DNA of 64,000 nt, taken from the NCBI GenBank assembly GCA_017549665.1, contig JAFYUD010000220.1:1-64000 (forward strand), given 5' to 3'. The position numbers and the translations under genes are program-made. Below are positions 1 through 64,000 of the stretch, piece by piece. The notes under the pieces were generated by a model. That model searched no databases and was not told the origin of the DNA. It worked only from the letters and a program-made list of their open reading frames with translations. Numbering within the stretch: the stretch's first letter is position 1; every line of letters begins with the position of its first letter. The DNA is from Clostridia bacterium. GTDB lineage: Bacteria; Bacillota_A; Clostridia; Oscillospirales; Acutalibacteraceae.

Positions 1-127
1 GTCCTCCATTCTGTTTTTTCGGTTGGTAGCCGTTTTTACTATATCAGAATGGAGTTTTCTTGTCACCTATACTTGCTTGCTGACACTAAAGTCCGTACAT
101 TCCACCTGCATAGCAGGTGGTTTTTTT
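1..127 (+). other. 3' end of an unidentified structured transcript
   Basis: No convincing coding frame is seen here. Bases 4-13 (ctccattctg) are perfectly complementary to 45-54, enclosing a smaller possible cgg/ccg stem. After about 45 unpaired bases comes an intrinsic terminator at 102-127. This looks like the tail of a plus-strand noncoding RNA or a structured 3' UTR whose start lies outside the window. I could not match it to a known RNA family, so the identity is open. Confidence 0.35.
102..127 (+). terminator. Intrinsic terminator, plus strand
   Basis: The stem ccacctgc (102-109) pairs with gcaggtgg (113-120) around a 3-base loop and is followed by seven T. It ends whatever plus-strand transcript enters from the left edge. 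Confidence 0.8.
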
Positions 128-134
128 ATTCGGC

Positions 135-168
135 ATAAAAAAAGGACGATACAGAAAGTATCGTCCTT
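135..168 (-). terminator. Intrinsic terminator of the cmk-ispH/rpsA operon
   Basis: An 11-bp stem (142-152 with 158-168) is followed on the minus strand by a T run (135-141 read in reverse). It lies 14 bases beyond the ispH-rpsA stop codon. Confidence 0.85.
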
Positions 169-181
169 AATTTATTATTAT

Positions 182-2257
182 TTATTCTGCAGCTTCTTCT
201 GTTGCTTCTGCTTCAGCTTTTGCAAGGAGTTCTTCGATGGGAATTGCTGTTCCTTCGGGAACTTCATCTTCAGCTGTTTCTTCAACAACTTCTTCAGCTT
301 CTTCGGGAGCAAGAAGGGCTCTGATTGAAAGGCTTACATGTTTCTTTTCAAAGTCGATGTTTGTAATCATAACCTTTACAGTATCACCAACATTGAGTTC
401 ATCCTGGGGCTTTTCAACTCTATGATTTGCGATCTGTGAAATGTGGATAAGGCCCTGAATGTGAGGAATGATCTGTGCAAATGCACCGAATGTTGTAAGG
501 CTTACGATCTGTACATCTATTGTTGAACCAACGGGGTAGTCTCTTCTGAGGATTTCCCAGGGACTGTCTTCAATCTTTTTGAAACCGAGTGAAATCTTTT
601 TGTTTTCAACATCGATATTCTTTACATTAACTTCAAGTTTGTCACCGACAGCAACAACTTCTGAAGGATGCTTGATTCTGTTCCATGAAAGTTCTGATTT
701 GTGGCAGAGACCCTGAACGCCTGAAGCGATTTCAACGAATGCACCGAATTCTGTAAGAGAAACAACAGTACCTTCATACTTCTGTCCTACTTCTACCTGA
801 GCCCAGAATGCATCTCTTGAAGCTTTACGAGCTTCTCTGAGAACTGAATTGATTGAGCCTACAACTCTTCTTCTGCGGTTGTCAACATCAATGATTCTGA
901 AGTTGACTGTCTGACCAAGAAGATCATCAAGCTTATCGTTCTTTGAAAGAGTAGCCTGTGAAGCAGGGATGAAAACTCTTACTGCATCAGAAACAACGAT
1001 TACACCTCTGTTGAGAACTTCTGTTACATTACCACTAAGAACAGCACCGCTGTCTTTAGCTTCTGCAATCTTGTTCCAGTTTGCCTGAGCATCATAACGT
1101 TTTTTGGACAATGTGATAAAACCGTCAGCATCGTTAGTTTTCATAATGATGAGGTTAAGTTCATCACCGACTTTTACTTCCTTTGAGGGGTCTGCTGAAG
1201 AATCAGCACTGTACTCATCGTAAGGAATAATACCTGTCTGCTTTCTGCCTATATCAACCTGAATTTCAGTAGGAGTAACACGAAGTACTGTGCCTACTAC
1301 CTTCTGATCGGAATTAAGACTTTTTAAAGATTCTTCGAGAGCCTGCTCGAATGACATTTCTGAATCAGCGACAGCCTGTCCAACAGCTTCAGCAGATTCA
1401 ATGTTGTTTACAAGTTCGGACATTTTTTTAATTACCTCCTTTATTATGCAGACGGGAGTTGAAGCACCCGCCGTAACACCAATTGTGGTTGAACCGCTGA
1501 AGTCAATATCCGAAAGTTCTTCAGCAGACTCAATGAGAAACGTTCTTGTGTTGTTTTCACACACAGATCTGAGTTTCTGAGTGTTAGAACTGTTTCTTCC
1601 ACCAATTATTATAATTATATCACAGGTATGTGATAAATTGCAAGCATCTTTTTGTCTTTTTGATGTTGCATCACATATTGTATCAAATATTTTTACATTT
1701 GTACAGTACTTTTTTATTAATTCTGAACATTTTTTGTATTCATTTACGCTGAAAGTTGTTTGAGCAACATAAATAATTTCTTTTTCGGAAAGAAATGGGT
1801 TATTGCTGAGTAAATCAAGTAATTCATTATAATTATTGAATACAAATGACTGTCCTTTACAATAACTTCTGAAACCTTTAACTTCAGGGTGATTTTCATC
1901 GCCTGCAATCAGCACAATGTTTTCTTCAGTTGAATCTTTATCAATTATTTTCTGAATTTTCATAACAAAAGGACAAGTTGCATCAGAAAAAGAAATACCT
2001 GCTTGTTTAACTTTATCAAGAAGTTCTTTTGTAATTCCATGAGCTCTTATTACGAGTTCGCATTTTTCAGGAACATCAGAAGGCGATGCAACAATGAGTG
2101 CGCCTCTGTCACAAAGACTCTGAATATATTGAGGATTGTGAATAAGAGGTCCTAGTGTTGCCACTTTTTTGCCGGCAGAAAGTAATTCTTCAACTTTATT
2201 TACGGCTCTGTTGACACCGAAACAGAACCCTGCAGAATCAGCAAGAATAATTTTCAT
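182..2257 (-). CDS. ispH-rpsA: Fused 4-hydroxy-3-methylbut-2-enyl diphosphate reductase (IspH) and S1-domain RNA-binding protein
   Basis: This 691-residue protein joins two activities. Residues 1 to about 277 are IspH, the last enzyme of the MEP isoprenoid pathway. It makes IPP and DMAPP using a [4Fe-4S] cluster, and the three expected Cys ligands are visible at C12 (GFCFGV), C95 (ATCPF) and C195 (TICDAT), along with the RAHG and ENHPEV motifs. Residues 279-691 contain four S1 (OB-fold) repeats and an acidic Glu/Ala-rich tail, as in ribosomal protein S1 homologues. IspH-S1 fusions are known in Clostridia. The start has a good SD (AAGGTG). The junction is unusual: a strong SD (aaaggagg, 1436-1443) precedes Met279 (ATG at 1421-1423), so S1 may also be made alone. 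cmk lies immediately upstream with a 2-base gap, a common cmk-ispH-rpsA arrangement. Confidence 0.95.
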   Translation of the reverse strand: MKIILADSAGFCFGVNRAVNKVEELLSAGKKVATLGPLIHNPQYIQSLCDRGALIVASPSDVPEKCELVIRAHGITKELLDKVKQAGISFSDATCPFVMKIQKIIDKDSTEENIVLIAGDENHPEVKGFRSYCKGQSFVFNNYNELLDLLSNNPFLSEKEIIYVAQTTFSVNEYKKCSELIKKYCTNVKIFDTICDATSKRQKDACNLSHTCDIIIIIGGRNSSNTQKLRSVCENNTRTFLIESAEELSDIDFSGSTTIGVTAGASTPVCIIKEVIKKMSELVNNIESAEAVGQAVADSEMSFEQALEESLKSLNSDQKVVGTVLRVTPTEIQVDIGRKQTGIIPYDEYSADSSADPSKEVKVGDELNLIIMKTNDADGFITLSKKRYDAQANWNKIAEAKDSGAVLSGNVTEVLNRGVIVVSDAVRVFIPASQATLSKNDKLDDLLGQTVNFRIIDVDNRRRRVVGSINSVLREARKASRDAFWAQVEVGQKYEGTVVSLTEFGAFVEIASGVQGLCHKSELSWNRIKHPSEVVAVGDKLEVNVKNIDVENKKISLGFKKIEDSPWEILRRDYPVGSTIDVQIVSLTTFGAFAQIIPHIQGLIHISQIANHRVEKPQDELNVGDTVKVMITNIDFEKKHVSLSIRALLAPEEAEEVVEETAEDEVPEGTAIPIEELLAKAEAEATEEAAE
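1421..1443 (-). promoter_or_regulatory. Internal Shine-Dalgarno and ATG at the IspH/S1 junction
   Basis: Read on the minus strand, aaaggagg is followed by an 11-base A/T-rich spacer and ATG, in frame, exactly where the S1 part begins (MSELVNN). It is as strong as the gene-start SDs nearby. Independent translation of the S1 part is inferred. Confidence 0.65.
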
Positions 2258-2259
2258 TT

Positions 2260-2916
2260 TTACACCTTTATTCTGTCTGCAATTGCATTTATTGATTCTT
2301 CAAGTGTCATATTACTTGAGTCAATAAGAATAGCATCCTCCGTTTGTTTAAGAGGTGCAGTTGCTCTGTGAGAATCATTGTAATCACGCTGAATAATCTC
2401 TTCAAGGAGGGCGTTGTAATCAACATCAATGCCTTTTTCTTTAAGTTCTTTGAATCTTCTGTCGGCCCTTACTTCTGCTGAAGCTGTGAGGAAGAATTTA
2501 TACTGTGCATCGGGAAGAATGACTGAACCGATATCTCTTCCGTCCATAATTACATTGTTGTTTTTAGCCATATTACGCTGCAAATCGAGAAGAAAAGTTC
2601 TTACAGCAGGAATTGCCGAAACGTTTGATGCCGCCATAGATGCCTCAGGCATTCTGATTGCTTCTGAAACATCTTCATCGTTTAAAAATACTCTCTGAAC
2701 ACCATCAATATATTTGAGCTCAACTTTTGTTTCAGAAAGCAGGGAAGTCACACCATCAGCATCATCAGTTGCAATTCCGTTTCTTAATGCATTTACACCG
2801 ATTGAACGGTAGAGAGCTCCTGTATCAACATAAATAAATCCCAGTTTTTTTGCAACAGCTTTTGCAACGCTGCTTTTGCCTGCACCTGCAGGTCCGTCAA
2901 TTGCAATATTAATCAT
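2260..2916 (-). CDS. cmk: Cytidylate kinase
   Basis: This 218-residue enzyme phosphorylates CMP and dCMP with ATP for nucleic acid and phospholipid precursor supply in the cytosol. The P-loop GPAGAGKSS is at residues 8-16, followed by the family motif YVDTGALYR. GRDIGSVILP and the lid-like region RADRRFKELKEKG are also recognisable. Length is normal for the short bacterial Cmk type. The start is supported by a GAGGTG SD. It sits 13 bases after the flavoprotein gene and 2 bases before ispH-rpsA, so the three are probably cotranscribed. Confidence 0.95.
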   Translation of the reverse strand: MINIAIDGPAGAGKSSVAKAVAKKLGFIYVDTGALYRSIGVNALRNGIATDDADGVTSLLSETKVELKYIDGVQRVFLNDEDVSEAIRMPEASMAASNVSAIPAVRTFLLDLQRNMAKNNNVIMDGRDIGSVILPDAQYKFFLTASAEVRADRRFKELKEKGIDVDYNALLEEIIQRDYNDSHRATAPLKQTEDAILIDSSNMTLEESINAIADRIKV

Positions 2917-2929
2917 ATTTTACACCTCA

Positions 2930-4159
2930 TTAAACTGATTTTCCGGCAAGAACACCGGTTGAAAACGCAATCTGAAGATTAAATCCACCTGTATATGCAT
3001 CCACATCAATTACTTCACCTGCAAAATAAAGATTTTCACAAAGTGTCGATTGCATGGTTTTGGGATTTATTTCTTTTACTGAAACTCCACCTGATGTGAC
3101 TATTGCTTCGTCAAGTGACCTGAACGATTCAACGTTGACAGTAAAATGTTTTAGAAGATATACAAGGTCATGACGCATATCTTTTGTTATCTGATTTACT
3201 TTCATATCAGTTGGAATTTCACTAAGACGAACAATTACAGGAATAAGTTTTGACGGAAGCAGCTTTGAAAGAGCATTAGCAATTGATTTGTTTGCATTTT
3301 CAGAGAAATCTCTAAGAATTCTTGCATCAAGTTTTTCATCCGTAAGTCCGGGTTTCAGGTCAATTTCGATTGAATATTTACCGTCACGCATATTTTTCAT
3401 ATGTGAACTTGCACTGAGAATTACAGGACCGCTCACTCCGAAATGAGTAAAAAGCATTTCTCCGAAATCGTTAAAAACTTCATTATAGGTGTCGTTATCA
3501 CGTACTGTGATTGCGATATTTTTTAAAGCAAGGCCTTGAAGAGAACCTGTCCAATCATTAGATGTATTTACTGGAACAAGTGATGGTTTCAGTTGTGTTA
3601 CTGTATGACCACATTGTCTTGCAAGTAAATATCCGTCACCTGTTGAGCCTGTAAGAGGATATGATTTACCGCCTGTAGCTACGATATACTTTTTGGCTTC
3701 ATAAGTATTACCGTCTTCATCTTCTGCTGAAATGATTCTGCCGTCTTCTGTGTTGAATTTTACTATTCTTGCTTTAACTCTTTTTACATTGTTGTCTTTC
3801 AGGAAATTATGAAGTGCATCAACTATTTCAACAGCTTTATCTGATTCGGGAAACACTCTGTTGCCACGTTCTATTTTAAGCTGAACGCCTCTTTCCTCAA
3901 AAAAATCCATTGTATCATACGGCATAAATCTTGATAAAGCACCGTAAAGAAAACGTCCGTTTACGGGAACATTTTCTATAAATTCATTAAGAAGTGAGCA
4001 GGCGTTTGTAACATTACATCTGCCTTTGCCGGTTATCATAACTTTTCTTCCGATTTTATCATTTCTTTCGCAAAGAAGAACTTTTTTTTCGTTTTTAGCA
4101 GCGAACCCGGCAGCCATACAACCTGCAGCACCGCCGCCTATAACTATAACATCATACAT
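2930..4159 (-). CDS. HI0933/YhiN-family FAD-dependent flavoprotein
   Basis: The N-terminus MYDVIVIGGGAAGCMAAG is a dinucleotide-binding Rossmann motif. The RKVMITGKGRCNVTN segment and the C-terminal YFAGEVIDVDAYTGGFNLQ motif are hallmarks of the HI0933 (YhiN/BaiN-like) flavoprotein family. Some members are called aminoacetone oxidases or bile-acid-related oxidoreductases, but the physiological substrate is usually unknown. I chose the Met at 4159 because the protein then begins directly with the FAD-binding strand and an AAAGGA SD lies 12 bases upstream. An upstream in-frame ATG at 4180 lacks a good SD. It is the first gene of the cmk/ispH cluster, and no functional link to those genes is evident. 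Confidence 0.88.
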   Translation of the reverse strand: MYDVIVIGGGAAGCMAAGFAAKNEKKVLLCERNDKIGRKVMITGKGRCNVTNACSLLNEFIENVPVNGRFLYGALSRFMPYDTMDFFEERGVQLKIERGNRVFPESDKAVEIVDALHNFLKDNNVKRVKARIVKFNTEDGRIISAEDEDGNTYEAKKYIVATGGKSYPLTGSTGDGYLLARQCGHTVTQLKPSLVPVNTSNDWTGSLQGLALKNIAITVRDNDTYNEVFNDFGEMLFTHFGVSGPVILSASSHMKNMRDGKYSIEIDLKPGLTDEKLDARILRDFSENANKSIANALSKLLPSKLIPVIVRLSEIPTDMKVNQITKDMRHDLVYLLKHFTVNVESFRSLDEAIVTSGGVSVKEINPKTMQSTLCENLYFAGEVIDVDAYTGGFNLQIAFSTGVLAGKSV

Positions 4160-4248
4160 ATACCGATGTTTTCCTTTCATACTCTATCTGTATTATTCTA
4201 ACTCATAATTTAAGAAAAAGCAAGTAAATAAAATATTTAATTTTTGTC

Positions 4249-4277
4249 TTGAAAAAAACAACTATATAATGTATTAT
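4249..4277 (+). promoter_or_regulatory. Putative sigma-A promoter for the fucosidase operon
   Basis: TTGAAA (4249-4254), a 17-base spacer and TATTAT (4272-4277) lie 33 bases upstream of the GH95 start codon. Confidence 0.55.
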
Positions 4278-4309
4278 TTAATAAATATATTTAATCAAGG
4301 AGAGATACT

Positions 4310-6595
4310 ATGGGTATTGATTCTCATTTACTTTATTACAAAAAACCTGCTAAGGCTTGGACTGAAGCACTGCCTCTCGGTAATGGCAGTATCGGTGCTA
4401 TGATTTATGGTAAAGCTCAGACTGAAACCATTTCTCTTAATTATGATCAACTCTGGACAGGTTATCCCAAAACATATCAGCATATGTGTGATTATAACAG
4501 TTTTGTTAAAGCACGTGAACTTGTTATGCAGGGTAAACTTTATGAAGCTCAGGAAATTCTTCAGGATAATTTTGAGGGGTTGAATTCTGAAGCATATATG
4601 CCGTTTGGCGATATCGTTATTGAATGTCACAAAGGTTTTGTAAAGAATTTTTCAAGAAAGCTTGACCTTTCAACTGCTGTTCATACTGTTGAATATATAA
4701 AGTCAGATGTAAAATATACAAGAACCTCATTTGTCTCGTTTCCTGAAAAAGCTTTCGTTATGAAGATTGAAGCTGATAAAAACGGAGCTGTAGATTTTAC
4801 TCTTAAAATGAATTCACCTCTTAGAAATTCCGTTTTTACAGAAAATGATGTACTTATTCTTGACGGCATTTGTCCTTCGCTTTCTCCCAGCAACATCGAT
4901 GTTATTCCCAAAGAAGAATTCATTGAATATTCTGACGAAGAAGATAAAAAAGGTATGAGTTTCAGAGGCGCTGTTAAAGTCAAGGCTGACGGTAATGTTT
5001 CATACAACTCTGACAGCATTTCTGTTTCAGGTGCAACTACAGCTTTTGTTTACTTTACTTGTGAAAGCAGCTTTAACGGTTTTGATAAGCATCCCAATCT
5101 TGAAGGTAAAGAATATAAGAATGCCTGTCTTTCAATGCTTACAGCTGTTTACGAAAAAGATTTTAATGCAGTTCTTGATGCTCATATAAATGATTATAAA
5201 TCATATTATGACAGAGTCAGTCTTGATATCGGTTCAGATAATAAAGAAACGGTTCCCACTGATAAAAGACTTGCTCAGTTCTCAAGTGCAAAAAAAGATA
5301 TCGGTCTCTATACTCTTCTTTTTAACTTCGGCAGATATCTTACAATTGCGGGTTCAAGAGAAGGAACTCAGGCTATGAACCTTCAGGGTATATGGAATCA
5401 CAGAGTAAGACCTCCCTGGAGTTCTAACTACACCGTTAATATCAATACTGAAATGAATTATTTCCCGACACTTATGATAGATCTTCCCGAAATGCATCTT
5501 CCTCTTATCGATTTCGTTAAAGAAATGAGCATTACCGGTGAAAAGACAGCAAAGGAAATTTATCACGCAAGAGGATTTACAGGTCATCATAATATTGATA
5601 TCTGGAGAATGACAACTCCCGTTCAGGGTAACTCACAGTGGTCATTCTGGCCCATGTCATCAGGCTGGCTCTGCAGACATCTCTATGAACATTACGAATA
5701 TACACTTGATAAAGATTATCTTAAAGATACAGCATACCCCATAATGAAAAAAGCTGCTGAATTCTATCTTGATATGCTTGTTCCCGATAAAGACGGTAAT
5801 CTTATTATTGCTCCCTCAACTTCTCCCGAAAACAGCTTTTATTACGGTAAGGAACATTGTTCTGTTTCTCAGACTTCAACAATGTCACTTTCAATTATAA
5901 AAGAACTGTTCGGAAACTGTATCAAGGCTTCCGGAATCCTCGGTGAAACATGTTCTGTCATTGATGAAATCAAAGACAAGCTTCCCAGAATGCTTCCTTT
6001 TATGGTTGGTGCAAAGGGTGACCTTCTCGAATGGTACAAGGATGAGGAATGGACAGAACCTCATCACAGACATATATCACATCTTTATGCGCTTCATCCT
6101 GCAAGACTTATAAATCACGAAGAAACTCCCGACCTTATCGAGGCATGCCGTAAGACACTTGAATACAGAGGAGATGCAGGTACAGGCTGGAGCCTTGGCT
6201 GGAAAATCAATTTCTGGGCAAGAATGTGGGACGGTAACCACGCAATGAAACTTATTGATATGCAGCTCAATCCTGTTGAAAACAGATATCATATCAATTA
6301 TAAAGGCGGCGGCGGAACTTATCCCAATATGTTCGATGCTCATCCTCCTTTCCAGATTGACGGTAACTTCGGTGCTGTCAGCGGTATTGCAGAAATGCTT
6401 ATGCAGTCAACCGAAGATACAATCTATCTTCTTCCCGCTCTTCCCGACAAATGGGCAAACGGAAGCATAAAAGGTCTTCGTGCAAAGGGTAATATCAAAG
6501 TTGATATTGAGTGGAAAGACGGTAAGTTGGCTGATTACAAATTTACAGGTAATACAGAAGGTAAACGAATAGTTTACAACGGAAATACTCTCTGA
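4310..6595 (+). CDS. GH95-family glycoside hydrolase (alpha-L-fucosidase type)
   Basis: This 761-residue protein matches GH95 throughout, starting with the typical [20 protein letters not shown] and including [18 protein letters not shown] and FQIDGNFG. By analogy with the characterised Bifidobacterium AfcA, the two Asn of NIN (N377, N379), the Glu of SPEN (E507) and the Asp of IDGNFG (D684) are the likely catalytic set; this mapping is my inference. GH95 enzymes mostly remove alpha-1,2-linked L-fucose from host glycans or milk oligosaccharides, with some acting on L-galactose. No signal peptide is present, so it probably acts in the cytosol on imported oligosaccharides. The start is set by AAGGAGAG. 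The L-serine dehydratase gene follows after 14 bases. Confidence 0.92.
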
Positions 6596-6609
6596 TACAG
6601 GTGATTTAA

Positions 6610-7803
6610 TTGAAATCAATTGCAGATGTATTTAAAATCGGAAAAGGTCCTTCAAGTTCACACACAATGGGACCTGAAAAAGCGGCAATGATATTTGCCG
6701 CTGAAAATCCCGATATTGATAAAGTTATCATTACTCTTTACGGCTCATTATCAAAGACAGGTAAAGGACATCATACAGATAAAGCTGTTCTTTCTCCTTT
6801 TGAAAATATTGATGCTGAAATTATATGGAATAATGATGAAACCGATTTACCCCATGAGAATACACTTGACTTTACAGGTTATAAAGATGGTAATGAAGTT
6901 GCCCGTATGCGTGCTATGAGTATAGGCGGCGGTGATATAAAAATTGAGGGTGAAGAATTCAGCGAAATGCCTGATATTTATCCCGAAAATACATTCTCTG
7001 ATATAGCCGCTTTCTGTAAAAAATTCAATCTCAGACTCAGCGATTATGTTTTTATGTACGAACCTGAAATAAAGAATCATCTTTATGAAGTATGGTATGC
7101 TATGAAAGACTGTATTGAAAAAGGTCTTGAAACATCAGGTATACTCGAAGGTGGTCTCGGTGTTGAAAGAAAGGCTCAGTTTCTATATAATCAGCGTCAT
7201 ATTGATGAAAGCGAAGTAACAAGAGAAAACAGAACAGTCTGTGCTTATGCTTTTGCTGTCGGTGAACAGAATGCCTCGGCTGGTACTGTTGTAACTGCTC
7301 CCACTTGCGGTGCTTGCAGCGTAATGCCTGCGGCACTCAAATACATGCAGGAAAAGAAAAGATTTTCTGATGAAGATATTCTCAGAGCACTTGCTGTAGG
7401 CGGTCTTGTCGGTAACATTGTAAAGACAAATGCATCAGTAAGCGGTGCGGAATGCGGCTGTCAGGCTGAAATCGGTACTGCTTGTTCAATGACTGCTGCG
7501 GCTCTTGCTGAACTTTTTGAAATGGGTATAGATCAGATTGAATATGCGGCAGAAGTTGCAATGGAACATCATTTAGGTCTAACCTGTGACCCGATATGCG
7601 GTCTTGTTCAGATTCCGTGCATCGAAAGGGGAGCTGTTGCGGCTATGAGAGCTATAAATGCTCTTAACCTTGCAAACTTCCTCTCTTCAACAAGAAAAAT
7701 ATCATTTGACCTTGTTGTTGAAACAATGTATCAGACAGGTAAAGACCTGAAACACCATTACAGAGAAACATCTGAAGGCGGTCTTGCTAAACTATATCAG
7801 TAA
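6610..7803 (+). CDS. sdaA: L-serine dehydratase (L-serine ammonia-lyase), single chain
   Basis: This enzyme converts L-serine to pyruvate and ammonia using an oxygen-sensitive [4Fe-4S] cluster. The N-terminal beta-type domain begins IGKGPSSSHTMGPEKAA. The alpha-type domain carries the Cys-rich cluster motifs PTCGACSVMPAAL, GCQAEIGTACSMTAAA and CDPICGLVQIPC. At 397 residues it is a compact fused beta-alpha form, shorter than E. coli SdaA. The start codon is TTG, set by an AGGTGA SD five bases upstream. The 14-base gap to the fucosidase gene and a shared terminator indicate cotranscription, although serine breakdown and fucosidase activity have no obvious pathway link. Confidence 0.9.
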   Translation: MKSIADVFKIGKGPSSSHTMGPEKAAMIFAAENPDIDKVIITLYGSLSKTGKGHHTDKAVLSPFENIDAEIIWNNDETDLPHENTLDFTGYKDGNEVARMRAMSIGGGDIKIEGEEFSEMPDIYPENTFSDIAAFCKKFNLRLSDYVFMYEPEIKNHLYEVWYAMKDCIEKGLETSGILEGGLGVERKAQFLYNQRHIDESEVTRENRTVCAYAFAVGEQNASAGTVVTAPTCGACSVMPAALKYMQEKKRFSDEDILRALAVGGLVGNIVKTNASVSGAECGCQAEIGTACSMTAAALAELFEMGIDQIEYAAEVAMEHHLGLTCDPICGLVQIPCIERGAVAAMRAINALNLANFLSSTRKISFDLVVETMYQTGKDLKHHYRETSEGGLAKLYQ

Positions 7804-7808
7804 AAATG

Positions 7809-7835
7809 AAAGGTGTCATTTCTGACACCTTTTTT
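7809..7835. terminator. Bidirectional terminator between sdaA and the XRE gene
   Basis: The stem aaggtgtca pairs with tgacacctt around a 4-base loop. T runs follow on the plus strand and, more weakly, on the minus strand. It separates two convergent genes. Confidence 0.8.
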
Positions 7836-7837
7836 CT

Positions 7838-8929
7838 TTAGCTTAATAATTTCAGGATTTCTTTGAATTCATCAGAACTCCTGACAGAATCAAATTCGTC
7901 ATGAATCAACCATTTATCCCGAAGAATTTCACACAAGGACCTTGTGTCAGATGTTTCAAAATCTGTTTTCTTCTCAGTTATTTCGCCAACAAGTACTGCA
8001 CTGTATGTCTGAACATCAGGTCTTGTATCAAAATCTTTTGCATTCTGAACTGACATTCGCAGATGTTTATACATGTTATCGAAATCGCCAAGTAAAGCAT
8101 ATCTTTTTGCTATATCAAAATCAAGCCATGCAGCACCCCAGTTGTTTTTAGGTCTGTTTCCGTCAAGGATTAAATTCTGAAGTTCAAAAACTTTTTTTAT
8201 TGCAATAAGCTCAGTTTCAACATCAACAACATCAGCGTCAGCCAATAACCATATAAACGATTCAAGTAATTCAAAACTGTCCGAGATTGCTTTCTGAAGA
8301 AACGGTAGTTTTTCTTCTTTTTTTAATGCCCACCAGATTTGCAATTCACGGCATAACTCCATAGGTGGTAAAGTGTCGTATATTTTTCTGCCGATTTCTT
8401 TTCTGCCTTGTAAACAATGATTAAAAGCAAGTCTTGCCGTTGCTGCCAGACGTATATTCTGATCAGGACAATATTTCATTATCCTTTCTCCGAGAGCAGT
8501 AATTTCAGCATCATATTTTTCCATATTTTCTTTCCATTCAGGAATATTGCCGTCATCATCACCCGAAACAAAAAGTGCGTACATCAGTTTGTCAAGAAGG
8601 ACATAGTTGTTCGGATATTCTTTTACACCTTCACGGGCAATTTCAATACATTCGTATATTTTCCCCTGACTGATTGCCGTTTGGAATCTATCAAGATATT
8701 TTTCAACAACTTCTTTTTCTGTAATTTCATTTACACCGAGAAGAAAATCAACAGATATACCGAGAATTTTTGCAATTGTCGGTAAAAGTTCTATATCAGG
8801 ATAACAACTTCCTGATTCCCAACGTGATACGGATTGGCAAGAAACACCGAGCATTTCGGCAAACTGTTCCTGTGTGATATCTTTTTCTTTCCTGAATTTT
8901 TTTATATTTTCACTTGTTCTGAGTTTCAT
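7838..8929 (-). CDS. XRE-family transcriptional regulator with large C-terminal domain
   Basis: Residues about 8-62 form a Cro/CI-type helix-turn-helix, with recognition-helix region GVSCQSVSRWESG and the common extension SVDFLLG. The remaining roughly 300 residues are helical, rich in Leu, Trp and Glu, and look like a TPR-like sensor domain, but I recognise no named family. The total of 363 residues fits the many Clostridia XRE regulators with long helical tails. A perfect 14-bp palindrome at 8953-8966, just downstream of the predicted promoter, suggests autoregulation. The gene stands alone, divergent from no close target, so its regulon is unknown. Confidence 0.85.
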   Translation of the reverse strand: MKLRTSENIKKFRKEKDITQEQFAEMLGVSCQSVSRWESGSCYPDIELLPTIAKILGISVDFLLGVNEITEKEVVEKYLDRFQTAISQGKIYECIEIAREGVKEYPNNYVLLDKLMYALFVSGDDDGNIPEWKENMEKYDAEITALGERIMKYCPDQNIRLAATARLAFNHCLQGRKEIGRKIYDTLPPMELCRELQIWWALKKEEKLPFLQKAISDSFELLESFIWLLADADVVDVETELIAIKKVFELQNLILDGNRPKNNWGAAWLDFDIAKRYALLGDFDNMYKHLRMSVQNAKDFDTRPDVQTYSAVLVGEITEKKTDFETSDTRSLCEILRDKWLIHDEFDSVRSSDEFKEILKLLS

Positions 8930-8952
8930 ATAATCATCTCCGAATATAACTT

Positions 8953-8966
8953 GAAAAACGTTTTTC
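8953..8966. promoter_or_regulatory. Palindromic candidate operator of the XRE gene
   Basis: gaaaaacgtttttc is a perfect 7+7 palindrome. It lies within about 10-20 bases of the predicted transcription start of the XRE gene and upstream of its SD, a typical site for Cro/CI-type self-repression. Binding by the neighbouring protein is inferred. Confidence 0.55.
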
Positions 8967-8974
8967 TGATTATG

Positions 8975-9003
8975 ATTATAATTTGAATTACAGATAAATT
9001 CAA
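8975..9003 (-). promoter_or_regulatory. Putative sigma-A promoter of the XRE gene
   Basis: On the minus strand, TTGAAT (8998-9003), a 17-base spacer and TATAAT (8975-8980). Confidence 0.65.
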
Positions 9004-9037
9004 CTACTCATTAATTGATAATTTTTAACTACAGTAG

Positions 9038-9068
9038 TGAAAAACCTGCCTCAAAAATGAGGCAGGTT
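9038..9068 (-). terminator. Terminator after dapB
   Basis: The stem aacctgcctc/gaggcaggtt (9043-9052 with 9059-9068) is followed on the minus strand by a short T run. It lies just beyond the dapB stop codon and ends the asd-dapA-dapB unit. Confidence 0.8.
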
Positions 9069-9073
9069 ATATT

Positions 9074-9829
9074 TTATCCGTTTATTACATCTGGCATGTT
9101 GTACATGCCTGTTGTTTTGTCTTTCATGTAGATTGCGGCATTGACTGCACCGACAGCAAAAACATTCTTGGAGAGTGCTGTATGGCTTATTTTGATAATT
9201 TCATCATTTCCAGCAAAAATTACTTCGTGTTCACCAACGATTGTACCGCCTCTGATTGAGTGCATACCGATTTCGTGTTTATCACGCTTCTGAGAGCGGT
9301 CATGTCTGTCGTAAACCAGTTCGGGTTCATAATCAAGACCTTCCTCAACAGCTTTTTCAAGCATGAGAGCTGTTCCGCTGGGTGCATCAAGTTTAAGATT
9401 ATGATGAGCTTCAATAATCTCAATATCAAATGTACCACCGAGGATTTTAGCAGCTGTTTTTGCAAGTTCTGAGATAAGATTGATACCGAGTGACATATTG
9501 CCTGAACGGAACATTGCAATTTCTTTTGAAGCTTCTTCAATCATTTTGTTCTGTTCCGAGGTGTAACCCGTTGCACAAAGAACAGCAGGAATTTTCTTTG
9601 CTCTTGAAAATTCAAGAATTGAAGTAAGTGCGGAAGGATTTGAGAAATCAATTATAACATCTGCTTCGCAAGGTACTTCAGAAAATGCTGAAAATACGGG
9701 ATAGGGAAGTGAATCACTTTCAAAAATATCAACACCGGCTACGATTCTGATATCTTCTCTGCCTTTAACGGCATTTGTAACTGCGTTTCCCATTTTACCG
9801 GAGCAACCGCTTAATATAACTCTTGTCAT
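9074..9829 (-). CDS. dapB: 4-hydroxy-tetrahydrodipicolinate reductase
   Basis: DapB reduces hydroxy-tetrahydrodipicolinate with NAD(P)H in the lysine and diaminopimelate pathway. The N-terminal nucleotide-binding loop is GCSGKMGNAV (residues 8-17). The substrate-binding and catalytic signature EAHHNLKLDAPSGTA is intact. At 251 residues it is a normal length. It is the last gene of an asd-dapA-dapB operon that supplies peptidoglycan precursors and, in sporulating species, dipicolinate. The SD is AAGGATG. Confidence 0.95.
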   Translation of the reverse strand: MTRVILSGCSGKMGNAVTNAVKGREDIRIVAGVDIFESDSLPYPVFSAFSEVPCEADVIIDFSNPSALTSILEFSRAKKIPAVLCATGYTSEQNKMIEEASKEIAMFRSGNMSLGINLISELAKTAAKILGGTFDIEIIEAHHNLKLDAPSGTALMLEKAVEEGLDYEPELVYDRHDRSQKRDKHEIGMHSIRGGTIVGEHEVIFAGNDEIIKISHTALSKNVFAVGAVNAAIYMKDKTTGMYNMPDVING

Positions 9830-9854
9830 TATTAAAACATCCTTTATACAACAA

Positions 9855-9876
9855 AGTCGGGTATAAAAACCCGACT
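9855..9876. terminator. Hairpin between dapA and dapB
   Basis: The 8-bp stem agtcgggt/acccgact has only three T residues after it on the minus strand. It is a weak or partial terminator, or an RNA-processing or stability element, inside the operon. Confidence 0.45.
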
Positions 9877-9884
9877 CATTTTAT

Positions 9885-10781
9885 TTATTTTGCAAGACCG
9901 TGCTTTGCAAGTGCATTATAAAGCACAGCTTTTGTAGCATCGTTCATCTGGCCGAGAGGCATTCTGCATCTGCCTACATTCCAGCCGCACATATTCATAG
10001 CTTCTTTTACGGGGATGGGGTTAACATCACAGAAAAGAGCGTTGCAAAGGTCAAGATATTCAAGCTGAAGATTTCTTGAACCGATAACATCACCGTCAAG
10101 ATATTTTCTTGCAATATCATGAGCAACACGGGGAGCAACGTGTGAAAGAACTGAAATTACACCCTTGCCGCCGAGTGCCATAATGGGAAGAATCTGGTCG
10201 TCATTACCTGAATAAATTGTAAGACTGTCACCGCAGAGAGCTGCAGTCTGCTGAATGAGTGAAATATCACCGCAAGCTTCTTTTGTTGCAACAATTCTTT
10301 CATGCTTTGCAAGTTCAACATATGTTTCAGGCTTGATTGACATACCTGTTCTGCTCGGAACATTATAAAGAATGATAGGAGCTGAAACCCTGTCTGCAAT
10401 ATAATTGTAATGTTCAATAAGACCTGACTGTGATGTCTTGTTGTAGTAAGGTGTGACCATAAGAAGACCGTCAACACCGAACTTTTCTGCTTCGTTTGAA
10501 AGTTCAACAGCATAAAATGTGTCATTTGAACCGGTACCAGCGATAACGGGAACTCTCTTGTTTACAACATCAACACAGAATCTGATAGCTTCTGTATGTT
10601 CTTTGTGTGAAAGTGTTGAGCCTTCACCTGTTGTACCACAGACTACAATAGCATCTGTACCATTGTCAATCTGGTCGTTGATGATTTTTTCAAATGTGTC
10701 AAAATCGATTTTCTTAAGGTCTTCTGTAAAAGGAGTAATAATCGCAATAGCAGAGCCTTCAAAAATAACTTTCTTTTTCAT
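9885..10781 (-). CDS. dapA: 4-hydroxy-tetrahydrodipicolinate synthase
   Basis: DapA condenses pyruvate with aspartate semialdehyde, the first committed step toward diaminopimelate and lysine. The TIM-barrel signatures GTTGEGSTL and YNVPSRTGM (active-site Tyr) are clear. The Schiff-base Lys is in VATKEACGD. The 298-residue length is typical. The start is supported by AAAGGAGA. It lies between asd and dapB on the same strand. No lysine riboswitch-sized leader precedes the operon. Confidence 0.96.
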   Translation of the reverse strand: MKKKVIFEGSAIAIITPFTEDLKKIDFDTFEKIINDQIDNGTDAIVVCGTTGEGSTLSHKEHTEAIRFCVDVVNKRVPVIAGTGSNDTFYAVELSNEAEKFGVDGLLMVTPYYNKTSQSGLIEHYNYIADRVSAPIILYNVPSRTGMSIKPETYVELAKHERIVATKEACGDISLIQQTAALCGDSLTIYSGNDDQILPIMALGGKGVISVLSHVAPRVAHDIARKYLDGDVIGSRNLQLEYLDLCNALFCDVNPIPVKEAMNMCGWNVGRCRMPLGQMNDATKAVLYNALAKHGLAK

Positions 10782-10806
10782 ATAGAAAATCTCCTTTTAT
10801 GAAATA

Positions 10807-11898
10807 TCAGCACTTGGGTTCAATATAACCTTCAGCGCAAAGAAGTTCAGCAAGAAGAACTGCACCGCCTGCTGCACCTCTGAGTGTGTTGTGTGAAATA
10901 CATACAAACTTATAATCATACTGAGTGTCTTCTCTCAGACGGCCTGTTGAAATAGCCATACCGCCTTCAAGTTCTCTGTTGATCTTTGTCTGAGGCATGT
11001 TGTCTTCTGTATAGTAGTTGAGGAACTGTTTGGGAGCGTGGGGAAGTTCAAGTTCCTGAGGTCTGCCTTTGAAGTTCTGCCATACTTCAAGAATTTCTTC
11101 CTTAGTGGGCTTCTTTTCAAAACGAACAAAGCAAGCTGCCATGTGACCGTCTGAAACGGGAACTCTGAGACACTGAGCTGTGAAGTAGGGCTTTGAAGCG
11201 GGAACAATTTTACCGTTTTCGATTGTACCCCAGATTTTAAGAGGTTCTTTTTCGCTTTTTTCTTCTTCACCGCCAATGTAGGGGATGACGTTATCAACCA
11301 TTTCGGGCCATCTGTCAAATGTTTTACCTGCACCTGAAATAGCCTGGTAAGTACAAACGAGAACATCCTTTACACCGAACTTTTCATCAAGAGGATAAAG
11401 TGCGGGAACATAACTTTGGAGTGAGCAGTTTGATTTTACAGCAATAAAGCCTCTCTTTGTACCGAGTCTCTTTTTCTGTGATTCGATGATATCAAGATGT
11501 TTATTGTTGATTTCGGGGATGATCATGGGAACATCATCTGTGAATCTGTGAGCTGAGTTGTTTGAAACAACGGGACATTCAGCTTTTGCATAAGCTTCTT
11601 CAAGAGCCTTGATTTCATCTTTTTTCATGTCAACAGCACAGAATACAAAGTCAACAAGACCTGCAATTTTTTCAATGTCTGATGTAGCATCAAGAACAAT
11701 TTTTGACTTGAGGTTTTCGGGGAGTTCAGTTTTCATAACCCATCTGCCACCGAGAGCCTCTTCATAAGTTTTGCCTGCTGAACGGGGGCTTGCTGCAAGA
11801 ACTTCAATATCATACCAGGGATGGTCTGCAAGAAGTGTTACAAATCTCTGACCTACCATACCTGTAGCGCCGATAATACCAACTTTATATTTCTTCAT
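10807..11898 (-). CDS. asd: Aspartate-semialdehyde dehydrogenase, archaeal/fungal-like type
   Basis: Asd converts aspartyl-phosphate to aspartate semialdehyde, the branch point for lysine, threonine and methionine. The N-terminal MKKYKVGIIGATGMVGQRF is an NADP-binding loop. The nucleophilic Cys sits in VKSNCSLQSY and the base His in RVPVSDGHMA. The length of 363 residues and sequence style resemble the archaeal/yeast-like Asd subclass, also found in many Clostridia, rather than the enteric form. I start at 11898, where a GGAGGA SD is correctly spaced; the frame stays open upstream without such support. First gene of the dap operon. Confidence 0.94.
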   Translation of the reverse strand: MKKYKVGIIGATGMVGQRFVTLLADHPWYDIEVLAASPRSAGKTYEEALGGRWVMKTELPENLKSKIVLDATSDIEKIAGLVDFVFCAVDMKKDEIKALEEAYAKAECPVVSNNSAHRFTDDVPMIIPEINNKHLDIIESQKKRLGTKRGFIAVKSNCSLQSYVPALYPLDEKFGVKDVLVCTYQAISGAGKTFDRWPEMVDNVIPYIGGEEEKSEKEPLKIWGTIENGKIVPASKPYFTAQCLRVPVSDGHMAACFVRFEKKPTKEEILEVWQNFKGRPQELELPHAPKQFLNYYTEDNMPQTKINRELEGGMAISTGRLREDTQYDYKFVCISHNTLRGAAGGAVLLAELLCAEGYIEPKC

Positions 11899-12004
11899 TA
11901 ATTTTTCCTCCGTGAAAAGAAATTTCATTTTTACTATTGTAATTGAGGCAATTTTGCAATATAATGTGTTTTGCAATTATATATGCCACAATATAATATA
12001 TATT

Positions 12005-12033
12005 ATATTATCACTATTAACTTAATGTGTCAA
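12005..12033 (-). promoter_or_regulatory. Putative sigma-A promoter of asd-dapA-dapB
   Basis: On the minus strand, TTGACA (12028-12033), a 17-base spacer and TAATAT (12005-12010). It predicts a leader of about 100 bases, too short for a lysine riboswitch. Confidence 0.65.
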
Positions 12034-12071
12034 CTTAATTAAAAGAATTTTAGAAATTTGGTGCAATTTTA

Positions 12072-13097
12072 ATGAAAAAATCTGATTTTTATTTCGATTT
12101 ACCTAAAGAATTGATAGCTCAGGACCCGATTCCTGACAGAGATAAGTCAAAATTACTTCATCTTGATCGTTTTTCAGGTGAAATTGAACATAAGAACTTT
12201 TTTGATGTTCTAGAATATTTCAGACCCGGTGATTGTCTTATACTTAATAATACCAAGGTTATTCCTGCAAGATTATATGGTATAAAACCGACAGGTGCAA
12301 AAGTAGAATTTCTGATGCTCAATAACCTCGGTGATGATAAATGGGAGTGCATAACCGGACCCGGAAGAAAAGCAAGAACAGGCGATACTTTCACATTCGG
12401 TGACGGTATTCTTAATTGTGAAGTAATTGAAGTTCTTGAAAACGGAAACAGAATTGCAAAATTTACATACGAAGCTTCAAACATTTACGAGGTTCTTGAC
12501 AGAATCGGTGAAATGCCGCTTCCTCATTATATTACACACGAACTCAAAGACAGAGAAAGATATCAGACTGTTTATGCAAAAGAACTCGGCTCTGCAGCTG
12601 CTCCCACAGCAGGTCTTCATTTTACACCCGAACTTTTAAAAAAGATTGAAGAAATGGGCGTAACAGTTGCTTATGTTACATTGCATGTTGGTATCGGCAC
12701 TTTCAGACCTGTCAAAGCTGAAAATATCGAAGATCATGAAATGCATTCAGAACATTACTATGTTCCTGCAGAAACTGCAGAAATAATCAACAATACAAAG
12801 AAAAACGGCGGAAGAATTATAGCTGTTGGTACAACATCCTGTCGTACTCTTGAATCTGCATCAGATGAAAACGGATATCTTACAGAATGCGATGATTCAA
12901 CAAACATATTTATTTATCCCGGTTATAAATTCAGATGTATTGATGCTCTTATCACAAATTTTCATCTTCCCGAAAGCACTCTTATTATGCTTGTTTCAGC
13001 TTTTGCAGGCAGAGAAAATACGCTGAATGCTTATAATAATGCAATCAAAGAACGATACAGATTTTTCAGCTTTGGCGACTCAATGATTATAATTTAA
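12072..13097 (+). CDS. queA: S-adenosylmethionine:tRNA ribosyltransferase-isomerase
   Basis: QueA transfers the ribosyl part of SAM to preQ1-modified tRNA to form epoxyqueuosine at the wobble base. Typical family features are the opening [16 protein letters not shown] and the motifs [25 protein letters not shown] and [11 protein letters not shown]. At 341 residues it has the normal length. The SD is weak (GGTG). tgt follows after 10 bases, the usual pairing of the two queuosine enzymes in one operon. Confidence 0.96.
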
Positions 13098-13107
13098 GAG
13101 GTAAATT

Positions 13108-14241
13108 ATGTACAAACTTATAAAAAACAACGGCACTGCCCGTCTCGGTGAATTCAAAACAGTTCACGGTACAGTCAAAACTCCCGGATTTATGAATGTT
13201 GCAACTTGCGCTGCAATAAAAGGCGGACTTTCTGCATTAGACCTTGAAAACATCAATTGTCAGGTTATGCTTTGCAACACATATCATCTTCACGTGCGTC
13301 CCGGTGATGATGTTGTAAATGAAATGGGAGGACTTCACAAATTTACAGGATGGAGAGGTCCTATTCTCACAGACAGTGGCGGATTTCAGGTCTTTTCACT
13401 TTCTTCACTGAGAAAAATCAAGGAAGAAGGCGTATATTTTCAGTCTCATGTTGACGGCAGACATATTTTTATGGGTCCTGAAGAAAGTATGCAGATTCAG
13501 TCAAACCTTGCATCAACAATAGCTATGGCTTTTGATGAATGTGTTGAAAATCCTGCTACATATGAATATGCAAAGAAGTCTTGTGAAAGAACCACAAGAT
13601 GGCTTATAAGATGTAAAAATGAAATGCAGCGCCTTAATTCTTTGCCCGAAACAATCAACAAAAATCAGCTTCTTTTTGGTATCAATCAGGGCTGTACTTT
13701 TGATGATCTGCGAATTGAACATATGAAAGAAATTGCGAAACTTGATCTTGACGGTTATGCAATCGGCGGTCTTGCTGTCGGCGAACCGAAAGAAGATATG
13801 TATCGCATTATTTCCGCAGTTGAACCTTATATGCCCAAAGATAAAATCAGATACCTTATGGGTGTCGGCACTCCCGGAAACATTCTTGAAGCTGTCAGAA
13901 GGGGAGTTGATCTTTTTGATTGTGTTATGCCCAGCCGTAATGCCCGTCACGGACATCTTAATACTTGGCACGGTATAATTAATCTTAATAATGCCAAGTA
14001 TGAAAGAGATGATACTCCTATTGATGAAGAATGTGATTGTCCCGTATGTCGTAATCATTCAAAAGGATATATCCGACATCTTTTCAAAGCAAAAGAAGTG
14101 CTTGCTTTAAGATTTGCCGTTACTCATAACTTATATTTCTACAATAAGCTTATGGCGAGAATCAGGGAAAATCTTGAAAATGATACATTTGATGAATTTT
14201 ACTCAAAATATGTTGATTTGCTTGACAAAAGAATAAAATAA
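13108..14241 (+). CDS. tgt: Queuine/preQ1 tRNA-guanine transglycosylase
   Basis: Tgt exchanges guanine 34 of GUN-anticodon tRNAs for preQ1. The active-site motifs LTDSGGFQVFSL and IGGLAVGEP and the nucleophile-region segment DLFDCVMPSRNARHGHL are present. The C-terminal zinc site CDCPVCRNHSKGYIRH is intact. At 377 residues it is full length. The start is set by AGAGGTAA. It forms an operon with queA; yajC behind it has its own promoter. Confidence 0.97.
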   Translation: MYKLIKNNGTARLGEFKTVHGTVKTPGFMNVATCAAIKGGLSALDLENINCQVMLCNTYHLHVRPGDDVVNEMGGLHKFTGWRGPILTDSGGFQVFSLSSLRKIKEEGVYFQSHVDGRHIFMGPEESMQIQSNLASTIAMAFDECVENPATYEYAKKSCERTTRWLIRCKNEMQRLNSLPETINKNQLLFGINQGCTFDDLRIEHMKEIAKLDLDGYAIGGLAVGEPKEDMYRIISAVEPYMPKDKIRYLMGVGTPGNILEAVRRGVDLFDCVMPSRNARHGHLNTWHGIINLNNAKYERDDTPIDEECDCPVCRNHSKGYIRHLFKAKEVLALRFAVTHNLYFYNKLMARIRENLENDTFDEFYSKYVDLLDKRIK

Positions 14242-14254
14242 TTCTTTTTTATAC

Positions 14255-14283
14255 TTGAAATTAATTTAATATTGTATTATAAT
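14255..14283 (+). promoter_or_regulatory. Putative sigma-A promoter of yajC
   Basis: TTGAAA (14255-14260), a 17-base spacer and TATAAT (14278-14283), 35 bases before the yajC start. Confidence 0.7.
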
Positions 14284-14317
14284 AATATTTAAATTGTTCA
14301 ATCGGAGGAATAAAAAA

Positions 14318-14737
14318 ATGGATTTAACATTAAAACTTCTTGATGCAGCTGCAACACCTGTTGGTCAGGGAAATTCATGGACAACAATTCTTCTTATGGC
14401 TGCTCTTTTCGGTGTTATGTATTTCGTAATGATCAGACCCCAGAAGAAAAAACAGAAAGAAGAACAGGAAATGCGTGATGCTATCCAGATTGGTGATGAA
14501 ATTACAACAATCGGTGGTATCTGCGGCAGAGTTGTTACTGTCAAGGAAGATTCACTTGTAATTGAAACAGGTGCTGACAGAAATAAGATGAAAATCACTC
14601 GTTGGGCTATTCAGACAAACAATACTGCAGAAGACAGACTTCAGGCTGAAAGAGCTGCTCAGGCTGCTGCAAAAGAAGCTGAAAAGGCTGAAAAAGGCAA
14701 AGGCAGACGTTCAAAAAAGTCAGACAACGAAGAATAA
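14318..14737 (+). CDS. yajC: Preprotein translocase subunit YajC
   Basis: YajC is a small single-pass membrane partner of SecDF in the Sec translocon. The protein is about 139 residues with one transmembrane segment followed by the diagnostic MIRPQKKKQKEEQEMRDAI. The domain after it includes GDEITTIGGICGRV. The C-terminal extension is Lys/Glu/Ala-rich. The start at 14318 is fixed by CGGAGGA; the frame is open 24 bases upstream without an SD. It follows tgt, the standard bacterial tgt-yajC order, but secDF is not in the window. Confidence 0.95.
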   Translation: MDLTLKLLDAAATPVGQGNSWTTILLMAALFGVMYFVMIRPQKKKQKEEQEMRDAIQIGDEITTIGGICGRVVTVKEDSLVIETGADRNKMKITRWAIQTNNTAEDRLQAERAAQAAAKEAEKAEKGKGRRSKKSDNEE

Positions 14738-14762
14738 TTGTTCTGTTGTAATATTAAAAAAA

Positions 14763-14799
14763 TTACCTTCATATCTATTATTAGATATGGAGGTTTTTT
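14763..14799 (+). terminator. Terminator after yajC that overlaps the next gene's Shine-Dalgarno
   Basis: accttcatatcta pairs with tagatatggaggt (one G-U) and is followed by seven T. The 3' arm contains GGAGG, which is the SD for the ATG at 14801. The same element can stop transcription and mask the SD when folded. Confidence 0.7.
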
Positions 14800-14800
14800 T

Positions 14801-15190
14801 ATGTCCCGAATAAAAAAGTTAACTAAAAATCCGGTCGGAAATATTATATTTTGTCTCTTTTCTGGCATTGTTTTGTATTTTTTGCTGCTATCATTAACTT
14901 CATATTTGATATTAAAAATCAGAATCAGTTCAGAATATTTATTCTTATTAAACTATATTATATCTACATTAAGTGTAATGCTGACATCTTTGATTTGTGC
15001 TCATAATTCACATGCAAAAAAACTTTTAAAAGGTTTTTTGTGTGGAACAATATTATGTATTTTTTTATTTTTGATTATTCTTTTTTTAAATAAATCATCA
15101 TTGTCAATCATGCTATTATTGTATATTCCTATATGTGTTATATCCTCAATAACAGGTTGTATTGCCGGAATAAATATAAGAAAACAGTAG
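14801..15190 (+). CDS. TIGR04086/DUF3792-type membrane protein
   Basis: This 129-residue protein has four hydrophobic segments: an FCLFSGIVLYFLLLS-type helix, one around ISTLSVMLTSLIC, one around LCGTILCIFLFLIILF and one around MLLLYIPICVISSITGC. Small four-helix proteins of this kind follow yajC in many Clostridia; the function is unknown. The start at 14801 (MSRIKK) is set by GGAGG within the preceding hairpin; the longer open frame from 14738 runs through the terminator and is unlikely. It is followed closely by the SpoIIM-like gene. Confidence 0.75.
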   Translation: MSRIKKLTKNPVGNIIFCLFSGIVLYFLLLSLTSYLILKIRISSEYLFLLNYIISTLSVMLTSLICAHNSHAKKLLKGFLCGTILCIFLFLIILFLNKSSLSIMLLLYIPICVISSITGCIAGINIRKQ

Positions 15191-15206
15191 AAACAGGGGA
15201 ACTGGA

Positions 15207-15818
15207 ATGACATTAAAAACTGTAAGTTTTAGAAATAACATACATATTGAAAACAAGCAGGAGAGGGAAGTTAAAATTATGATCATCCTTCTTTCTGTTT
15301 TTATTGGCGCAATTATTTTAGGTGTTTCATTGGCACAAAATAATTTAGTTTTTTTACGTAATATATATTTCAATTTTTATGATATCGATTTTTCCTTTGG
15401 TATTATTTTCGGTAATACTTTAATTGTTAACTTATTATTGTTTTCAATTGTTGTCATTTCAGGTTTCAGTATTATCGGATGTCCGAGTGTTATAGCTGTA
15501 TTATTGTTAAAGGGTTTCAGTATAGGATGTGTTTGTTTAGTTCTTTTAACAGAGTATGGCCTAAGCGGAATAGGTTTGTATCTTCTGATTATTTTTCCTT
15601 CAAACATTTTATCAGTAGTATTACTTCTTTTAGCATCAGAATTCAGTATTGCTCAATCATTTGATATTATATCAGTAATTTATGACAGAAATAAAGAAAT
15701 AAAAATACAATTCAGAAGAATATTATATAAAAATATGATTCTGACATTTATTATGATAATTTCATCATTGTCAGAATCATTATTGTTTATGATATTTGGA
15801 AAATTGTTTGATATTTAG
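15207..15818 (+). CDS. SpoIIM-like (stage II sporulation protein M) membrane protein
   Basis: The 203-residue protein is very hydrophobic, with about five membrane segments. Length, topology and phrases such as GFSIIGCPSVIAVLLLKGFS and the LPS/FPSN-like loop resemble SpoIIM. SpoIIM works with SpoIID and SpoIIP in engulfment-stage peptidoglycan hydrolysis at the forespore. The match is by pattern, not alignment, so confidence is moderate. The start follows an AGGGGA SD. It ends 3-4 bases inside the convergent recombinase gene; in Bacillus spoIIM also lies close to a xerD-type gene. Confidence 0.65.
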   Translation: MTLKTVSFRNNIHIENKQEREVKIMIILLSVFIGAIILGVSLAQNNLVFLRNIYFNFYDIDFSFGIIFGNTLIVNLLLFSIVVISGFSIIGCPSVIAVLLLKGFSIGCVCLVLLTEYGLSGIGLYLLIIFPSNILSVVLLLLASEFSIAQSFDIISVIYDRNKEIKIQFRRILYKNMILTFIMIISSLSESLLFMIFGKLFDI

Positions 15819-16789
15819 GTATCAATTTTTGCCAGTGGATTATTTTCTATGGCTGTTTTTCTTTGATCATCAACAAGATGTGTATAAATCTCAGTAGTTG
15901 AAAGATTTTCGTGGCCAAGAATATCTTTTAAAACAAGAACATCGGCATCACCATACTGATACATCAGTGTTGCTGCAGTATGACGCAACTTATGTGTTGA
16001 TAAACCGAGATTGCCGATACCGGCTTTATCGAGAAACATTTTTACAAGATGCTGAACGGTTTTCGGACTGATTCTTTTTAATCTTGATGACAGAAATAAT
16101 GCATTTTTATCTTCAACACCATCAACAGGTCTGACACGCATATATCTATCTACAGCGTTGATGCATGCATTATTGAGATAAACGACACGTTCTTTATTAC
16201 CTTTACCGGTAACTCTCATAGAGCCATCAGAACGTATGTCTGTATAATTTAGTCCTACAAGTTCAGATAATCGCAAACCGCAATTAAGGAATAATGTCAA
16301 AATCGCATAATCACGTTCTTTGTTCTTTCCGTCAATTGCTTTTAGAAGATCAATACTCTGATCTAATGTAAGATATTTAGGTAAAGTCTTGTTTGTTTTT
16401 GGTGAATCAAGCACTTTCATCGGATTAATTTCAATAATCTGACGATTTTCGGAAAGATATTTAAAAAACTGTCTGATTGCAACTGTTTTTCTTGATCGTG
16501 TTGTAGGACTGTTCTTTTTTTCATTTTTACAGTAAGATAAAAACTTATAAGCATCATTAAGGGTAATATTTTTAAAAAATTCTGTATCACAGAATCTGAT
16601 ATCAGGATTATTTTTATCTGTCAGTTTTTTATCAATTGCAACAAATACAATAAACTCACGAAGATTTAATGAATATTCAAAAACAGTTTTTTGAGAACGA
16701 TTTTTTATGGCATCAATATAATGCAGATAATCACATAAAAGCTGAGGTAAAGCCTCATAATCAGGCAGATAATTAATCATTCCGTACAT
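15815..16789 (-). CDS. Tyrosine recombinase, XerC/XerD type
   Basis: This 324-residue site-specific recombinase has an N-terminal SAM-like core-binding domain and a C-terminal catalytic domain. All catalytic residues are visible: Arg in NCGLRLSELVGL, Lys in TGKGNKER, His/Arg in HKLRHTAA, His in LGHENLSTTE and the nucleophile Tyr in EIYTHL. Length and motifs fit chromosome-dimer-resolving Xer proteins. There are no neighbouring phage genes or visible att repeats, so a housekeeping Xer role is likelier than a phage integrase. A perfect 13-bp inverted repeat (16811-16840) lies between its promoter and start codon. Confidence 0.9.
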   Translation of the reverse strand: MYGMINYLPDYEALPQLLCDYLHYIDAIKNRSQKTVFEYSLNLREFIVFVAIDKKLTDKNNPDIRFCDTEFFKNITLNDAYKFLSYCKNEKKNSPTTRSRKTVAIRQFFKYLSENRQIIEINPMKVLDSPKTNKTLPKYLTLDQSIDLLKAIDGKNKERDYAILTLFLNCGLRLSELVGLNYTDIRSDGSMRVTGKGNKERVVYLNNACINAVDRYMRVRPVDGVEDKNALFLSSRLKRISPKTVQHLVKMFLDKAGIGNLGLSTHKLRHTAATLMYQYGDADVLVLKDILGHENLSTTEIYTHLVDDQRKTAIENNPLAKIDT

Positions 16790-16810
16790 TCCCCCTTATT
16801 AACTACCCTA

Positions 16811-16840
16811 AATTATACAAAATATTAATTTTGTATAATT
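16811..16840. repeat. Perfect 13-bp inverted repeat in the xer leader
   Basis: aattatacaaaat, a 4-base spacer (atta), then the exact complement. It starts at the edge of the predicted -10 box of the recombinase gene and extends into its leader. It could be an operator, a leader hairpin or a recombinase binding site. Confidence 0.7.
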
Positions 16841-16866
16841 GTAACACAAACTTTAGCAGATGTCAA
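16838..16866 (-). promoter_or_regulatory. Putative sigma-A promoter of the xer gene
   Basis: On the minus strand, TTGACA (16861-16866), a 17-base spacer and TACAAT (16838-16843). Confidence 0.65.
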
Positions 16867-16908
16867 CAATTAATTTAAATATAATCCTGCCCTATCTGTT
16901 CTCTTTCA

Positions 16909-16937
16909 TTGACACTTCTTAAATAATTTGTTATCAT
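16909..16937 (+). promoter_or_regulatory. Putative sigma-A promoter of the subtilase gene
   Basis: TTGACA (16909-16914), a 17-base spacer and TATCAT (16932-16937), followed closely by the AGGAGGTG SD. The transcript leader would be very short. Confidence 0.65.
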
Positions 16938-16954
16938 ATTCAGGAGGTGTTTTT

Positions 16955-18475
16955 ATGAAAAATAAATCATCAAATAAAAGAATCTTATTGCTGCTTATTA
17001 TTCCTGCATTAATTATTTCAGATATATTATTATGTATTTGTTTTTATTTTTTTGAACCTATATATGTGGATTCACCTGATTTATCTCTTTCTGATTTCTC
17101 TTTTGAATTATATAAAAAATATAGTGATACAACGTCTGAGTTTTATATAAAACAGATTTCTGCAGATGATGTTGTATCAGCTGAAATTGATTCCAGATTG
17201 AAATATATAGATAATACAATTCTTATAACTTATGATGATTCAATTGCCAATATAGATACAATCAAACAGTTGATCTCTCCTTTCAACGGGACTGTTTGCG
17301 GTTATATTAATGAAATTAATTTTATTCAGGCTGAATTTCCTGAATCTGACTACCCTATGCTGCAGAACATCTGTTCTACATTAAACAAGAATAATTATGT
17401 TTTATCGGCAATTGTCGATTATTTTGAAGAAACACCACTTTCTGAAACTACAGATTATTCATATGAAACAAAGCCTTATTATTATGATCTGATAAATTAT
17501 CCTTTATCTTTGAATAAATATGATATTAATACTTCATCAGTTACTGTCGGAATGTTAGATGTACTTGTTGACAGTAATAATCCGTATCTGAATGTAGCAA
17601 ATAAAGATTATTATCAGTTAAGTTCACTCTCAAATCCCCTTATCAGTTCATTTAAAAATCACGGCACACATGTCGCCGGCATTTTTGGTGCATCATCAGA
17701 CAGTAATGCTCCTGCTGTTTGTCCTGATTGTCAGATAATATCAGATAATGCTTTGAATTGTTCAATTTCATATTGGATTGCATCAATTGCTGATATGATC
17801 GTTAATCAGAATGTAAAAGTTATTAATATGAGTATCGGGTATAATCCTTACATCACGCTTTCTGCTACTCTCGGTTGCAAAAAAACGATTGAATTTATAA
17901 ATAATGAAAATATATTATTTTGTGATGTATTAAGTGAACTTATTAATGATGGTTATGAATTTGTTATCTGCACTGCTGCAGGTAATGATTCCGGAAGTAC
18001 AGTCAATAAAGTTTATAACAGATATTTTGGTTATGGAGAAAAGAGACTTCTTGACAGATTTGATATCTTTAATTTGTTTACTAAGAAAGTAAAAAAATGT
18101 AACGCACAGTATTCTTTACCAATTTCTTCGATTACTGATGAAAATATAAAAAACAGAATAATTGTTGTTGCATCATGTGATGGTGAAAATACCGTTTCAC
18201 GTTATTCATCAATCGGAACAAGAATTGATATTATTGCCCCCGGAACAAATATATATAGCCTCAGTTCAGATAATGATTACGAATATATGTCCGGTACTTC
18301 AATGGCCACTCCTTTTGTTTCCGGTACAGCAGCTCTTGTTTTTGCAAAGAAGCCCGGTATCTCGGGTGAACAGGTTAAATATATAATAACTCATTCAGCC
18401 TCTGAAACTGTTTCTGACGGCTTTTATGACTACCCTCTTCTTAATGTTACAAATGTACTTGAAATGCTTAAATAA
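16955..18475 (+). CDS. Membrane-anchored S8-family (subtilisin-like) serine protease
   Basis: The catalytic triad is complete: D202 in VGMLDVLVD, H236 in HGTHVAGIFG and S449 in SGTSMATPF, with the oxyanion Asn in CTAAGND. Residues about 10-33 form a signal-anchor helix, so the protease domain lies outside the membrane. Residues about 35-185 are a propeptide-like N-terminal region without strong motifs. About 30 extra residues around 370-400 sit between the Asn and Ser blocks. The start at 16955 has an ideal AGGAGGTG SD. Total 506 residues. It is a single-gene unit; the substrate is unknown. Confidence 0.9.
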   Translation: MKNKSSNKRILLLLIIPALIISDILLCICFYFFEPIYVDSPDLSLSDFSFELYKKYSDTTSEFYIKQISADDVVSAEIDSRLKYIDNTILITYDDSIANIDTIKQLISPFNGTVCGYINEINFIQAEFPESDYPMLQNICSTLNKNNYVLSAIVDYFEETPLSETTDYSYETKPYYYDLINYPLSLNKYDINTSSVTVGMLDVLVDSNNPYLNVANKDYYQLSSLSNPLISSFKNHGTHVAGIFGASSDSNAPAVCPDCQIISDNALNCSISYWIASIADMIVNQNVKVINMSIGYNPYITLSATLGCKKTIEFINNENILFCDVLSELINDGYEFVICTAAGNDSGSTVNKVYNRYFGYGEKRLLDRFDIFNLFTKKVKKCNAQYSLPISSITDENIKNRIIVVASCDGENTVSRYSSIGTRIDIIAPGTNIYSLSSDNDYEYMSGTSMATPFVSGTAALVFAKKPGISGEQVKYIITHSASETVSDGFYDYPLLNVTNVLEMLK

Positions 18476-18478
18476 GTA

Positions 18479-18507
18479 TTGTTATTTAAATTTTACTATG
18501 TTATAAT
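18479..18507 (+). promoter_or_regulatory. Putative sigma-A promoter
   Basis: TTGTTA (18479-18484), a 17-base spacer and TATAAT (18502-18507), upstream of the aldose epimerase-like gene. Confidence 0.6.
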
Positions 18508-18532
18508 TAAATAAAAAAAGGATGGTTATATT

Positions 18533-19387
18533 ATGATACATTATATTGAAAATGAATACCTTAAAATAGGTGTTAAAGAAGCCGGAGCTGAATTAACAAG
18601 TGTTGTTTCTAAGGAAACCGGTTTTGAATTCCTTTGGCAGGGAAATGCTGATGTATGGTATGGTCAGTCCCCTGTTCTGTTTCCGAATATCGGATGTATG
18701 CTTGAAGATAAATATTATCTTGACGGCAAGGAATATTCTATGCCAAAGCATGGATTATTCAGAAAACGAAATGCTCAGTTTGTTTCGGATAAAGATAATA
18801 AACTTATTTTTTTGGAAAAAGCTGATGACGAAACAAGAAAAATTTATCCTTATGAATTTGAAGTATATGTTATTTTTGAACTGATTGAAAAATCTCTTAA
18901 AGTTACACATAAAGTTGTAAATAATTCAAATAATATAATGTATTTCTCCATCGGCGGTCATCCCGGTTTTAATTGTGAAATCGGTGATTTTCTGCTTTTT
19001 GAAAAATCAGAGACACTTGATACAATTGAAATTGATACTGAATGTTTAAGAACAGGAAATACAATTCCCTTCCTTGATAACAGTAATAAAATTGAAATTA
19101 CAAAGAATGTTTTTGATAATGATGCACTTATTTTCACAGATATGAAATCATCATTTATTACTCTTGCAAGTGATAATCATAACAGAACAGTAAAATTTGA
19201 TTACAGTGATTGTTCTTATCTTGGAATATGGGCAAAACCCGGTGCACCTTACGTTTGTATTGAACCTTGGTGGGGTGTAAATGATACTCATGAAAGAAAA
19301 GCTGATTTATCTCAGAAAGATGCAATTCTTTCAGTTGAATCCGGAAAGTCATTTGAATGTTTCTGGCACGCTCATTTTTCAGAATAA
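18533..19387 (+). CDS. Aldose 1-epimerase family protein (LacX-like)
   Basis: This 284-residue protein matches the galactose mutarotase superfamily, subgroup resembling LacX/YeaD. Evidence includes GAELTSVVSKETGFEFLWQG near the start, PVLFPNIGC, PKHGLFRKR and SIGGHPGFNC, where the His are likely catalytic. The C-terminal block is APYVCIEPWWG. It probably interconverts anomers of a sugar or sugar derivative in the cytosol; the substrate is not predictable. It is distinct from the true GalM at 22803-23849. SD AGGATGG. Confidence 0.85.
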   Translation: MIHYIENEYLKIGVKEAGAELTSVVSKETGFEFLWQGNADVWYGQSPVLFPNIGCMLEDKYYLDGKEYSMPKHGLFRKRNAQFVSDKDNKLIFLEKADDETRKIYPYEFEVYVIFELIEKSLKVTHKVVNNSNNIMYFSIGGHPGFNCEIGDFLLFEKSETLDTIEIDTECLRTGNTIPFLDNSNKIEITKNVFDNDALIFTDMKSSFITLASDNHNRTVKFDYSDCSYLGIWAKPGAPYVCIEPWWGVNDTHERKADLSQKDAILSVESGKSFECFWHAHFSE

Positions 19388-19393
19388 TTTATA

Positions 19394-19422
19394 TTGACTC
19401 TTTACATAAAAGCTGATAAAAT
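19394..19422 (+). promoter_or_regulatory. Putative sigma-A promoter of the DUF1292 gene
   Basis: TTGACT (19394-19399), a 17-base spacer and TAAAAT (19417-19422). Confidence 0.55.
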
Positions 19423-19452
19423 AATTTAGTAAAAAATTAAGGAGATTTTATA

Positions 19453-19770
19453 ATGAATAATGAATTTATGAATGAAATTGAAAATGAGGATGAAAACGCA
19501 CCTCTTATCGTTAGTGTTGTAGATGAAAACGGAGAAGAGCACATCTTTGAAGAGCTTGATACTCTTGAAATTGATGATAATGAATATGTGGCTCTCCTTC
19601 CCATTTATGATGACGAGGTTGCTGATGAAGACGGTGAACTTATCATCCTTAAGAGGAACTATGACGGTGATGAGATTTATCTTGAACCCATTGAAGATGA
19701 TGATGAATTTATGAAAATCGGAAAAATGTTTGAAGAAAGACTCTCCGATATTTTCGATTTCAATGATTAA
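19453..19770 (+). CDS. DUF1292-family acidic protein
   Basis: The 105-residue, strongly acidic protein contains the DUF1292 pattern: IVSVVDENGEEHIFEELDT, then EYVALLPI and LIILKRNYDGDEIYLEPI. Such proteins are widespread in Firmicutes (YrzB-like) and are of unknown function. The start has a good AAGGAG SD. 6S RNA begins about 15 bases after its stop codon, so the two are adjacent but probably separately transcribed. Confidence 0.85.
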   Translation: MNNEFMNEIENEDENAPLIVSVVDENGEEHIFEELDTLEIDDNEYVALLPIYDDEVADEDGELIILKRNYDGDEIYLEPIEDDDEFMKIGKMFEERLSDIFDFND

Positions 19771-19784
19771 AATTTAATATACTT

Positions 19785-19970
19785 TCCTGCTGTGTGCGAT
19801 TTGTTTACAACCTATATTAACCCAACGAACTTTTAAAAGGGAGCCTTGCTCCGCTGCCGGGATGCAGACCTCCCGCTTTGGCGGACGAAGGGAGCGCGAT
19901 GGTATCGGGCGGCACCCACCCTGCTTTATTATGCAGGTTATTATCGGTTGTAAGACGGCACAGCGGGATT
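19785..19970 (+). ncRNA. ssrS: 6S RNA
   Basis: The roughly 185-base noncoding segment has the layout of Firmicutes 6S RNA. The closing stem tcctgctgtg (19785-19794) pairs with cacagcggga (19959-19968, one G-U). An inner stem acaacc/ggttgt flanks a large unpaired central region, and a GC-rich terminal stem includes agggagc/gctccg-type pairings. The opening resembles the start of B. subtilis 6S-1. 6S RNA mimics an open promoter and sequesters sigma-A RNA polymerase in slow growth. A rho-independent terminator follows at 19978-20006. The identification rests on structure and remembered consensus, not on a covariance search. Confidence 0.8.
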
Positions 19971-19977
19971 TATATTT

Positions 19978-20006
19978 ACTGCGTAAAAAAATACGCAGTT
20001 TTTTTA
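19978..20006 (+). terminator. Terminator of the 6S RNA gene
   Basis: actgcgta pairs with tacgcagt around an A-rich loop, followed by a T run. Confidence 0.85.
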
Positions 20007-20008
20007 GA

Positions 20009-20045
20009 TTAAAAAACAGAGGTAATACAACGTGTATTACCTCTG
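20009..20045 (-). terminator. Terminator of the LCAT-like/dockerin gene
   Basis: A 13-bp stem (cagaggtaataca with its complement, 20017-20045) is followed on the minus strand by six T. It ends the gene whose stop codon is at 20054. Confidence 0.85.
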
Positions 20046-20053
20046 TTTATAAT

Positions 20054-22732
20054 TTAAGTGATTTCGTTATCGATATGATTGTTATCTGTAGATTCACCGA
20101 ATCCGGGTTGAAGATGAGCTGCAACTCTGAGAATTAATCTTGCATCTTTAGCTGTGATTTTTCCGTCAAAATCAACATCGCATCTCTTGAACATTACTTC
20201 ATCAGTAACAGTGTCAAGACGAGCAGCAATTCTGAGAACCTTTCTTGCATCAGAAGCTGAAATATATCTGTTATTATCAGTATCACCGAGCATAAAGTAG
20301 AAATCAGCAGGAATATCAAGAGTTACCGGTGTAATAAATGTTTCATCATTACTTTCATAGAAGTAAGCAGCGCCTACTTTGAATGTTGAATCAACGGGCT
20401 TTGCTCTCTTTACATCGAGATGATATGTAGCAAGAAGAAGATCACCGTTTTCATCACAATCAGCAGCATCTACACCGTTTTTAACAGCAAATGCACAGGA
20501 AAGAACACCTGTAGTTTTAATGGGTTTGCCTGATACAGCAAAACCTTCGCTGAGTGAAGTTGTATCAGCATCTGTATATGTGAAAAGTTTTTCATCATAA
20601 TTGATTATAAAGTTACCACCAGTTGCGCCTTCAGCATCAAGAAGAATAAGCTGTAATTCAAGGCAGTTTACACCTGAATTATATGAAGGTCTGAGTTCAA
20701 CATTATATGATGCATCATCGAGAGCTTCTTTTTCAGTCTTATAATCAAATCTGATTCCACTCTGCATATAATCAATAAGCCCTGCAGACATAAGAAGTAT
20801 CTTTCTGGCATCAGCACCATTGATAAGCTTATCAGGGTAAACATCGCCATTCATAAAGGGAATGGTGCCTTCTTCGATGTATTCATCACCGTCTTCTACA
20901 CGAAGAGCAACACTTGCATCAAGTGATGTTACTAATGTATCAATATTGATGTCACCGAGAAGATATTTACCGGGGATTGCTTCATCAGCTCTTATTCCGT
21001 CTGAACTGAGGATTCCGGGGTTAATGAATCTGTTATAATTCATAAACTGTTTGTAAGCTACATCCTGCCATACGGTTCTTTCATTTTCTGCTGTAATTAA
21101 CCAGATAAGAAAATCAATTGAATTGCTTTCATAAGAGAAAGTTCCGTGTTTCATATTCTTGATGAACCATGTGTTTTCAGGGAGAGCACATGTCGAAGCA
21201 TCAACGTAATGACAGATTGTACCCATAGAATACCAGGGAGTAAGCATATCATATGTATCTGAAATATGATCATGGCCATCATTGTATTCCTGAACAGCTT
21301 CACCTGCATCTTTTACATCGTTAAGATCTACACATGTAGCACCGAAACTTGCATATGAAGTGTCAACAACTCCGTCTGATTGAACACTGTTATTTTCACC
21401 GAGAGGAACAATCTGAAGATCCCATGCAGCAACAACACTTATATTGATACCGTTATCTTTTGCATCTGTAAGGATTGATTCATAATCGTACTGATAATCT
21501 TTAAAAGTATTGATAGTTTCATATATTGCAAATTCAGTATCTTCACCGTAAATGTTTGCAAGAGCTGTTTCATAATCTTCTGTAGGTACAAGAGCCCATA
21601 TACCGGGCATTTTTGCAATTTCTGCAGTGATTCCGAAATGCTCTGCAAAGAATTCGAGATCGGAAAGAATCTTTTCTATTTCGAAACAGAAACTCTGGAG
21701 TTCCCATTCGTTATTGAGAACATAGTTGATGAGCCATGTTGAGAATGCAGTAAGAGGATTATCAGAAATATCATTTGTGTATCTGATGTATGCGCTTGAG
21801 AAAGAAAGAAGGTCAGATTTTTTGTTGATGATTTCACCCTTCATAAAATCGCCTACAACAGATGTACCGAGAAATTCAGAAGAAACTGTAACAAAATTCT
21901 TTACGTTTTCAGCAGCATCTTCTTCAATAGCAAGATATGTTGTTGCAACTGTTGAACCGTAACCTTCAGAAAGGATTGAAACTTTGTCTGAACCGGTTTC
22001 ATCTTTTACATGTTCAACAAATTCAGCCATTCTTTCAGCATTTTTAACGGGGTCAAGACGCCAGTCGTATGTAAATATATAAGTATTTTCATAGCCGATA
22101 GATTCTGCAATTGATTCACCAAGAACGCCTGCAAATGAATATGCAAAATCATAATCTTCATTGAAATAGTACTCAAGAGATTCAGTAAGTTCAAGAGCAC
22201 CGATTGAAGGATAAGCGGGGGTACCGTCTTCATTCATTTTTAATAATTTGATATTATCAATTCTTGCCTGAATCTGTAATTTGAAATCTTCAATAATCTG
22301 ATTGAAATCAATGCTTTCAATAATAGCTTTGATATCAAAACTCTCCATATCGAGACTTCCGAGCAAAGGAACGATAGTCTCAATTGCTTTATTGATAATT
22401 TCGTTGATATCTCCACCGAAGCCGAGGTAATCAATAAGAAGCATAATGATATCAAGAGTAGGCATATCTTTCATATTCATCAATACATCAGCACTGAATA
22501 ATTCAAGAATGTTCTCTGAAAAACCTGATGTAAAAAGAATATCAAGCTGATAGTCTGAATAATTGAACACTACCGAATTGTTATCAGTGTTGTAAATAGG
22601 GTTGTAATTGATATCATTTACAACAATAACAGGTGTTTCATTGTCTTCTACAGCAAAACCGGTAATGGTTGAACCAAGTAAAAGAACTATACTCAGAATA
22701 CAGCAAAGAGCCTTTCTGAAAATAATTTTCAT
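20054..22732 (-). CDS. Secreted LCAT-like alpha/beta-hydrolase-fold protein with dockerin- and cohesin-like modules
   Basis: This 892-residue protein starts with a signal peptide (MKIIFRKALCC, hydrophobic core, cleavage near GFAVEDN). The first 600 or so residues resemble lecithin:cholesterol acyltransferase/lipase-type hydrolases, with TYDWRLDPVKNAERMAEFV, the DGVVDTSYASFG segment and a late His (MKHGTF). The nucleophile elbow reads ILSEGYGSTVA, where a GHSMGG-like motif is expected, so the Ser appears replaced by Gly. A degenerate dockerin-like repeat pair (LGDINIDTLVTSLDAS, NGADARKIL), a cohesin-like beta domain and a good type I dockerin with two calcium loops (GDTDNNRYISASDARKVL, CDVDFDGKITAKDARLIL) follow. 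Start at 22732 fixed by AGGAGGT; an upstream in-frame ATG at 22777 lies before the SD. Surface or cellulosome-like complex attachment is inferred. Confidence 0.82.
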   Translation of the reverse strand: MKIIFRKALCCILSIVLLLGSTITGFAVEDNETPVIVVNDINYNPIYNTDNNSVVFNYSDYQLDILFTSGFSENILELFSADVLMNMKDMPTLDIIMLLIDYLGFGGDINEIINKAIETIVPLLGSLDMESFDIKAIIESIDFNQIIEDFKLQIQARIDNIKLLKMNEDGTPAYPSIGALELTESLEYYFNEDYDFAYSFAGVLGESIAESIGYENTYIFTYDWRLDPVKNAERMAEFVEHVKDETGSDKVSILSEGYGSTVATTYLAIEEDAAENVKNFVTVSSEFLGTSVVGDFMKGEIINKKSDLLSFSSAYIRYTNDISDNPLTAFSTWLINYVLNNEWELQSFCFEIEKILSDLEFFAEHFGITAEIAKMPGIWALVPTEDYETALANIYGEDTEFAIYETINTFKDYQYDYESILTDAKDNGINISVVAAWDLQIVPLGENNSVQSDGVVDTSYASFGATCVDLNDVKDAGEAVQEYNDGHDHISDTYDMLTPWYSMGTICHYVDASTCALPENTWFIKNMKHGTFSYESNSIDFLIWLITAENERTVWQDVAYKQFMNYNRFINPGILSSDGIRADEAIPGKYLLGDINIDTLVTSLDASVALRVEDGDEYIEEGTIPFMNGDVYPDKLINGADARKILLMSAGLIDYMQSGIRFDYKTEKEALDDASYNVELRPSYNSGVNCLELQLILLDAEGATGGNFIINYDEKLFTYTDADTTSLSEGFAVSGKPIKTTGVLSCAFAVKNGVDAADCDENGDLLLATYHLDVKRAKPVDSTFKVGAAYFYESNDETFITPVTLDIPADFYFMLGDTDNNRYISASDARKVLRIAARLDTVTDEVMFKRCDVDFDGKITAKDARLILRVAAHLQPGFGESTDNNHIDNEIT

Positions 22733-22765
22733 AGGTAAAATACCTCCTACAACATATATATAATT

Positions 22766-22794
22766 ATTATATAACAAATAAAAATAATTTGCAA
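22766..22794 (-). promoter_or_regulatory. Putative sigma-A promoter of the LCAT-like/dockerin gene
   Basis: On the minus strand, TTGCAA (22789-22794), a 17-base spacer and TATAAT (22766-22771). Confidence 0.6.
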
Positions 22795-22802
22795 TATAAA
22801 AT

Positions 22803-23849
22803 TTAAATTATATCGAATTTAAATACAGTAACAGATCTGTATTCATCTCCTGCATTAAAAATACAATTCGGAAATTCAGGTTTGTTGGGTGAATCGGGAT
22901 AAAACTGAGTTTCAAGACAAAAACCTGTTCTTTTGTTCATAGGTTTATTATTTTTGCCGATTACTCCTTTTAGGAAATTACCTGCATAGAACTGAACACC
23001 GGGTAAATCTGTGTAAACTTCCATTTTTCTTCCGCTTATGTCATCATAAACTTCAGCAGCTATTAAAAGTGATTTTCCGTCATAATTATTGATGCAGAAA
23101 TTATGGTCATAACCACCTGTGAAATTCAGCTGATCACAATCATAATCAATATCATCACCTATTGTTCTGAAATTCCTGAAATCAAAGGGTGTATTTTCAA
23201 CAGACATCAGTTCACCTGTGGGAATGCTGAATTCATTAACAGGTGTGATATAATCTGCGTTGATTTTCATTTTGTGTTCAAGAATTGAGCCTGAATCATA
23301 TCCTCCGAGATTGAAATATGCGTGATTAGTAAGGTTGATAGGTGTTTTTTTATCAGAAACTGCATAATATTCAAGCTTCAATTCATTTTCATCGGTTAGA
23401 ATATATGTAACTTCCGCTTTTATATTTCCAGGGAAACCGTTTACTCCGTCTGGGCTGTTGTATGAAAATTTAACTGAGTTATCATTGACGATTTCTGCAT
23501 CCCAGATTGCAGTATTGAATTCACCGTTTGAATGAAGACAAGTAACATTTTTTTCATTTGCTGTGAGTTTATAAAGTTTTCCGTCTATTGAAAACTGCGA
23601 ATTTCCTATTCTGTTAGCATAAGGACCAACAATAACGCCCTGATAATCAGTTCTGTTTACAAAGCCGTCAATATCATCGAAACCAACAAGAATATCACAG
23701 AACTCCCCTTTTTTATCGGGTGCATATATTTCTGTAAGAGTTGCACCGTAGCTAATAATTGAAGCTTTTAACCCATTGATGTTTTTTATTGTATATTTTT
23801 TTATTGTTTTATCATTTACAATACCGAAATTTGATGTATAAACTGACAT
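22803..23849 (-). CDS. galM: Aldose 1-epimerase (galactose mutarotase)
   Basis: GalM interconverts alpha and beta anomers of galactose and glucose. The sequence has the family blocks SYGATLTEIYAPD, DYQGVIVGPYANRI, TCLHSNG (with a conserved His), NLTNHAYFNLGG (second His) and GVQFYAGNFL, ending with the catalytic Glu region GFCLETQFYPDSPN. About 348 residues, a normal length. I start at 23849 (MSVYTS), because the ATG at 23858 lies only two bases from the AGGAGG. No other Leloir-pathway genes are nearby. Confidence 0.93.
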   Translation of the reverse strand: MSVYTSNFGIVNDKTIKKYTIKNINGLKASIISYGATLTEIYAPDKKGEFCDILVGFDDIDGFVNRTDYQGVIVGPYANRIGNSQFSIDGKLYKLTANEKNVTCLHSNGEFNTAIWDAEIVNDNSVKFSYNSPDGVNGFPGNIKAEVTYILTDENELKLEYYAVSDKKTPINLTNHAYFNLGGYDSGSILEHKMKINADYITPVNEFSIPTGELMSVENTPFDFRNFRTIGDDIDYDCDQLNFTGGYDHNFCINNYDGKSLLIAAEVYDDISGRKMEVYTDLPGVQFYAGNFLKGVIGKNNKPMNKRTGFCLETQFYPDSPNKPEFPNCIFNAGDEYRSVTVFKFDII

Positions 23850-23881
23850 TTTAAACATATCCTCCTATTATATTTTTTATA

Positions 23882-23911
23882 ATTATACATCTTTTTGTTA
23901 TATTAAGTCAA
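23882..23911 (-). promoter_or_regulatory. Putative sigma-A promoter of galM
   Basis: On the minus strand, TTGACT (23906-23911), an 18-base spacer and TATAAT (23882-23887). Confidence 0.6.
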
Positions 23912-23955
23912 TATTTATTTATATTATTTTAAATATTAATTACAATATATATAAC

Positions 23956-23984
23956 TTGACTTTTTAGTATTTTGGTTATATAAT
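23956..23984 (+). promoter_or_regulatory. Putative sigma-A promoter of the FHA-FtsW-PBP operon
   Basis: TTGACT (23956-23961), a 17-base spacer and TATAAT (23979-23984), divergent from the galM promoter about 45 bases away. Confidence 0.7.
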
Positions 23985-24016
23985 AAATTGATTAATTGTG
24001 TAGAGAGGTGAAATCT

Positions 24017-24598
24017 ATGGATGCAGGAATAAACAGCACATTTTTCATTCAGATTCTTTTGTTCTGTATGTTATTTCTTGTTTTATTGATATCTGTAGTT
24101 TCCCTTTTTATAAAACCTGCAAAACGTACAATCAGAGCAAGTCTTGTAGATGTAACAAACGGTCATATTATAGATATAAGCAGGTCTGAAACATCGATCG
24201 GACGAGCTAAAGCGTGCGATTTTGTTATTTCTGATATTTCAGTTTCAAGATTCCACGCTGTATTATCCAAGCGAAGTTCAGGATGGATGATTTTTGATAC
24301 AAACTCTACATCAGGTATTAAAGTCAACGGAAAAAAAATTGAGAAAAAAGCGTATCTCAATGACGGCGACAATCTTCTTTTCGGCAAGAGTGAATATGTT
24401 TTTTATTCCACTGCTGTCACAACAAGACAACAGATTGTCCGTAAAACAAAACAACCTTCTGAAAACAGAACTCAGTACAGAAAAAAGCCTCAGTATTATA
24501 ATGATGAAGCTGTTACATATAAAAATCCGAAGAAATCTTCTTCATCTCAGAAAACAGTTAATCGTTCAAAATCAGTATCTTCAGATAAGCATAAATAA
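24017..24598 (+). CDS. Membrane-anchored FHA-domain protein
   Basis: This 193-residue protein has one N-terminal transmembrane helix (about residues 8-31) and a cytoplasmic forkhead-associated domain (about 45-125). The FHA core residues are visible: IGRAKACDFVISD, VSRFHAVL and NSTSGIKVNGKKI. FHA domains bind phosphothreonine, so a Ser/Thr kinase is expected elsewhere in the genome. The C-terminus is a Lys/Gln/Ser-rich tail. Its start at 24017 is set by GAGAGGTG. It opens an operon with ftsW/rodA and a PBP, as in the actinobacterial fha-rodA-pbpA cluster, which suggests phospho-dependent control of wall synthesis. Confidence 0.88.
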   Translation: MDAGINSTFFIQILLFCMLFLVLLISVVSLFIKPAKRTIRASLVDVTNGHIIDISRSETSIGRAKACDFVISDISVSRFHAVLSKRSSGWMIFDTNSTSGIKVNGKKIEKKAYLNDGDNLLFGKSEYVFYSTAVTTRQQIVRKTKQPSENRTQYRKKPQYYNDEAVTYKNPKKSSSSQKTVNRSKSVSSDKHK

Positions 24599-24613
24599 CC
24601 GGAGTGAATCCAA

Positions 24614-25900
24614 TTGGAAACTACGAAAAATACAAAATTATATTTTGGCAGACCCGGAAGTATGTATGGTCTTCTCAGTTTACTTGTTATGTTGTTTTTG
24701 ACAATGTATCAGGTTTTGATGAGTTATCTTGTTTTATCAAAAGACAGTGAGAATTTCTCTGAATTACTGATATATTTTGCAGTATATATTATTGTTGAAT
24801 GGATTTATTATTTTATATTTGCTGTTGTTCAGAACCGCCATATCAGCCTTGAGCTTATAGGTTTTGCGTTATCATCTGTCAGTCTGTTTGTTACAGCAAG
24901 TGTTTCTCCCACAAAAGCATTAACTCAATTCGGTGCTATATTTATCGGATTATTTGTTTTTATCATAATGGTTTTATACATGAGAAGTACCACAAGAACA
25001 GGTGCTTTGAGAATACCTATGGCAGTTGCTGCATTAGGTTTGCTTGCTTTTACTCTTGTATTTGCTTCATATACCAATGGTGCAAAAAACTGGATATATT
25101 TAGGTCCTGTTTCAATTCAGCCTTCTGAATTTGTTAAACTAGCTTTTATTTATGTCGGAGCTGCTCCTCTTGATAAAATTCAGTCATCAAAATCATTGAC
25201 AGCTTATGTTCTGTTTGCAGTTTCCTGTGTCGGATTGCTCGGTCTTATGTCTGACTTTGGTACCGCACTTATATATTTTGCAACATTTATTATAATTGCA
25301 TTTCTTCGTTCAGGTGATATTCGTACAATTGTTATGATTTGTACAGCAGCTGTTATCGGTGCAATTATTATTCTTACTATGAAATCATATATTCTCACAA
25401 GATTTGCAAGTTATCGTCATATATGGGAGCATATGTATGATTCAGGTGGTTATCAGCAGACAAGAACGCTCATTTATTCTGCAAGCGGAGGATTTTTTGG
25501 CGTCGGACTCGGAAACGGACATCTTCGTGATGTTTTTGCCGCTACAGAAGATCTTATTTTCGGTTTGCTTTGCGAAGAACTTGGTATGCTTTCCGCTTTT
25601 CTGATTGTAATATGTCTTGCAGGTCTTGCACTTGCTGCTGTTTATAATGCTAAATTTGCGAGATCCTCATTCTTTACAATTGCGGCTTCAGCTGCTGCAG
25701 GTATGATTATTGTTCAGACAGCGCTAAATATATTCGGTGTTACTGATTTCCTGCCGCTTACCGGTGTCACACTCCCCTTTGTAAGCCGTGGTGGATCAAG
25801 TATGATATGCTCATGGGGTCTTCTTGCTTTCATTAAAGCTGCAGATTCTCGTTCTTATCCTCAGTTACATAAAAGTAAAACGGAGGGCAAAATACGATGA
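24614..25900 (+). CDS. FtsW/RodA/SpoVE-family SEDS peptidoglycan polymerase
   Basis: This 428-residue polytopic membrane protein has about ten helices. The SEDS signatures are present: NGAKNWIYLGPVSIQPSEF (the conserved catalytic-site and QPSE region) and MSDFGTALIYFATF. Near the C-terminus are TDFLPLTGVTLPFVSRGGSS and related motifs. It polymerises lipid II glycan strands together with a cognate class B PBP, here encoded by the next gene with a 4-base overlap. The start codon is TTG, with GGAG nine bases upstream. Whether it serves division, elongation or sporulation cannot be read from the sequence. Confidence 0.92.
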   Translation: METTKNTKLYFGRPGSMYGLLSLLVMLFLTMYQVLMSYLVLSKDSENFSELLIYFAVYIIVEWIYYFIFAVVQNRHISLELIGFALSSVSLFVTASVSPTKALTQFGAIFIGLFVFIIMVLYMRSTTRTGALRIPMAVAALGLLAFTLVFASYTNGAKNWIYLGPVSIQPSEFVKLAFIYVGAAPLDKIQSSKSLTAYVLFAVSCVGLLGLMSDFGTALIYFATFIIIAFLRSGDIRTIVMICTAAVIGAIIILTMKSYILTRFASYRHIWEHMYDSGGYQQTRTLIYSASGGFFGVGLGNGHLRDVFAATEDLIFGLLCEELGMLSAFLIVICLAGLALAAVYNAKFARSSFFTIAASAAAGMIIVQTALNIFGVTDFLPLTGVTLPFVSRGGSSMICSWGLLAFIKAADSRSYPQLHKSKTEGKIR

Positions 25901-27267
25901 CAATTATCAATAAACGAATTATTGCTGTATTTTCGATTATTTTTATATTTATTTTTTTTGTCGGAATTCTGATGTTCTCAATGTTTGCACACTCTGACGA
26001 ATATGCTCTGAAATCTGTAAATTATCATTTGTATGAAAGCGGTGTTCTTCTTAATGCAGGTGACATTGTTGATGTAAACGGTAATAAACTTGCATATACA
26101 GAAAACGGCGAAAGAAAATACAGTGATGATTCTTCAATCAGAGCCGCATTACTTCATATTATCGGTGATAATCAGGGATTTATAGACGGTGGTATACAGG
26201 ATACTTTCCGTGTTGAATTATGTAATTATAACCTGATTTACGGCGTTAACAGCAAACTGAAAAATAAGGTCAGACTTACTCTTGATTCTGAGCTTTGTGC
26301 TTATTCTTATAATCAGCTATTACCTTATAAAGGTTGTGTAGCTGTATGTAATTACAAAACGGGTGAGCTTGTTTGTATTGCTTCTTCTCCGTCATATGAT
26401 ATGTTTGATAAACCTTCAGATATGGAGAATAATCCTGATTACGAAGGTGTATATATAAACAGACTTTACGGTGGATTGTTTACTCCCGGTTCTGTATTCA
26501 AACTTGTAACCTCACTTGGTGCTATTGAAAATATTGACGATATTCATACAAGAACTTTTACTTGCACAGGTTCTTTTAAAACAGGTCAGGGTACAATTAT
26601 TTGTAATGATATTCACGGTCAGATAACCTTCGATGAGGCATTGAAGTATTCCTGTAATAGTGTTTTCGCTCAGATAGCAATTGAAATGGGCTATGAAAAA
26701 TTACAGAATTCTTTTGATAAAGCAGGCCTTGGTCAATCTTATAAAAACTGTGACAGAATTAAAAATAATTCAGGTAAGTTCCGTCTGACAAATGAGAGTA
26801 CATCATCAGATATCGGCTGGACTGCAATCGGTCAGGGCGATACACTTATAAATCCTTATTCATTCCTTACTTTTGTATGTGCAATTGCAAATAACGGACA
26901 GGCTTATCTTCCCTATTTTGTTGCGTCCGCCGAATCATCTTCCGGAAATGAAGTTTATTATGTCAAGCCCGAATTAGCTGATATTTCAATTAATGAAACA
27001 ACTGCTAAAACATTAAAAGAAATGATGCGCAAAACCGTTAATGAGTATTACGGAGATTACCGATTCGGAAATCTTGTAATGTGCGGAAAAACCGGTACGG
27101 CAGAACGTGATAATGAAAAACCTCACGCGTGGTTTGCAGGATTTTCTTATGATGAAAAATTTCCTTATGCAATTGTTACTGTTATTGAAAACAGCGGCTC
27201 AGGTCTGCAGTATGCAGGAACCGCTTCTTCAAATATATTGCAAAAACTATATTCTCAATTATATTAA
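25897..27267 (+). CDS. Class B penicillin-binding protein (transpeptidase)
   Basis: This 456-residue protein crosslinks peptidoglycan stem peptides. It has an N-terminal signal anchor (about residues 9-30), a short dimerisation/pedestal region and a transpeptidase domain with the active-site motifs SVFK (S199), SCN (S252) and KTGT (K398). It is shorter than PBP2/FtsI of E. coli and resembles mycobacterial PbpA and similar compact Clostridia proteins. It overlaps the SEDS gene by 4 bases (ATGA), implying translational coupling and a SEDS-bPBP pair. Confidence 0.92.
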   Translation: MTIINKRIIAVFSIIFIFIFFVGILMFSMFAHSDEYALKSVNYHLYESGVLLNAGDIVDVNGNKLAYTENGERKYSDDSSIRAALLHIIGDNQGFIDGGIQDTFRVELCNYNLIYGVNSKLKNKVRLTLDSELCAYSYNQLLPYKGCVAVCNYKTGELVCIASSPSYDMFDKPSDMENNPDYEGVYINRLYGGLFTPGSVFKLVTSLGAIENIDDIHTRTFTCTGSFKTGQGTIICNDIHGQITFDEALKYSCNSVFAQIAIEMGYEKLQNSFDKAGLGQSYKNCDRIKNNSGKFRLTNESTSSDIGWTAIGQGDTLINPYSFLTFVCAIANNGQAYLPYFVASAESSSGNEVYYVKPELADISINETTAKTLKEMMRKTVNEYYGDYRFGNLVMCGKTGTAERDNEKPHAWFAGFSYDEKFPYAIVTVIENSGSGLQYAGTASSNILQKLYSQLY

Positions 27268-27285
27268 TCACAGGGAGAAAAATTT

Positions 27286-27987
27286 ATGAGTTTTATTGAA
27301 ATGGATTCTGTTTATAAAAGATACAGAATGGGGGAAGTCACTATTAATGCAGCTGATAATGTTACATTTTCAGTTGAACAGGGTGAATTATGTATGATTG
27401 TCGGTCCCAGTGGTGCCGGTAAAACAACAGTTCTTAATATTCTCGGCGGTATGGATGAATGTAATGACGGAAGAGTCCGTGTCGGCGGTGAATTGATTAA
27501 TAATTACAATCAGAAGAAACTTACCGATTACAGAAGATACGATGTAGGATTTGTCTTTCAGTTCTACAACCTTGTTCCTAATCTTACTGCACTTGAAAAT
27601 GTTGAACTTGCTTCTCAGATAAGTTCAAAAGCATTGAATCCTGTTAAAGTTCTTGAAAAAGTCGGTCTCGGTGACAGAATGAACAACTTCCCTGCTCAGC
27701 TTTCAGGTGGTGAGCAGCAGCGTGTTGCAATTGCACGTGCTCTTGCAAAAAATCCCAAATTGCTTCTTTGTGATGAACCTACAGGAGCTCTTGACTATAA
27801 AACCGGTAAACAGATTCTTTCTTTATTACAGCAGACATGCCATAACACAGGCATGACAGTTATAATTATCACACACAATCAGGCCATTACACCTATTGCA
27901 GATAGAATTATTACAATGAAAAACGGCCGAGTCAACAGAATCGAAATTAATGAAAATCCCATTTCCGTTGATATGATAGAATGGTAA
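27286..27987 (+). CDS. ABC transporter ATPase, MacB/LolD type
   Basis: This 233-residue nucleotide-binding protein has Walker [10 protein letters not shown], the signature [16 protein letters not shown], Walker [13 protein letters not shown] and the switch His in IIITHN. The [20 protein letters not shown]-loop region is typical of the MacB/LolD/FtsE group, which power FtsX-like permeases. The partner is the following gene, 13 bases on. The gap after the PBP gene is only 18 bases, so this pair may be part of the cell-wall operon. Confidence 0.93.
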
Positions 27988-28000
27988 CGGAGGAATTATT

Positions 28001-31000
28001 TTGAGCATTGCATTATTATCAGATATTCTTCGCTCAATAAGAAAATCAATGAGCAGATTCATATCATTGATTATGATTGTTGCGTTAGGAACCGGATTCT
28101 TTGTAGGTATTAAATCTGCCGGTCCTTCAATGAGTGAAACAGCTGAAGAATATTTCAAATCAAATAATCTTATGGATATCAGGGTGCAGTCTCCTATCGG
28201 ACTTACTGATGATGATATTCAGACATTAAAAGACATAAAAGGCGTCAACGGTGTAATGGGTCAGAAATTTGCTGACGCACTTATTCTTGTAAACGGACAG
28301 CCTGAAATAGATATTGACGGTTCTCAGATCAGTACACGAGCATATGGTATAAATCTTGCCAAGCTTCAGGAATATTATTATGGTGTTTACGATGAGAACT
28401 TTATCAACAGACCTACATTAATTGAAGGAACATATCCTACAAAAAATAATCAATGTCTTGTTGATGAAAGTGCTCTTTCAACACCTGACAGCTTCAAAAT
28501 CGGTAATATCATTTCTTTTGAAGCTGATAAAAAGACTGATTTATCAGGCCTTGCTGTAACAGAATTTGAAATTGTAGGTATTATCCGTTCACCTTACTAT
28601 CTTTCTTTTGAACGAGGAAACAGCCTTGTTGGCAGCGGTAAAATAGGTACTTATATTTACATTCCCGATTCGGCATTCACAACTGACTACTACAGTGAAA
28701 TTTATGTTTCACTCGCAGATAGTGATAATTATGATCCTTTTTCCTCCGAATATAATGACTATGTGAATTCATTTGTTTCATTGATTCAATCTGTTTCAAG
28801 TGCAAATGTAAATAAAAGAGCTGACTCTTTAAAACAAACATTACCTAAAGAAATTGCTGATGCTGAAAAAGAATATAACTCATCAAAAAAACTTATTGAT
28901 GATGGTCTTAAAACTGCAGAAAATCAGGTAAAGCTCTTCCAGAAATATGTTGATGACCCTGAAGGTTCATATCAGGATGCTGTAAATCAGGCTGCAAATG
29001 CTCTTGGTATTGCAGAAGATGAATTTAACGGAAATTCACTTGAGTATAATCAGGCAATTCAGACATATAATCAGAATTTACAGGCATATAAGGCTGCTAC
29101 TGCAGAACAGAAAGATAAATATGCAAAATGGCTTGAAGCTAATGAAAAATATAATGCAACAGCAAATTTGCTTACAACTGCACAAAGTACGGTAAATTCA
29201 ACAAAACAACTTATTTCTTCAACTAACACTGTCATCACATCAACGAGTGATGTTCTTACATCTCTCGAAGATTATCAGAATGGCAAACTCAATGATGATC
29301 AGATTTCACAGATTCTGGGGACAATGCAGGCTATCAATCCTGATCTTTATGCTTCCATTACTTCCCTTTCTGCTGTAAGTATGGCTACTGAAGCAATTGC
29401 TCTTATTAATCCTTATCTTACTCAGCAGAAAGAACAGCTTGCAATCTACGAACAGGATCTGGCTCAGAAACAGAAAGAACTTGATGAATATAATAAGACT
29501 TTTGAAGCAGCTGCGGTATATCTTGCTACAGCAAAAGCTGCATTCGAAGAAGCTGATAAAAAACTGGCAGCAGCATATGATCAGCTTGAAGCATTTCATA
29601 CTCAGCTTCAGGGCTCTCAGAGTGAACTTTCAATGGCCCAGATTGAGCTGATGATTAATCAGAATGCTGTAAGTAATGATCTTGATATGCTTAAAGCAAC
29701 AATTACAAATGCAAAAACATATCTTGACAAAGCTGTTGAAGAATATAATAACTTAAAAAGAATAAGTGACACAACGTTAGTTTCTTCTTATAATAAGATT
29801 GAAAATTCTAAGAAACTTTATGCTAAACTTGATTCTGCTAAGTGGAATGTTTATGACAGAAATGACACACCGGGATTCAGCAGTTATGAAGGGGCTGTTA
29901 ACACTGTTTCTGCCCTTGCAAACATATTTCCTGTTATATTTTTCCTTGTAGCTGCACTTGTTTGTCTTACAACTATGACAAGAATGGTTGAAGAAGAAAG
30001 AACGCAGATGGGCACACTTAAAGCTATTGGTTATTCCAATTCAACAATTGCTAGCAAATATCTGATTTATTCATTATTTGCAAGTATTATCGGTGTTGCA
30101 CTCGGTATTGTTCTTGGTATTTACCTTCTTCCTTTCGCTATATTCAAGGCATATTCTATTATGTTCTCAATGCCGACGATTGTTTTTACATTCCCTGTTA
30201 TTTATATAATTATCGGCACTTCTATTTCACTTCTGACAACAATAATTGCCTCTGCAGTTGCATCTGTACGTGAATTAAAGGTAAATCCTGCATTCCTTAT
30301 GCGCCCCAAAGCTCCAAAACCAGGCAAACGTGTTCTTCTTGAAAGAATCAGATTTATCTGGAAACGTATGTCATTTACAAGTAAGGTTACAATAAGAAAT
30401 CTTTTCAGAAAAAAATCCAGACTTATAATGACAGTTCTCGGTATAGGAGGTTGTACAGCACTTATCCTCGGTAGCGTAGGCTTATATTTCTCTGTCAACA
30501 ATATTATGAAAAAACAATATGATGACGGTGGAATTGCAAAATATGATATGCAGATTGTTTTTGATGAAGAACAAGATGAAGAATCTGTTCTTATGAAAAC
30601 ACTTCGTAATGATATCAGAATCAAAGAAATGATGCTTACATCTATGATTTCTGTAACAGGTGGTTCAGACAGAGTTGAAAAAAGCGAAGATGTATATCTG
30701 TTTGTTCCTAAAAATTCATCAGAACTCAATAAATATATTGATCTCAAAAACAGAAAATCAGGTGAACAAATTACACTTGATGATACTGGTGCTGTTATAA
30801 CAGAAAAATTCGCTAATGATACTGATACGGTGATTGGTGATAAAATATGGATTAAAACAGCTGACGGTGAAATATTTTCAATTCCTGTTGCTAATATTAC
30901 AGAAAACTATACATTCAGTTATGTTTATCTTTCTGAAAACCTCTATCAGTACCTCTTCCAGGAATCTGTTGATTATTCTTATGCAATATGTACTGTTGAT

Positions 31001-31540
31001 GATATGGTTTTCGGAAAAACAAACAATAATAGTTCAAATGTTTCTCAGTTAACAACTGACCTTATGAACTATGCTGATATCAATGCAGTTGCATTTGTAA
31101 CGGATACAATCGATTCACTTAATGAAGTAATCAATGTTCTCAGTTTTGTAATTCTGATTTTTATAATATCAGCAGGGATTCTTGCATACATTGTTCTTTA
31201 TAATCTCAGTAATATCAATATTTCTGAACGACATCGTGAACTTGCTACAATCAAGGTTCTTGGCTTCCACGATAAAGAAGTATCGCAATATATTTATCGT
31301 GAAAATATTGTTCTGACATTAATAGGCATAGCTCTTGGTATCGGACTCGGTGTTCTGATTCATAAATTACTTATCATATTCTGTTCGGTTGATGCAGTTA
31401 TGTTTGTTCAGACTCTTACATGGTACAGCTATCTTATTGCAACAGGACTTACTGTAGTTTTTGCATTAATTGTAAATACAATAATGCATAAGAAAATGAA
31501 AAAAATTGATATGGTTACTTCGCTTAAAGCAATTGAATAA
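28001..31540 (+). CDS. Large FtsX-like ABC permease with extracytoplasmic coiled coil
   Basis: The 1179-residue protein is a two-core FtsX/MacB-type permease. One transmembrane helix lies near residues 20-40. A long extracytoplasmic part follows, including about 340 residues (about 280-620) rich in Ala, Gln, Glu and Lys that should form coiled coils. Then come three helices (about 640-760), a second anchor helix near 815, a second soluble domain and three C-terminal helices. The start codon is TTG with CGGAGGA upstream. Such permeases do mechanotransmission rather than simple transport; possible roles are hydrolase activation, lipid or peptide export. The operon context favours an envelope role, but this is inference. 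Confidence 0.88.
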   Translation: MSIALLSDILRSIRKSMSRFISLIMIVALGTGFFVGIKSAGPSMSETAEEYFKSNNLMDIRVQSPIGLTDDDIQTLKDIKGVNGVMGQKFADALILVNGQPEIDIDGSQISTRAYGINLAKLQEYYYGVYDENFINRPTLIEGTYPTKNNQCLVDESALSTPDSFKIGNIISFEADKKTDLSGLAVTEFEIVGIIRSPYYLSFERGNSLVGSGKIGTYIYIPDSAFTTDYYSEIYVSLADSDNYDPFSSEYNDYVNSFVSLIQSVSSANVNKRADSLKQTLPKEIADAEKEYNSSKKLIDDGLKTAENQVKLFQKYVDDPEGSYQDAVNQAANALGIAEDEFNGNSLEYNQAIQTYNQNLQAYKAATAEQKDKYAKWLEANEKYNATANLLTTAQSTVNSTKQLISSTNTVITSTSDVLTSLEDYQNGKLNDDQISQILGTMQAINPDLYASITSLSAVSMATEAIALINPYLTQQKEQLAIYEQDLAQKQKELDEYNKTFEAAAVYLATAKAAFEEADKKLAAAYDQLEAFHTQLQGSQSELSMAQIELMINQNAVSNDLDMLKATITNAKTYLDKAVEEYNNLKRISDTTLVSSYNKIENSKKLYAKLDSAKWNVYDRNDTPGFSSYEGAVNTVSALANIFPVIFFLVAALVCLTTMTRMVEEERTQMGTLKAIGYSNSTIASKYLIYSLFASIIGVALGIVLGIYLLPFAIFKAYSIMFSMPTIVFTFPVIYIIIGTSISLLTTIIASAVASVRELKVNPAFLMRPKAPKPGKRVLLERIRFIWKRMSFTSKVTIRNLFRKKSRLIMTVLGIGGCTALILGSVGLYFSVNNIMKKQYDDGGIAKYDMQIVFDEEQDEESVLMKTLRNDIRIKEMMLTSMISVTGGSDRVEKSEDVYLFVPKNSSELNKYIDLKNRKSGEQITLDDTGAVITEKFANDTDTVIGDKIWIKTADGEIFSIPVANITENYTFSYVYLSENLYQYLFQESVDYSYAICTVDDMVFGKTNNNSSNVSQLTTDLMNYADINAVAFVTDTIDSLNEVINVLSFVILIFIISAGILAYIVLYNLSNINISERHRELATIKVLGFHDKEVSQYIYRENIVLTLIGIALGIGLGVLIHKLLIIFCSVDAVMFVQTLTWYSYLIATGLTVVFALIVNTIMHKKMKKIDMVTSLKAIE

Positions 31541-31547
31541 AATAATT

Positions 31548-31573
31548 AAGGAGCAGTCAATTGACTGCTCCTT
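31548..31573. terminator. Bidirectional terminator between the permease and pyrI
   Basis: A perfect 26-bp palindrome (aaggagcagtcaa and its complement) with T runs on each side. It separates two convergent operons. Confidence 0.85.
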
Positions 31574-31586
31574 TTGTACTATTTAA

Positions 31587-32024
31587 TTATTTAATATCTC
31601 CGTGCTTTTTCTTGCTTTGTGATTCACAGTAAATACATCTGTAAACAAGGTTTTCACGATCTGTAAGTTTAAATATATTGGGGAGTTCTTGCTCGATTGA
31701 AGTAATACATCTGGGATTTGTGCATTTGATAACACCTTCAATTCTTTCAGGAGGCTCAATATGACGTCTTTTTACCACTTTACTGTCTTCAATAATACTT
31801 ACAGTAACACCGGGTGCAAGATAACCGAGAACATCAAGGTTGACATCAATGGGTTCACAGATTTTAAGAATATCTTTTCTGCCCATTTTAACGCTTGAAG
31901 CATTTTTGATGATTGCTACCTGACACTCAAGTTTGTCAAGATTAAGTGCTTTGTAAATTTCCATAGCACCACCTGCCTGAATATGGTCAAGAACAACACC
32001 GTTTGTAATTGTATTGAGAATCAT
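31587..32024 (-). CDS. pyrI: Aspartate carbamoyltransferase regulatory subunit
   Basis: PyrI binds nucleotide effectors (CTP/ATP) and tethers PyrB trimers into the class B ATCase holoenzyme. The 145-residue protein has the N-terminal allosteric domain, starting NTITNGVVLDHIQAGGA, and a C-terminal zinc domain with four Cys (CTNPRC and CIYC). Its presence predicts a feedback-inhibited ATCase, unlike Bacillus, which lacks pyrI. It is the last gene of the pyr operon, one base after pyrB. Confidence 0.96.
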   Translation of the reverse strand: MILNTITNGVVLDHIQAGGAMEIYKALNLDKLECQVAIIKNASSVKMGRKDILKICEPIDVNLDVLGYLAPGVTVSIIEDSKVVKRRHIEPPERIEGVIKCTNPRCITSIEQELPNIFKLTDRENLVYRCIYCESQSKKKHGDIK

Positions 32025-32025
32025 A

Positions 32026-32937
32026 TTAGTTTACCCCCAATAACTTCATTATAAGAGCCATTCTGATAAATTTACCGTTGAGTGCCTGTTCAAAATAACA
32101 AGCTCTGGAGTCATTATCAATTTCAACTGAAATCTCGTTAACTCTGGGCAACGGATGAAGAATGGAAAGATCACTCTTAGCTTTTTCAAGTTTTGACATA
32201 TTGAGAATATATGTATCCTTGAGTCTTAGATAATCTTCTTCATTGAAAAATCTTTCTCTCTGCACTCTTGTCATATAAAGAATATCAAGCTCGGGAATAG
32301 CTTCTTCAAGGCTTCTTGTTTCAATATATTCTATATTACTCTTGTCAAGTTCCTGCTTAATATATGAAGGAACTTTAAGTTCATCAGGTGAAATGAGAAC
32401 AAATTTAACATTCTCATATCTTGCCATAGCACCGATAAGTGAATGAACTGTTCTTCCGAATTTCAGATCACCGCAAAGCCCTACTACAAGATTATTGAAT
32501 CGTCCCTTCTCTCTGTTGATTGTAAGAAGGTCTGTGAGAGTCTGAGTGGGATGATTATGCCCACCGTCACCTGCATTGATAATAGGAACAAGAGAATGCA
32601 TTGATGCAACGAGAGGTGCACCTTCTTTGGGATGACGCATTGCAATAATATCAGCATATCCGCTGCATACTCTTACCGTATCAGCAACGCTTTCACCTTT
32701 TGATGCAGAAGAATTATCTGCAGATGAGAAGCCGAGAACATTACCACCGAGTTCATACATCGCAGCTTCAAAGCTGAGCCTTGTTCTTGTTGATGCTTCA
32801 TAGAAAAGTGTTGCAAGTTTCTTACCTTTGCATTTTTCGGAATACTTTGCAGGGTTTGCAATAATATCTTTTGCAACATCAATCAGTTCATCAATTTCCT
32901 GTGTTGTAAGCTCTTTGATATCAATAAGGCTTCTCAT
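32026..32937 (-). CDS. pyrB: Aspartate carbamoyltransferase catalytic subunit
   Basis: PyrB joins carbamoyl phosphate and aspartate in pyrimidine synthesis. The carbamoyl-phosphate motif [13 protein letters not shown] and the aspartate-binding segment [10 protein letters not shown] are intact, and [17 protein letters not shown] is typical. I start at ATG 32937, where AGGTG is six bases upstream; an in-frame GTG at 32946 would overlap pyrE by 8 bases. About 303 residues, full length. The TAAT-ATG arrangement after pyrE suggests coupled translation. Confidence 0.95.
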
Positions 32938-32938
32938 A

Positions 32939-33571
32939 TTATGCACCTATCCAGCTTTCATCGGAAGGATTGTTTCTGAATTTGATAAGTCTTGCAATGT
33001 CTTCAGGCTTAATGTAGCCTTCATCAGCAGCAACTTCTGCAATAACATCGAAATTTGTAAGGCTGACATTCTTCACGTTTGCTGCAGCAAGTCTGTCAAT
33101 ACCCTTCTGCATACCGTATGTGAAGATGCTGACAATACCGAGCACTTCTGCACCAACTTCACGGAGAGCATCTACAACATCAATAACGCTGCCGCCTGTT
33201 GAAATAAGGTCTTCAACAACAACAACCTTCTGACCTGCTTCAAGTTTGCCTTCGATCCTGTTCTGTCTGCCGTGGTCTTTGTTGCCTGAACGGACATACC
33301 CCATAGGCATATCAAGAAGATGAGCTGCAATAGCTGCATGTGCGATACCTGCAGTGCTTGTACCCATAAGAACTTCGCATTCGGGATATTCTTTCTTTAC
33401 AGTTTCTGCAATTGCACTTTCAACAACTACTCTGTGTTCGGGTGCTGTAAGGATGAGTCTGTTATCGCAATAAACAGGGCTCTTGATGCCGCTTGCCCAT
33501 GTGAAGGGCTCTTCGGGACGGAAGAAAACAGCACCGATTGATAATAAAGCTTTAGCTACTTTTTTCTGCAT
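32939..33571 (-). CDS. pyrE: Orotate phosphoribosyltransferase
   Basis: PyrE converts orotate and PRPP to OMP. The type I PRTase PRPP-binding signature [13 protein letters not shown] is present, together with the substrate-binding segment [14 protein letters not shown] and [11 protein letters not shown] of the catalytic loop. 210 residues. It has an ideal SD (AAAGGAGA). It follows pyrF by 21 bases within the pyr operon. Confidence 0.95.
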
Positions 33572-33592
33572 TTTATATATCTCCTTTTGATT

Positions 33593-34291
33593 TTATCCTA
33601 CAAATTCTTTTACGCATCTTCTGTAAGCTGCTACAGGATCTTCAGCAGCAGTAATGGGACGACCTACAACAATGTAATCAGAACCGATTTCCTTTGCTTT
33701 TTCGGGTGTTGTAACACGTACCTGATCACCTACATCACCGTCAGCAAATCTGATACCGGGAGTAATTGTATAGAATTCAGCGCCACATACATCGTGAACT
33801 TTTGAAGCTTCAAGAGGTGAACAGACAACACCGTCAAGACCTGCTTTTTTTGCGTTTGCAGCGTAATGCATCACAACTTCGTCTATGGGCTTGTCTATAA
33901 GAAGATCAGTCTTCATTCTTTCTTCACTTGTTGAAGTAAGCTGTGTAACAGCAAGAAGAATAGGTCTTGTACCGTCAGGTCTTGTAAGACCTTCGATAGC
34001 AGTTTCCATCATAGCGATTGTTCCGCCTGCATGAAGGTTGCACATATCAACATCAAGTGCTGAAAGTACCGACATAGCTTTTTTTACTGTGTTAGGAATG
34101 TCGTGAAGCTTGAGATCAAGGAAAATCTTGTGACCTCTTTCTTTGATTTCACGTACGATTGAGGGGCCTTCTGCATAAAAAAGTTCCATACCGATTTTTA
34201 CAAAAGGTTTCTCCTCCTTGAAATTATCAAGGAATTTCATACATGCGTCTTTACCTGCAAAATCACAGGCAATAATTACGTCTTTACCCAT
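33593..34291 (-). CDS. pyrF: Orotidine 5'-phosphate decarboxylase
   Basis: PyrF decarboxylates OMP to UMP. The active-site motif [16 protein letters not shown] carries the Asp-Lys-Asp set, and the C-terminal phosphate-binding part includes [14 protein letters not shown]. At 232 residues it is the bacterial group I size. Its ATG overlaps the pyrD stop (TAATG), a sign of translational coupling. Confidence 0.95.
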
Positions 34292-35202
34292 TAGTGAGCG
34301 CCTCCTATTATATCTTTAAGATTATTTATACCGTATTTCTGCATTACAGCGGGTAAATCTTCAATTATCTTTTTGCAAACAAAAGGATCAATAAGATTTG
34401 CCGCACCGATTTCTACTGCTGTTGCACCTGCAAGCATCATTTCAATTACATTTTCTGCTGTTGAGATGCCACCCATACCGATAATTGGAATATTGACAGC
34501 TTCGTATACTTTATAAACCATTGAAAGTGCTACGGGAAGAATTGCAGGGCCTGAATAACCGCCTGACTTATTATATACAACAGGCTTTTTGGTTTTAAGG
34601 TCAATTCTCATCCCCATAAGTGTATTAATCATACTGATACCATCTGCACCGGCTTCTTCACAAGCCTTCGCAATGGAAACGATATCTGTAACATTGGGGC
34701 TGAGTTTTATATAAACAGGTTTTGTTGTAACAGCTTTGACTGCTTTTGTTACTTCAAAAGCAGAGTCACAAGATGTACCGAAACTCATTCCTCCGCCATG
34801 TACGTTAGGACAACTTATATTGACTTCAATTATACCGACCTGATCTTCTTTATCAATTTTTTCACAGCAATAAACATATTCATCAAGTGAAAAACCGCTG
34901 ATATTGGCAACAACAGGCTTATGGAAGCACTGTCTGAGTTTCGGTAATTCCTCGGCAATTACCTTTTCGATGCCCGGATTCTGAAGACCTACAGAGTTAA
35001 TCATACCAGAATAACATTCAGCAATTCGGGGGGTGGGATTTCCGAAACGTGGTTCTTTTGTTGTTCCTTTGAAGGAGAATGAACCGAGAATATTAATGTC
35101 ATAAAGCTCTGCAAATTCATAACCAAAACCAAATGTTCCGCTTGCTGGAATAAGAGGATTATCAAGCTCTATACCGCATAAATTTACTTTTGTGTTTACC
35201 AT
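34291..35202 (-). CDS. pyrD: Dihydroorotate dehydrogenase catalytic subunit, class 1B
   Basis: PyrD (PyrDB) oxidises dihydroorotate to orotate with FMN and passes electrons through PyrK to NAD. The FMN-binding barrel motifs [10 protein letters not shown] and [12 protein letters not shown] (catalytic Cys) are present. [15 protein letters not shown] near the end binds phosphate. 303 residues. Overlap with pyrK and its presence directly downstream identify the 1B, NAD-linked cytosolic type. Confidence 0.95.
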
Positions 35203-35927
35203 ATGATTTCCTCCTTTACAAGCACAGGGCCGTCTTTACAGATTCTCTTGTTGCCGTATTTTGTTTTGCAGGAGCAACCCATACAAGCACCGAAACCACA
35301 ACCCATTCGTTCTTCAAAACTGAACTGTCCTGATGTTGCTGAATAGTTATAAAGAGCTTTGAGCATTGGTTCGGGACCGCAGGTGAAGAAATATGAATAA
35401 TCAATATCTTTAAGTGCATCAGTAACGAAGCCCTTGATACCCATTGAGCCATCTACAGTCGTAACAATAGTTTTACATCCGATTGCTTCAAAATCTTCCT
35501 TGCCGAAAACTTCGTCAGCTTTATTGAAACCGAGAATTGCCGTTACTTTCTTGCCTTCTGCAAGGAGCTTTTTTGCGAGGTAATACATAGGGGGTACACC
35601 TACGCCACCACCGATAACAACAGGGTTATCTCCTGCATCAGTAATATCAAAACCGTTGCCTAAGCCAACAAGAACATCGAGTTTGGTACCTGCTGTCATT
35701 TTACTCATCATTTCAGTGCCGGTGCCGACAACTTTATAGATAATTGTAAGTTCATTATCTTTACAATCAAAAATCGAAATAGGTCTCCTCAGATAAAGAG
35801 AATCAATTTTGATATTAATAAACTGACCTGAAGCTGTAACAGCACTTGTGTCACCTTCAAACACCATTTTAAATACGGTGTCTGTAAGTTTTTCATTAGA
35901 TTTGATAGTGTAAATTACATTTTTCAT
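35196..35927 (-). CDS. pyrK: Dihydroorotate dehydrogenase electron transfer subunit
   Basis: PyrK carries FAD and a [2Fe-2S] cluster and delivers electrons from PyrD to NAD. The FAD-binding segment LRRPISIFD, the NAD-binding GGGVGVPPMYYLAKKL, and the C-terminal cluster ligands GCGFGACMGCSCKT with one more Cys before the end are visible. 243 residues. It overlaps pyrD by 7 bases and lies 5 bases from pyrC. Confidence 0.95.
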   Translation of the reverse strand: MKNVIYTIKSNEKLTDTVFKMVFEGDTSAVTASGQFINIKIDSLYLRRPISIFDCKDNELTIIYKVVGTGTEMMSKMTAGTKLDVLVGLGNGFDITDAGDNPVVIGGGVGVPPMYYLAKKLLAEGKKVTAILGFNKADEVFGKEDFEAIGCKTIVTTVDGSMGIKGFVTDALKDIDYSYFFTCGPEPMLKALYNYSATSGQFSFEERMGCGFGACMGCSCKTKYGNKRICKDGPVLVKEEIIW

Positions 35928-35932
35928 TTATT

Positions 35933-37192
35933 TCACCCTTTATATACAATCTTACCATTGCAGACTGTAAGAACGCATTTTCCCTGAACTTTTTCTCCCT
36001 CGAATGGAGTTGCTTTTCCCATTGATACAAAATTATCAGAATTGATTGTATATTCCTCATCGAGATCAAATACACATAAATCAGCTTTGTTCCCTGTTTT
36101 TATGCCTGATTCTATTCCGAAACGATTGGCAGGGGCAATACTCATTATATCAACAAGCTTCTCAAGAGAAATAACCTTATTTTTAACAAGTTTTGTATAC
36201 AATATCGGAAATGAAGTTTCAAGTCCGGTAATGCCCATATTTGAACCTGCAAGTCCTTTTGACTTTTCTTCCTTTGAATGAGGTGCGTGATCAGTAGCAA
36301 TCATATCAACTGTTCCGTCAAGAATACCTTCAAGAAGTGCAAGTCTGTCATATTCACTTCTGATGGGAGGATTCATCTTGAATCGACCTTCATCCTTGAG
36401 CATCATATCATTCATCACAAGATAATGAGGACCTGTTTCACAAGTAATATCAACACCATCTGCTTTCGCTTTTCTTATGATTTCAACACTTTCTTTTGCT
36501 GAAATATGACAAACGTGATATTTTACACCTGTTTCTTTACACAGTTCAATATCTCTTTCAATCTGTTTCCATTCACTTTCAGAACAGATGCCTTTATGTC
36601 TGTTTAATCTTGCGTATTCACCGTCATGGATATAACCTCCGAAGAGCAGATCATTGACTTCACAATGTGCAGAAATGATTTTATCAAGCTTTTTTGCTTT
36701 TTTCATAGCAGAAAGCATCATTTCATCACTCTGAACTCCCCTGCCGTCATCAGAAAAACCGACTACATCAGCACTGATTTCTTCAATATCTGCAAGTTCT
36801 TCACCTTTTTCACCCTTTGTGATTGTACCGAAAGGATAAACATTTATTACTGCATCCTTTTTGATGATATCGAGCTGCAATTTAAGATTGTCATTTGAAT
36901 CGGGACAAGGATTGAGATTCGGCATTGTGCATACTGAGGTATATCCGCTTTTTGCGGCAGCCATTGAACCTGATTTTATTGTTTCCTTATAAGAAAAACC
37001 CGGCTCTCTGAAATGCACATGCACATCAACAAAACCGGGAAAAATATATTTACCTGAACAATCGATGATTTCACCTGCAAAAGAAGAAACTGCTTCACCA
37101 ACGGAAACAATATTTCCGTTTTCAATAACAATATCTGCATTACTGAATGAATTGTCAGTATATACTTTTGCACCTTTGAGAAGAATTGACAT
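35933..37192 (-). CDS. pyrC: Dihydroorotase
   Basis: PyrC cyclises carbamoyl aspartate to dihydroorotate. It is a class I type zinc amidohydrolase with DVHVHFREPG (metal-binding His), AHCEVN, CHISAKES and the catalytic Asp in IATDHAPHS. The protein is about 419 residues when started at 37192 (MSILLKGAKV), where the family usually begins and an AGGTGAT SD is close. An upstream in-frame ATG at 37222 has an AAGGTGG SD that is buried in a leader hairpin and would add ten residues. First gene of the pyrCKDFEBI operon. Carbamoyl phosphate synthase genes are not in the window. Confidence 0.92.
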   Translation of the reverse strand: MSILLKGAKVYTDNSFSNADIVIENGNIVSVGEAVSSFAGEIIDCSGKYIFPGFVDVHVHFREPGFSYKETIKSGSMAAAKSGYTSVCTMPNLNPCPDSNDNLKLQLDIIKKDAVINVYPFGTITKGEKGEELADIEEISADVVGFSDDGRGVQSDEMMLSAMKKAKKLDKIISAHCEVNDLLFGGYIHDGEYARLNRHKGICSESEWKQIERDIELCKETGVKYHVCHISAKESVEIIRKAKADGVDITCETGPHYLVMNDMMLKDEGRFKMNPPIRSEYDRLALLEGILDGTVDMIATDHAPHSKEEKSKGLAGSNMGITGLETSFPILYTKLVKNKVISLEKLVDIMSIAPANRFGIESGIKTGNKADLCVFDLDEEYTINSDNFVSMGKATPFEGEKVQGKCVLTVCNGKIVYKG

Positions 37193-37227
37193 CATATCAC
37201 CTATGACTGAATGATTATCCATAATAA

Positions 37228-37277
37228 AGGTTCCACCTTAAAGGCAGAACCTAAAAAACATATAGAACCTGCCGGAT
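37228..37277 (-). promoter_or_regulatory. Structured leader of the pyr operon
   Basis: On the pyr transcript, a 12-bp stem with two G-U pairs (37228-37252) includes AAGGTGG, the SD of the upstream ATG at 37222, in its 3' arm. Just 5', a segment (37266-37277) reads atccggcaggtt, close to the PyrR-binding loop consensus but one base shorter. Its GGCAGG can pair with TCTGCC in the 5' arm of the hairpin, giving two exclusive folds. Regulation by pyrimidines is inferred. Confidence 0.5.
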
Positions 37278-37300
37278 AACCGAATCAGAAATTTTTATTT

Positions 37301-37329
37301 ATTATAACAAAAATTCTGATATATGTCAA
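37301..37329 (-). promoter_or_regulatory. Consensus sigma-A promoter of the pyr operon
   Basis: On the minus strand, TTGACA (37324-37329), a 17-base spacer and TATAAT (37301-37306): a perfect consensus match. Predicted start near 37294, giving a leader of about 70 bases. Confidence 0.85.
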
Positions 37330-37360
37330 TATGTTAAAATAAATAATAAAATAAATAAAG

Positions 37361-40183
37361 TTACAGATATTTTTTTAGATAATGCCCCGTGTAACTTTCT
37401 TTTATCTGAGAAACCTCTTCAGGAGTACCTGTTGCAACAATCGTTCCGCCCCCGTCTCCTCCTTCAGGTCCGAGGTCAATTATATGGTCTGCACATTTGA
37501 TAACATCAAGATTATGCTCAATAACCATTACTGTATTACCCGAATCAGCAAGCTTGTGAAGAATTTCAACAAGGCGGTGTACGTCAGCTGTATGAAGACC
37601 GGTTGTAGGCTCATCGAGAATATAGATAGTCTTCCCTGTCGGTCTTTTTGACAGCTCAGTTGCAAGCTTGACTCGTTGTGCTTCACCGCCCGAAAGAGTT
37701 GTTGCAGGCTGTCCTATTTTTACATAACCGAGACCTACATCATACAGAGTGTGGAGCTTTCTCTTTATTTTAGGCATCGCAGCAAAGAATTCAAGCCCTT
37801 CTTCAACAGTCATTTCAAGTACATCATAAATGCTCTTGCCCTTGTATTTTACTTCAAGAGTTTCTCTGTTATATCTTGCACCGTGGCAGACTTCGCAAGG
37901 CACATAAACATCAGAAAGGAAATGCATCTCAATCTTCACAATACCGTCACCCTGACAGGCTTCACAACGTCCACCTGACACATTAAATGAAAATCTTCCC
38001 GGCGAATATCCTCTTATTTTTGCATCCTGAGTCTGAGAATACAAATCTCGTATATCAGTAAACACACCCGTATAAGTTGCAGGATTTGATCGAGGTGTTC
38101 TGCCAATCGGTGACTGATCAATATTTATTACTTTATCAAGATTATCAATTCCGAGAAATTCAGTATGCTTGCCCGGAAATTTCTTTGCACCGTTGAGTTC
38201 TGCGGCCAGTTTTTTATATATAATCTCATTTACAAGTGATGATTTACCTGAGCCTGAAACACCTGTTACACATACGAATTTTCCGAGAGGTATTTCCACA
38301 TCAACTTTCTTTAAATTGTTTTCAGAGGCGCCCTTTATTTTAAGAAAATGACCGTTTCCATTTCTTCTTTCAACAGGAACCGGAATTTTTCTCTTACCGC
38401 TGAGATATTGTCCCGTGACGGAATTCTTACATTTCTTGATTTTTTCAACATCGCCCGTGCATACAATTTCACCGCCATGAATGCCGGCACCGGGACCGAT
38501 ATCAACAATGTAATCTGCCGCATACATCGTGTCTTCATCGTGTTCAACAACGATAAGTGTATTTCCGATATCACGAAGTTCACGAAGAGTGTCAAGGAGC
38601 TTGTCATTATCTCTCTGATGAAGACCGATACTCGGTTCATCAAGAATATAAAGAACCCCCATAAGTGACGACCCTATCTGTGTTGCCAGCCTGATTCGCT
38701 GACTTTCACCGCCCGACAAAGTACCTGCAGAACGGGCAAGAGTAAGATAATCAAGACCGACAGAACAAAGGAAATTGAGACGGGATCTGATTTCTTTTAT
38801 AATTTGATCTGCAATTATAAGTTCTCTTTCTGAAAGGACAAGATTATCAATAAATTCAAGCTCTTTTTTAACGGACAGATTTACAAATTCATTTATATTG
38901 ATTCCGCCGACGGTAACAGAAAGGATTTCCTTTTTAAGTCTTGCACCGTTACAATCGGGACAGTTGCAGGCAGTCATTACCTGCTCAATTTCATATCTTG
39001 CCCAATCAGATGTGGTCTCTTTGTAACGTCTTTCAAGATTATTGATAATTCCTTCAAATTCCGCATTATAATTTCCGCTTCCGTATGCAGTTGCACGATG
39101 CATTTTCAGCTTTTCGCCTTTTGTTCCGTAAAAAATGGCATTTTTTGCATCATCTGAAAGATTTATAAACGGAGTATCAAGTGTGAAATTATATTTATCA
39201 GCAAGAGCATCAAAATACATCTTTGCAATAGAAGAATAATCTGCTTTTGACCATCCTGAAGCATTGATAGCTCCCTCCCTGATTGATTTTGATTCATCAG
39301 GAACAACAAGCGTAGGATCAACACGCATAAAGAAACTTAAGCCTGTACAAGTAGGACAGGCACCGTAAGGGTTATTGAATGAAAACATTCTCGGTGAAAG
39401 CTCATCAATGCTTACACCGTGATCAGGACAGGCATAATTCTGAGAAAAAAGCAGTTCTTCACCTTCAATAACACTTATAAGCACCGTACCTGAAGCAAGT
39501 TTTGATGCAAGTTCAACAGAATCTGCAAGTCTGCTTCTGATTGATTCTTTTATAACAAGTCTGTCGACAATAATTTCAATTGTATGTTTGATATTCTTTT
39601 CAAGAGTAACAGAATCATCGAGATCATAGATGAGTCCATCAATTCGAGCTCTGACATAACCTGATTTTTTTGCATTTTCAAGTTCTTTCTGATGAGTCCC
39701 CTTTTTTGCTCTTACGATCGGAGCCATTATCTGAATTTTACTGCCTTCGGGAAGTGACATTACCTGATCGACAATCTGATCAACAGTTTGCTGTTTTATC
39801 TCTTTACCACAGACAGGACAATGCGGAATACCAATTCTGGCATACAAAAGTCTGAGATAATCATAAATTTCAGTGACAGTACCTACAGTTGAACGTGGAT
39901 TTTTTGAGGTTGTTTTCTGATCAATGGAAATAGCGGGTGAAAGACCATCAATACTGTCTACATTCGGTTTGTCCATCTGGCCTAAAAACATTCTTGCATA
40001 TGATGATAATGATTCAACATAGCGACGCTGTCCCTCTGCATAGATTGTGTCAAATGCAAGAGATGACTTGCCTGAGCCTGAAAGCCCCGTAAAAACAACA
40101 AGCTTATTTCTTGGAATTTCAAGATCTATATTTTTAAGATTATGCTCTTTAGCACCTTTTACGATGATATTTTTCTGTGCCAT
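37361..40183 (-). CDS. uvrA: Excinuclease ABC subunit A
   Basis: UvrA is the damage-recognition ATPase of nucleotide excision repair. At 940 residues it is full length with two ABC modules: Walker [15 protein letters not shown] and [14 protein letters not shown], signatures [16 protein letters not shown] and [15 protein letters not shown]. The zinc-finger Cys pairs CPVC, CPDHG, CPTC, CPDC, CEAC and CEVC are present. uvrB lies 2 bases upstream in the same operon. The pyr promoter lies just after it on the same strand, with no clear terminator between. Confidence 0.97.
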
Positions 40184-40185
40184 TT

Positions 40186-42147
40186 TTATAACTCCTGTCT
40201 GAGTTTTTCAATTTTATCTCTCAGATATGCCGCATGTTCAAATTCCAGAATCTTTGCAGCTGCTTTCATTTCTTTTGTAAGCTCATCAATTAATTTCAGC
40301 TTATCTGCTCTTGAAAGACGTTTCTTTGATTTTCCTTCAACATTGTCTTTTGAGCTTATTTCAAGAATTTCGTGAACAGGCTTAATTATAGTCTGTGGTG
40401 TTATACCATTTTCTTTATTGTAAGAAATCTGTTTTTCACGTCTTCTGTTGGTTTCTTTTATTGCCGCTTCCATTGAAGGTGTAACTGTATCTGCATACAT
40501 AATTACACTACCCTGAGAATTTCGTGCAGCTCTGCCTATTGTCTGGATAAGTGAACGTTCGGAACGCAAAAATCCCTCTTTATCGGCATCAAGAATTGCA
40601 ACAAGAGAAACTTCGGGTATATCAAGTCCTTCTCTGAGCAGATTGATACCAACAAGAACATCATACTCCCCTTTTCTGAGGTCTCTGATAATTTCCATGC
40701 GTTCAATTGTATCAATATCATAATGCATATATCTTACCTTTATACCAAAATCGGTAAGATAATCGGTAAGACTTTCTGCCATTTTTTTTGTGAGTGTTGT
40801 AATAAGGACTCTTTCTTTACGTTCAGTTCTTATATTGATTTCCGAAATAAGGTCTTCAATCTGTCCGTCAACCGGTCTGACTGATATTTCAGGGTCAAGA
40901 AGACCTGTAGGTCTTATAACCTGCTCTGCGATATTGTCACTTTTTTGTAGTTCAAAATCACCAGGGGTTGCACTTACAAAGATTTTCTGACCGATTTTTG
41001 AATAGAATTCATCAAATGTCAGAGGTCTGTTGTCATACGCTGAAGGTAATCTGAAACCGAATTCAACAAGTGTGTCTTTTCTTGAACGGTCGCCACCGTA
41101 CATTCCCCTTACCTGCGGTAATGTAACGTGTGATTCATCAATAAACACAATAAAATCATCAGGAAAATAATCAAGAAGAGTAAAAGGAGGCTCACCCGGT
41201 TTTCTGTCTGACATAATTCTTGAGTAATTCTCAATTCCTTTGCAAAAACCTGTTTCACGGAGCATTTCGATATCATATTCTGTTCGTTGTTTTATTCTCT
41301 GTGCCTCAAGGAATTTGCCTTGCTCTTTGAATTCCTTTTCTCTGTCAAGCATCTCAAAATAAATCTCATTCAATGCCCTTTCCATCTTTTCGTGAGAAAC
41401 AACATAATGTGATGCAGGAAAAATTGCAACATGAGAAATAACATTATTGATATTTCCCGTTACCGGATTGAATTCGCAGATTCTGTCAATTTCATCACCG
41501 AAAAATTCAACTCTTATTGCAAATTCAGCTGTGTATACAGGAAATATTTCCACCACATCTCCACGAACTCTGAATTTATTGCGTGTAAAATTGATATCAT
41601 TGCGTTCATACTGAATTTCAACAAGTTTCTTTATAAGTTCATCACGGCTTTTTTCCATCCCCTGACGAAGTGAAATTACCATACTTCTGTAATCTATAGG
41701 ATCACCGAGAGAATAAATACAAGAAACACTCGCAACTATAATAACATCTCTTCGTTCAGAAAGCGCAGATGTTGCAGAATGACGCAAACGGTCAATTTCA
41801 TCATTGACCGCAGAATCTTTTTCAATATATGTATCTGTTGTAGGAAGATATGCTTCGGGCTGATAATAATCATAATAGGAAACAAAATACTCAACAGCGT
41901 TTTCCGGAAAGAACTCTCTGAATTCAGAGCAAAGCTGTGCAGCAAGAGTTTTATTATGAGCAAGAATAAGCGTAGGTCTGTTTACTTTTTCAATAATATT
42001 TGCCATTGAAAAAGTTTTACCTGAACCTGTAACACCAAGAAGAGTCTGTTCTGATAAACCATCATTAAGCCCTTCTGCAAGGACTTCTATGGCCGCCGGC
42101 TGGTCACCGGTAGGTTTATATGATGAATGAAGAACAAACTTTTCCAT
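40186..42147 (-). CDS. uvrB: Excinuclease ABC subunit B
   Basis: UvrB is the helicase-like subunit that verifies damage and recruits UvrC. Motifs: Walker [13 protein letters not shown], the beta-hairpin region [17 protein letters not shown] box, motif [20 protein letters not shown] and QTIGRAARN. The C-terminal UVR motif spans the last 35 residues. 653 residues. Start follows a GGAGAT SD. Operon with uvrA. Confidence 0.97.
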
Positions 42148-42161
42148 TTAAATCTCCTATT

Positions 42162-42830
42162 TTATTTAAACTGAATGGTTTCAATAAATTTATCAAAATT
42201 GAATTTGTTTTCATATTCAGTATTTACATTGCAATTAATCATATAATACCCGGTATCATAAGGAATATAATAGATATAAGCATTTTTGTAAAATTCTGAA
42301 GATGTACATCTTTGCTTGAATGCTGTACATTCAAAATATTTTGTTGCAATTGAATACTTTTTATATTCAAATACTTCACTTCCAAAGCTTTCAAGAAGAC
42401 TTTCGCAGTTTAATTCGGCAGATGTAATTGAATCTTTAATATCATATGGATAATAGCTGAAGAAAATTTCTGCTGAATATTTTTCATTGAAGAAATAACC
42501 GGGATTGTCAAAATCGCCTAAAATACCTTTAGGAAGTTTATATTTCATTTCTGCGGTTTCAACAGTCTGTCCGATTATAACCTGATCGTTGAAATCGATG
42601 AATTTATAAATATATTCATCATTATCATTCTTCTGTTTTTTTCCGTTTTCATTAAGCGTATAAACCTGAAGTTTATTGTTATCATTTATAATTATATTAT
42701 CATTTTCATCTCTGGCAACAATATACTTTACTCCATCTTCGGCAGTAATTATATCTTTTTCAACTGTTGAACAAGCAGAAAAGGATGTAACAATAATAAA
42801 TGTTAAAATAACAAAAATAAATTTTTTCAT
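42162..42830 (-). CDS. Predicted lipoprotein of unknown function
   Basis: The 222-residue protein has a lipoprotein signal: MKKFIFVIL, a hydrophobic core and the lipobox SFSAC with Cys20. The mature part is rich in Asp, Asn, Lys and Tyr, with several Cys later on, and I recognise no domain. It sits 4 bases after folE and 14 before uvrB, in a minus-strand run that includes the transglutaminase-like and LCP-like membrane proteins. It is likely anchored on the outer face of the membrane. Confidence 0.7.
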   Translation of the reverse strand: MKKFIFVILTFIIVTSFSACSTVEKDIITAEDGVKYIVARDENDNIIINDNNKLQVYTLNENGKKQKNDNDEYIYKFIDFNDQVIIGQTVETAEMKYKLPKGILGDFDNPGYFFNEKYSAEIFFSYYPYDIKDSITSAELNCESLLESFGSEVFEYKKYSIATKYFECTAFKQRCTSSEFYKNAYIYYIPYDTGYYMINCNVNTEYENKFNFDKFIETIQFK

Positions 42831-42834
42831 ATTC

Positions 42835-43392
42835 TTATCCTTTCAACAACGACATTATTTCAGCTCTTGTTCTTGCGTCTTTCTTTGCAATTCCTCTTAA
42901 AGCTGATGTCTGAGTCATAGCACCTGCAGCTTTTGCACCTCGCATTGTCATACAAAGATGCTGAGCTTCAATAACAACTGCAATACCGAGAGGTTTTAAT
43001 TCTGTATCAAGAAAATCAGCAATTTGTGATGTGAGCCTTTCCTGTAACTGCGGTCTTTTTGCATAGAGATCAACAATTCGTGCAAGTTTTGATAATCCGA
43101 TTACTTTTCCCTCAGCGGGAATATAAGCAATATGTGCTTTACCAATAAACGGAAGCAGATGGTGTTCACACATTGAATAAAGAGGAATATCTCTGACAAC
43201 AACTATTTCATCGTTATCATTTTCTGTAAAAACTTTCAGATGTCTGGTCGGGTTATCTGCAATACCCGAAAAGATTTCTTCATACATAGCTGCTACTCTT
43301 TTCGGAGTTTCAGCAAGCCCTTCGCGGTCAGGATCTTCACCGATTGCATAGAGAATTTCTCTTACGGCGTTTTCAATTCTTTCTTTATCCAA
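42835..43392 (-). CDS. folE: GTP cyclohydrolase I
   Basis: FolE converts GTP to dihydroneopterin triphosphate, the entry to folate synthesis. 185 residues with the zinc-binding motif CEHHLLPF and the substrate-site blocks [17 protein letters not shown] and [10 protein letters not shown] later Cys in QHLCMTMRG completes the metal site. The start codon is TTG with a GAGGTAA SD. No other folate genes are nearby. Confidence 0.95.
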
Positions 43393-43407
43393 ATTAATTA
43401 CCTCATT

Positions 43408-44574
43408 TCAGATTTTATCGAACATTATCCTGATATAATGTCTTTTATCATCCTTTGAGAATGACACATGTGAGATATCAATCATATCTGATACATTTTC
43501 AGAAAGCTGATTAATTATGATATAAAGTTCATCAGCCAGAGAATCACTGTTGATAATCCCATTAACGGCAGCTGAATAACTTTTGTTATCGGAAAATTTG
43601 AATTCTAAATAATTTTTTCCATTATTAATGTTATCACATATCTTATCAGCAATTACTCCGGCTGTAATTTTATCAAATTTGTAAAACAACAATTCATTGA
43701 TAACAAAATAATTATATGTTGAATCAGTTGCCTGAACATTGAACGAATGATCGATATGGTCGGTTGATATGTTTTTATCAGTCAGATTGAAAAACAGATG
43801 TGAAATAAAGCCTTCACTTTGAGATACAGGATCATCCCATGTCACATCAAGATGATACGGTTCATTATTCAGCCAGACAATATTCCACATATGACTGATT
43901 TTTTCATTTTCAGCTGTTATGCCTGTTCCGGAAATGACAGTTGATTCAATTCCTGCTTTTTTCAGCAGAATCATTGCAGCTCTTGAATAACCTGAACATA
44001 CAGCCTTTTTTTCAATAAGACAACCGTATGCATTGGATGAATTTGGCGATTCGGAATATTCACAATTTTTAACAATATAATCGTGAATATATAATTCTTT
44101 ATCAACTTCATCACCTGAAGGAATATCTGAAACAATAGTATCTGTAATGCTTGCAAGTTCTGTCATCATAGTATCACATTCGGATATATCATATGAATAA
44201 TCCATTTGAAGGAATGTAGAACCGAGAAATGTAATCATATTACAGGAATCTGAAAAACAAAGAATGTCAGGATTATCATTTTTGACAGCAAAAAACACAT
44301 TATTAAACTCTTTATTTGTAAGTTCCGGAATACGTATATATTCAGGATGATTTTTTATTTTATTGAAGACATTGATATAAGCTTTTTTTTCAATAATATT
44401 AAGCATTTCAAAATGTTTTGTTGATAAAGGATTATTATTTTCAAAACTTTCAGAAAAACTTAATGAGGAAACTAAAGCTTTTATAATACCTTTTTCTTCG
44501 CTGAAATTAAAAAATATAATAACTAAAGAAGATAAAATAAGTAAAATAGCTGCAATTAATTTTTTCTTAATCAT
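43408..44574 (-). CDS. Membrane-anchored transglutaminase-like protein
   Basis: The 388-residue protein has an N-terminal signal-anchor helix (about residues 5-22) and an external domain. The transglutaminase/protease-like core is in the middle: KKAVCSGYSRAAMILLKKAG (nucleophile Cys), HMWNIVWLNNEPYHLDVTWDDP (His and Asp). The first 140 and last 110 residues show no recognised domain. Such proteins in Firmicutes act on extracellular proteins or peptides; the substrate is unknown. It overlaps the LCP-like gene by 4 bases. Confidence 0.82.
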   Translation of the reverse strand: MIKKKLIAAILLILSSLVIIFFNFSEEKGIIKALVSSLSFSESFENNNPLSTKHFEMLNIIEKKAYINVFNKIKNHPEYIRIPELTNKEFNNVFFAVKNDNPDILCFSDSCNMITFLGSTFLQMDYSYDISECDTMMTELASITDTIVSDIPSGDEVDKELYIHDYIVKNCEYSESPNSSNAYGCLIEKKAVCSGYSRAAMILLKKAGIESTVISGTGITAENEKISHMWNIVWLNNEPYHLDVTWDDPVSQSEGFISHLFFNLTDKNISTDHIDHSFNVQATDSTYNYFVINELLFYKFDKITAGVIADKICDNINNGKNYLEFKFSDNKSYSAAVNGIINSDSLADELYIIINQLSENVSDMIDISHVSFSKDDKRHYIRIMFDKI

Positions 44575-45377
44575 TGGTCCCCTTCAAAATACGGAATACA
44601 TATTGTGTTTCCGTTAATTAAATAATTTATATCAGTCTCGGCTGAATAAAAATCAGAAATAGACAGATCAGATGTTACGCAATTAGATAGATCTTCAAAA
44701 TATGATAATGCTTCATCAGGTTCAATTTTATCAAGATAGAGGTTTACTATTTTACATAATATTTTTGTAAACTCAGTATCATCAGCATTGTGATATTTTA
44801 GTTTAAGATATGAATAAAGCATAGGTGACTCAAGTGTATTATCGCCGATACCGATTTCATAGCTTTTATCAGATGATATGTATGTAAATTTTTCATCAAC
44901 ATACAAATTAACTTCACCCATCATATCAATAATATCACAAAAACCATCTTTATCGATTATTACATATCGATCAATATTGATGTTTCTTTCAGTTTCAACT
45001 GTTTTTAAAAGAAGAGACATTCCTCCGTATTTATATTTCTCTTTGAACGTCCCGGAATCAGTTGCAGTGTTATAATCAAGAGGCGTAATTATAATCTGTT
45101 CTGCAAAAATTTTAAAATCTACCAATGTCATAAAAGCAACATCTGTTGAATTCTTTTCCTGACATATTACAAGAAATCTTGAATCACCTGATAGCTGACT
45201 ATTAGCTTTTTCAGAAAGTGATTCAGGATTGAATACGGTTGTTTCGGTTTGTGTTGATGAATCCGTATCAATATTGAAGAAAATAATAACGTTGATTAAA
45301 ATTATAACAAGAACAGCAAGAATGATGCTCATTATAAAAAATTTATACTTTGATAAAAATGCAATTAATTTATTCAT
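44571..45377 (-). CDS. Degenerate LCP (LytR-CpsA-Psr)-like membrane protein
   Basis: The 268-residue protein has one N-terminal membrane helix (about residues 12-34). The external part follows the LCP plan: FLVICQEKNSTDVAFMTLVD, YKYGGMSLLLKTVE, RNINIDRYVIIDKDGFCDII and YSYLKLKY match in order the LCP blocks around the polyprenyl-phosphate site. Arg residues normally found in the RSDT and PRDT motifs are missing (NSTD and PLDY instead), so transferase activity is doubtful. First gene of the transcript toward the transglutaminase, folE and uvrBA. It may bind lipid-linked glycans without transferring them; that is speculation. Confidence 0.65.
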   Translation of the reverse strand: MNKLIAFLSKYKFFIMSIILAVLVIILINVIIFFNIDTDSSTQTETTVFNPESLSEKANSQLSGDSRFLVICQEKNSTDVAFMTLVDFKIFAEQIIITPLDYNTATDSGTFKEKYKYGGMSLLLKTVETERNINIDRYVIIDKDGFCDIIDMMGEVNLYVDEKFTYISSDKSYEIGIGDNTLESPMLYSYLKLKYHNADDTEFTKILCKIVNLYLDKIEPDEALSYFEDLSNCVTSDLSISDFYSAETDINYLINGNTICIPYFEGDQ

Positions 45378-45401
45378 TAAATCACTCCGATTTTAACTTG
45401 A

Positions 45402-45430
45402 ATTATATAATATTTTTAATTAAAAAACAA
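45402..45430 (-). promoter_or_regulatory. Putative sigma-A promoter of the LCP-like/transglutaminase/folE/uvrBA run
   Basis: On the minus strand, TTGTTT (45425-45430), a 17-base spacer and TATAAT (45402-45407). Confidence 0.55.
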
Positions 45431-45510
45431 GGATTTTGATGAATTTTTTATTTCAGGGTTGATTATTTTTTACATATATATTAAAATTGACCTAATGGAG
45501 CGTGAAATAA

Positions 45511-46908
45511 ATGAGTAATAATAATTCAAAACAGAAAAAAGGTATACTCGGATATCTCGGTTACGGTGTTGGTGCTGTAGGTCTTGACCTGAGTTACGGA
45601 ATGTTTTATTCCTATCTTAACAAATATCTTACTGACGTACTTAAACTCAGTTCGAACTTTCTGTTAATACTGACTCCCCTTGCCCGTATCTGGGACGGTA
45701 TTAATGATCCTATGATGGGTACCATTGTTGATAATACTAAATTCAAAATGGGCAAATACAGACCATGGATTCTGATCGGTTCTATATCAAATGCAATAAT
45801 TTTATGCCTTTTATTTAATAATCTTTTCGATCTTTCCGGTACATCATTATATGTGTATATAGCTGTAATGTATGTTTTTTGGGGTATGACAAATACACTT
45901 GCAGATATTCCCTACTGGTCTATGGTTCCATCATTTACAAACGATCCTGGTAAAAGAAGTATAATTGCTACTATTGCAAGAACATTCTCAGGACTCGGTC
46001 AGGGTATCATTTCAATCGGAGCGCCTATTCTTATGGGTGTTGTTTCTGTTACAACAGACCCGAATAGCGGTGAAAAAGTCTTTGATGAAAAAACGTTCCT
46101 TGTTTTATCACTTATCAGTGCAATCGGTCTTGTAATTTTCTCTTCCATTTGTGTTTCTTCAGTTCGTGAAAAACATATCACTCATTCAGAAGAAAAGTTT
46201 TCGTTCAGAAAAATCTTCACAATTATTAAAAATAATGATCAGCTGAGAGTTTTTATGCTTTTTGCTATGCTTTCCAATGCTGGTTTCTATATGATTTCCG
46301 GTGTAGGAGCTTATTACTTCGACGTTGTTGTAGGTGACAGTACCAAACAGGGTGGTTTCAATACATTCGGTGCAATCGGTTCTATTCTCGGTCTTGCTGT
46401 TATTCCGGTTATGATGAAATTCACAACAAGACGCAGAACATATCAGTTCTCACTTTGCCTCGCAATGGCAGGTTATCTTGGTATGCTTCTGAGTGCAAAA
46501 GCTCTTGATAACCTTACAGCTATGTCTATATGCTACCTTATTGCTCAGGTCGGTACTGCTTCAATGTTTGTTTCACAGACTGTTTTCCTTGCAGATATTG
46601 TTGATTACGGTGAATATAAATTAGGTTTCAGATCAGAATCAATTACTTTTTCAATGAAGGGATTCCTTCAGAAGATGGCATATACCCTTCAAACTATAAT
46701 TCTCTATGCAGGTCTTTCGATATCACAGTATAACGGTGATCTTCATTCAGCAAATCCTCAGGCAGCTCATACATCAATAAGTATAATGATGCTCGTGCTT
46801 CCTATGATTCTTATGGCAGCATCACTTTTTGTTTTTACTTTCAGATTTAAGCTTAATGATACAAAAATGAAAGAAATCAATGCACATTTACAGGCTTCAA
46901 AGGATTAA
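45511..46908 (+). CDS. GPH-family (glycoside-pentoside-hexuronide) sugar:cation symporter
   Basis: This 465-residue protein has about 12 transmembrane helices and the major-facilitator GPH pattern: YGVGAVGLDLSYGMF, RIWDGINDPMMGTIVD and FKMGKYRPWILIG near the start, and DIVDYGEYKLGFRSES later. GPH proteins import glycosides, pentosides or hexuronides with sodium or protons. The substrate is not predictable. It is a single-gene unit with its own terminator at 46916-46941. Confidence 0.9.
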   Translation: MSNNNSKQKKGILGYLGYGVGAVGLDLSYGMFYSYLNKYLTDVLKLSSNFLLILTPLARIWDGINDPMMGTIVDNTKFKMGKYRPWILIGSISNAIILCLLFNNLFDLSGTSLYVYIAVMYVFWGMTNTLADIPYWSMVPSFTNDPGKRSIIATIARTFSGLGQGIISIGAPILMGVVSVTTDPNSGEKVFDEKTFLVLSLISAIGLVIFSSICVSSVREKHITHSEEKFSFRKIFTIIKNNDQLRVFMLFAMLSNAGFYMISGVGAYYFDVVVGDSTKQGGFNTFGAIGSILGLAVIPVMMKFTTRRRTYQFSLCLAMAGYLGMLLSAKALDNLTAMSICYLIAQVGTASMFVSQTVFLADIVDYGEYKLGFRSESITFSMKGFLQKMAYTLQTIILYAGLSISQYNGDLHSANPQAAHTSISIMMLVLPMILMAASLFVFTFRFKLNDTKMKEINAHLQASKD

Positions 46909-46915
46909 CTTTCAG

Positions 46916-46941
46916 AGCACTTCAGAAATGAAGTGCTTTTG
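46916..46941 (+). terminator. Terminator after the sugar symporter
   Basis: agcacttc pairs with gaagtgct around a 6-base loop and is followed by four T. Confidence 0.75.
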
Positions 46942-46986
46942 CTTTGAAATCTGTGAGGAAAAATGAATTTATAAGTAGAATTATCT

Positions 46987-47015
46987 TGAAATATCAAAAT
47001 CGTTATGATAATATA
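46987..47015 (+). promoter_or_regulatory. Putative sigma-A promoter of the YbaK-like gene
   Basis: TTGAAA (46987-46992), a 17-base spacer and TAATAT (47010-47015). Confidence 0.5.
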
Positions 47016-47041
47016 AATAAAAAATATTTTCGGTGATTTAA

Positions 47042-47578
47042 ATGACTGAATCTGTTATCTGTAATGGCAGACCGTCTGACAAAAGATGTGACGTTGAAGA
47101 ATCAACTTATGATTTTCTTGAAAAAAATAATATTGATTTTGTACGTGTTGATCATGCAGAAACCGCTACTATTGAAGAATGTCATAAAATAGAAGATGTT
47201 CTCGGAGTAGAAATATGTAAAAATCTTTTTCTTCAGAATTCTGCAAAAACAAAATATTATCTGCTATTGCTGCCCGGTGAAAAAAGATTTGTTTCAAAAG
47301 AAATTTCAAAAAAGCTTTCATCAACCCGTCTTTCATTTGCACCTGATGACAAACTTTATGAATTTCTTAAAATTGAACCCGGTTCTGTCAGTATTATGGG
47401 TTTAATTCACGACAAAGCAAATAATGTTAATCTGGTTATTGATTCTTCACTTCTTGAAAAACCGTATTTTTGCTGTCATCCTTGTAAAAATACTTCAACT
47501 TTAAAATTCTCAACCGATGATATTATCAATAAATTTATTTCAGCAACAAATCATCAACTTACAATTATTGATATATAG
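47042..47578 (+). CDS. YbaK/PrdX-type aminoacyl-tRNA deacylase
   Basis: The 178-residue protein fits the YbaK/EbsC superfamily, PrdX (ProXp-ala) subgroup: VDHAETATIEECHKI, CKNLFLQNSAKTKYYLLLLPG with the conserved Lys, SFAPDDKLYEFLKIEPGSVS and GLIHDKANNVNLVID. Such proteins hydrolyse mischarged tRNAPro (for example Ala-tRNAPro) in trans. It is followed 20 bases later by the Gfo/Idh gene, which seems unrelated. The extra N-terminal 20 residues contain two Cys. Confidence 0.85.
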   Translation: MTESVICNGRPSDKRCDVEESTYDFLEKNNIDFVRVDHAETATIEECHKIEDVLGVEICKNLFLQNSAKTKYYLLLLPGEKRFVSKEISKKLSSTRLSFAPDDKLYEFLKIEPGSVSIMGLIHDKANNVNLVIDSSLLEKPYFCCHPCKNTSTLKFSTDDIINKFISATNHQLTIIDI

Positions 47579-47598
47579 ATAAGGAGATTCTGATATAT

Positions 47599-48879
47599 AT
47601 GAAAAAACCAATTACAGCTATTATAGTAGGTGGCGGACATCGCGCAATAATATATGGGGAATATTCTCTTAATCATCCTGATGAATTAAAGGTTATTGGT
47701 ATTGCTGATCCCGATGAAACAAGAAGAAGAGCTGCTGCAGAAAAATTCGGTTTCTCAGATGATTTCTGTTTTGAATCAGCAGAAGAACTCGCAAAAAAAG
47801 GTAAAATTGCTGATATTATTATTAACGGAACAATGGATTGTGATCATGTTAAAACATCTGTTCCTCTTCTTAAATGCGGTTATGATATGCTTCTTGAAAA
47901 ACCATTTGCTGTCAATAAAGCAGAAATGAAAGAACTTATAGATGTTGTAAATAAATATCATAATAAAGTAATGATCTGTCATGTTCTCAGATATTCTGAG
48001 TTTTATAAATCAATAAAAAAACTTATTTCAGACGGTGAACTTGGTGAAATAATCAGTATTCAGTTATGTGAAGATGTAAGTTACCATCATTATGCTACAT
48101 CATATGTCAGAGGTAAGTGGGGTAACAGCGAACGGAGCGGTACATCAATGCTTCTTGCTAAATGCTGTCACGATATGGACCTTATGATGTGGCTTATGGG
48201 TGATGTAAAACCTGAATTCATTACAAGTACAGGATCATTACAATATTTCAAACGATCAAATGCCCCTGCTGATTCAGGAGAAAGATGTATGGTTGATTGC
48301 AAGTATGTCGATACCTGTAATCTTTCAGCAAGAAGAATATATCTTGATCTTCCCGGTAAATGGGATTTTTATGTATGGCCTGAATTACATAATGCAGATT
48401 ATCAGACAAAGTATGATTATCTTAAAAATATTAGCCCGTTCGGTAAATGTGCATTTAAATGCGACAATAATGTCGTAGACCATCAGACTGTAATGGTTCA
48501 GTTTTCTAACGGTGCCACAGGAAGTCATAATCTTACTGCAGGTAGTGCATTTTCACAAAGAATTATAAGAGTCATCGGCACAAAAGCTGAAATTAACGGA
48601 ACTTTTGAAAGCCAGAAGTTTACTTTATCATATATTAATCCTCATGAAGAAGATGATCATATAAGCAAAGAGTTTGATTTATCTGAATCCTGCTCAGCAT
48701 TTGTTGGTCACGGCGGCGGAGATCACGCTCTTGTTGCTGATTTTGTAAAAATGATTAACAATGAAGCAACTTCACTTTCCTGTACGGAAATCAGCGACTC
48801 TATTTTTGGTCATCTCGCAGTTTTTGCAGCTGATGAATCAATGGAAAACGGTGGTATTCCCGTTAAAACAATTCTTTGA
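47599..48879 (+). CDS. Gfo/Idh/MocA-family oxidoreductase
   Basis: The 426-residue protein has an N-terminal Rossmann fold (IVGGGHRAIIYGEYSL), then IIINGTMDCDHVKTSVPLLKCG and LEKPFAVNKAEMKEL (the EKP motif with the catalytic Lys), followed by a C-terminal sugar-binding domain. A Cys cluster in the middle (CMVDCKYVDTCNLSA) is seen in a subgroup of these enzymes and might bind metal. It is probably an NAD(P)-dependent sugar or cyclitol dehydrogenase or a glycosidase; the specific reaction is unknown. SD AAGGAGA. Confidence 0.88.
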   Translation: MKKPITAIIVGGGHRAIIYGEYSLNHPDELKVIGIADPDETRRRAAAEKFGFSDDFCFESAEELAKKGKIADIIINGTMDCDHVKTSVPLLKCGYDMLLEKPFAVNKAEMKELIDVVNKYHNKVMICHVLRYSEFYKSIKKLISDGELGEIISIQLCEDVSYHHYATSYVRGKWGNSERSGTSMLLAKCCHDMDLMMWLMGDVKPEFITSTGSLQYFKRSNAPADSGERCMVDCKYVDTCNLSARRIYLDLPGKWDFYVWPELHNADYQTKYDYLKNISPFGKCAFKCDNNVVDHQTVMVQFSNGATGSHNLTAGSAFSQRIIRVIGTKAEINGTFESQKFTLSYINPHEEDDHISKEFDLSESCSAFVGHGGGDHALVADFVKMINNEATSLSCTEISDSIFGHLAVFAADESMENGGIPVKTIL

Positions 48880-48895
48880 TTGTAACAAATGCTCA

Positions 48896-48963
48896 ATCCT
48901 CTCATACAATGTAATGAATTCGGATTCAAAATCTGATTCAATTCTGTATGGGAGGATTTTTTT
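48896..48963 (+). terminator. Long hairpin/terminator overlapping the next gene's Shine-Dalgarno
   Basis: atcctctcataca (48896-48908) pairs with tgtatgggaggat (48945-48957, one G-U), enclosing a smaller stem, and is followed by seven T. The 3' arm contains GGGAGGAT, the SD for the ATG at 48964. It can act as a terminator and as an SD mask. Confidence 0.7.
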
Positions 48964-49803
48964 ATGAGTAATAATCATGATGTTAACTGTAAAAAAATAA
49001 AAGAAGCGGTATGTATTGATACTGCAAGAATTTATGATTCCTGTGCTGACAAGGACTGTCTGGCAGACATAAGAGTCTATTTTACAGAAGAAGTCCAGAA
49101 TCTTATTGATTGCGCTACAACTGTAAGAGGAAGAGGAGCAGAAGTGATTAATGTTATTACTGATGTTGAAAGGATTCCGTTTAACAGAGGTTTTTATTCA
49201 ATTGATCTTACATTCTTCTTTTGTGTTAATCTTGATATTATAACCGGTCACAACTCCCCTGTTGAATCTGTTTCAGGTCTTGCTGTATTTACAAAAAAAT
49301 GCATTCTTTACGGTAGTGACGGTAATGTTAAAATATTTACATCAGAATTTAAAGAAAATGATAATGACGAACAAAAATCTGTTGTATCTTCAAATCCCAG
49401 AGCAAAAATTCAGGTGGCAGAGCCGATTTGTCTTGATGCAAGACTTTGCAGACCTTGTGATTGTTGCAACAACATTCCTGATGTGAGTTGCTGTATTCCT
49501 TCTTGTGTGAAAAGACAATTTGGCGGAAACTTCTGTGATTCGCACAATGAAAAAGCTGTAAGAATAACAATTGGATTGTTTTCAATTGTTCAGCTTGAAA
49601 GAGACGTTCAGATTCTTATTCCTGTATATGATTTCTGTATTCCCGATAAAGAATGTACTTGTGATAATGCGGCTGTAGATCCTTGTGATTCATTCAGAAA
49701 AATAAAATTTCCTGTAAATGAATTTTTCCCTGTAAAAGAAAATTCATCTGAATGCGAATTTGACATGAATTCATTTATAGAATCCTGTGGCTGTAAAAAA
49801 TAA
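48964..49803 (+). CDS. Cys-rich protein of unknown function
   Basis: The 279-residue protein contains about 25 Cys, many in CC, CxxC and CxC pairs (for example RLCRPCDCCNNIPDVSCCIP and ECTCDNAAVDPC), but also a hydrophobic beta-rich stretch (GFYSIDLTFFFCVNLDI). There is no signal peptide or membrane helix. I recall similar proteins as hypothetical proteins in Oscillospiraceae; some resemble spore-coat-like Cys-rich proteins, but I cannot assign it. The promoter is not obvious; a long hairpin in front of the gene includes its SD. A terminator at 49821-49856 follows. Confidence 0.7.
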   Translation: MSNNHDVNCKKIKEAVCIDTARIYDSCADKDCLADIRVYFTEEVQNLIDCATTVRGRGAEVINVITDVERIPFNRGFYSIDLTFFFCVNLDIITGHNSPVESVSGLAVFTKKCILYGSDGNVKIFTSEFKENDNDEQKSVVSSNPRAKIQVAEPICLDARLCRPCDCCNNIPDVSCCIPSCVKRQFGGNFCDSHNEKAVRITIGLFSIVQLERDVQILIPVYDFCIPDKECTCDNAAVDPCDSFRKIKFPVNEFFPVKENSSECEFDMNSFIESCGCKK

Positions 49804-49820
49804 ATCCAAATAATTAAAAA

Positions 49821-49856
49821 AAATATTCTTTCGTATTAACGAAGGAATATTTTTAT
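49821..49856 (+). terminator. Terminator after the Cys-rich gene
   Basis: A 14-bp A/T-rich stem (aaatattctttcgt with acgaaggaatattt) with a T run. Confidence 0.8.
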
Positions 49857-49862
49857 TTTCTA

Positions 49863-49891
49863 TTGACAAAAATAAAATTATTATTTATACT
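49863..49891 (+). promoter_or_regulatory. Sigma-A promoter of the rubrerythrin fusion gene
   Basis: TTGACA (49863-49868), a 17-base spacer and TATACT (49886-49891). Confidence 0.75.
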
Positions 49892-49892
49892 A

Positions 49893-49911
49893 AATAATAA
49901 CAATTATTATT
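49893..49911. promoter_or_regulatory. PerR/Fur-like operator candidate
   Basis: aataataa-caa-ttattatt is a perfect 8-3-8 palindrome. Its central 15 bases (49895-49909) match the PerR box TTATAATNATTATAA at 11 of 14 defined positions. It starts two bases after the -10 box, over the expected transcription start, as expected for a repressor site. Rubrerythrin genes are typical PerR targets in Clostridia; the link here is inference. Confidence 0.6.
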
Positions 49912-49959
49912 AATGAATAAATTTAAATTGTTTGTTCATTATATTAACGAGGTGTCAGT

Positions 49960-51132
49960 ATGGATTTATCATCACTTTATAAAGTTTCTTACGGACTTTA
50001 TGTTTTAACTGCTTTTGACGGTGAAAAACATAACGGTTGCATTATCAATACTGCTATTCAACAAACATCTGTTGAGCCTGTTATGTTTTCTGTTACAGTC
50101 AGCAAAACAAATCTAACACATGACATAATCTTCAGAAGCAGAAAATTCAATCTCTCAGTTCTTGATCAGACTGCTGATTTTGAAATATTTAAGCATTTCG
50201 GATTCAACAGCGGCAGAAATACCGATAAAATCGGTTCATTCAGCAATATTGCTTATTCAGCAAACGGTCTCTCCTATGTCACAAAAAATGTCAATGCTAT
50301 GATTTCTGTCAATGTAAAAAACACCGTAGATCTCAATAGTCATACATTATTTATAGGTGAAGTAACACACTGCGAAGTATTATCTTCATTTCCTTCTGCT
50401 ACTTATGAATTTTATCATAAGAATATAAAACCCAAGGCGAACCAGAAAAACGAATCAGCCGGATGGAAATGCAAAATCTGCGGATATATTCATAATGATG
50501 AAAATCTTCCTGATGATTTTGTATGCCCTATATGCAAACATGGTGCTGCTGATTTTGAAAAAATATCAAATAATAATAAAAAAGGAGAAACTTCTATGGA
50601 ACTCAAAGGATCAAAAACTGAAAAAAATCTTATGGCTGCTTTTGCCGGTGAATCTCAGGCATATACCAAGTATACTTACTATGCTTCAAAAGCAAAAAAA
50701 GATGGCTATGTACAGATCGGCAATTTATTTGCAGAAACAGCCGGAAATGAAAAAGAACACGCAAAAATATGGTTTAAACTTCTTCATGACGGTATGCCCG
50801 GCACATTAGATAATCTTCTTGATGCTGCAAGCGGTGAAAATTATGAATGGACCGATATGTATGCAAAATTTGCTGATGATGCAAGAGAAGAAGGTTTTAA
50901 TCAGATAGCATATCTTTTTGACGAAGTTGCAAAAATTGAAAAAGAACACGAAGAAAGATACAGAAAACTTATTGAAAATATTGAAGGTGGTCTTGTATTC
51001 TCAAGAGATGGAGATAAAATCTGGAAATGTTCTAATTGCGGTCATATAGTTGTGGGTAAAGATGCTCCTGATGTATGTCCTGTATGTGCTCATCCTCAGG
51101 CATATTTTGAAATCAAAGCTGAAAACTATTAA
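49960..51132 (+). CDS. Fusion of flavin reductase, rubredoxin and rubrerythrin
   Basis: The 390-residue protein has four modules. Residues 1-155 are a flavin reductase (FMN-binding, split-barrel) domain of the type in high-molecular-weight rubredoxin. C171/C174/C189/C192 form a rubredoxin iron site. Residues 213-350 are a rubrerythrin diiron domain with the ligand motifs [18 protein letters not shown] and [10 protein letters not shown]357/C360/C373/C376 form a second, C-terminal rubredoxin site. Together they could pass electrons from NAD(P)H via FMN and rubredoxin to reduce peroxide. An internal ATG (50596) with an AAAGGAGA SD marks the rubrerythrin start. Expected to protect this anaerobe from oxygen or H2O2. 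Confidence 0.92.
50582..50598 (+). promoter_or_regulatory. Internal Shine-Dalgarno and ATG at the rubrerythrin start
   Basis: AAGGAGAAA (50582-50590) precedes ATG (50596-50598) with ordinary spacing, in frame, exactly where stand-alone rubrerythrins begin ([19 protein letters not shown]). This allows a separate rubrerythrin product; actual use is inferred. Confidence 0.65.
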
Positions 51133-51141
51133 TTATTACAA

Positions 51142-51185
51142 ATAAAAAAGAAGCTGGTTATTTCGGTAATCAGCTTCTTTTTATT
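51142..51185. terminator. Bidirectional terminator between rubrerythrin and the EPS regulatory arm
   Basis: A stem aagaagctggtta/taatcagcttctt with an A run on one side and a T run on the other lies between two convergent genes. Confidence 0.8.
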
Positions 51186-52922
51186 TTACAAACTATTATC
51201 AGGAATATCTGAATCGGAAATGTCTTGAATATTCATATCCATTTTATGTTTTATATGATGATGGGAATTTTTTTTAGGATTTTTATCGAAACTATCTTCC
51301 TGCTCGTTTTCATCTTCACCATAACCATATCCGTATCCGTAATTATATCCGTAACCATATCCGTACTTATGTCCGTAACCATATCCGTACTTATGTCCGT
51401 AACCATATCCGTACTTATGTCCGTAACCATAACTCTTTTTACCGTATCCGTATTTTCGTTTACCATAGCCGTATTTACCGTATCCGTACTTGCCGCCGTA
51501 ATAATAACCACCATAACCTGAGAATCCGTCTTGTACGCAATTAAAAACAAAACCAAGGATTCTTGCAGAACTGAATGAGAAGTAATCAAGCATAACACGG
51601 ATTTTGTTAACGGAAGTGGAATCCTGTTTTACTACAAATAAAATCGTATCACAGAAATTACTTACAGCAACAGAATCAGATACTTCCCCAACAGGTGTTA
51701 TATTTACAAATATATAGTCAAAATTATGACGCAGATATTCAAAAAAAGGTATCAATATTGATTCGGAAATTTCAATATTTTTGTTTCCTGCAAAAAATAC
51801 ATAAAAATTGTTTTCCTGCAAATGAGAAACTGAGTTAAAATCGGGGTTTTTCTCTGTAAGTACATCAGAAATTGTTTTTTTATCAAAACAATCAAGGTAT
51901 TTCTGAAGCTTATTTTGTTTGAAATCAAAATCAACAACGGCAGTTTTTTTTCCTGCTATTGCAAGCGTGTTTGCAATATTGTAAGCAATTGTTGTTTTTC
52001 CTTCTCCGATTACAGGTGCTGTAATACCGATAATTTTTTCATCATTTATTAGATTACGCAATAATCTTTTTCTGAGAAGTCTGAATGATTCTTTGAATGT
52101 GGGATGCTTGTCGGATAACAGAACCATTCTATCTTTGTTTTTTTTGTCATTTGATTTTCTGTGAAAAATAACGTGAGGAATCTCAACAAAACATTTCTGA
52201 TTCAGAACATTCTGAAAATCTTCTTTTTTACGGATTGTATTTCTGAAAAATGCGTAAACACATATAAGACATAAACCGAGAGTTATACCGACAAGGGTCA
52301 TTATTATTGATGTTCTTAAAAAATTATTTGGTGTGTAGGGTTCTGTTGGTAATGATGGTTTTATAAGAATATTCAGATTAACATTTCCAACAACAAAAAC
52401 AGAAACATCAGGATAAACTTCAATAACTGCATTAACGATATCAAAAGCATCCTGTGCTGAATTACTTGTGACGGTAACTTTAAAAATGTTTGAATCGGGT
52501 GTAACAGCTTCAGCAGTAATTGTACCGTTGATGTAATCGGTATTCAACGAGTCTTTCAAGGCATTTCGCATCATACTTGTGTTAACTATATACGGAAATG
52601 TTTTTGAAAGTTGTGTAGCAGAAGCATTATCATAATAAGAAGCGAACACTGCTGTGCCTGATGAGTTATGAGTAACAGCTGTTACTGAAAATGAAACAGA
52701 AGACTGATACATCGGCACATAACTCTTATAGCTGATGACTGCTGTAAAAACACAGAAAATTAAGGCAAGAATAACAATAATATACCAAAATTTCCGTAAA
52801 CCTTTTGAAAAATCAACGGTAAAAACATTCACATCAAAAAAGACATTTGCATTCTGATTTTTGTTATCAGAAAATTCAGAATTATTTCCGGTTTTCTGAT
52901 TATTATAATAATTTTCACTCAT
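51186..52922 (-). CDS. Wzz-domain/BY-kinase-like protein with a degenerate ATPase and Tyr-Gly-rich tail
   Basis: The 578-residue protein has a Wzz chain-length region between two membrane helices (about residues 40-62 and 215-238) and a cytoplasmic BY-kinase-like domain. Walker A is intact (IGEGKTT), but the A' motif is VVDFDFKQ (usually ends DxR) and Walker B reads YIFVNITPV, with Asn for the usual Asp. The C-terminal tail carries about 25 Tyr in KYGYG and HKYGYGYG repeats, encoded in part by a 24-base tandem repeat (51349-51430). Such tails are autophosphorylation clusters in BY-kinases. The gene follows the canonical kinase directly (1-base overlap), so it may be its substrate. Last gene of the regulatory arm. 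Confidence 0.82.
   Translation of the reverse strand: MSENYYNNQKTGNNSEFSDNKNQNANVFFDVNVFTVDFSKGLRKFWYIIVILALIFCVFTAVISYKSYVPMYQSSVSFSVTAVTHNSSGTAVFASYYDNASATQLSKTFPYIVNTSMMRNALKDSLNTDYINGTITAEAVTPDSNIFKVTVTSNSAQDAFDIVNAVIEVYPDVSVFVVGNVNLNILIKPSLPTEPYTPNNFLRTSIIMTLVGITLGLCLICVYAFFRNTIRKKEDFQNVLNQKCFVEIPHVIFHRKSNDKKNKDRMVLLSDKHPTFKESFRLLRKRLLRNLINDEKIIGITAPVIGEGKTTIAYNIANTLAIAGKKTAVVDFDFKQNKLQKYLDCFDKKTISDVLTEKNPDFNSVSHLQENNFYVFFAGNKNIEISESILIPFFEYLRHNFDYIFVNITPVGEVSDSVAVSNFCDTILFVVKQDSTSVNKIRVMLDYFSFSSARILGFVFNCVQDGFSGYGGYYYGGKYGYGKYGYGKRKYGYGKKSYGYGHKYGYGYGHKYGYGYGHKYGYGYGYNYGYGYGYGEDENEQEDSFDKNPKKNSHHHIKHKMDMNIQDISDSDIPDNSL
51349..51430. repeat. 24-base tandem repeat inside the kinase tail
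   Basis: The unit ccgtaaccatatccgtacttatgt occurs three times exactly (51349-51420) with a partial fourth copy. On the minus strand it encodes the 8-residue unit HKYGYGYG. The unit length is a multiple of three, so copy-number change keeps the frame. Confidence 0.9.
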
Positions 52923-54328
52923 TAATTATTTACCTCACTACCGGAATTATTTTCAGTGACTGATGAGTCGGCAAATATTTTAGGAAGAATATGCACATCA
53001 TTGAAAATACAACCCTCAACCGAAGTTCCTGACTGGTTAAGCATATCAATCATATCATTAATTTCGGGAACAGGAGCTACATCCTGTCTTACAACAATCA
53101 GAGCAGCATCGATATTTGGAGAAATGATTTCAGCATCTGAAACAAGAGATGTAGGTGATGTATCAAAGATAACAATATCAAATTGTTCTTTTATTGCATC
53201 AACAAAATGTTCAAATCTTTTTGTGGACAACATTTCTGAACTGTTGCTGTATTTATGTTTTGAACACATAATATAAAGACCTGTTTTGTGTTCTTTAAAA
53301 ATTGCATTATTTATTGATGTATTACCTCTGAGAACTTCTCCGAGCCCTAATGATTCTTCAGGATCAACAGCATCAGAAAAGAATTTGAAAATAGCTGGTT
53401 TTCTGAGGTCAGCATCAACAAGGAGTGTTTTTCTGCCGAGTTTAGACATAGCAAGAGCGAGATTGACTGCTGCAGTTGATTTACCTTCATTTTCACCGCA
53501 ACTTGTAATCATCAGAGTTTTGATGTTTTTTGATTTGATATAGTAATCAAGTTTTAAAGCAGCAATTCTGAAAGTTTCTGAAAATCTGTAATTAATCAGA
53601 ATATTGGTTATCATCAGAGGTTCTTTTGAATGTGTGAGTTTTAATCTTGATTTGATAGTTTTATTTTTATTTTCGTGATAAATAACTGAAAACAATTTTG
53701 CGTCAAGCATTGAGTTGACATCAGATTCATTTTTAACTGTATCACGAAAATATGAGGTTGCGATAATAAAAAATAACACAACAGTAATCATTCCAAGAGG
53801 AATGATCTTATCAAACTGACCATATGAAATCGGATTCGACGGATATGACGGAACAACAGGAGGCGCTATAATATTTATAATCATATTATTGAAATTATAG
53901 TCTGTAATTTCATTATAATTATCAATGATAGCATTAAGTGTCACATAAGCATCAATAGGATTTGAACTTGTGTATGACATTGAAATCAGATTTGTTTCTG
54001 ATATCTGTTCAGCTGTGATTATACCGTCAACAGTATTTCCTGTAATATCACTGAGTTTTTCTCTGAAATATGTGCTTTGGAACATTTCCTGAAAAGCTGA
54101 TGCAGCTTCAATAGTTTTATTTAAACTTGAGAATGAGTAAAGCCCTGAATCTGTAGCTGCAATAGATATTGTTGTAGTACATTTGAATTCCGCTTTATAT
54201 GTAAAATCAAAATAGGCTCGTACGCCGAGAAAACCTGTTACAGCTGCAAGAAATATAATCCAGAGGTTTCTTATAATATCTCTGATTATTGTATAAAAAT
54301 TAACATAATCAAATCTTAATTCACGCAT
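52922..54328 (-). CDS. Wzz-domain/BY-kinase (CpsCD-like chain-length regulator and tyrosine kinase)
   Basis: The 468-residue protein has an N-terminal Wzz domain between two transmembrane helices (about residues 17-37 and 175-195) and a cytoplasmic BY-kinase domain with canonical Walker A (CGENEGKSTAAVNLALA), Walker A' (LLVDADLRKP) and Walker B (IVIFDTSPT). It lacks a Tyr-rich tail, ending in NNSGSEVNN. BY-kinases control chain length and export of exopolysaccharide by cycling phosphorylation, opposed here by the PHP phosphatase at 55245. It sits between the Ig-like protein and the degenerate kinase, with 1-base overlaps, so all are in one operon. Confidence 0.92.
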   Translation of the reverse strand: MRELRFDYVNFYTIIRDIIRNLWIIFLAAVTGFLGVRAYFDFTYKAEFKCTTTISIAATDSGLYSFSSLNKTIEAASAFQEMFQSTYFREKLSDITGNTVDGIITAEQISETNLISMSYTSSNPIDAYVTLNAIIDNYNEITDYNFNNMIINIIAPPVVPSYPSNPISYGQFDKIIPLGMITVVLFFIIATSYFRDTVKNESDVNSMLDAKLFSVIYHENKNKTIKSRLKLTHSKEPLMITNILINYRFSETFRIAALKLDYYIKSKNIKTLMITSCGENEGKSTAAVNLALAMSKLGRKTLLVDADLRKPAIFKFFSDAVDPEESLGLGEVLRGNTSINNAIFKEHKTGLYIMCSKHKYSNSSEMLSTKRFEHFVDAIKEQFDIVIFDTSPTSLVSDAEIISPNIDAALIVVRQDVAPVPEINDMIDMLNQSGTSVEGCIFNDVHILPKIFADSSVTENNSGSEVNN

Positions 54329-55185
54329 TAATTATCACCTCTGACAGCTACTGCAAGATTTGCTTCTGCAAGAATTTCCGGCTCAGCATTGGATGTTCTT
54401 TTTTCAACTCTCTGAACACGGTAAGTTATATAATAAACACCGGGTTTATCATAGTTGACATTGTTTTTTATATCAAACAAATAATCATAATTATCCCTGT
54501 AATCTTCATCAAAAAATTCAGAAGGATAAGATTTGACGTATTTCATAGGATCGATTTTAGTATCAGAATCAGTATATACAAGATATGTTGACAAATCAAT
54601 TGAATATCTGTATCTGGAAGAATAAACATAGGTATTAAGTGTTATTTCAGATGTAACACCTTTTGATGTTGTAACCCTGTATTTCACAGGATAAACACCC
54701 GGTAAAGATAGATCAAGCTGAGAATCCGTAACAACAATTCTGTTAGAAATATCACCATCCAACAAGTCGGATGCTTTTATTCCGTTAAGGAGATCAATTC
54801 TTGTTGCACCCGTATAATACACCTGTTGAGAATTTGCACTGAATACAGGATTACTGTAATCTGTATAAACAATATCTTTTTCAAGTTTTGATACATTATT
54901 ATCTGAGTCTGCAACAGCAAAAGTAATTTTTGCGTTATTTTTTCCGATAAAAGAAGAAATAGATTCAATAATTACTTTATCAGATAAATCACCGTCTTTA
55001 GAATCAAATGCAGTTACATATTTTAAAATTTCCTGTTCGTCGGAATTAACTGAAATTGAGATAATATCTGTATCGCATTTTATCTGAGGTGAATTATAAT
55101 CAGGTTTGTTTGTAACTCTGATATATAATGTAAATAAAATTATTAAAATAAATAAAATTGAAAAAAGTACTTTTAGAAATCTCAT
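54328..55185 (-). CDS. Membrane-anchored protein with Ig-like repeats
   Basis: The 285-residue protein has an N-terminal membrane helix (about residues 7-24). The external part contains two Ig-like, cadherin/DUF5011-type repeats recognisable by the phrases VTAFDSKDGDLSDKV and IKASDLLDGDISNRIVV, each followed by GxYPVKYRV-like or comparable strands. A third similar domain, less regular, fills the C-terminus. Such repeats mediate surface interactions. It is tightly inserted in the EPS regulatory operon, next to the Wzz/BY-kinase. The role could be linking the export machine to the wall; this is speculative. Confidence 0.75.
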   Translation of the reverse strand: MRFLKVLFSILFILIILFTLYIRVTNKPDYNSPQIKCDTDIISISVNSDEQEILKYVTAFDSKDGDLSDKVIIESISSFIGKNNAKITFAVADSDNNVSKLEKDIVYTDYSNPVFSANSQQVYYTGATRIDLLNGIKASDLLDGDISNRIVVTDSQLDLSLPGVYPVKYRVTTSKGVTSEITLNTYVYSSRYRYSIDLSTYLVYTDSDTKIDPMKYVKSYPSEFFDEDYRDNYDYLFDIKNNVNYDKPGVYYITYRVQRVEKRTSNAEPEILAEANLAVAVRGDN

Positions 55186-55244
55186 TTTATTTATCTCCTT
55201 CTAAATATTCAAATTCAATAATATTCGTTTTGCATTATCATGTG

Positions 55245-55928
55245 TCATTCAGAAACTTTATCAAGCGGATATCTGTCAAGCAGCCATTCATAAATATCAC
55301 TCATATCAGCATTTCGATTACTCGGACTATGACAATCAGAAGAAATAACGTGCACAAAATTATCTTCAAGCATTCTGATTGCAAGTTTCTGTGCTTTTTC
55401 ACCATATTTATTAAGCGGACTTCCCTTATTGATCTGAAATTTACATCCGATATCAATCAAATCATATAACAGATGATATGAATCTGAAAAAAAAGTGTAT
55501 CGTTCAGGATGTGCAATCAACGGAATATATCCGAATGACAACAATTGTTTGCAATAGCTTAAAACATTTTCAATTTTTTCATCAAATGTAAATTCTGTAA
55601 GGATATAACGAGAACCATTAATTGTTATTAATTCATTGTTAAAATGCAATTGAGGAATATTTGAATCAGCAAGAAGTTCAGAACCGAGAAAAACAGTTGC
55701 TGGAATTTTTTTCTCAGAAATCACATTTTTTAATTTTTTATATTTATCAATAATAATTTTTTTGTTGACATCTCGATATCCCTGATAATTATTATTGAAA
55801 TGAGGTGTTGCAGTGAGAATTGTAGTTCCGCTTTTAACAGCCTGTGATATCAATTCAAGAGCTTCGATATATGAATCCGCACCATCATCAACCTGCGGCA
55901 ATATATGACAATGTAAATCAATAAACAT
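55245..55928 (-). CDS. CpsB/YwqE-type tyrosine-protein phosphatase
   Basis: The 227-residue protein is a PHP-domain metallophosphatase. The metal-binding residues are visible: DLHCHILPQVDDGA at the start, TATPHF, a Glu in LGSELL, PLIAHPERY, and SSDCHS near the end. CpsB-type enzymes dephosphorylate BY-kinase tails and so regulate capsule or EPS synthesis. First gene of the minus-strand regulatory arm, divergent from the biosynthetic arm. Confidence 0.93.
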   Translation of the reverse strand: MFIDLHCHILPQVDDGADSYIEALELISQAVKSGTTILTATPHFNNNYQGYRDVNKKIIIDKYKKLKNVISEKKIPATVFLGSELLADSNIPQLHFNNELITINGSRYILTEFTFDEKIENVLSYCKQLLSFGYIPLIAHPERYTFFSDSYHLLYDLIDIGCKFQINKGSPLNKYGEKAQKLAIRMLEDNFVHVISSDCHSPSNRNADMSDIYEWLLDRYPLDKVSE

Positions 55929-55959
55929 AATATCGCCCTTTACATAAAAATACGATTAT

Positions 55960-55988
55960 ATTTTACAGCATTAAATTCATTTCGTCAA
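55960..55988 (-). promoter_or_regulatory. Putative promoter of the EPS regulatory arm
   Basis: On the minus strand, TTGACG (55983-55988), a 17-base spacer and TAAAAT (55960-55965). Confidence 0.5.
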
Positions 55989-56022
55989 GATAAAATATAT
56001 ATTTATTAATAAAATAGTATTA

Positions 56023-56051
56023 TTGACTTTTTCAAACTATAATGTTATTAT
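56023..56051 (+). promoter_or_regulatory. Putative promoter of the EPS biosynthetic arm
   Basis: TTGACT (56023-56028), a 17-base spacer and TATTAT (56046-56051), divergent from the regulatory-arm promoter. The A/T-rich 170-base interval between the two arms probably holds control sites for both. Confidence 0.5.
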
Positions 56052-56102
56052 AATCATTAATATATTATATTATGTCAAATAATAAGAAAGGTAATTTGTA
56101 TC

Positions 56103-57992
56103 ATGGATACATTAAAGAAAGAATCACTTTTTTACAACTTAAAATCTTTCTTTTTGGGTGTAGCAGATGTTATACTTATAAATTTTGTTTCTTTTTTTAC
56201 ATTGTTAGTCAGATTTGAATTCAATCTTTCACAACTCATCGATTCACAGTTTCTGTTTAATATCTTCAAATTTTCACCTCTTACAACACTTATTACAGTA
56301 ATAGTTTTTATTGCATTTAAATTATACCGAGGTATCTGGAAATATGCCGGCGTTGATGAATTCATAACCATTGCTGCTGCTTGTATGTGTTCAACAGCAA
56401 TCAATACTGTTATTCTGGTGATATTAAGATTTACGATCGCACTTAATTTCCCTAAAAGTTATCCTCTGATTTATTTCATATTCCTTCTCGGTGCAATTAC
56501 ATCTTTGAGATTTTCCTATCGTTTTGCTGGAAAAGTTAAAACAAATATAAAACAGTCAAACAAGCTTGATCGTGTAATGGTAATAGGTGCAGGAAGATCC
56601 GGAGCAAGTGTACTCAGAGAAATGCAGACAAGTCCTCATTCACGAGGAAAAGTTATCTGTATGCTTGATAATGATTCAAAAAAAATCGGAAAATATATTC
56701 ACGGAGTTAAAGTTGTAAACAATTGTGAACATATTCCTGAAATGGCGGAAAAATACAAAATTGATATAATTATCCTTGCAATTCCTTCTGCAACAAATTC
56801 AGAAAAGCGTGCAATTATTGACGAATGTCAGAAAACAAAATGTACACTTAATATTGTCCCGTCAATAACTCAGCTTACTAATGGTGAAGTACGACTTGAG
56901 CAGATAAGAAATGTTGAGATTGAAGACCTTCTCGGCAGAGACAGCATAAAAGTAGATATGTCTGAAATTAAAGAGTTCATTTCAGAAAAGACTGTTCTGG
57001 TTACCGGTGGCGGTGGCTCAATCGGTAGTGAATTATGCCGTCAGATTGCAAAATATCAGCCAAAAAAACTTGTTATCTTTGATATTTATGAAAACAGTGC
57101 CTATTCAATTCAACAGGAACTCAGAGCAAAACATCCTGAACTTAATCTTGATGTAATAATTGGGTCTGTCCGTGATATTCACAGAGTCGATAAACTTTTT
57201 GAAACCTACAAACCTGATATTGTATATCATGCCGCCGCACATAAGCATGTCCCTCTTATGGAAGATTCACCCAATGAGGCAATTAAAAACAATGTTTTCG
57301 GCACATATAATGTTGCAAATTCTGCAAACAAGTATGGTGTTTCAACATTCGTACTGATTTCCACAGACAAAGCTGTTAATCCTACAAACATAATGGGTGC
57401 ATCAAAACGACTTTGCGAAATGATTATTGAATGTTTCGCTAAAATATCAGAAACACGCTTTGTTGCCGTTCGTTTCGGCAATGTACTCGGCTCAAACGGA
57501 AGCGTAATTCCGCTTTTCAAAAAACAAATAGCCCGCGGAGGCCCTGTAACTGTTACACATAAAGATATAATACGTTATTTTATGACAATTCCCGAAGCAG
57601 TTTCTCTTGTTCTTCAGGCAGGTTATTATGCAAACGGCGGTGAAATATTTGTTCTTGATATGGGTCAGCCGGTCAAAATCGATGATCTTGCAAGACGAAT
57701 GATAAAACTTTCAGGCTTTGAGCCCGATATTGATATCAAAATCGAATACACAGGCCTCAGACCGGGTGAAAAACTATACGAAGAACTTCTTATGTCTGAA
57801 GAAGGTCTAAAGAAAACTAAAAATGATTTAATTTTCATAGGCAAGCTCTCAGATGTAAATGCAGACGAATTCTTCACCCAACTGGCTTATCTCAGAGATG
57901 AATGCTATACGGACGGATCAAACATCCGCAAATCTGTAAAAAAACTTGTTCCTACATATCATCCTGAAAATGAAGGTGTTTCTATTGTATAA
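56103..57992 (+). CDS. Membrane NDP-sugar 4,6-dehydratase (CapD/EpsC/PglF-like)
   Basis: The 629-residue protein has four N-terminal membrane helices (about residues 15-140), a first nucleotide-binding domain (VIGAGRSGASVLREM) and a C-terminal SDR domain. The SDR NAD-binding loop is VLVTGGGGSIGSELCRQI. The catalytic segment STDKAVNPTNIMGASKR is typical of UDP-GlcNAc 4,6-dehydratases, which make 4-keto-6-deoxy sugars for rare amino sugars such as bacillosamine or FucNAc. Opens the biosynthetic arm; followed by the sugar transferase with overlap. Confidence 0.92.
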   Translation: MDTLKKESLFYNLKSFFLGVADVILINFVSFFTLLVRFEFNLSQLIDSQFLFNIFKFSPLTTLITVIVFIAFKLYRGIWKYAGVDEFITIAAACMCSTAINTVILVILRFTIALNFPKSYPLIYFIFLLGAITSLRFSYRFAGKVKTNIKQSNKLDRVMVIGAGRSGASVLREMQTSPHSRGKVICMLDNDSKKIGKYIHGVKVVNNCEHIPEMAEKYKIDIIILAIPSATNSEKRAIIDECQKTKCTLNIVPSITQLTNGEVRLEQIRNVEIEDLLGRDSIKVDMSEIKEFISEKTVLVTGGGGSIGSELCRQIAKYQPKKLVIFDIYENSAYSIQQELRAKHPELNLDVIIGSVRDIHRVDKLFETYKPDIVYHAAAHKHVPLMEDSPNEAIKNNVFGTYNVANSANKYGVSTFVLISTDKAVNPTNIMGASKRLCEMIIECFAKISETRFVAVRFGNVLGSNGSVIPLFKKQIARGGPVTVTHKDIIRYFMTIPEAVSLVLQAGYYANGGEIFVLDMGQPVKIDDLARRMIKLSGFEPDIDIKIEYTGLRPGEKLYEELLMSEEGLKKTKNDLIFIGKLSDVNADEFFTQLAYLRDECYTDGSNIRKSVKKLVPTYHPENEGVSIV

Positions 57993-58596
57993 AATTATTA
58001 AGCGAATTATTGATTTTTTAGTTTCACTGTTTGCAATAACTATACTGTCCCCTGTCCTTATTATCACAGCCATAGCTGTTAAAACCGATTCAAAAGGACC
58101 TGTTTTATTTGTACAAAAACGCGTAGGTAAAGATAAAAATCTTTTTAATATGTACAAGTTCCGTTCTATGAGAACAGACACACCTCATGATATGCCTACG
58201 CATCTTCTTAATAATCCGGATGCTTTTATTACAAAAACAGGTAAATTCCTCAGAAAATCAAGTCTTGATGAACTCCCCCAGCTTTTCAATATCCTTAAAG
58301 GTGATATGTCTATTGTTGGTCCCCGCCCCGCACTCTGGAATCAGGATGATCTTATTGCCGAGCGCGATAAATATGGCGCTAATGACATAAGACCAGGTCT
58401 TACCGGCTGGGCTCAGGTAAACGGCAGAGATGAACTTGAAATAGATGTCAAAGCTAAGTTCGACGGTGAATACGTAGAAAGAATGAGTCTTCCTTTTGAT
58501 ATAAAATGTATCATAAATACAGCACTTCAGGTTATAAAACACGAAGGTGTTGTTGAAGGCGGAACAGGAACTCTCGAAAAATCAGGTAAGGATTAA
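57985..58596 (+). CDS. Undecaprenyl-phosphate sugar phosphotransferase (initiating transferase)
   Basis: This bacterial sugar transferase starts EPS repeat-unit synthesis by moving a sugar-1-phosphate to undecaprenyl phosphate. One N-terminal membrane segment (about residues 4-28) precedes the catalytic core with FVQKRVGKDKNLFNMYKFRSM and the catalytic Asp-Glu in SSLDELPQLFNILKGDMSIVGPRP. I choose the TTG at 57985 (MYKIIKRIIDF), with GAAGGTG six bases upstream and the usual family start; the first ATGs at 57946 and 57970 have no SD. About 203 residues, EpsL-like. Overlaps the dehydratase stop by 8 bases. Confidence 0.9.
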   Translation: MYKIIKRIIDFLVSLFAITILSPVLIITAIAVKTDSKGPVLFVQKRVGKDKNLFNMYKFRSMRTDTPHDMPTHLLNNPDAFITKTGKFLRKSSLDELPQLFNILKGDMSIVGPRPALWNQDDLIAERDKYGANDIRPGLTGWAQVNGRDELEIDVKAKFDGEYVERMSLPFDIKCIINTALQVIKHEGVVEGGTGTLEKSGKD

Positions 58597-58600
58597 TTAT

Positions 58601-59680
58601 ATGTCTAAAATTTTCATTGCAACAAATCATTCATACATGCTTTATCGATTCAGAAAAGAACTTATTGCAGAATTACTTAAAGATAATTCTGTTACATTAA
58701 GTATGCCTTTTGTCGGTCATGAAAAAGATTTTGAAGCAATGGGATGCAAATGCATTAATACTGAAATCGACCGCAGAGGTATTAATCCAAAAAATGATTT
58801 AAAACTTCTGCTTACTTATTTCAGGCAGATAAAAAGTGAAAAACCCGATAAAATTATTACATATTCAATAAAACCTAACATTTATTGTGGTTTTGTTGCA
58901 TCATTATTCAGAATTCCTTATTTTATAAATGTTCAGGGCCTTGGAACTGCATTTCAAAGCAAAAAATTAGCTCCTGTTGTTACTGCTATGTATAAAGCAG
59001 CCACAAGAAAAGCGAAAACTGTATTTTTTGAAAATACAGCCAACGCTCAGGAATTCATTGACAGAAAAATATTAAAAAAAGAACAGATTACTGTTCTTAA
59101 TGGTGCCGGGATTAATCTTGATACCTTTAAATTCTACGAATATCCTGATGATTCCGTCATAAAATTCCTTTATCTTGGCAGAATTATGAAAGAAAAAGGT
59201 ATTGACGAACTTTTTGATGCTTTCTCAAAGCTTAAAAATGAGTTCGGCGATAAAGTTTCTCTTGATATTGTCGGTTTTTTTGAAGACGAATATAAAGAAA
59301 TTATTGATAGTCTTTCAGAGAAAAAAATTATTAATTTCCACGGTTTTCAGACTGACACTATCCCCTATTATCATAATTGTAGCTGTGTTGTACTACCCTC
59401 TTATCACGAAGGTTTATCAAATGTGCTTCTTGAGGCCTCTGCAACAGGCAGACCTGTTATCACATCGGATATTCCCGGTTGTAAAGAAACCGTTGATAAT
59501 AAAAAGACAGGTTATTTAGTGAATGTAAAAGATTCTGATGACCTTTATGATAAAATGAAAAAGTTTGTTCTGCTTTCTGCTGAAGAAAAATCAATAATGG
59601 GCAAAAATGCAAGAACAAAAATGGAAAATGAATTTGACAAAAAACAGGTTGTAAAAAATACAATCGATAAAATTATTTAA
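58601..59680 (+). CDS. GT4-type glycosyltransferase
   Basis: The 359-residue protein has two Rossmann domains of a GT-B enzyme. The EPS-family signature SYHEGLSNVLLEASATGRPVI with the Glu pair is clear, as is FLYLGRIMKEKGIDEL. It resembles CapM/EpsD-type retaining transferases adding the second or later sugar to the lipid carrier. The start at 58601 (MSKIF) follows AAGGAT; the frame is open upstream inside the previous gene. Confidence 0.9.
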   Translation: MSKIFIATNHSYMLYRFRKELIAELLKDNSVTLSMPFVGHEKDFEAMGCKCINTEIDRRGINPKNDLKLLLTYFRQIKSEKPDKIITYSIKPNIYCGFVASLFRIPYFINVQGLGTAFQSKKLAPVVTAMYKAATRKAKTVFFENTANAQEFIDRKILKKEQITVLNGAGINLDTFKFYEYPDDSVIKFLYLGRIMKEKGIDELFDAFSKLKNEFGDKVSLDIVGFFEDEYKEIIDSLSEKKIINFHGFQTDTIPYYHNCSCVVLPSYHEGLSNVLLEASATGRPVITSDIPGCKETVDNKKTGYLVNVKDSDDLYDKMKKFVLLSAEEKSIMGKNARTKMENEFDKKQVVKNTIDKII

Positions 59681-59695
59681 GCGAGTGAACTTTTA

Positions 59696-60796
59696 ATGAC
59701 AACCGGTAAATATATATTCACCTTAATATGGCCGGCTGTTGTCGCATTACTCTACAATATGACCGGAGCAAAAAAAGTACCTATCCGTGTTCTTGGTAAA
59801 AACGAACCCAGAGTCGGATGGGGTTGGGTATTATTACTCGCTATTCCATTAATTATTGTTGCAGCACAACGAGGTTATTTTGCTGATACAACAGCTTATA
59901 TTATTTCTTTCAGAAATATGCCAGATTCATTATCAGAAATCGTTAGTTACATGCAGACTGTTCAAAAAGATGAATTATTCTCTTTTGTATCTGTTTTAAT
60001 AAAAGTATTTATTACAAAAAATTATGAAGTATATCTTGGAATTCTTGCGACCTTTCAGATGCTTGTCCTTGCCAAGATTTACAGAAAATACTCAACTGAC
60101 TTTTTTATGAGTATGTTTCTGTTTGTTGCATCAACTGATTATATTTCATGGATGTTTAATGGCTTGAGACAATTTACAGCTGTATGTATAATTCTTCTAG
60201 CATTTAATTTTATACTGACTAAGAAGTATTTATTTGCAATTCTTATTATTCTGTTTGCTTCATTTTTTCACGGTTCTGCTCTTCTTGTTATTCCATTTAT
60301 ATTTATCGTACAAGGCAAAGCCTGGAATAAAAAAACTCTTCTGTTCTTATTTGGAGTCATAATTGCTGTTGCTTTTGTTGATCAGTTTACAAATATACTT
60401 GACTCTGCATTAGCTGATACACAATATAAAAATGTTGTATCAGACTGGACACAAGGTCACGATGACGGTACAAATATTTTCAGAGTTCTTGTTTATTCTG
60501 TTCCGGCAATTATTTCACTCTACGGTAAACATACTATAGATAAAGCTGATAACAGATTGATTAATATTTGTACAAATATGTCAATTGCTTCAGCCGGTAT
60601 TTATGTTGTTTCAATGTTTACCAGCGGTATATATATCGGAAGATTACCGATTTATTTCTCTTTGTTTAGTTATATATTATTGCCGTGGGAAATTTCTCAT
60701 ATTTTTAGCAAAAACTCAAGCAAACTAATTTCTTTCATTCTATATGTCTGTTATATTGGATTCTTTTGTTATTCATTATTTATTACATGGGGGTAA
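59696..60796 (+). CDS. EpsG-family polysaccharide polymerase
   Basis: The 366-residue protein is polytopic (about 9-10 helices) with the EpsG/Wzy-like pattern, for example RGYFADTTAYIISFRNMPDS near the start and WMFNGLRQFTAVCIILLAFN in the middle. Members are thought to polymerise lipid-linked repeat units. A flippase (Wzx) gene is expected but not seen before the window ends. Confidence 0.88.
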   Translation: MTTGKYIFTLIWPAVVALLYNMTGAKKVPIRVLGKNEPRVGWGWVLLLAIPLIIVAAQRGYFADTTAYIISFRNMPDSLSEIVSYMQTVQKDELFSFVSVLIKVFITKNYEVYLGILATFQMLVLAKIYRKYSTDFFMSMFLFVASTDYISWMFNGLRQFTAVCIILLAFNFILTKKYLFAILIILFASFFHGSALLVIPFIFIVQGKAWNKKTLLFLFGVIIAVAFVDQFTNILDSALADTQYKNVVSDWTQGHDDGTNIFRVLVYSVPAIISLYGKHTIDKADNRLINICTNMSIASAGIYVVSMFTSGIYIGRLPIYFSLFSYILLPWEISHIFSKNSSKLISFILYVCYIGFFCYSLFITWG

Positions 60797-60805
60797 GAAT
60801 TTCTT

Positions 60806-61906
60806 ATGAGTCAACCATTAAGAGTTTTACATATTGTTACTTACATGGGACGCGGTGGACTCGAAACCATGATTATGAACTATTACAGGAATATTGACCG
60901 TTCAAAAGTTCAATTTGATTTTCTTGTACACAGAGATTTTAAAGCTGATTATGACGATGAAATTGAAAGTCTTGGAGGAAGAATTTATCGTATCAGTCAA
61001 TTAAATCCATTTTCAATTTCTTATTATAAAGAACTGAATAAATTCTTTTCTGAAAATCGATACAAAATTGTTCATTGTCATTTAGATTGCATGAGTGCAA
61101 TTCCTCTTTCTGTTGCAAAGAAATTCAATATACCTGTAAGAATTGCCCATTCACATACATCCTATCAAGATAAAAATTTTAAATTTATTATCAAAGCATT
61201 TGCTAAAAATTTTATTCACAAATATGCTACAAAATTATTTGCTTGCAGCGAGATTGCAGGAAAATGGATGTTTGGAAATCATAATTATGAGATTTTTAAC
61301 AATGCAATCGATACAAAAAAATATATATATAATCAAAATATACAATCAAAAGTAAAAAGTCAGTTTAATTTAAATAATAATTTTATCATAGGTCATGTTG
61401 GCAGGTTTAACCCTCCTAAAAACCATAATTTTCTTATTGACATTTTCTTTGAAGTATATAAAAAAGATAATACTGCAAAATTAGTTTTAGTTGGCAGTGG
61501 GGATCTTCAAAAAAACATTGAAAATAAAGTTAAAAATTATGGTATAACAAATAATGTGCTGTTTTTAGGCTCACGTGATGATGTTCATGAAATTCTTCAA
61601 GCATTTGATGTGTTTGTTTTTCCTTCATTATATGAAGGTTTTCCGGTAACATCTGTTGAAGCTCAAGCAGCAGGATTATCAGCTGTCTTATCTGATGCAA
61701 TTACAAAAGAATGCAAAATAAATGATAATGTAAAATTTTTATCATTAAACGATGCACCAAAAAAATGGGCAGATGAAATTTTAAAATTTAAGGATTATAG
61801 AAAAGTTTCATGTTCAGAAAAAATTTTAAAAGCTGGTTATGATATAATCGAAAAATCAAAATGGCTTGAAAACTATTATTTGGAAATGGATAATTATAAT
61901 GAATAA
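60806..61906 (+). CDS. GT4-type glycosyltransferase (EpsF-like)
   Basis: The 366-residue GT-B enzyme begins VLHIVTYMGRGGLETMIMNYYR, typical of EpsF-like family-4 transferases. The nucleotide-sugar-binding region is FPSLYEGFPVTSVEAQAAGL. It uses an NDP-sugar to extend the lipid-linked repeat unit. From here on the DNA is visibly more A/T-rich, with many AAA and AAT codons. Confidence 0.9.
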   Translation: MSQPLRVLHIVTYMGRGGLETMIMNYYRNIDRSKVQFDFLVHRDFKADYDDEIESLGGRIYRISQLNPFSISYYKELNKFFSENRYKIVHCHLDCMSAIPLSVAKKFNIPVRIAHSHTSYQDKNFKFIIKAFAKNFIHKYATKLFACSEIAGKWMFGNHNYEIFNNAIDTKKYIYNQNIQSKVKSQFNLNNNFIIGHVGRFNPPKNHNFLIDIFFEVYKKDNTAKLVLVGSGDLQKNIENKVKNYGITNNVLFLGSRDDVHEILQAFDVFVFPSLYEGFPVTSVEAQAAGLSAVLSDAITKECKINDNVKFLSLNDAPKKWADEILKFKDYRKVSCSEKILKAGYDIIEKSKWLENYYLEMDNYNE

Positions 61907-62804
61907 ACCATTTATTACAGTATTTACTCCTGCATATAACAGGGCTCATACTTTAGGAAGAACATATCAATCGTTATGTTCTCAAAATAATAAAAATTTC
62001 ATATGGCTTATAATTGACGATGGATCTACAGATAACACAAAACTTCTTGTAGATTCCTGGATTACAGAACAAAAAAGTTTTATTATTGAATACATATACA
62101 AAGAAAATGGTGGTATGCATACTGCTCATAATGTTGCGTATCAAAACATAAAAACTGAGCTAAATGTATGTATTGATTCTGATGATATGTTAGCTTCAGA
62201 TGCTATAGAATTGATATGGCAAAAATGGTGTACGATAAAAGATGATAAAAAATATGCTGGTATTATTGGACTTGATGCAAATTTCAACAATTATCTTATA
62301 GGAACGGATTTAACTTTATATCCGGAGTCTACAACTTTATCAGAATTTTATGCAAAAGGTGGCAAGGGTGATAAGAAGCTAGTTTATCGAACTGAAATCA
62401 TAAATTCTTATCCGGAATATCCTATATTTGATAATGAAAAATATGTTGCTTTAGCATATAAATACAAATTAATTGATCAAGATTACAAATTAGCAACTTT
62501 AAATAAAGTGCTTTGCAATGTTGAATATCAGGCTGATGGCTCAAGTGCAACCATGTGGAAGCAATATTTAAAAAATCCAAAAGGATTTGCTTTTTGGAGA
62601 AAGATTTGTATGCAATACCCTACCAGCACTAAGAGATTGTGTGTTGACTGTATTCACTATATATCTGAAAGTATTATTGCCAAGGATATAAATTTTATAA
62701 AAAAATCTCCAAAAAAATTATTAACTTTTTTGTGTGTTCCATTAGGTTATGCGTTTGCTGTTTATACAATTTTAAAGAATTTTTCGAGGTCACATTATGA
62801 ATGA
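61899..62804 (+). CDS. GT2-family glycosyltransferase
   Basis: The 301-residue protein is a GT-A fold enzyme: ITVFTPAYNRAHTLGRTYQS, LIIDDGSTDNT and a CIDSDDML metal-binding DxD. The start at 61899 (MNKPF) overlaps the previous stop by 8 bases; the frame upstream lacks support. The C-terminal 100 residues may bind the acceptor. Acceptor and donor are unknown. Confidence 0.9.
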   Translation: MNKPFITVFTPAYNRAHTLGRTYQSLCSQNNKNFIWLIIDDGSTDNTKLLVDSWITEQKSFIIEYIYKENGGMHTAHNVAYQNIKTELNVCIDSDDMLASDAIELIWQKWCTIKDDKKYAGIIGLDANFNNYLIGTDLTLYPESTTLSEFYAKGGKGDKKLVYRTEIINSYPEYPIFDNEKYVALAYKYKLIDQDYKLATLNKVLCNVEYQADGSSATMWKQYLKNPKGFAFWRKICMQYPTSTKRLCVDCIHYISESIIAKDINFIKKSPKKLLTFLCVPLGYAFAVYTILKNFSRSHYE

Positions 62805-63822
62805 ACAAATATTAGCTGTTATAATACCTGCATATAATTCAGGTTTATATATATCAGATGCTTTAAGATCTATACAAAATCAACCGTCTAAAGATATAAA
62901 GATAATTGTCGTTAATGATGGTTCTACTGATAACACAAAAAACATTGTAAATGAAAAAATAAAACATGATAGTCGAATTGTTCTTATTAATCAACAGAAT
63001 CAAGGTGTTTCCGTTGCAAGAAATACTGGTATTGAATATTGTATACAACACGGTTTTAAATATGTAGCGTTTTTAGATTCGGACGATCTATGGTTTGATA
63101 ATTTTTACACCAACAAAATAAAATTGCAAATATTTAATGGTGACCATGATCTATTGCATTATAATTATTTAATGGTTAATAGTAACATAACAAGAGCAAA
63201 AAAACATAACGGAAGTTTTGCTAGTTATATATATAAAATTGAAATTATTCAGAGATTTAATATCCGATTTCCTGAAGGCATTGGAATTAATGAAGATGGG
63301 ATTTTTCATTATATATATTCCACATATTCAAAAACCTGCGAAAATAAAGAATATATATTTATGTATAGGAATAACCATTCATCTACATCACATAATCAAT
63401 TTAATGTGTATAATAAATATTTTAATCATGCTATTAAAGCATGGGAATTTGGTGAACATTATTTTAAGAATAATAACATAAGCAATTCAGAAAAGAATAT
63501 AAATTATTGCAGAATAATGCAAAAAACACTTATAGCAGAATTTATTCAACAGAGTATAATTAATGGTTTTAGTTACAAAAAAATTCAAGAATTAATTAAT
63601 CAATCTCAATTCCTTGATATATATTCAGATAACAATATTTGGTTAGATGAACAAAGCAAAAATATTATATTATTATTTAAGGCACGAAATATAAAATTTT
63701 ATTTCAAAAACAGAATAAAAGGATTAATTTTTAAAATTACAAAAAAAACAAACATTTTAAAATTTTTTGATAAAAAATATTATCCTATAGATTTAAAATA
63801 TTGTTTATTTAATAAGTTTTGA
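62797..63822 (+). CDS. GT2-family glycosyltransferase
   Basis: The 341-residue GT-A enzyme has VIIPAYNSGLYISDALRSI, IVVNDGSTDNT, VSVARNTGI and FLDSDDLW with the DxD. The sequence is rich in Ile, Asn, Lys and Phe, reflecting strong A/T bias. The C-terminal half, rich in basic residues, is unlike its neighbours. It overlaps the preceding gene by 8 bases. Confidence 0.9.
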   Translation: MNEQILAVIIPAYNSGLYISDALRSIQNQPSKDIKIIVVNDGSTDNTKNIVNEKIKHDSRIVLINQQNQGVSVARNTGIEYCIQHGFKYVAFLDSDDLWFDNFYTNKIKLQIFNGDHDLLHYNYLMVNSNITRAKKHNGSFASYIYKIEIIQRFNIRFPEGIGINEDGIFHYIYSTYSKTCENKEYIFMYRNNHSSTSHNQFNVYNKYFNHAIKAWEFGEHYFKNNNISNSEKNINYCRIMQKTLIAEFIQQSIINGFSYKKIQELINQSQFLDIYSDNNIWLDEQSKNIILLFKARNIKFYFKNRIKGLIFKITKKTNILKFFDKKYYPIDLKYCLFNKF

Positions 63823-63829
63823 GGTTTTT

Positions 63830-64000
63830 ATGATTAAAATATTATTTTTAATTCATGATTTAGGCCATGGCGGAGCTGAAAAAGTATTAGTTAACCTTGT
63901 AAATTATATGGACAAGGATAAATTTGATATTACTGTTATGACATTATTTGATGAAGGTGTCAACAAGCAATTTCTTGCTTCACACATTAAATATAAATCT
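63830..64000 (+). CDS. GT4-type glycosyltransferase, truncated by window edge
   Basis: The frame starts at ATG 63830, seven bases after the previous stop, with a GAGGT SD that includes part of that stop. The 57 visible residues begin MIKILFLIHDLGHGGAEKVL, the opening of family-4 transferases with the GGAE motif, and continue open to the end of the window. Confidence 0.8.
   Translation, partial: MIKILFLIHDLGHGGAEKVLVNLVNYMDKDKFDITVMTLFDEGVNKQFLASHIKYKS

Follow-up and report, generated by a model that had tools for sequence, protein, structure and literature searches.

BY-kinases are viewed as homo-octamers in which every subunit is both enzyme and substrate, and these roles are hard to part by mutation. 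In the PCP-2a proteins Wzc, Etk, VpsO, and BceF, a Wzz-like membrane part is fused to a P-loop tyrosine kinase. Wzc-type chains end in a Tyr cluster, and the published model is one of tail phosphorylation from neighbour to neighbour; the Wzc tail enters the active site of the adjoining subunit (PMC11986026, PMC8285477). In the PCP-2b systems CapA/CapB and CpsC/CpsD, the membrane part is split from the kinase, and kinase and tail stay together. Catalytic residues have been lost from EcpK of Myxococcus and HfsB of Caulobacter, two BY-kinase-like proteins of polysaccharide pathways. Lastly, S. aureus (CapB1/CapB2) and B. subtilis (PtkA/PtkB) each possess two BY-kinase paralogues, of which one is inactive or unproven and for which a pseudokinase role has been suggested; each relies on a membrane activator of its own, and a reciprocal division of tail from active site is not described in the available text of the sources (PMC3795738, PMC4205851).

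How does the present locus compare? The window (the whole stretch of 64,000 nucleotides that was analysed) contains two adjacent genes, for proteins A and B, in a capsule-type cluster with a PHP phosphatase, as known for CapA/CapB and CpsC/CpsD (Table 1). Both genes lie on the minus strand, which places A upstream of B, and they overlap by one base (TAATG). Unlike the split PCP-2b systems, A and B each carry both a membrane part and a kinase domain, a fusion otherwise familiar from Wzc, Etk, VpsO, and BceF; in contrast to the single Wzc-type chain, however, there are here two paralogous single-chain subunits, with the active site in one and the tail in the other. Protein A matches the CpsD-type family TIGR01007 (130.8 bits, above the cut-off of 108.05), and its membrane part matches PF02706 (26.8 bits; cut-off 25.5) in the PCP-2a fusion layout. 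Protein B matches TIGR01007 below that cut-off (80.2 bits), and the sole match of its membrane part, to the CpsC-type family TIGR01006, is likewise below the cut-off (61.6 against 296 bits); the fusion layout was scored as present in B as well. We propose that A and B are co-inherited subunits of a heteromeric co-polymerase/tyrosine kinase in which, judging from the sequences, A probably phosphorylates the tail of B, and B is a non-catalytic phospho-acceptor.

Table 1. Features of the A/B locus; positions are those of the window.
Feature	Position	Strand	Remarks
Protein B gene	51186..52922	-	578 aa; Wzz/CpsC-like membrane part fused to degenerate BY-kinase domain plus Tyr-Gly tail
B tail	51189..51527	-	residues 466-578, 113 residues; 26 Tyr; last residues SDSDIPDNSL
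24-bp tandem array	51334..51431	-	4.1 copies, within the B tail coding sequence
B Walker B, DYIFVNITPVG	51687..51719	-	residues 402-412; Asn407 for Asp, codon 51702-51704; N in 19/19 clade rows
B Walker A′, AVVDFDFKQNK	51909..51941	-	residues 328-338; D331 and D333 in 19/19 clade rows
B Walker A, TAPVIGEGKTT	51990..52022	-	residues 301-311; Lys309 intact; K in 19/19 clade rows
B EX2RX2R interface motif, FKESFRLLRKR	52065..52097	-	residues 276-286; intact; E, R, R in 19/19 clade rows
Protein A gene	52922..54328	-	468 aa; Wzz/CpsC-like membrane part joined to a catalytically canonical BY-kinase domain; lacks a Tyr tail
A Walker B, DIVIFDTSPTS	53147..53179	-	position computed
A Walker A′, LLVDADLRKPA	53393..53425	-	position computed
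A Walker A, TSCGENEGKST	53474..53506	-	position computed from gene start
A counterpart of EX2RX2R, FSETFRIAALK	53552..53584	-	third Arg replaced by Ala
Ig-like (PF16403) protein gene	54328..55185	-	directly upstream of A, one-base overlap with A
CpsB/CapC-type PHP tyrosine phosphatase gene	55245..55928	-	PF19567, 5.6e-51
Divergent polysaccharide genes	56103..63822	+	CapD-like dehydratase, initiating sugar transferase, EpsG-family protein, four glycosyltransferases

The first-pass annotation had described A as a kinase with canonical Walker A, A′, and B motifs and no Tyr cluster, and so it proved: aligned to the VpsO, CapB, and BceF chains, its sequence has the catalytic residues of all three motifs, followed by 23 residues free of Tyr, with no Tyr anywhere behind the domain. 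The Walker B loop reads DTSP instead of the usual DTPP. All 37 of the rows closest to A (P0121-P0157, of which P0121 is the window protein itself) have the canonical K/D/D/D set, carry 0-2 Tyr behind the domain, and lack the third Arg of EX2RX2R. Beyond what that annotation had noticed, B retains this interface motif (KESFRLLRKR), and A is without its third Arg (ETFRIAAL). Of 72 pairs, 58 lack this residue on the A side, many of them having an A with a tail, and the asymmetry is therefore not specific to the window.

For B, a tail with about 25 Tyr, an Asn in place of the Walker B Asp, and a changed A′ motif had been claimed. The tail count comes to 26; Asn407 occupies the site of Wzc's Asp in a sequence alignment; and A′ (DFDFKQNK) has kept both Asp and lost the Arg-Lys-Pro after them. 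These changes are shared by a clade. Among the best 120 of 4206 matches passing the search, the Walker B residue is Asn in 18, which make up the window's clade, and Asp in 101, with one fragment (P0015) lacking the site; of the 86 paired B proteins, 79 have the Asp too (65/72 in a first set plus 14/14 further counted pairs). In an alignment of the window with its 18 clade homologues, K309, D331, D333, and N407 are each present in all 19 rows. Because it is kept throughout despite identities to the window as low as 53%, the Asn looks to be under selection. The annotation had named homologues regaining the Asp as evidence against its idea; none of the 18 listed clade homologues reaching the motif has it, and in the sister group (L003, L020), which does, the tree makes retention more likely than regain.

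Could the kinase domain of B simply be decaying under relaxed selection, its tail a leftover or a low-complexity expansion? The 24-bp repeat array, the difference in B length from P0001, and the freely varying residue 335, the A′ Arg site (K 12, N 3, R 1, I 1, M 1, G 1 in the 19 clade rows), might be taken that way, but it is very unlikely given that the Asn is invariant rather than one of several residues, that the Lys, both Asp, and EX2RX2R are invariant too, and that a long Tyr tail is found in the 18 homologues reaching that far. Alternatively, B may still be an active autokinase that is merely slowed by Asn407 and the altered A′. Exchanging Asp for Asn at Walker B is a mild change that does not necessarily end activity, and the invariant Walker A Lys and A′ Asp make it likely that nucleotide binding is kept. 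Against this stand the prevalence of Asp among the other listed and paired B proteins and the coincidence of Asp loss with loss of the partner's tail, which render continued autokinase activity quite unlikely.

The recurrence of such pairs, which the annotation had suggested surveying, goes further than it proposed. In a subset of the matches listed, 128 loci with a kinase ORF gave 86 distinct pairs (85 after dropping L163, whose B runs off the contig ahead of Walker B, plus the window), all from Clostridia genomes, including 4 MAGs and the window; 40 unpaired kinase ORFs formed a control set. In 68 of the 86 sampled pairs, both proteins are intact, tailed kinases. Since the profiles used to collect pairs represent B (A1) and tailless A (A2), such frequencies are not population frequencies; moreover, the B tails of L003 and L123 end at contig ends, so that their Tyr counts are lower bounds, and the B tail of L119 contains undetermined bases. 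In a tree of the 172 paired proteins, all A and all B fall on opposite sides of one split (SH-aLRT 99), and adding the unpaired kinases leaves 86 A plus one single against 86 B plus two singles (support 96 and 96). Distances among A proteins follow those among B proteins (r 0.94, as compared to 0.15 for the best of 2000 permutations; 72 pairs), and of 43 loci with 1 kb or more of flanking sequence, 42 have the Ig-like gene immediately upstream of A (34 of 35 once the eight counted loci that contributed to its nine-protein profile are set aside). Together, this suggests a long history of joint function for A- and B-type proteins. As for its origin, we dropped a single tandem duplication, since the unrooted tree puts 37 of the 40 unpaired kinases in between A and B; either a duplication or the bringing together of two lineages may account for the pair. 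Searches of openly licensed papers turned up no comparable A/B pair.

Clade-wide Asn, canonical tailless A relatives, and recurring pairs show that the window pair does not stand alone. Rather, with two intact, tailed kinases in most sampled pairs, it is, on sequence comparison, a derived, asymmetric state. With the tailless limit set at 3 Tyr, a value chosen after looking, B has lost catalytic residues in 9 of 17 pairs with a tailless A versus 0 of 69 with a tailed A. Across all subunits, catalytic loss is seen in 11 of 19 whose partner has lost its tail versus 0 of 153 others, and no association exists with loss of a subunit's own tail (2/19 versus 9/153, p 0.35), which disfavours each subunit acting on its own tail. 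None of the 40 unpaired kinases is tailless, all having 5 Tyr or more. Catalytic loss that tracks the partner's tail loss, with unpaired kinases invariably tailed, is expected if each active site serves the tail of the partner.

Other settings of these thresholds were considered. At a limit of 2 Tyr, the contrast in 72 pairs is 9/15 versus 0/57 under the strict criterion and 14/15 versus 1/57 under a broad one, likewise chosen after looking, which also treats a DxPP loop without its second Pro as degenerate. Several pairs with a tailless A have a B that is degenerate only in this broad sense (L022, L023, L025, L031, L038, L039), and in L091 and L119 a tailless A accompanies a canonical B. Parsimony places four origins of B catalytic loss, each in a lineage with a tailless A; one of them is L097, where motifs and tails are lost in both subunits and whose genome (G473) also carries a canonical pair. 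In the 72-pair set, phylogeny-corrected contrasts for B loss all point in the expected direction or show no difference (strict, 4 pairs, median p 0.25; broad, 5 pairs, median p 0.06); the 4 to 5 independent loss events are too few for a corrected test, as a sign test can reach 0.05 only from six independent contrasts with differing states upward.

If B has given up catalysis, which enzyme acts on its tail? It is conceivable that another kinase does so, with A serving different substrates. We ran a BY-kinase profile search over six draft genomes with a degenerate B (G613 and G473, holding the other two strictly degenerate B, were outside it). One of them, G004, encodes a third, single-chain BY-kinase (L086) of ~800 aa, which also carries a Tyr tail but has Gly in place of the first A′ Asp. 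In the other five, no further strong BY-kinase match was present: the pair provides the sole matches clearly above the MinD/ParA level, be it in genomes whose B has the Asn (G001, G002, G266) or has lost the Walker A Lys (G226, G138). Judging from these drafts, another kinase for the B tail seems extremely unlikely. The first-pass annotation had envisaged a division of labour, one protein phosphorylating and the other a phospho-acceptor scaffold. The restriction of B loss to pairs with a tailless A and the dearth of further kinases support the division as such; from these we infer that A would phosphorylate the B tail and that B would act as the scaffold.

In mechanistic terms, A and B, each with its Wzz-like membrane part and BY-kinase domain, would build a mixed ring around the polymerase. 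The EX2RX2R helix and Tyr-Gly tail of B would dock on A, so that the tyrosines could reach the A active site and be phosphorylated stepwise; the CpsB-type phosphatase would then strip the phosphates, resetting the tail, and this cycle might open and close the ring and thereby control the length of the chains. Most sampled relatives have a tail and an active site on both subunits, which probably serve one another. In the lineage of the window, the A tail may have been lost first, leaving the B active site without a substrate, and B would then have become a nucleotide-binding, non-catalytic subunit (Lys309, Asp331, and Asp333 kept, Walker B Asp changed to Asn) specialised as phospho-acceptor.

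A different role for B, unlikely in our view, would be that of a pseudokinase acting purely through binding, the role put forward for EcpK and HfsB: B would give A or the membrane ring its shape or activate it, tail phosphorylation being beside the point. Such binding-only BY pseudokinases are on record (PMC12004946), and the domain of B is conserved even though a catalytic residue is lost. EcpK, however, lacks all Walker motifs and a Tyr tail and has as partner a membrane protein without a kinase domain (PMC12004946). B, on the other hand, retains its nucleotide-binding residues and a long Tyr tail, is encoded close by a tyrosine phosphatase gene, and has an intact kinase as partner. If A and B indeed form a mixed complex with naturally split roles, then neighbour phosphorylation, tail length, and ring opening become separately testable. 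A heteromeric class would be added to the co-polymerases, and B would represent a second kind of BY pseudokinase, namely a phospho-acceptor rather than a phosphorylation-independent scaffold.

More tentatively, these pairs may constitute an old class of two-subunit tyrosine kinases in Clostridia, whose paralogues alternate in the ring and whose active sites phosphorylate only the partner's tail. Several times the class would have collapsed to a pure kinase and a pure substrate, with the window among the end products, and perhaps one collapse had the roles reversed. In L110, the A protein is degenerate with 7 Tyr and the B protein is canonical and tailless, which is suggestive of such a mirrored collapse. 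The B stop lies ~100 bases from the contig end, and no Tyr tail is present in any frame of the DNA beyond; the stretch from A′ to Walker B is also shorter in A, and the same contig holds a canonical pair (L109) ~8 kb away. One more case, left out of our counts, may be P0088 and P0190, for both of which the longest contig measures 33140: in P0088 the Walker A Lys is changed to Thr and an A′ Asp to Asn, and P0190 is an A-type protein with 2 Tyr.

How are kinase activity and tyrosine tail divided between the two neighbouring proteins? Both A and B combine a Wzz-like membrane part with a BY-kinase domain. Aligned with VpsO, CapB and BceF, A has every catalytic residue in place and 23 residues without tyrosine behind its kinase domain, whereas B, aligned with Wzc, carries Asn407 at the position of the Walker B Asp and a tail of 113 residues with 26 tyrosines. 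The asymmetry proposed in the first-pass annotation, an active tailless kinase beside a degenerate tailed one, thus stands, with the addition that the EX2RX2R motif is complete in B only and incomplete in A. Since EX2RX2R and the Tyr cluster form the two halves of the CapB octamer interface, according to excerpts of the published work (PMC3795738), B holds both interface halves and A the intact active site. This EX2RX2R asymmetry extends beyond the window: in a set of 72 pairs, 14 A proteins have Arg at the third Arg position, and 63 B proteins have Arg or Lys there.

The two kinase genes are preceded by genes for a phosphatase and an Ig-like protein (table below), with one-base overlaps between the Ig-like gene and A and between A and B. 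Divergently, the + strand encodes a CapD-like dehydratase, an initiating sugar transferase, an EpsG-family protein and four glycosyltransferases, and a LytR-CpsA-Psr protein is encoded further left in the window. This gene content suggests a Wzy-type locus for capsule or exopolysaccharide.

Coordinates of features in the window and in loci of other genomes
Feature	Sequence	Position	Strand	Remark
CpsB/CapC-type PHP phosphatase	window	55245-55928	-	first in gene order
Ig-like protein (PF16403-type)	window	54328-55185	-	directly upstream of A
Protein A	window	52922-54328	-	third in gene order
[ST]EV-like C-terminal motif	window	~52925-52940		end of A
Protein B	window	51186-52922	-	last in gene order
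24-bp repeat array	window	51334-51431		within tail coding sequence
[DE]IPDN-like C-terminal motif	window	51189-51220		end of B, acidic
390-aa protein	window	49960-51132	+	flavin-reductase-like domain, rubrerythrin and rubredoxin-like parts; close relative near the L002 pair
Cys-rich 279-aa protein	window	48964-49803	+	no Pfam match; relative encoded near the L002 pair
Candidate mirror pair	L110	2996-5570		canonical pair L109 on same contig
Pair with catalytic residues and tails lost in both subunits	L097	1886-4657		genome G473
Single-chain kinase	L086	3558-5951	-	genome G004

That the pairing might recur, as raised in the first-pass annotation, was borne out by our survey. Searches amounting to 1,828 genome scans, with many genomes scanned repeatedly, and subsequent locus retrieval yielded 128 loci with a kinase ORF. 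These include four from named genomes in which a contig scan confirmed the order phosphatase, Ig-like, A, B (4/4; B is of the Asn type in three and has Asp in L003). Defining a pair as two kinase genes on one strand separated by no more than 2.5 kb gave 86 distinct pairs, a number unchanged after one locus was dropped (L163, in which B is truncated ahead of Walker B) and the window added. A tree of these 172 proteins separates A from B exactly (SH-aLRT 99; 100 with 54 and with 72 pairs). When 40 unpaired kinase ORFs from the same retrieval were included, all 86 A proteins grouped with one and all 86 B proteins with two of them (support 96 each), and the other 37 fell between. Given this split and the correlation of A and B distances (r 0.94, 72 pairs), A and B represent two old lineages that have been co-inherited; being unrooted, the tree does not say whether the pair arose by duplication. 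Among 71 pair loci, 43 have at least 1 kb of sequence upstream of A, and an Ig-like gene immediately precedes A in 42 of them (eight of the 43 had fed the Ig-like profile); of the 21 with at least 2.2 kb, 17 carry a same-strand phosphatase. The Ig-like protein is apparently a constant partner of the kinase pair. L047 and L048 have the order B, phosphatase, Ig-like, A.

For each pair, we scored the tyrosines behind each domain (tail lost, at most 3) and the Walker A Lys, the two A' Asp and the Walker B Asp. Both subunits are intact and tailed in 68 of 86 pairs. Eight combine a tailless A with a dead but tailed B, another eight have a tailless A and both active sites intact, one (L097) has lost both sites and both tails, and one (L110) has a dead, tailed A and an intact, tailless B. 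B is therefore dead in 9/17 pairs with tailless A versus 0/69 others (Fisher 5e-8, uncorrected for descent), or in 15/17 versus 0/69 when B must also keep the second Pro of DxPP to count as intact, this broad criterion and the 3-Tyr limit both having been picked after seeing the data. With a 2-Tyr limit and 72 pairs, the counts are 9/15 versus 0/57 (strict) and 14/15 versus 1/57 (broad). The 40 unpaired kinases, which served as a control, each carry at least 5 Tyr behind the domain; a single one, L086, deviates catalytically, at the first A' Asp. In L055, L062, L063, L123 (its B cut by the contig end) and L124, B tails of 32-77 Tyr accompany A proteins with 19-24 Tyr.

What could couple one protein's tail to the other's active site? 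In Wzc, excerpts of two reports describe octamers in which each unphosphorylated tail sits inside the neighbour's active site and which dissociate as tail tyrosines are successively phosphorylated (PMC11986026, PMC8285477). If ring neighbours were A and B, the A active site would face the B tail and vice versa, and loss of the A tail would leave the B active site free to decay, which matches the cross-pattern: per subunit, catalytic loss occurs in 11/19 with the partner's tail lost versus 0/153 otherwise. Homo-rings would instead predict that tail loss relaxes the same protein's active site, an association that was absent (2/19 with own tail lost versus 9/153 otherwise, p 0.35). In such a putative mixed A/B ring, the window's A would be the sole enzyme and B the sole acceptor, whose two dozen tyrosines might set a long count before ring opening.

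The cross-pattern is strong by counts and weak by independent events, because only four to five contrasts bear on B loss. Parsimony on the pair tree places four origins of B catalytic loss (the window clade; L047 and L048, both without the Walker A Lys; L092, without the second A' Asp; L097), all in lineages for which a tailless A is reconstructed; such lineages account for 24% of branch length. In 72 pairs, independent contrasts for B loss pointed in the expected direction or showed no difference, with none opposite (4 strict, median p 0.25; 5 broad, median p 0.06); those starting at A tail loss agreed in 4/6 and showed no difference in 2/6 (p 0.125), and A catalytic loss gave two (p 0.5). 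The exceptions L091 and L119, with tailless A and canonical B, are compatible with tail loss coming first, yet also speak plainly against a tight link.

Has B simply decayed? Among the best 120 of 4206 B homologues that passed the search, 18 have Asn at the Walker B position, 101 have Asp, and one fragment lacks the position. The Asn-type proteins are 53-99% identical to the window's B by alignment (P0017, 47% by BLAST). Asn407, Lys309, Asp331, Asp333 and the EX2RX2R residues are each conserved in 19/19 aligned sequences including the window, whereas six different residues occur at the A' Arg position; this pattern resembles a selected replacement, with nucleotide binding probably retained, rather than plain decay. 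All four catalytic positions are canonical in the best 120 of 1362 A homologues, and the 37 nearest (P0121-P0157, 50-100% identity; P0121 is the window's A itself) have 0-2 Tyr behind the domain.

Could another kinase serve a degenerate B? The TIGR01007 BY-kinase profile was run on six such genomes, drafts of unstated completeness, a set that did not include G613 and G473. The A/B pair alone stood out in G001, G002 and G266 (Asn type) and in G226 and G138 (Walker A Lys lost). Remaining matches reached at most 61 bits in frames of 54-348 residues and, with four inspected (L015-L018), are taken to be MinD/ParA-like or chance pieces. The degenerate B of G138 itself, at 33 bits, scores at their level. 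G004 has one additional single-chain kinase, L086, whose domain is followed by 11 Tyr and which has Gly in place of the first A' Asp. G473 carries a second, canonical pair (L087).

Among known systems, the BY pseudokinase EcpK has neither the motifs nor the tail; it is proposed to act independently of phosphorylation on a kinase-less membrane partner, as is HfsB (PMC12004946); parts of two further papers suggest CapB1 and PtkB as pseudokinase partners of CapB2 and PtkA (PMC3795738, PMC4205851). A literature search, mostly outside subscription papers, returned no paired system that places tail and active site on separate paralogues. We file the A/B pair as a variant of the BY-kinase/PCP-2 kind.

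The B tail seems to change length through repeat slippage, since the near-identical P0001 is 8 residues shorter, corresponding to one 24-bp repeat. Behind the tail, the [DE]IPDN-like motif closes most proteins of the B clade; most of the A clade ends with the short [ST]EV-like motif. Both motifs are candidate docking sites.
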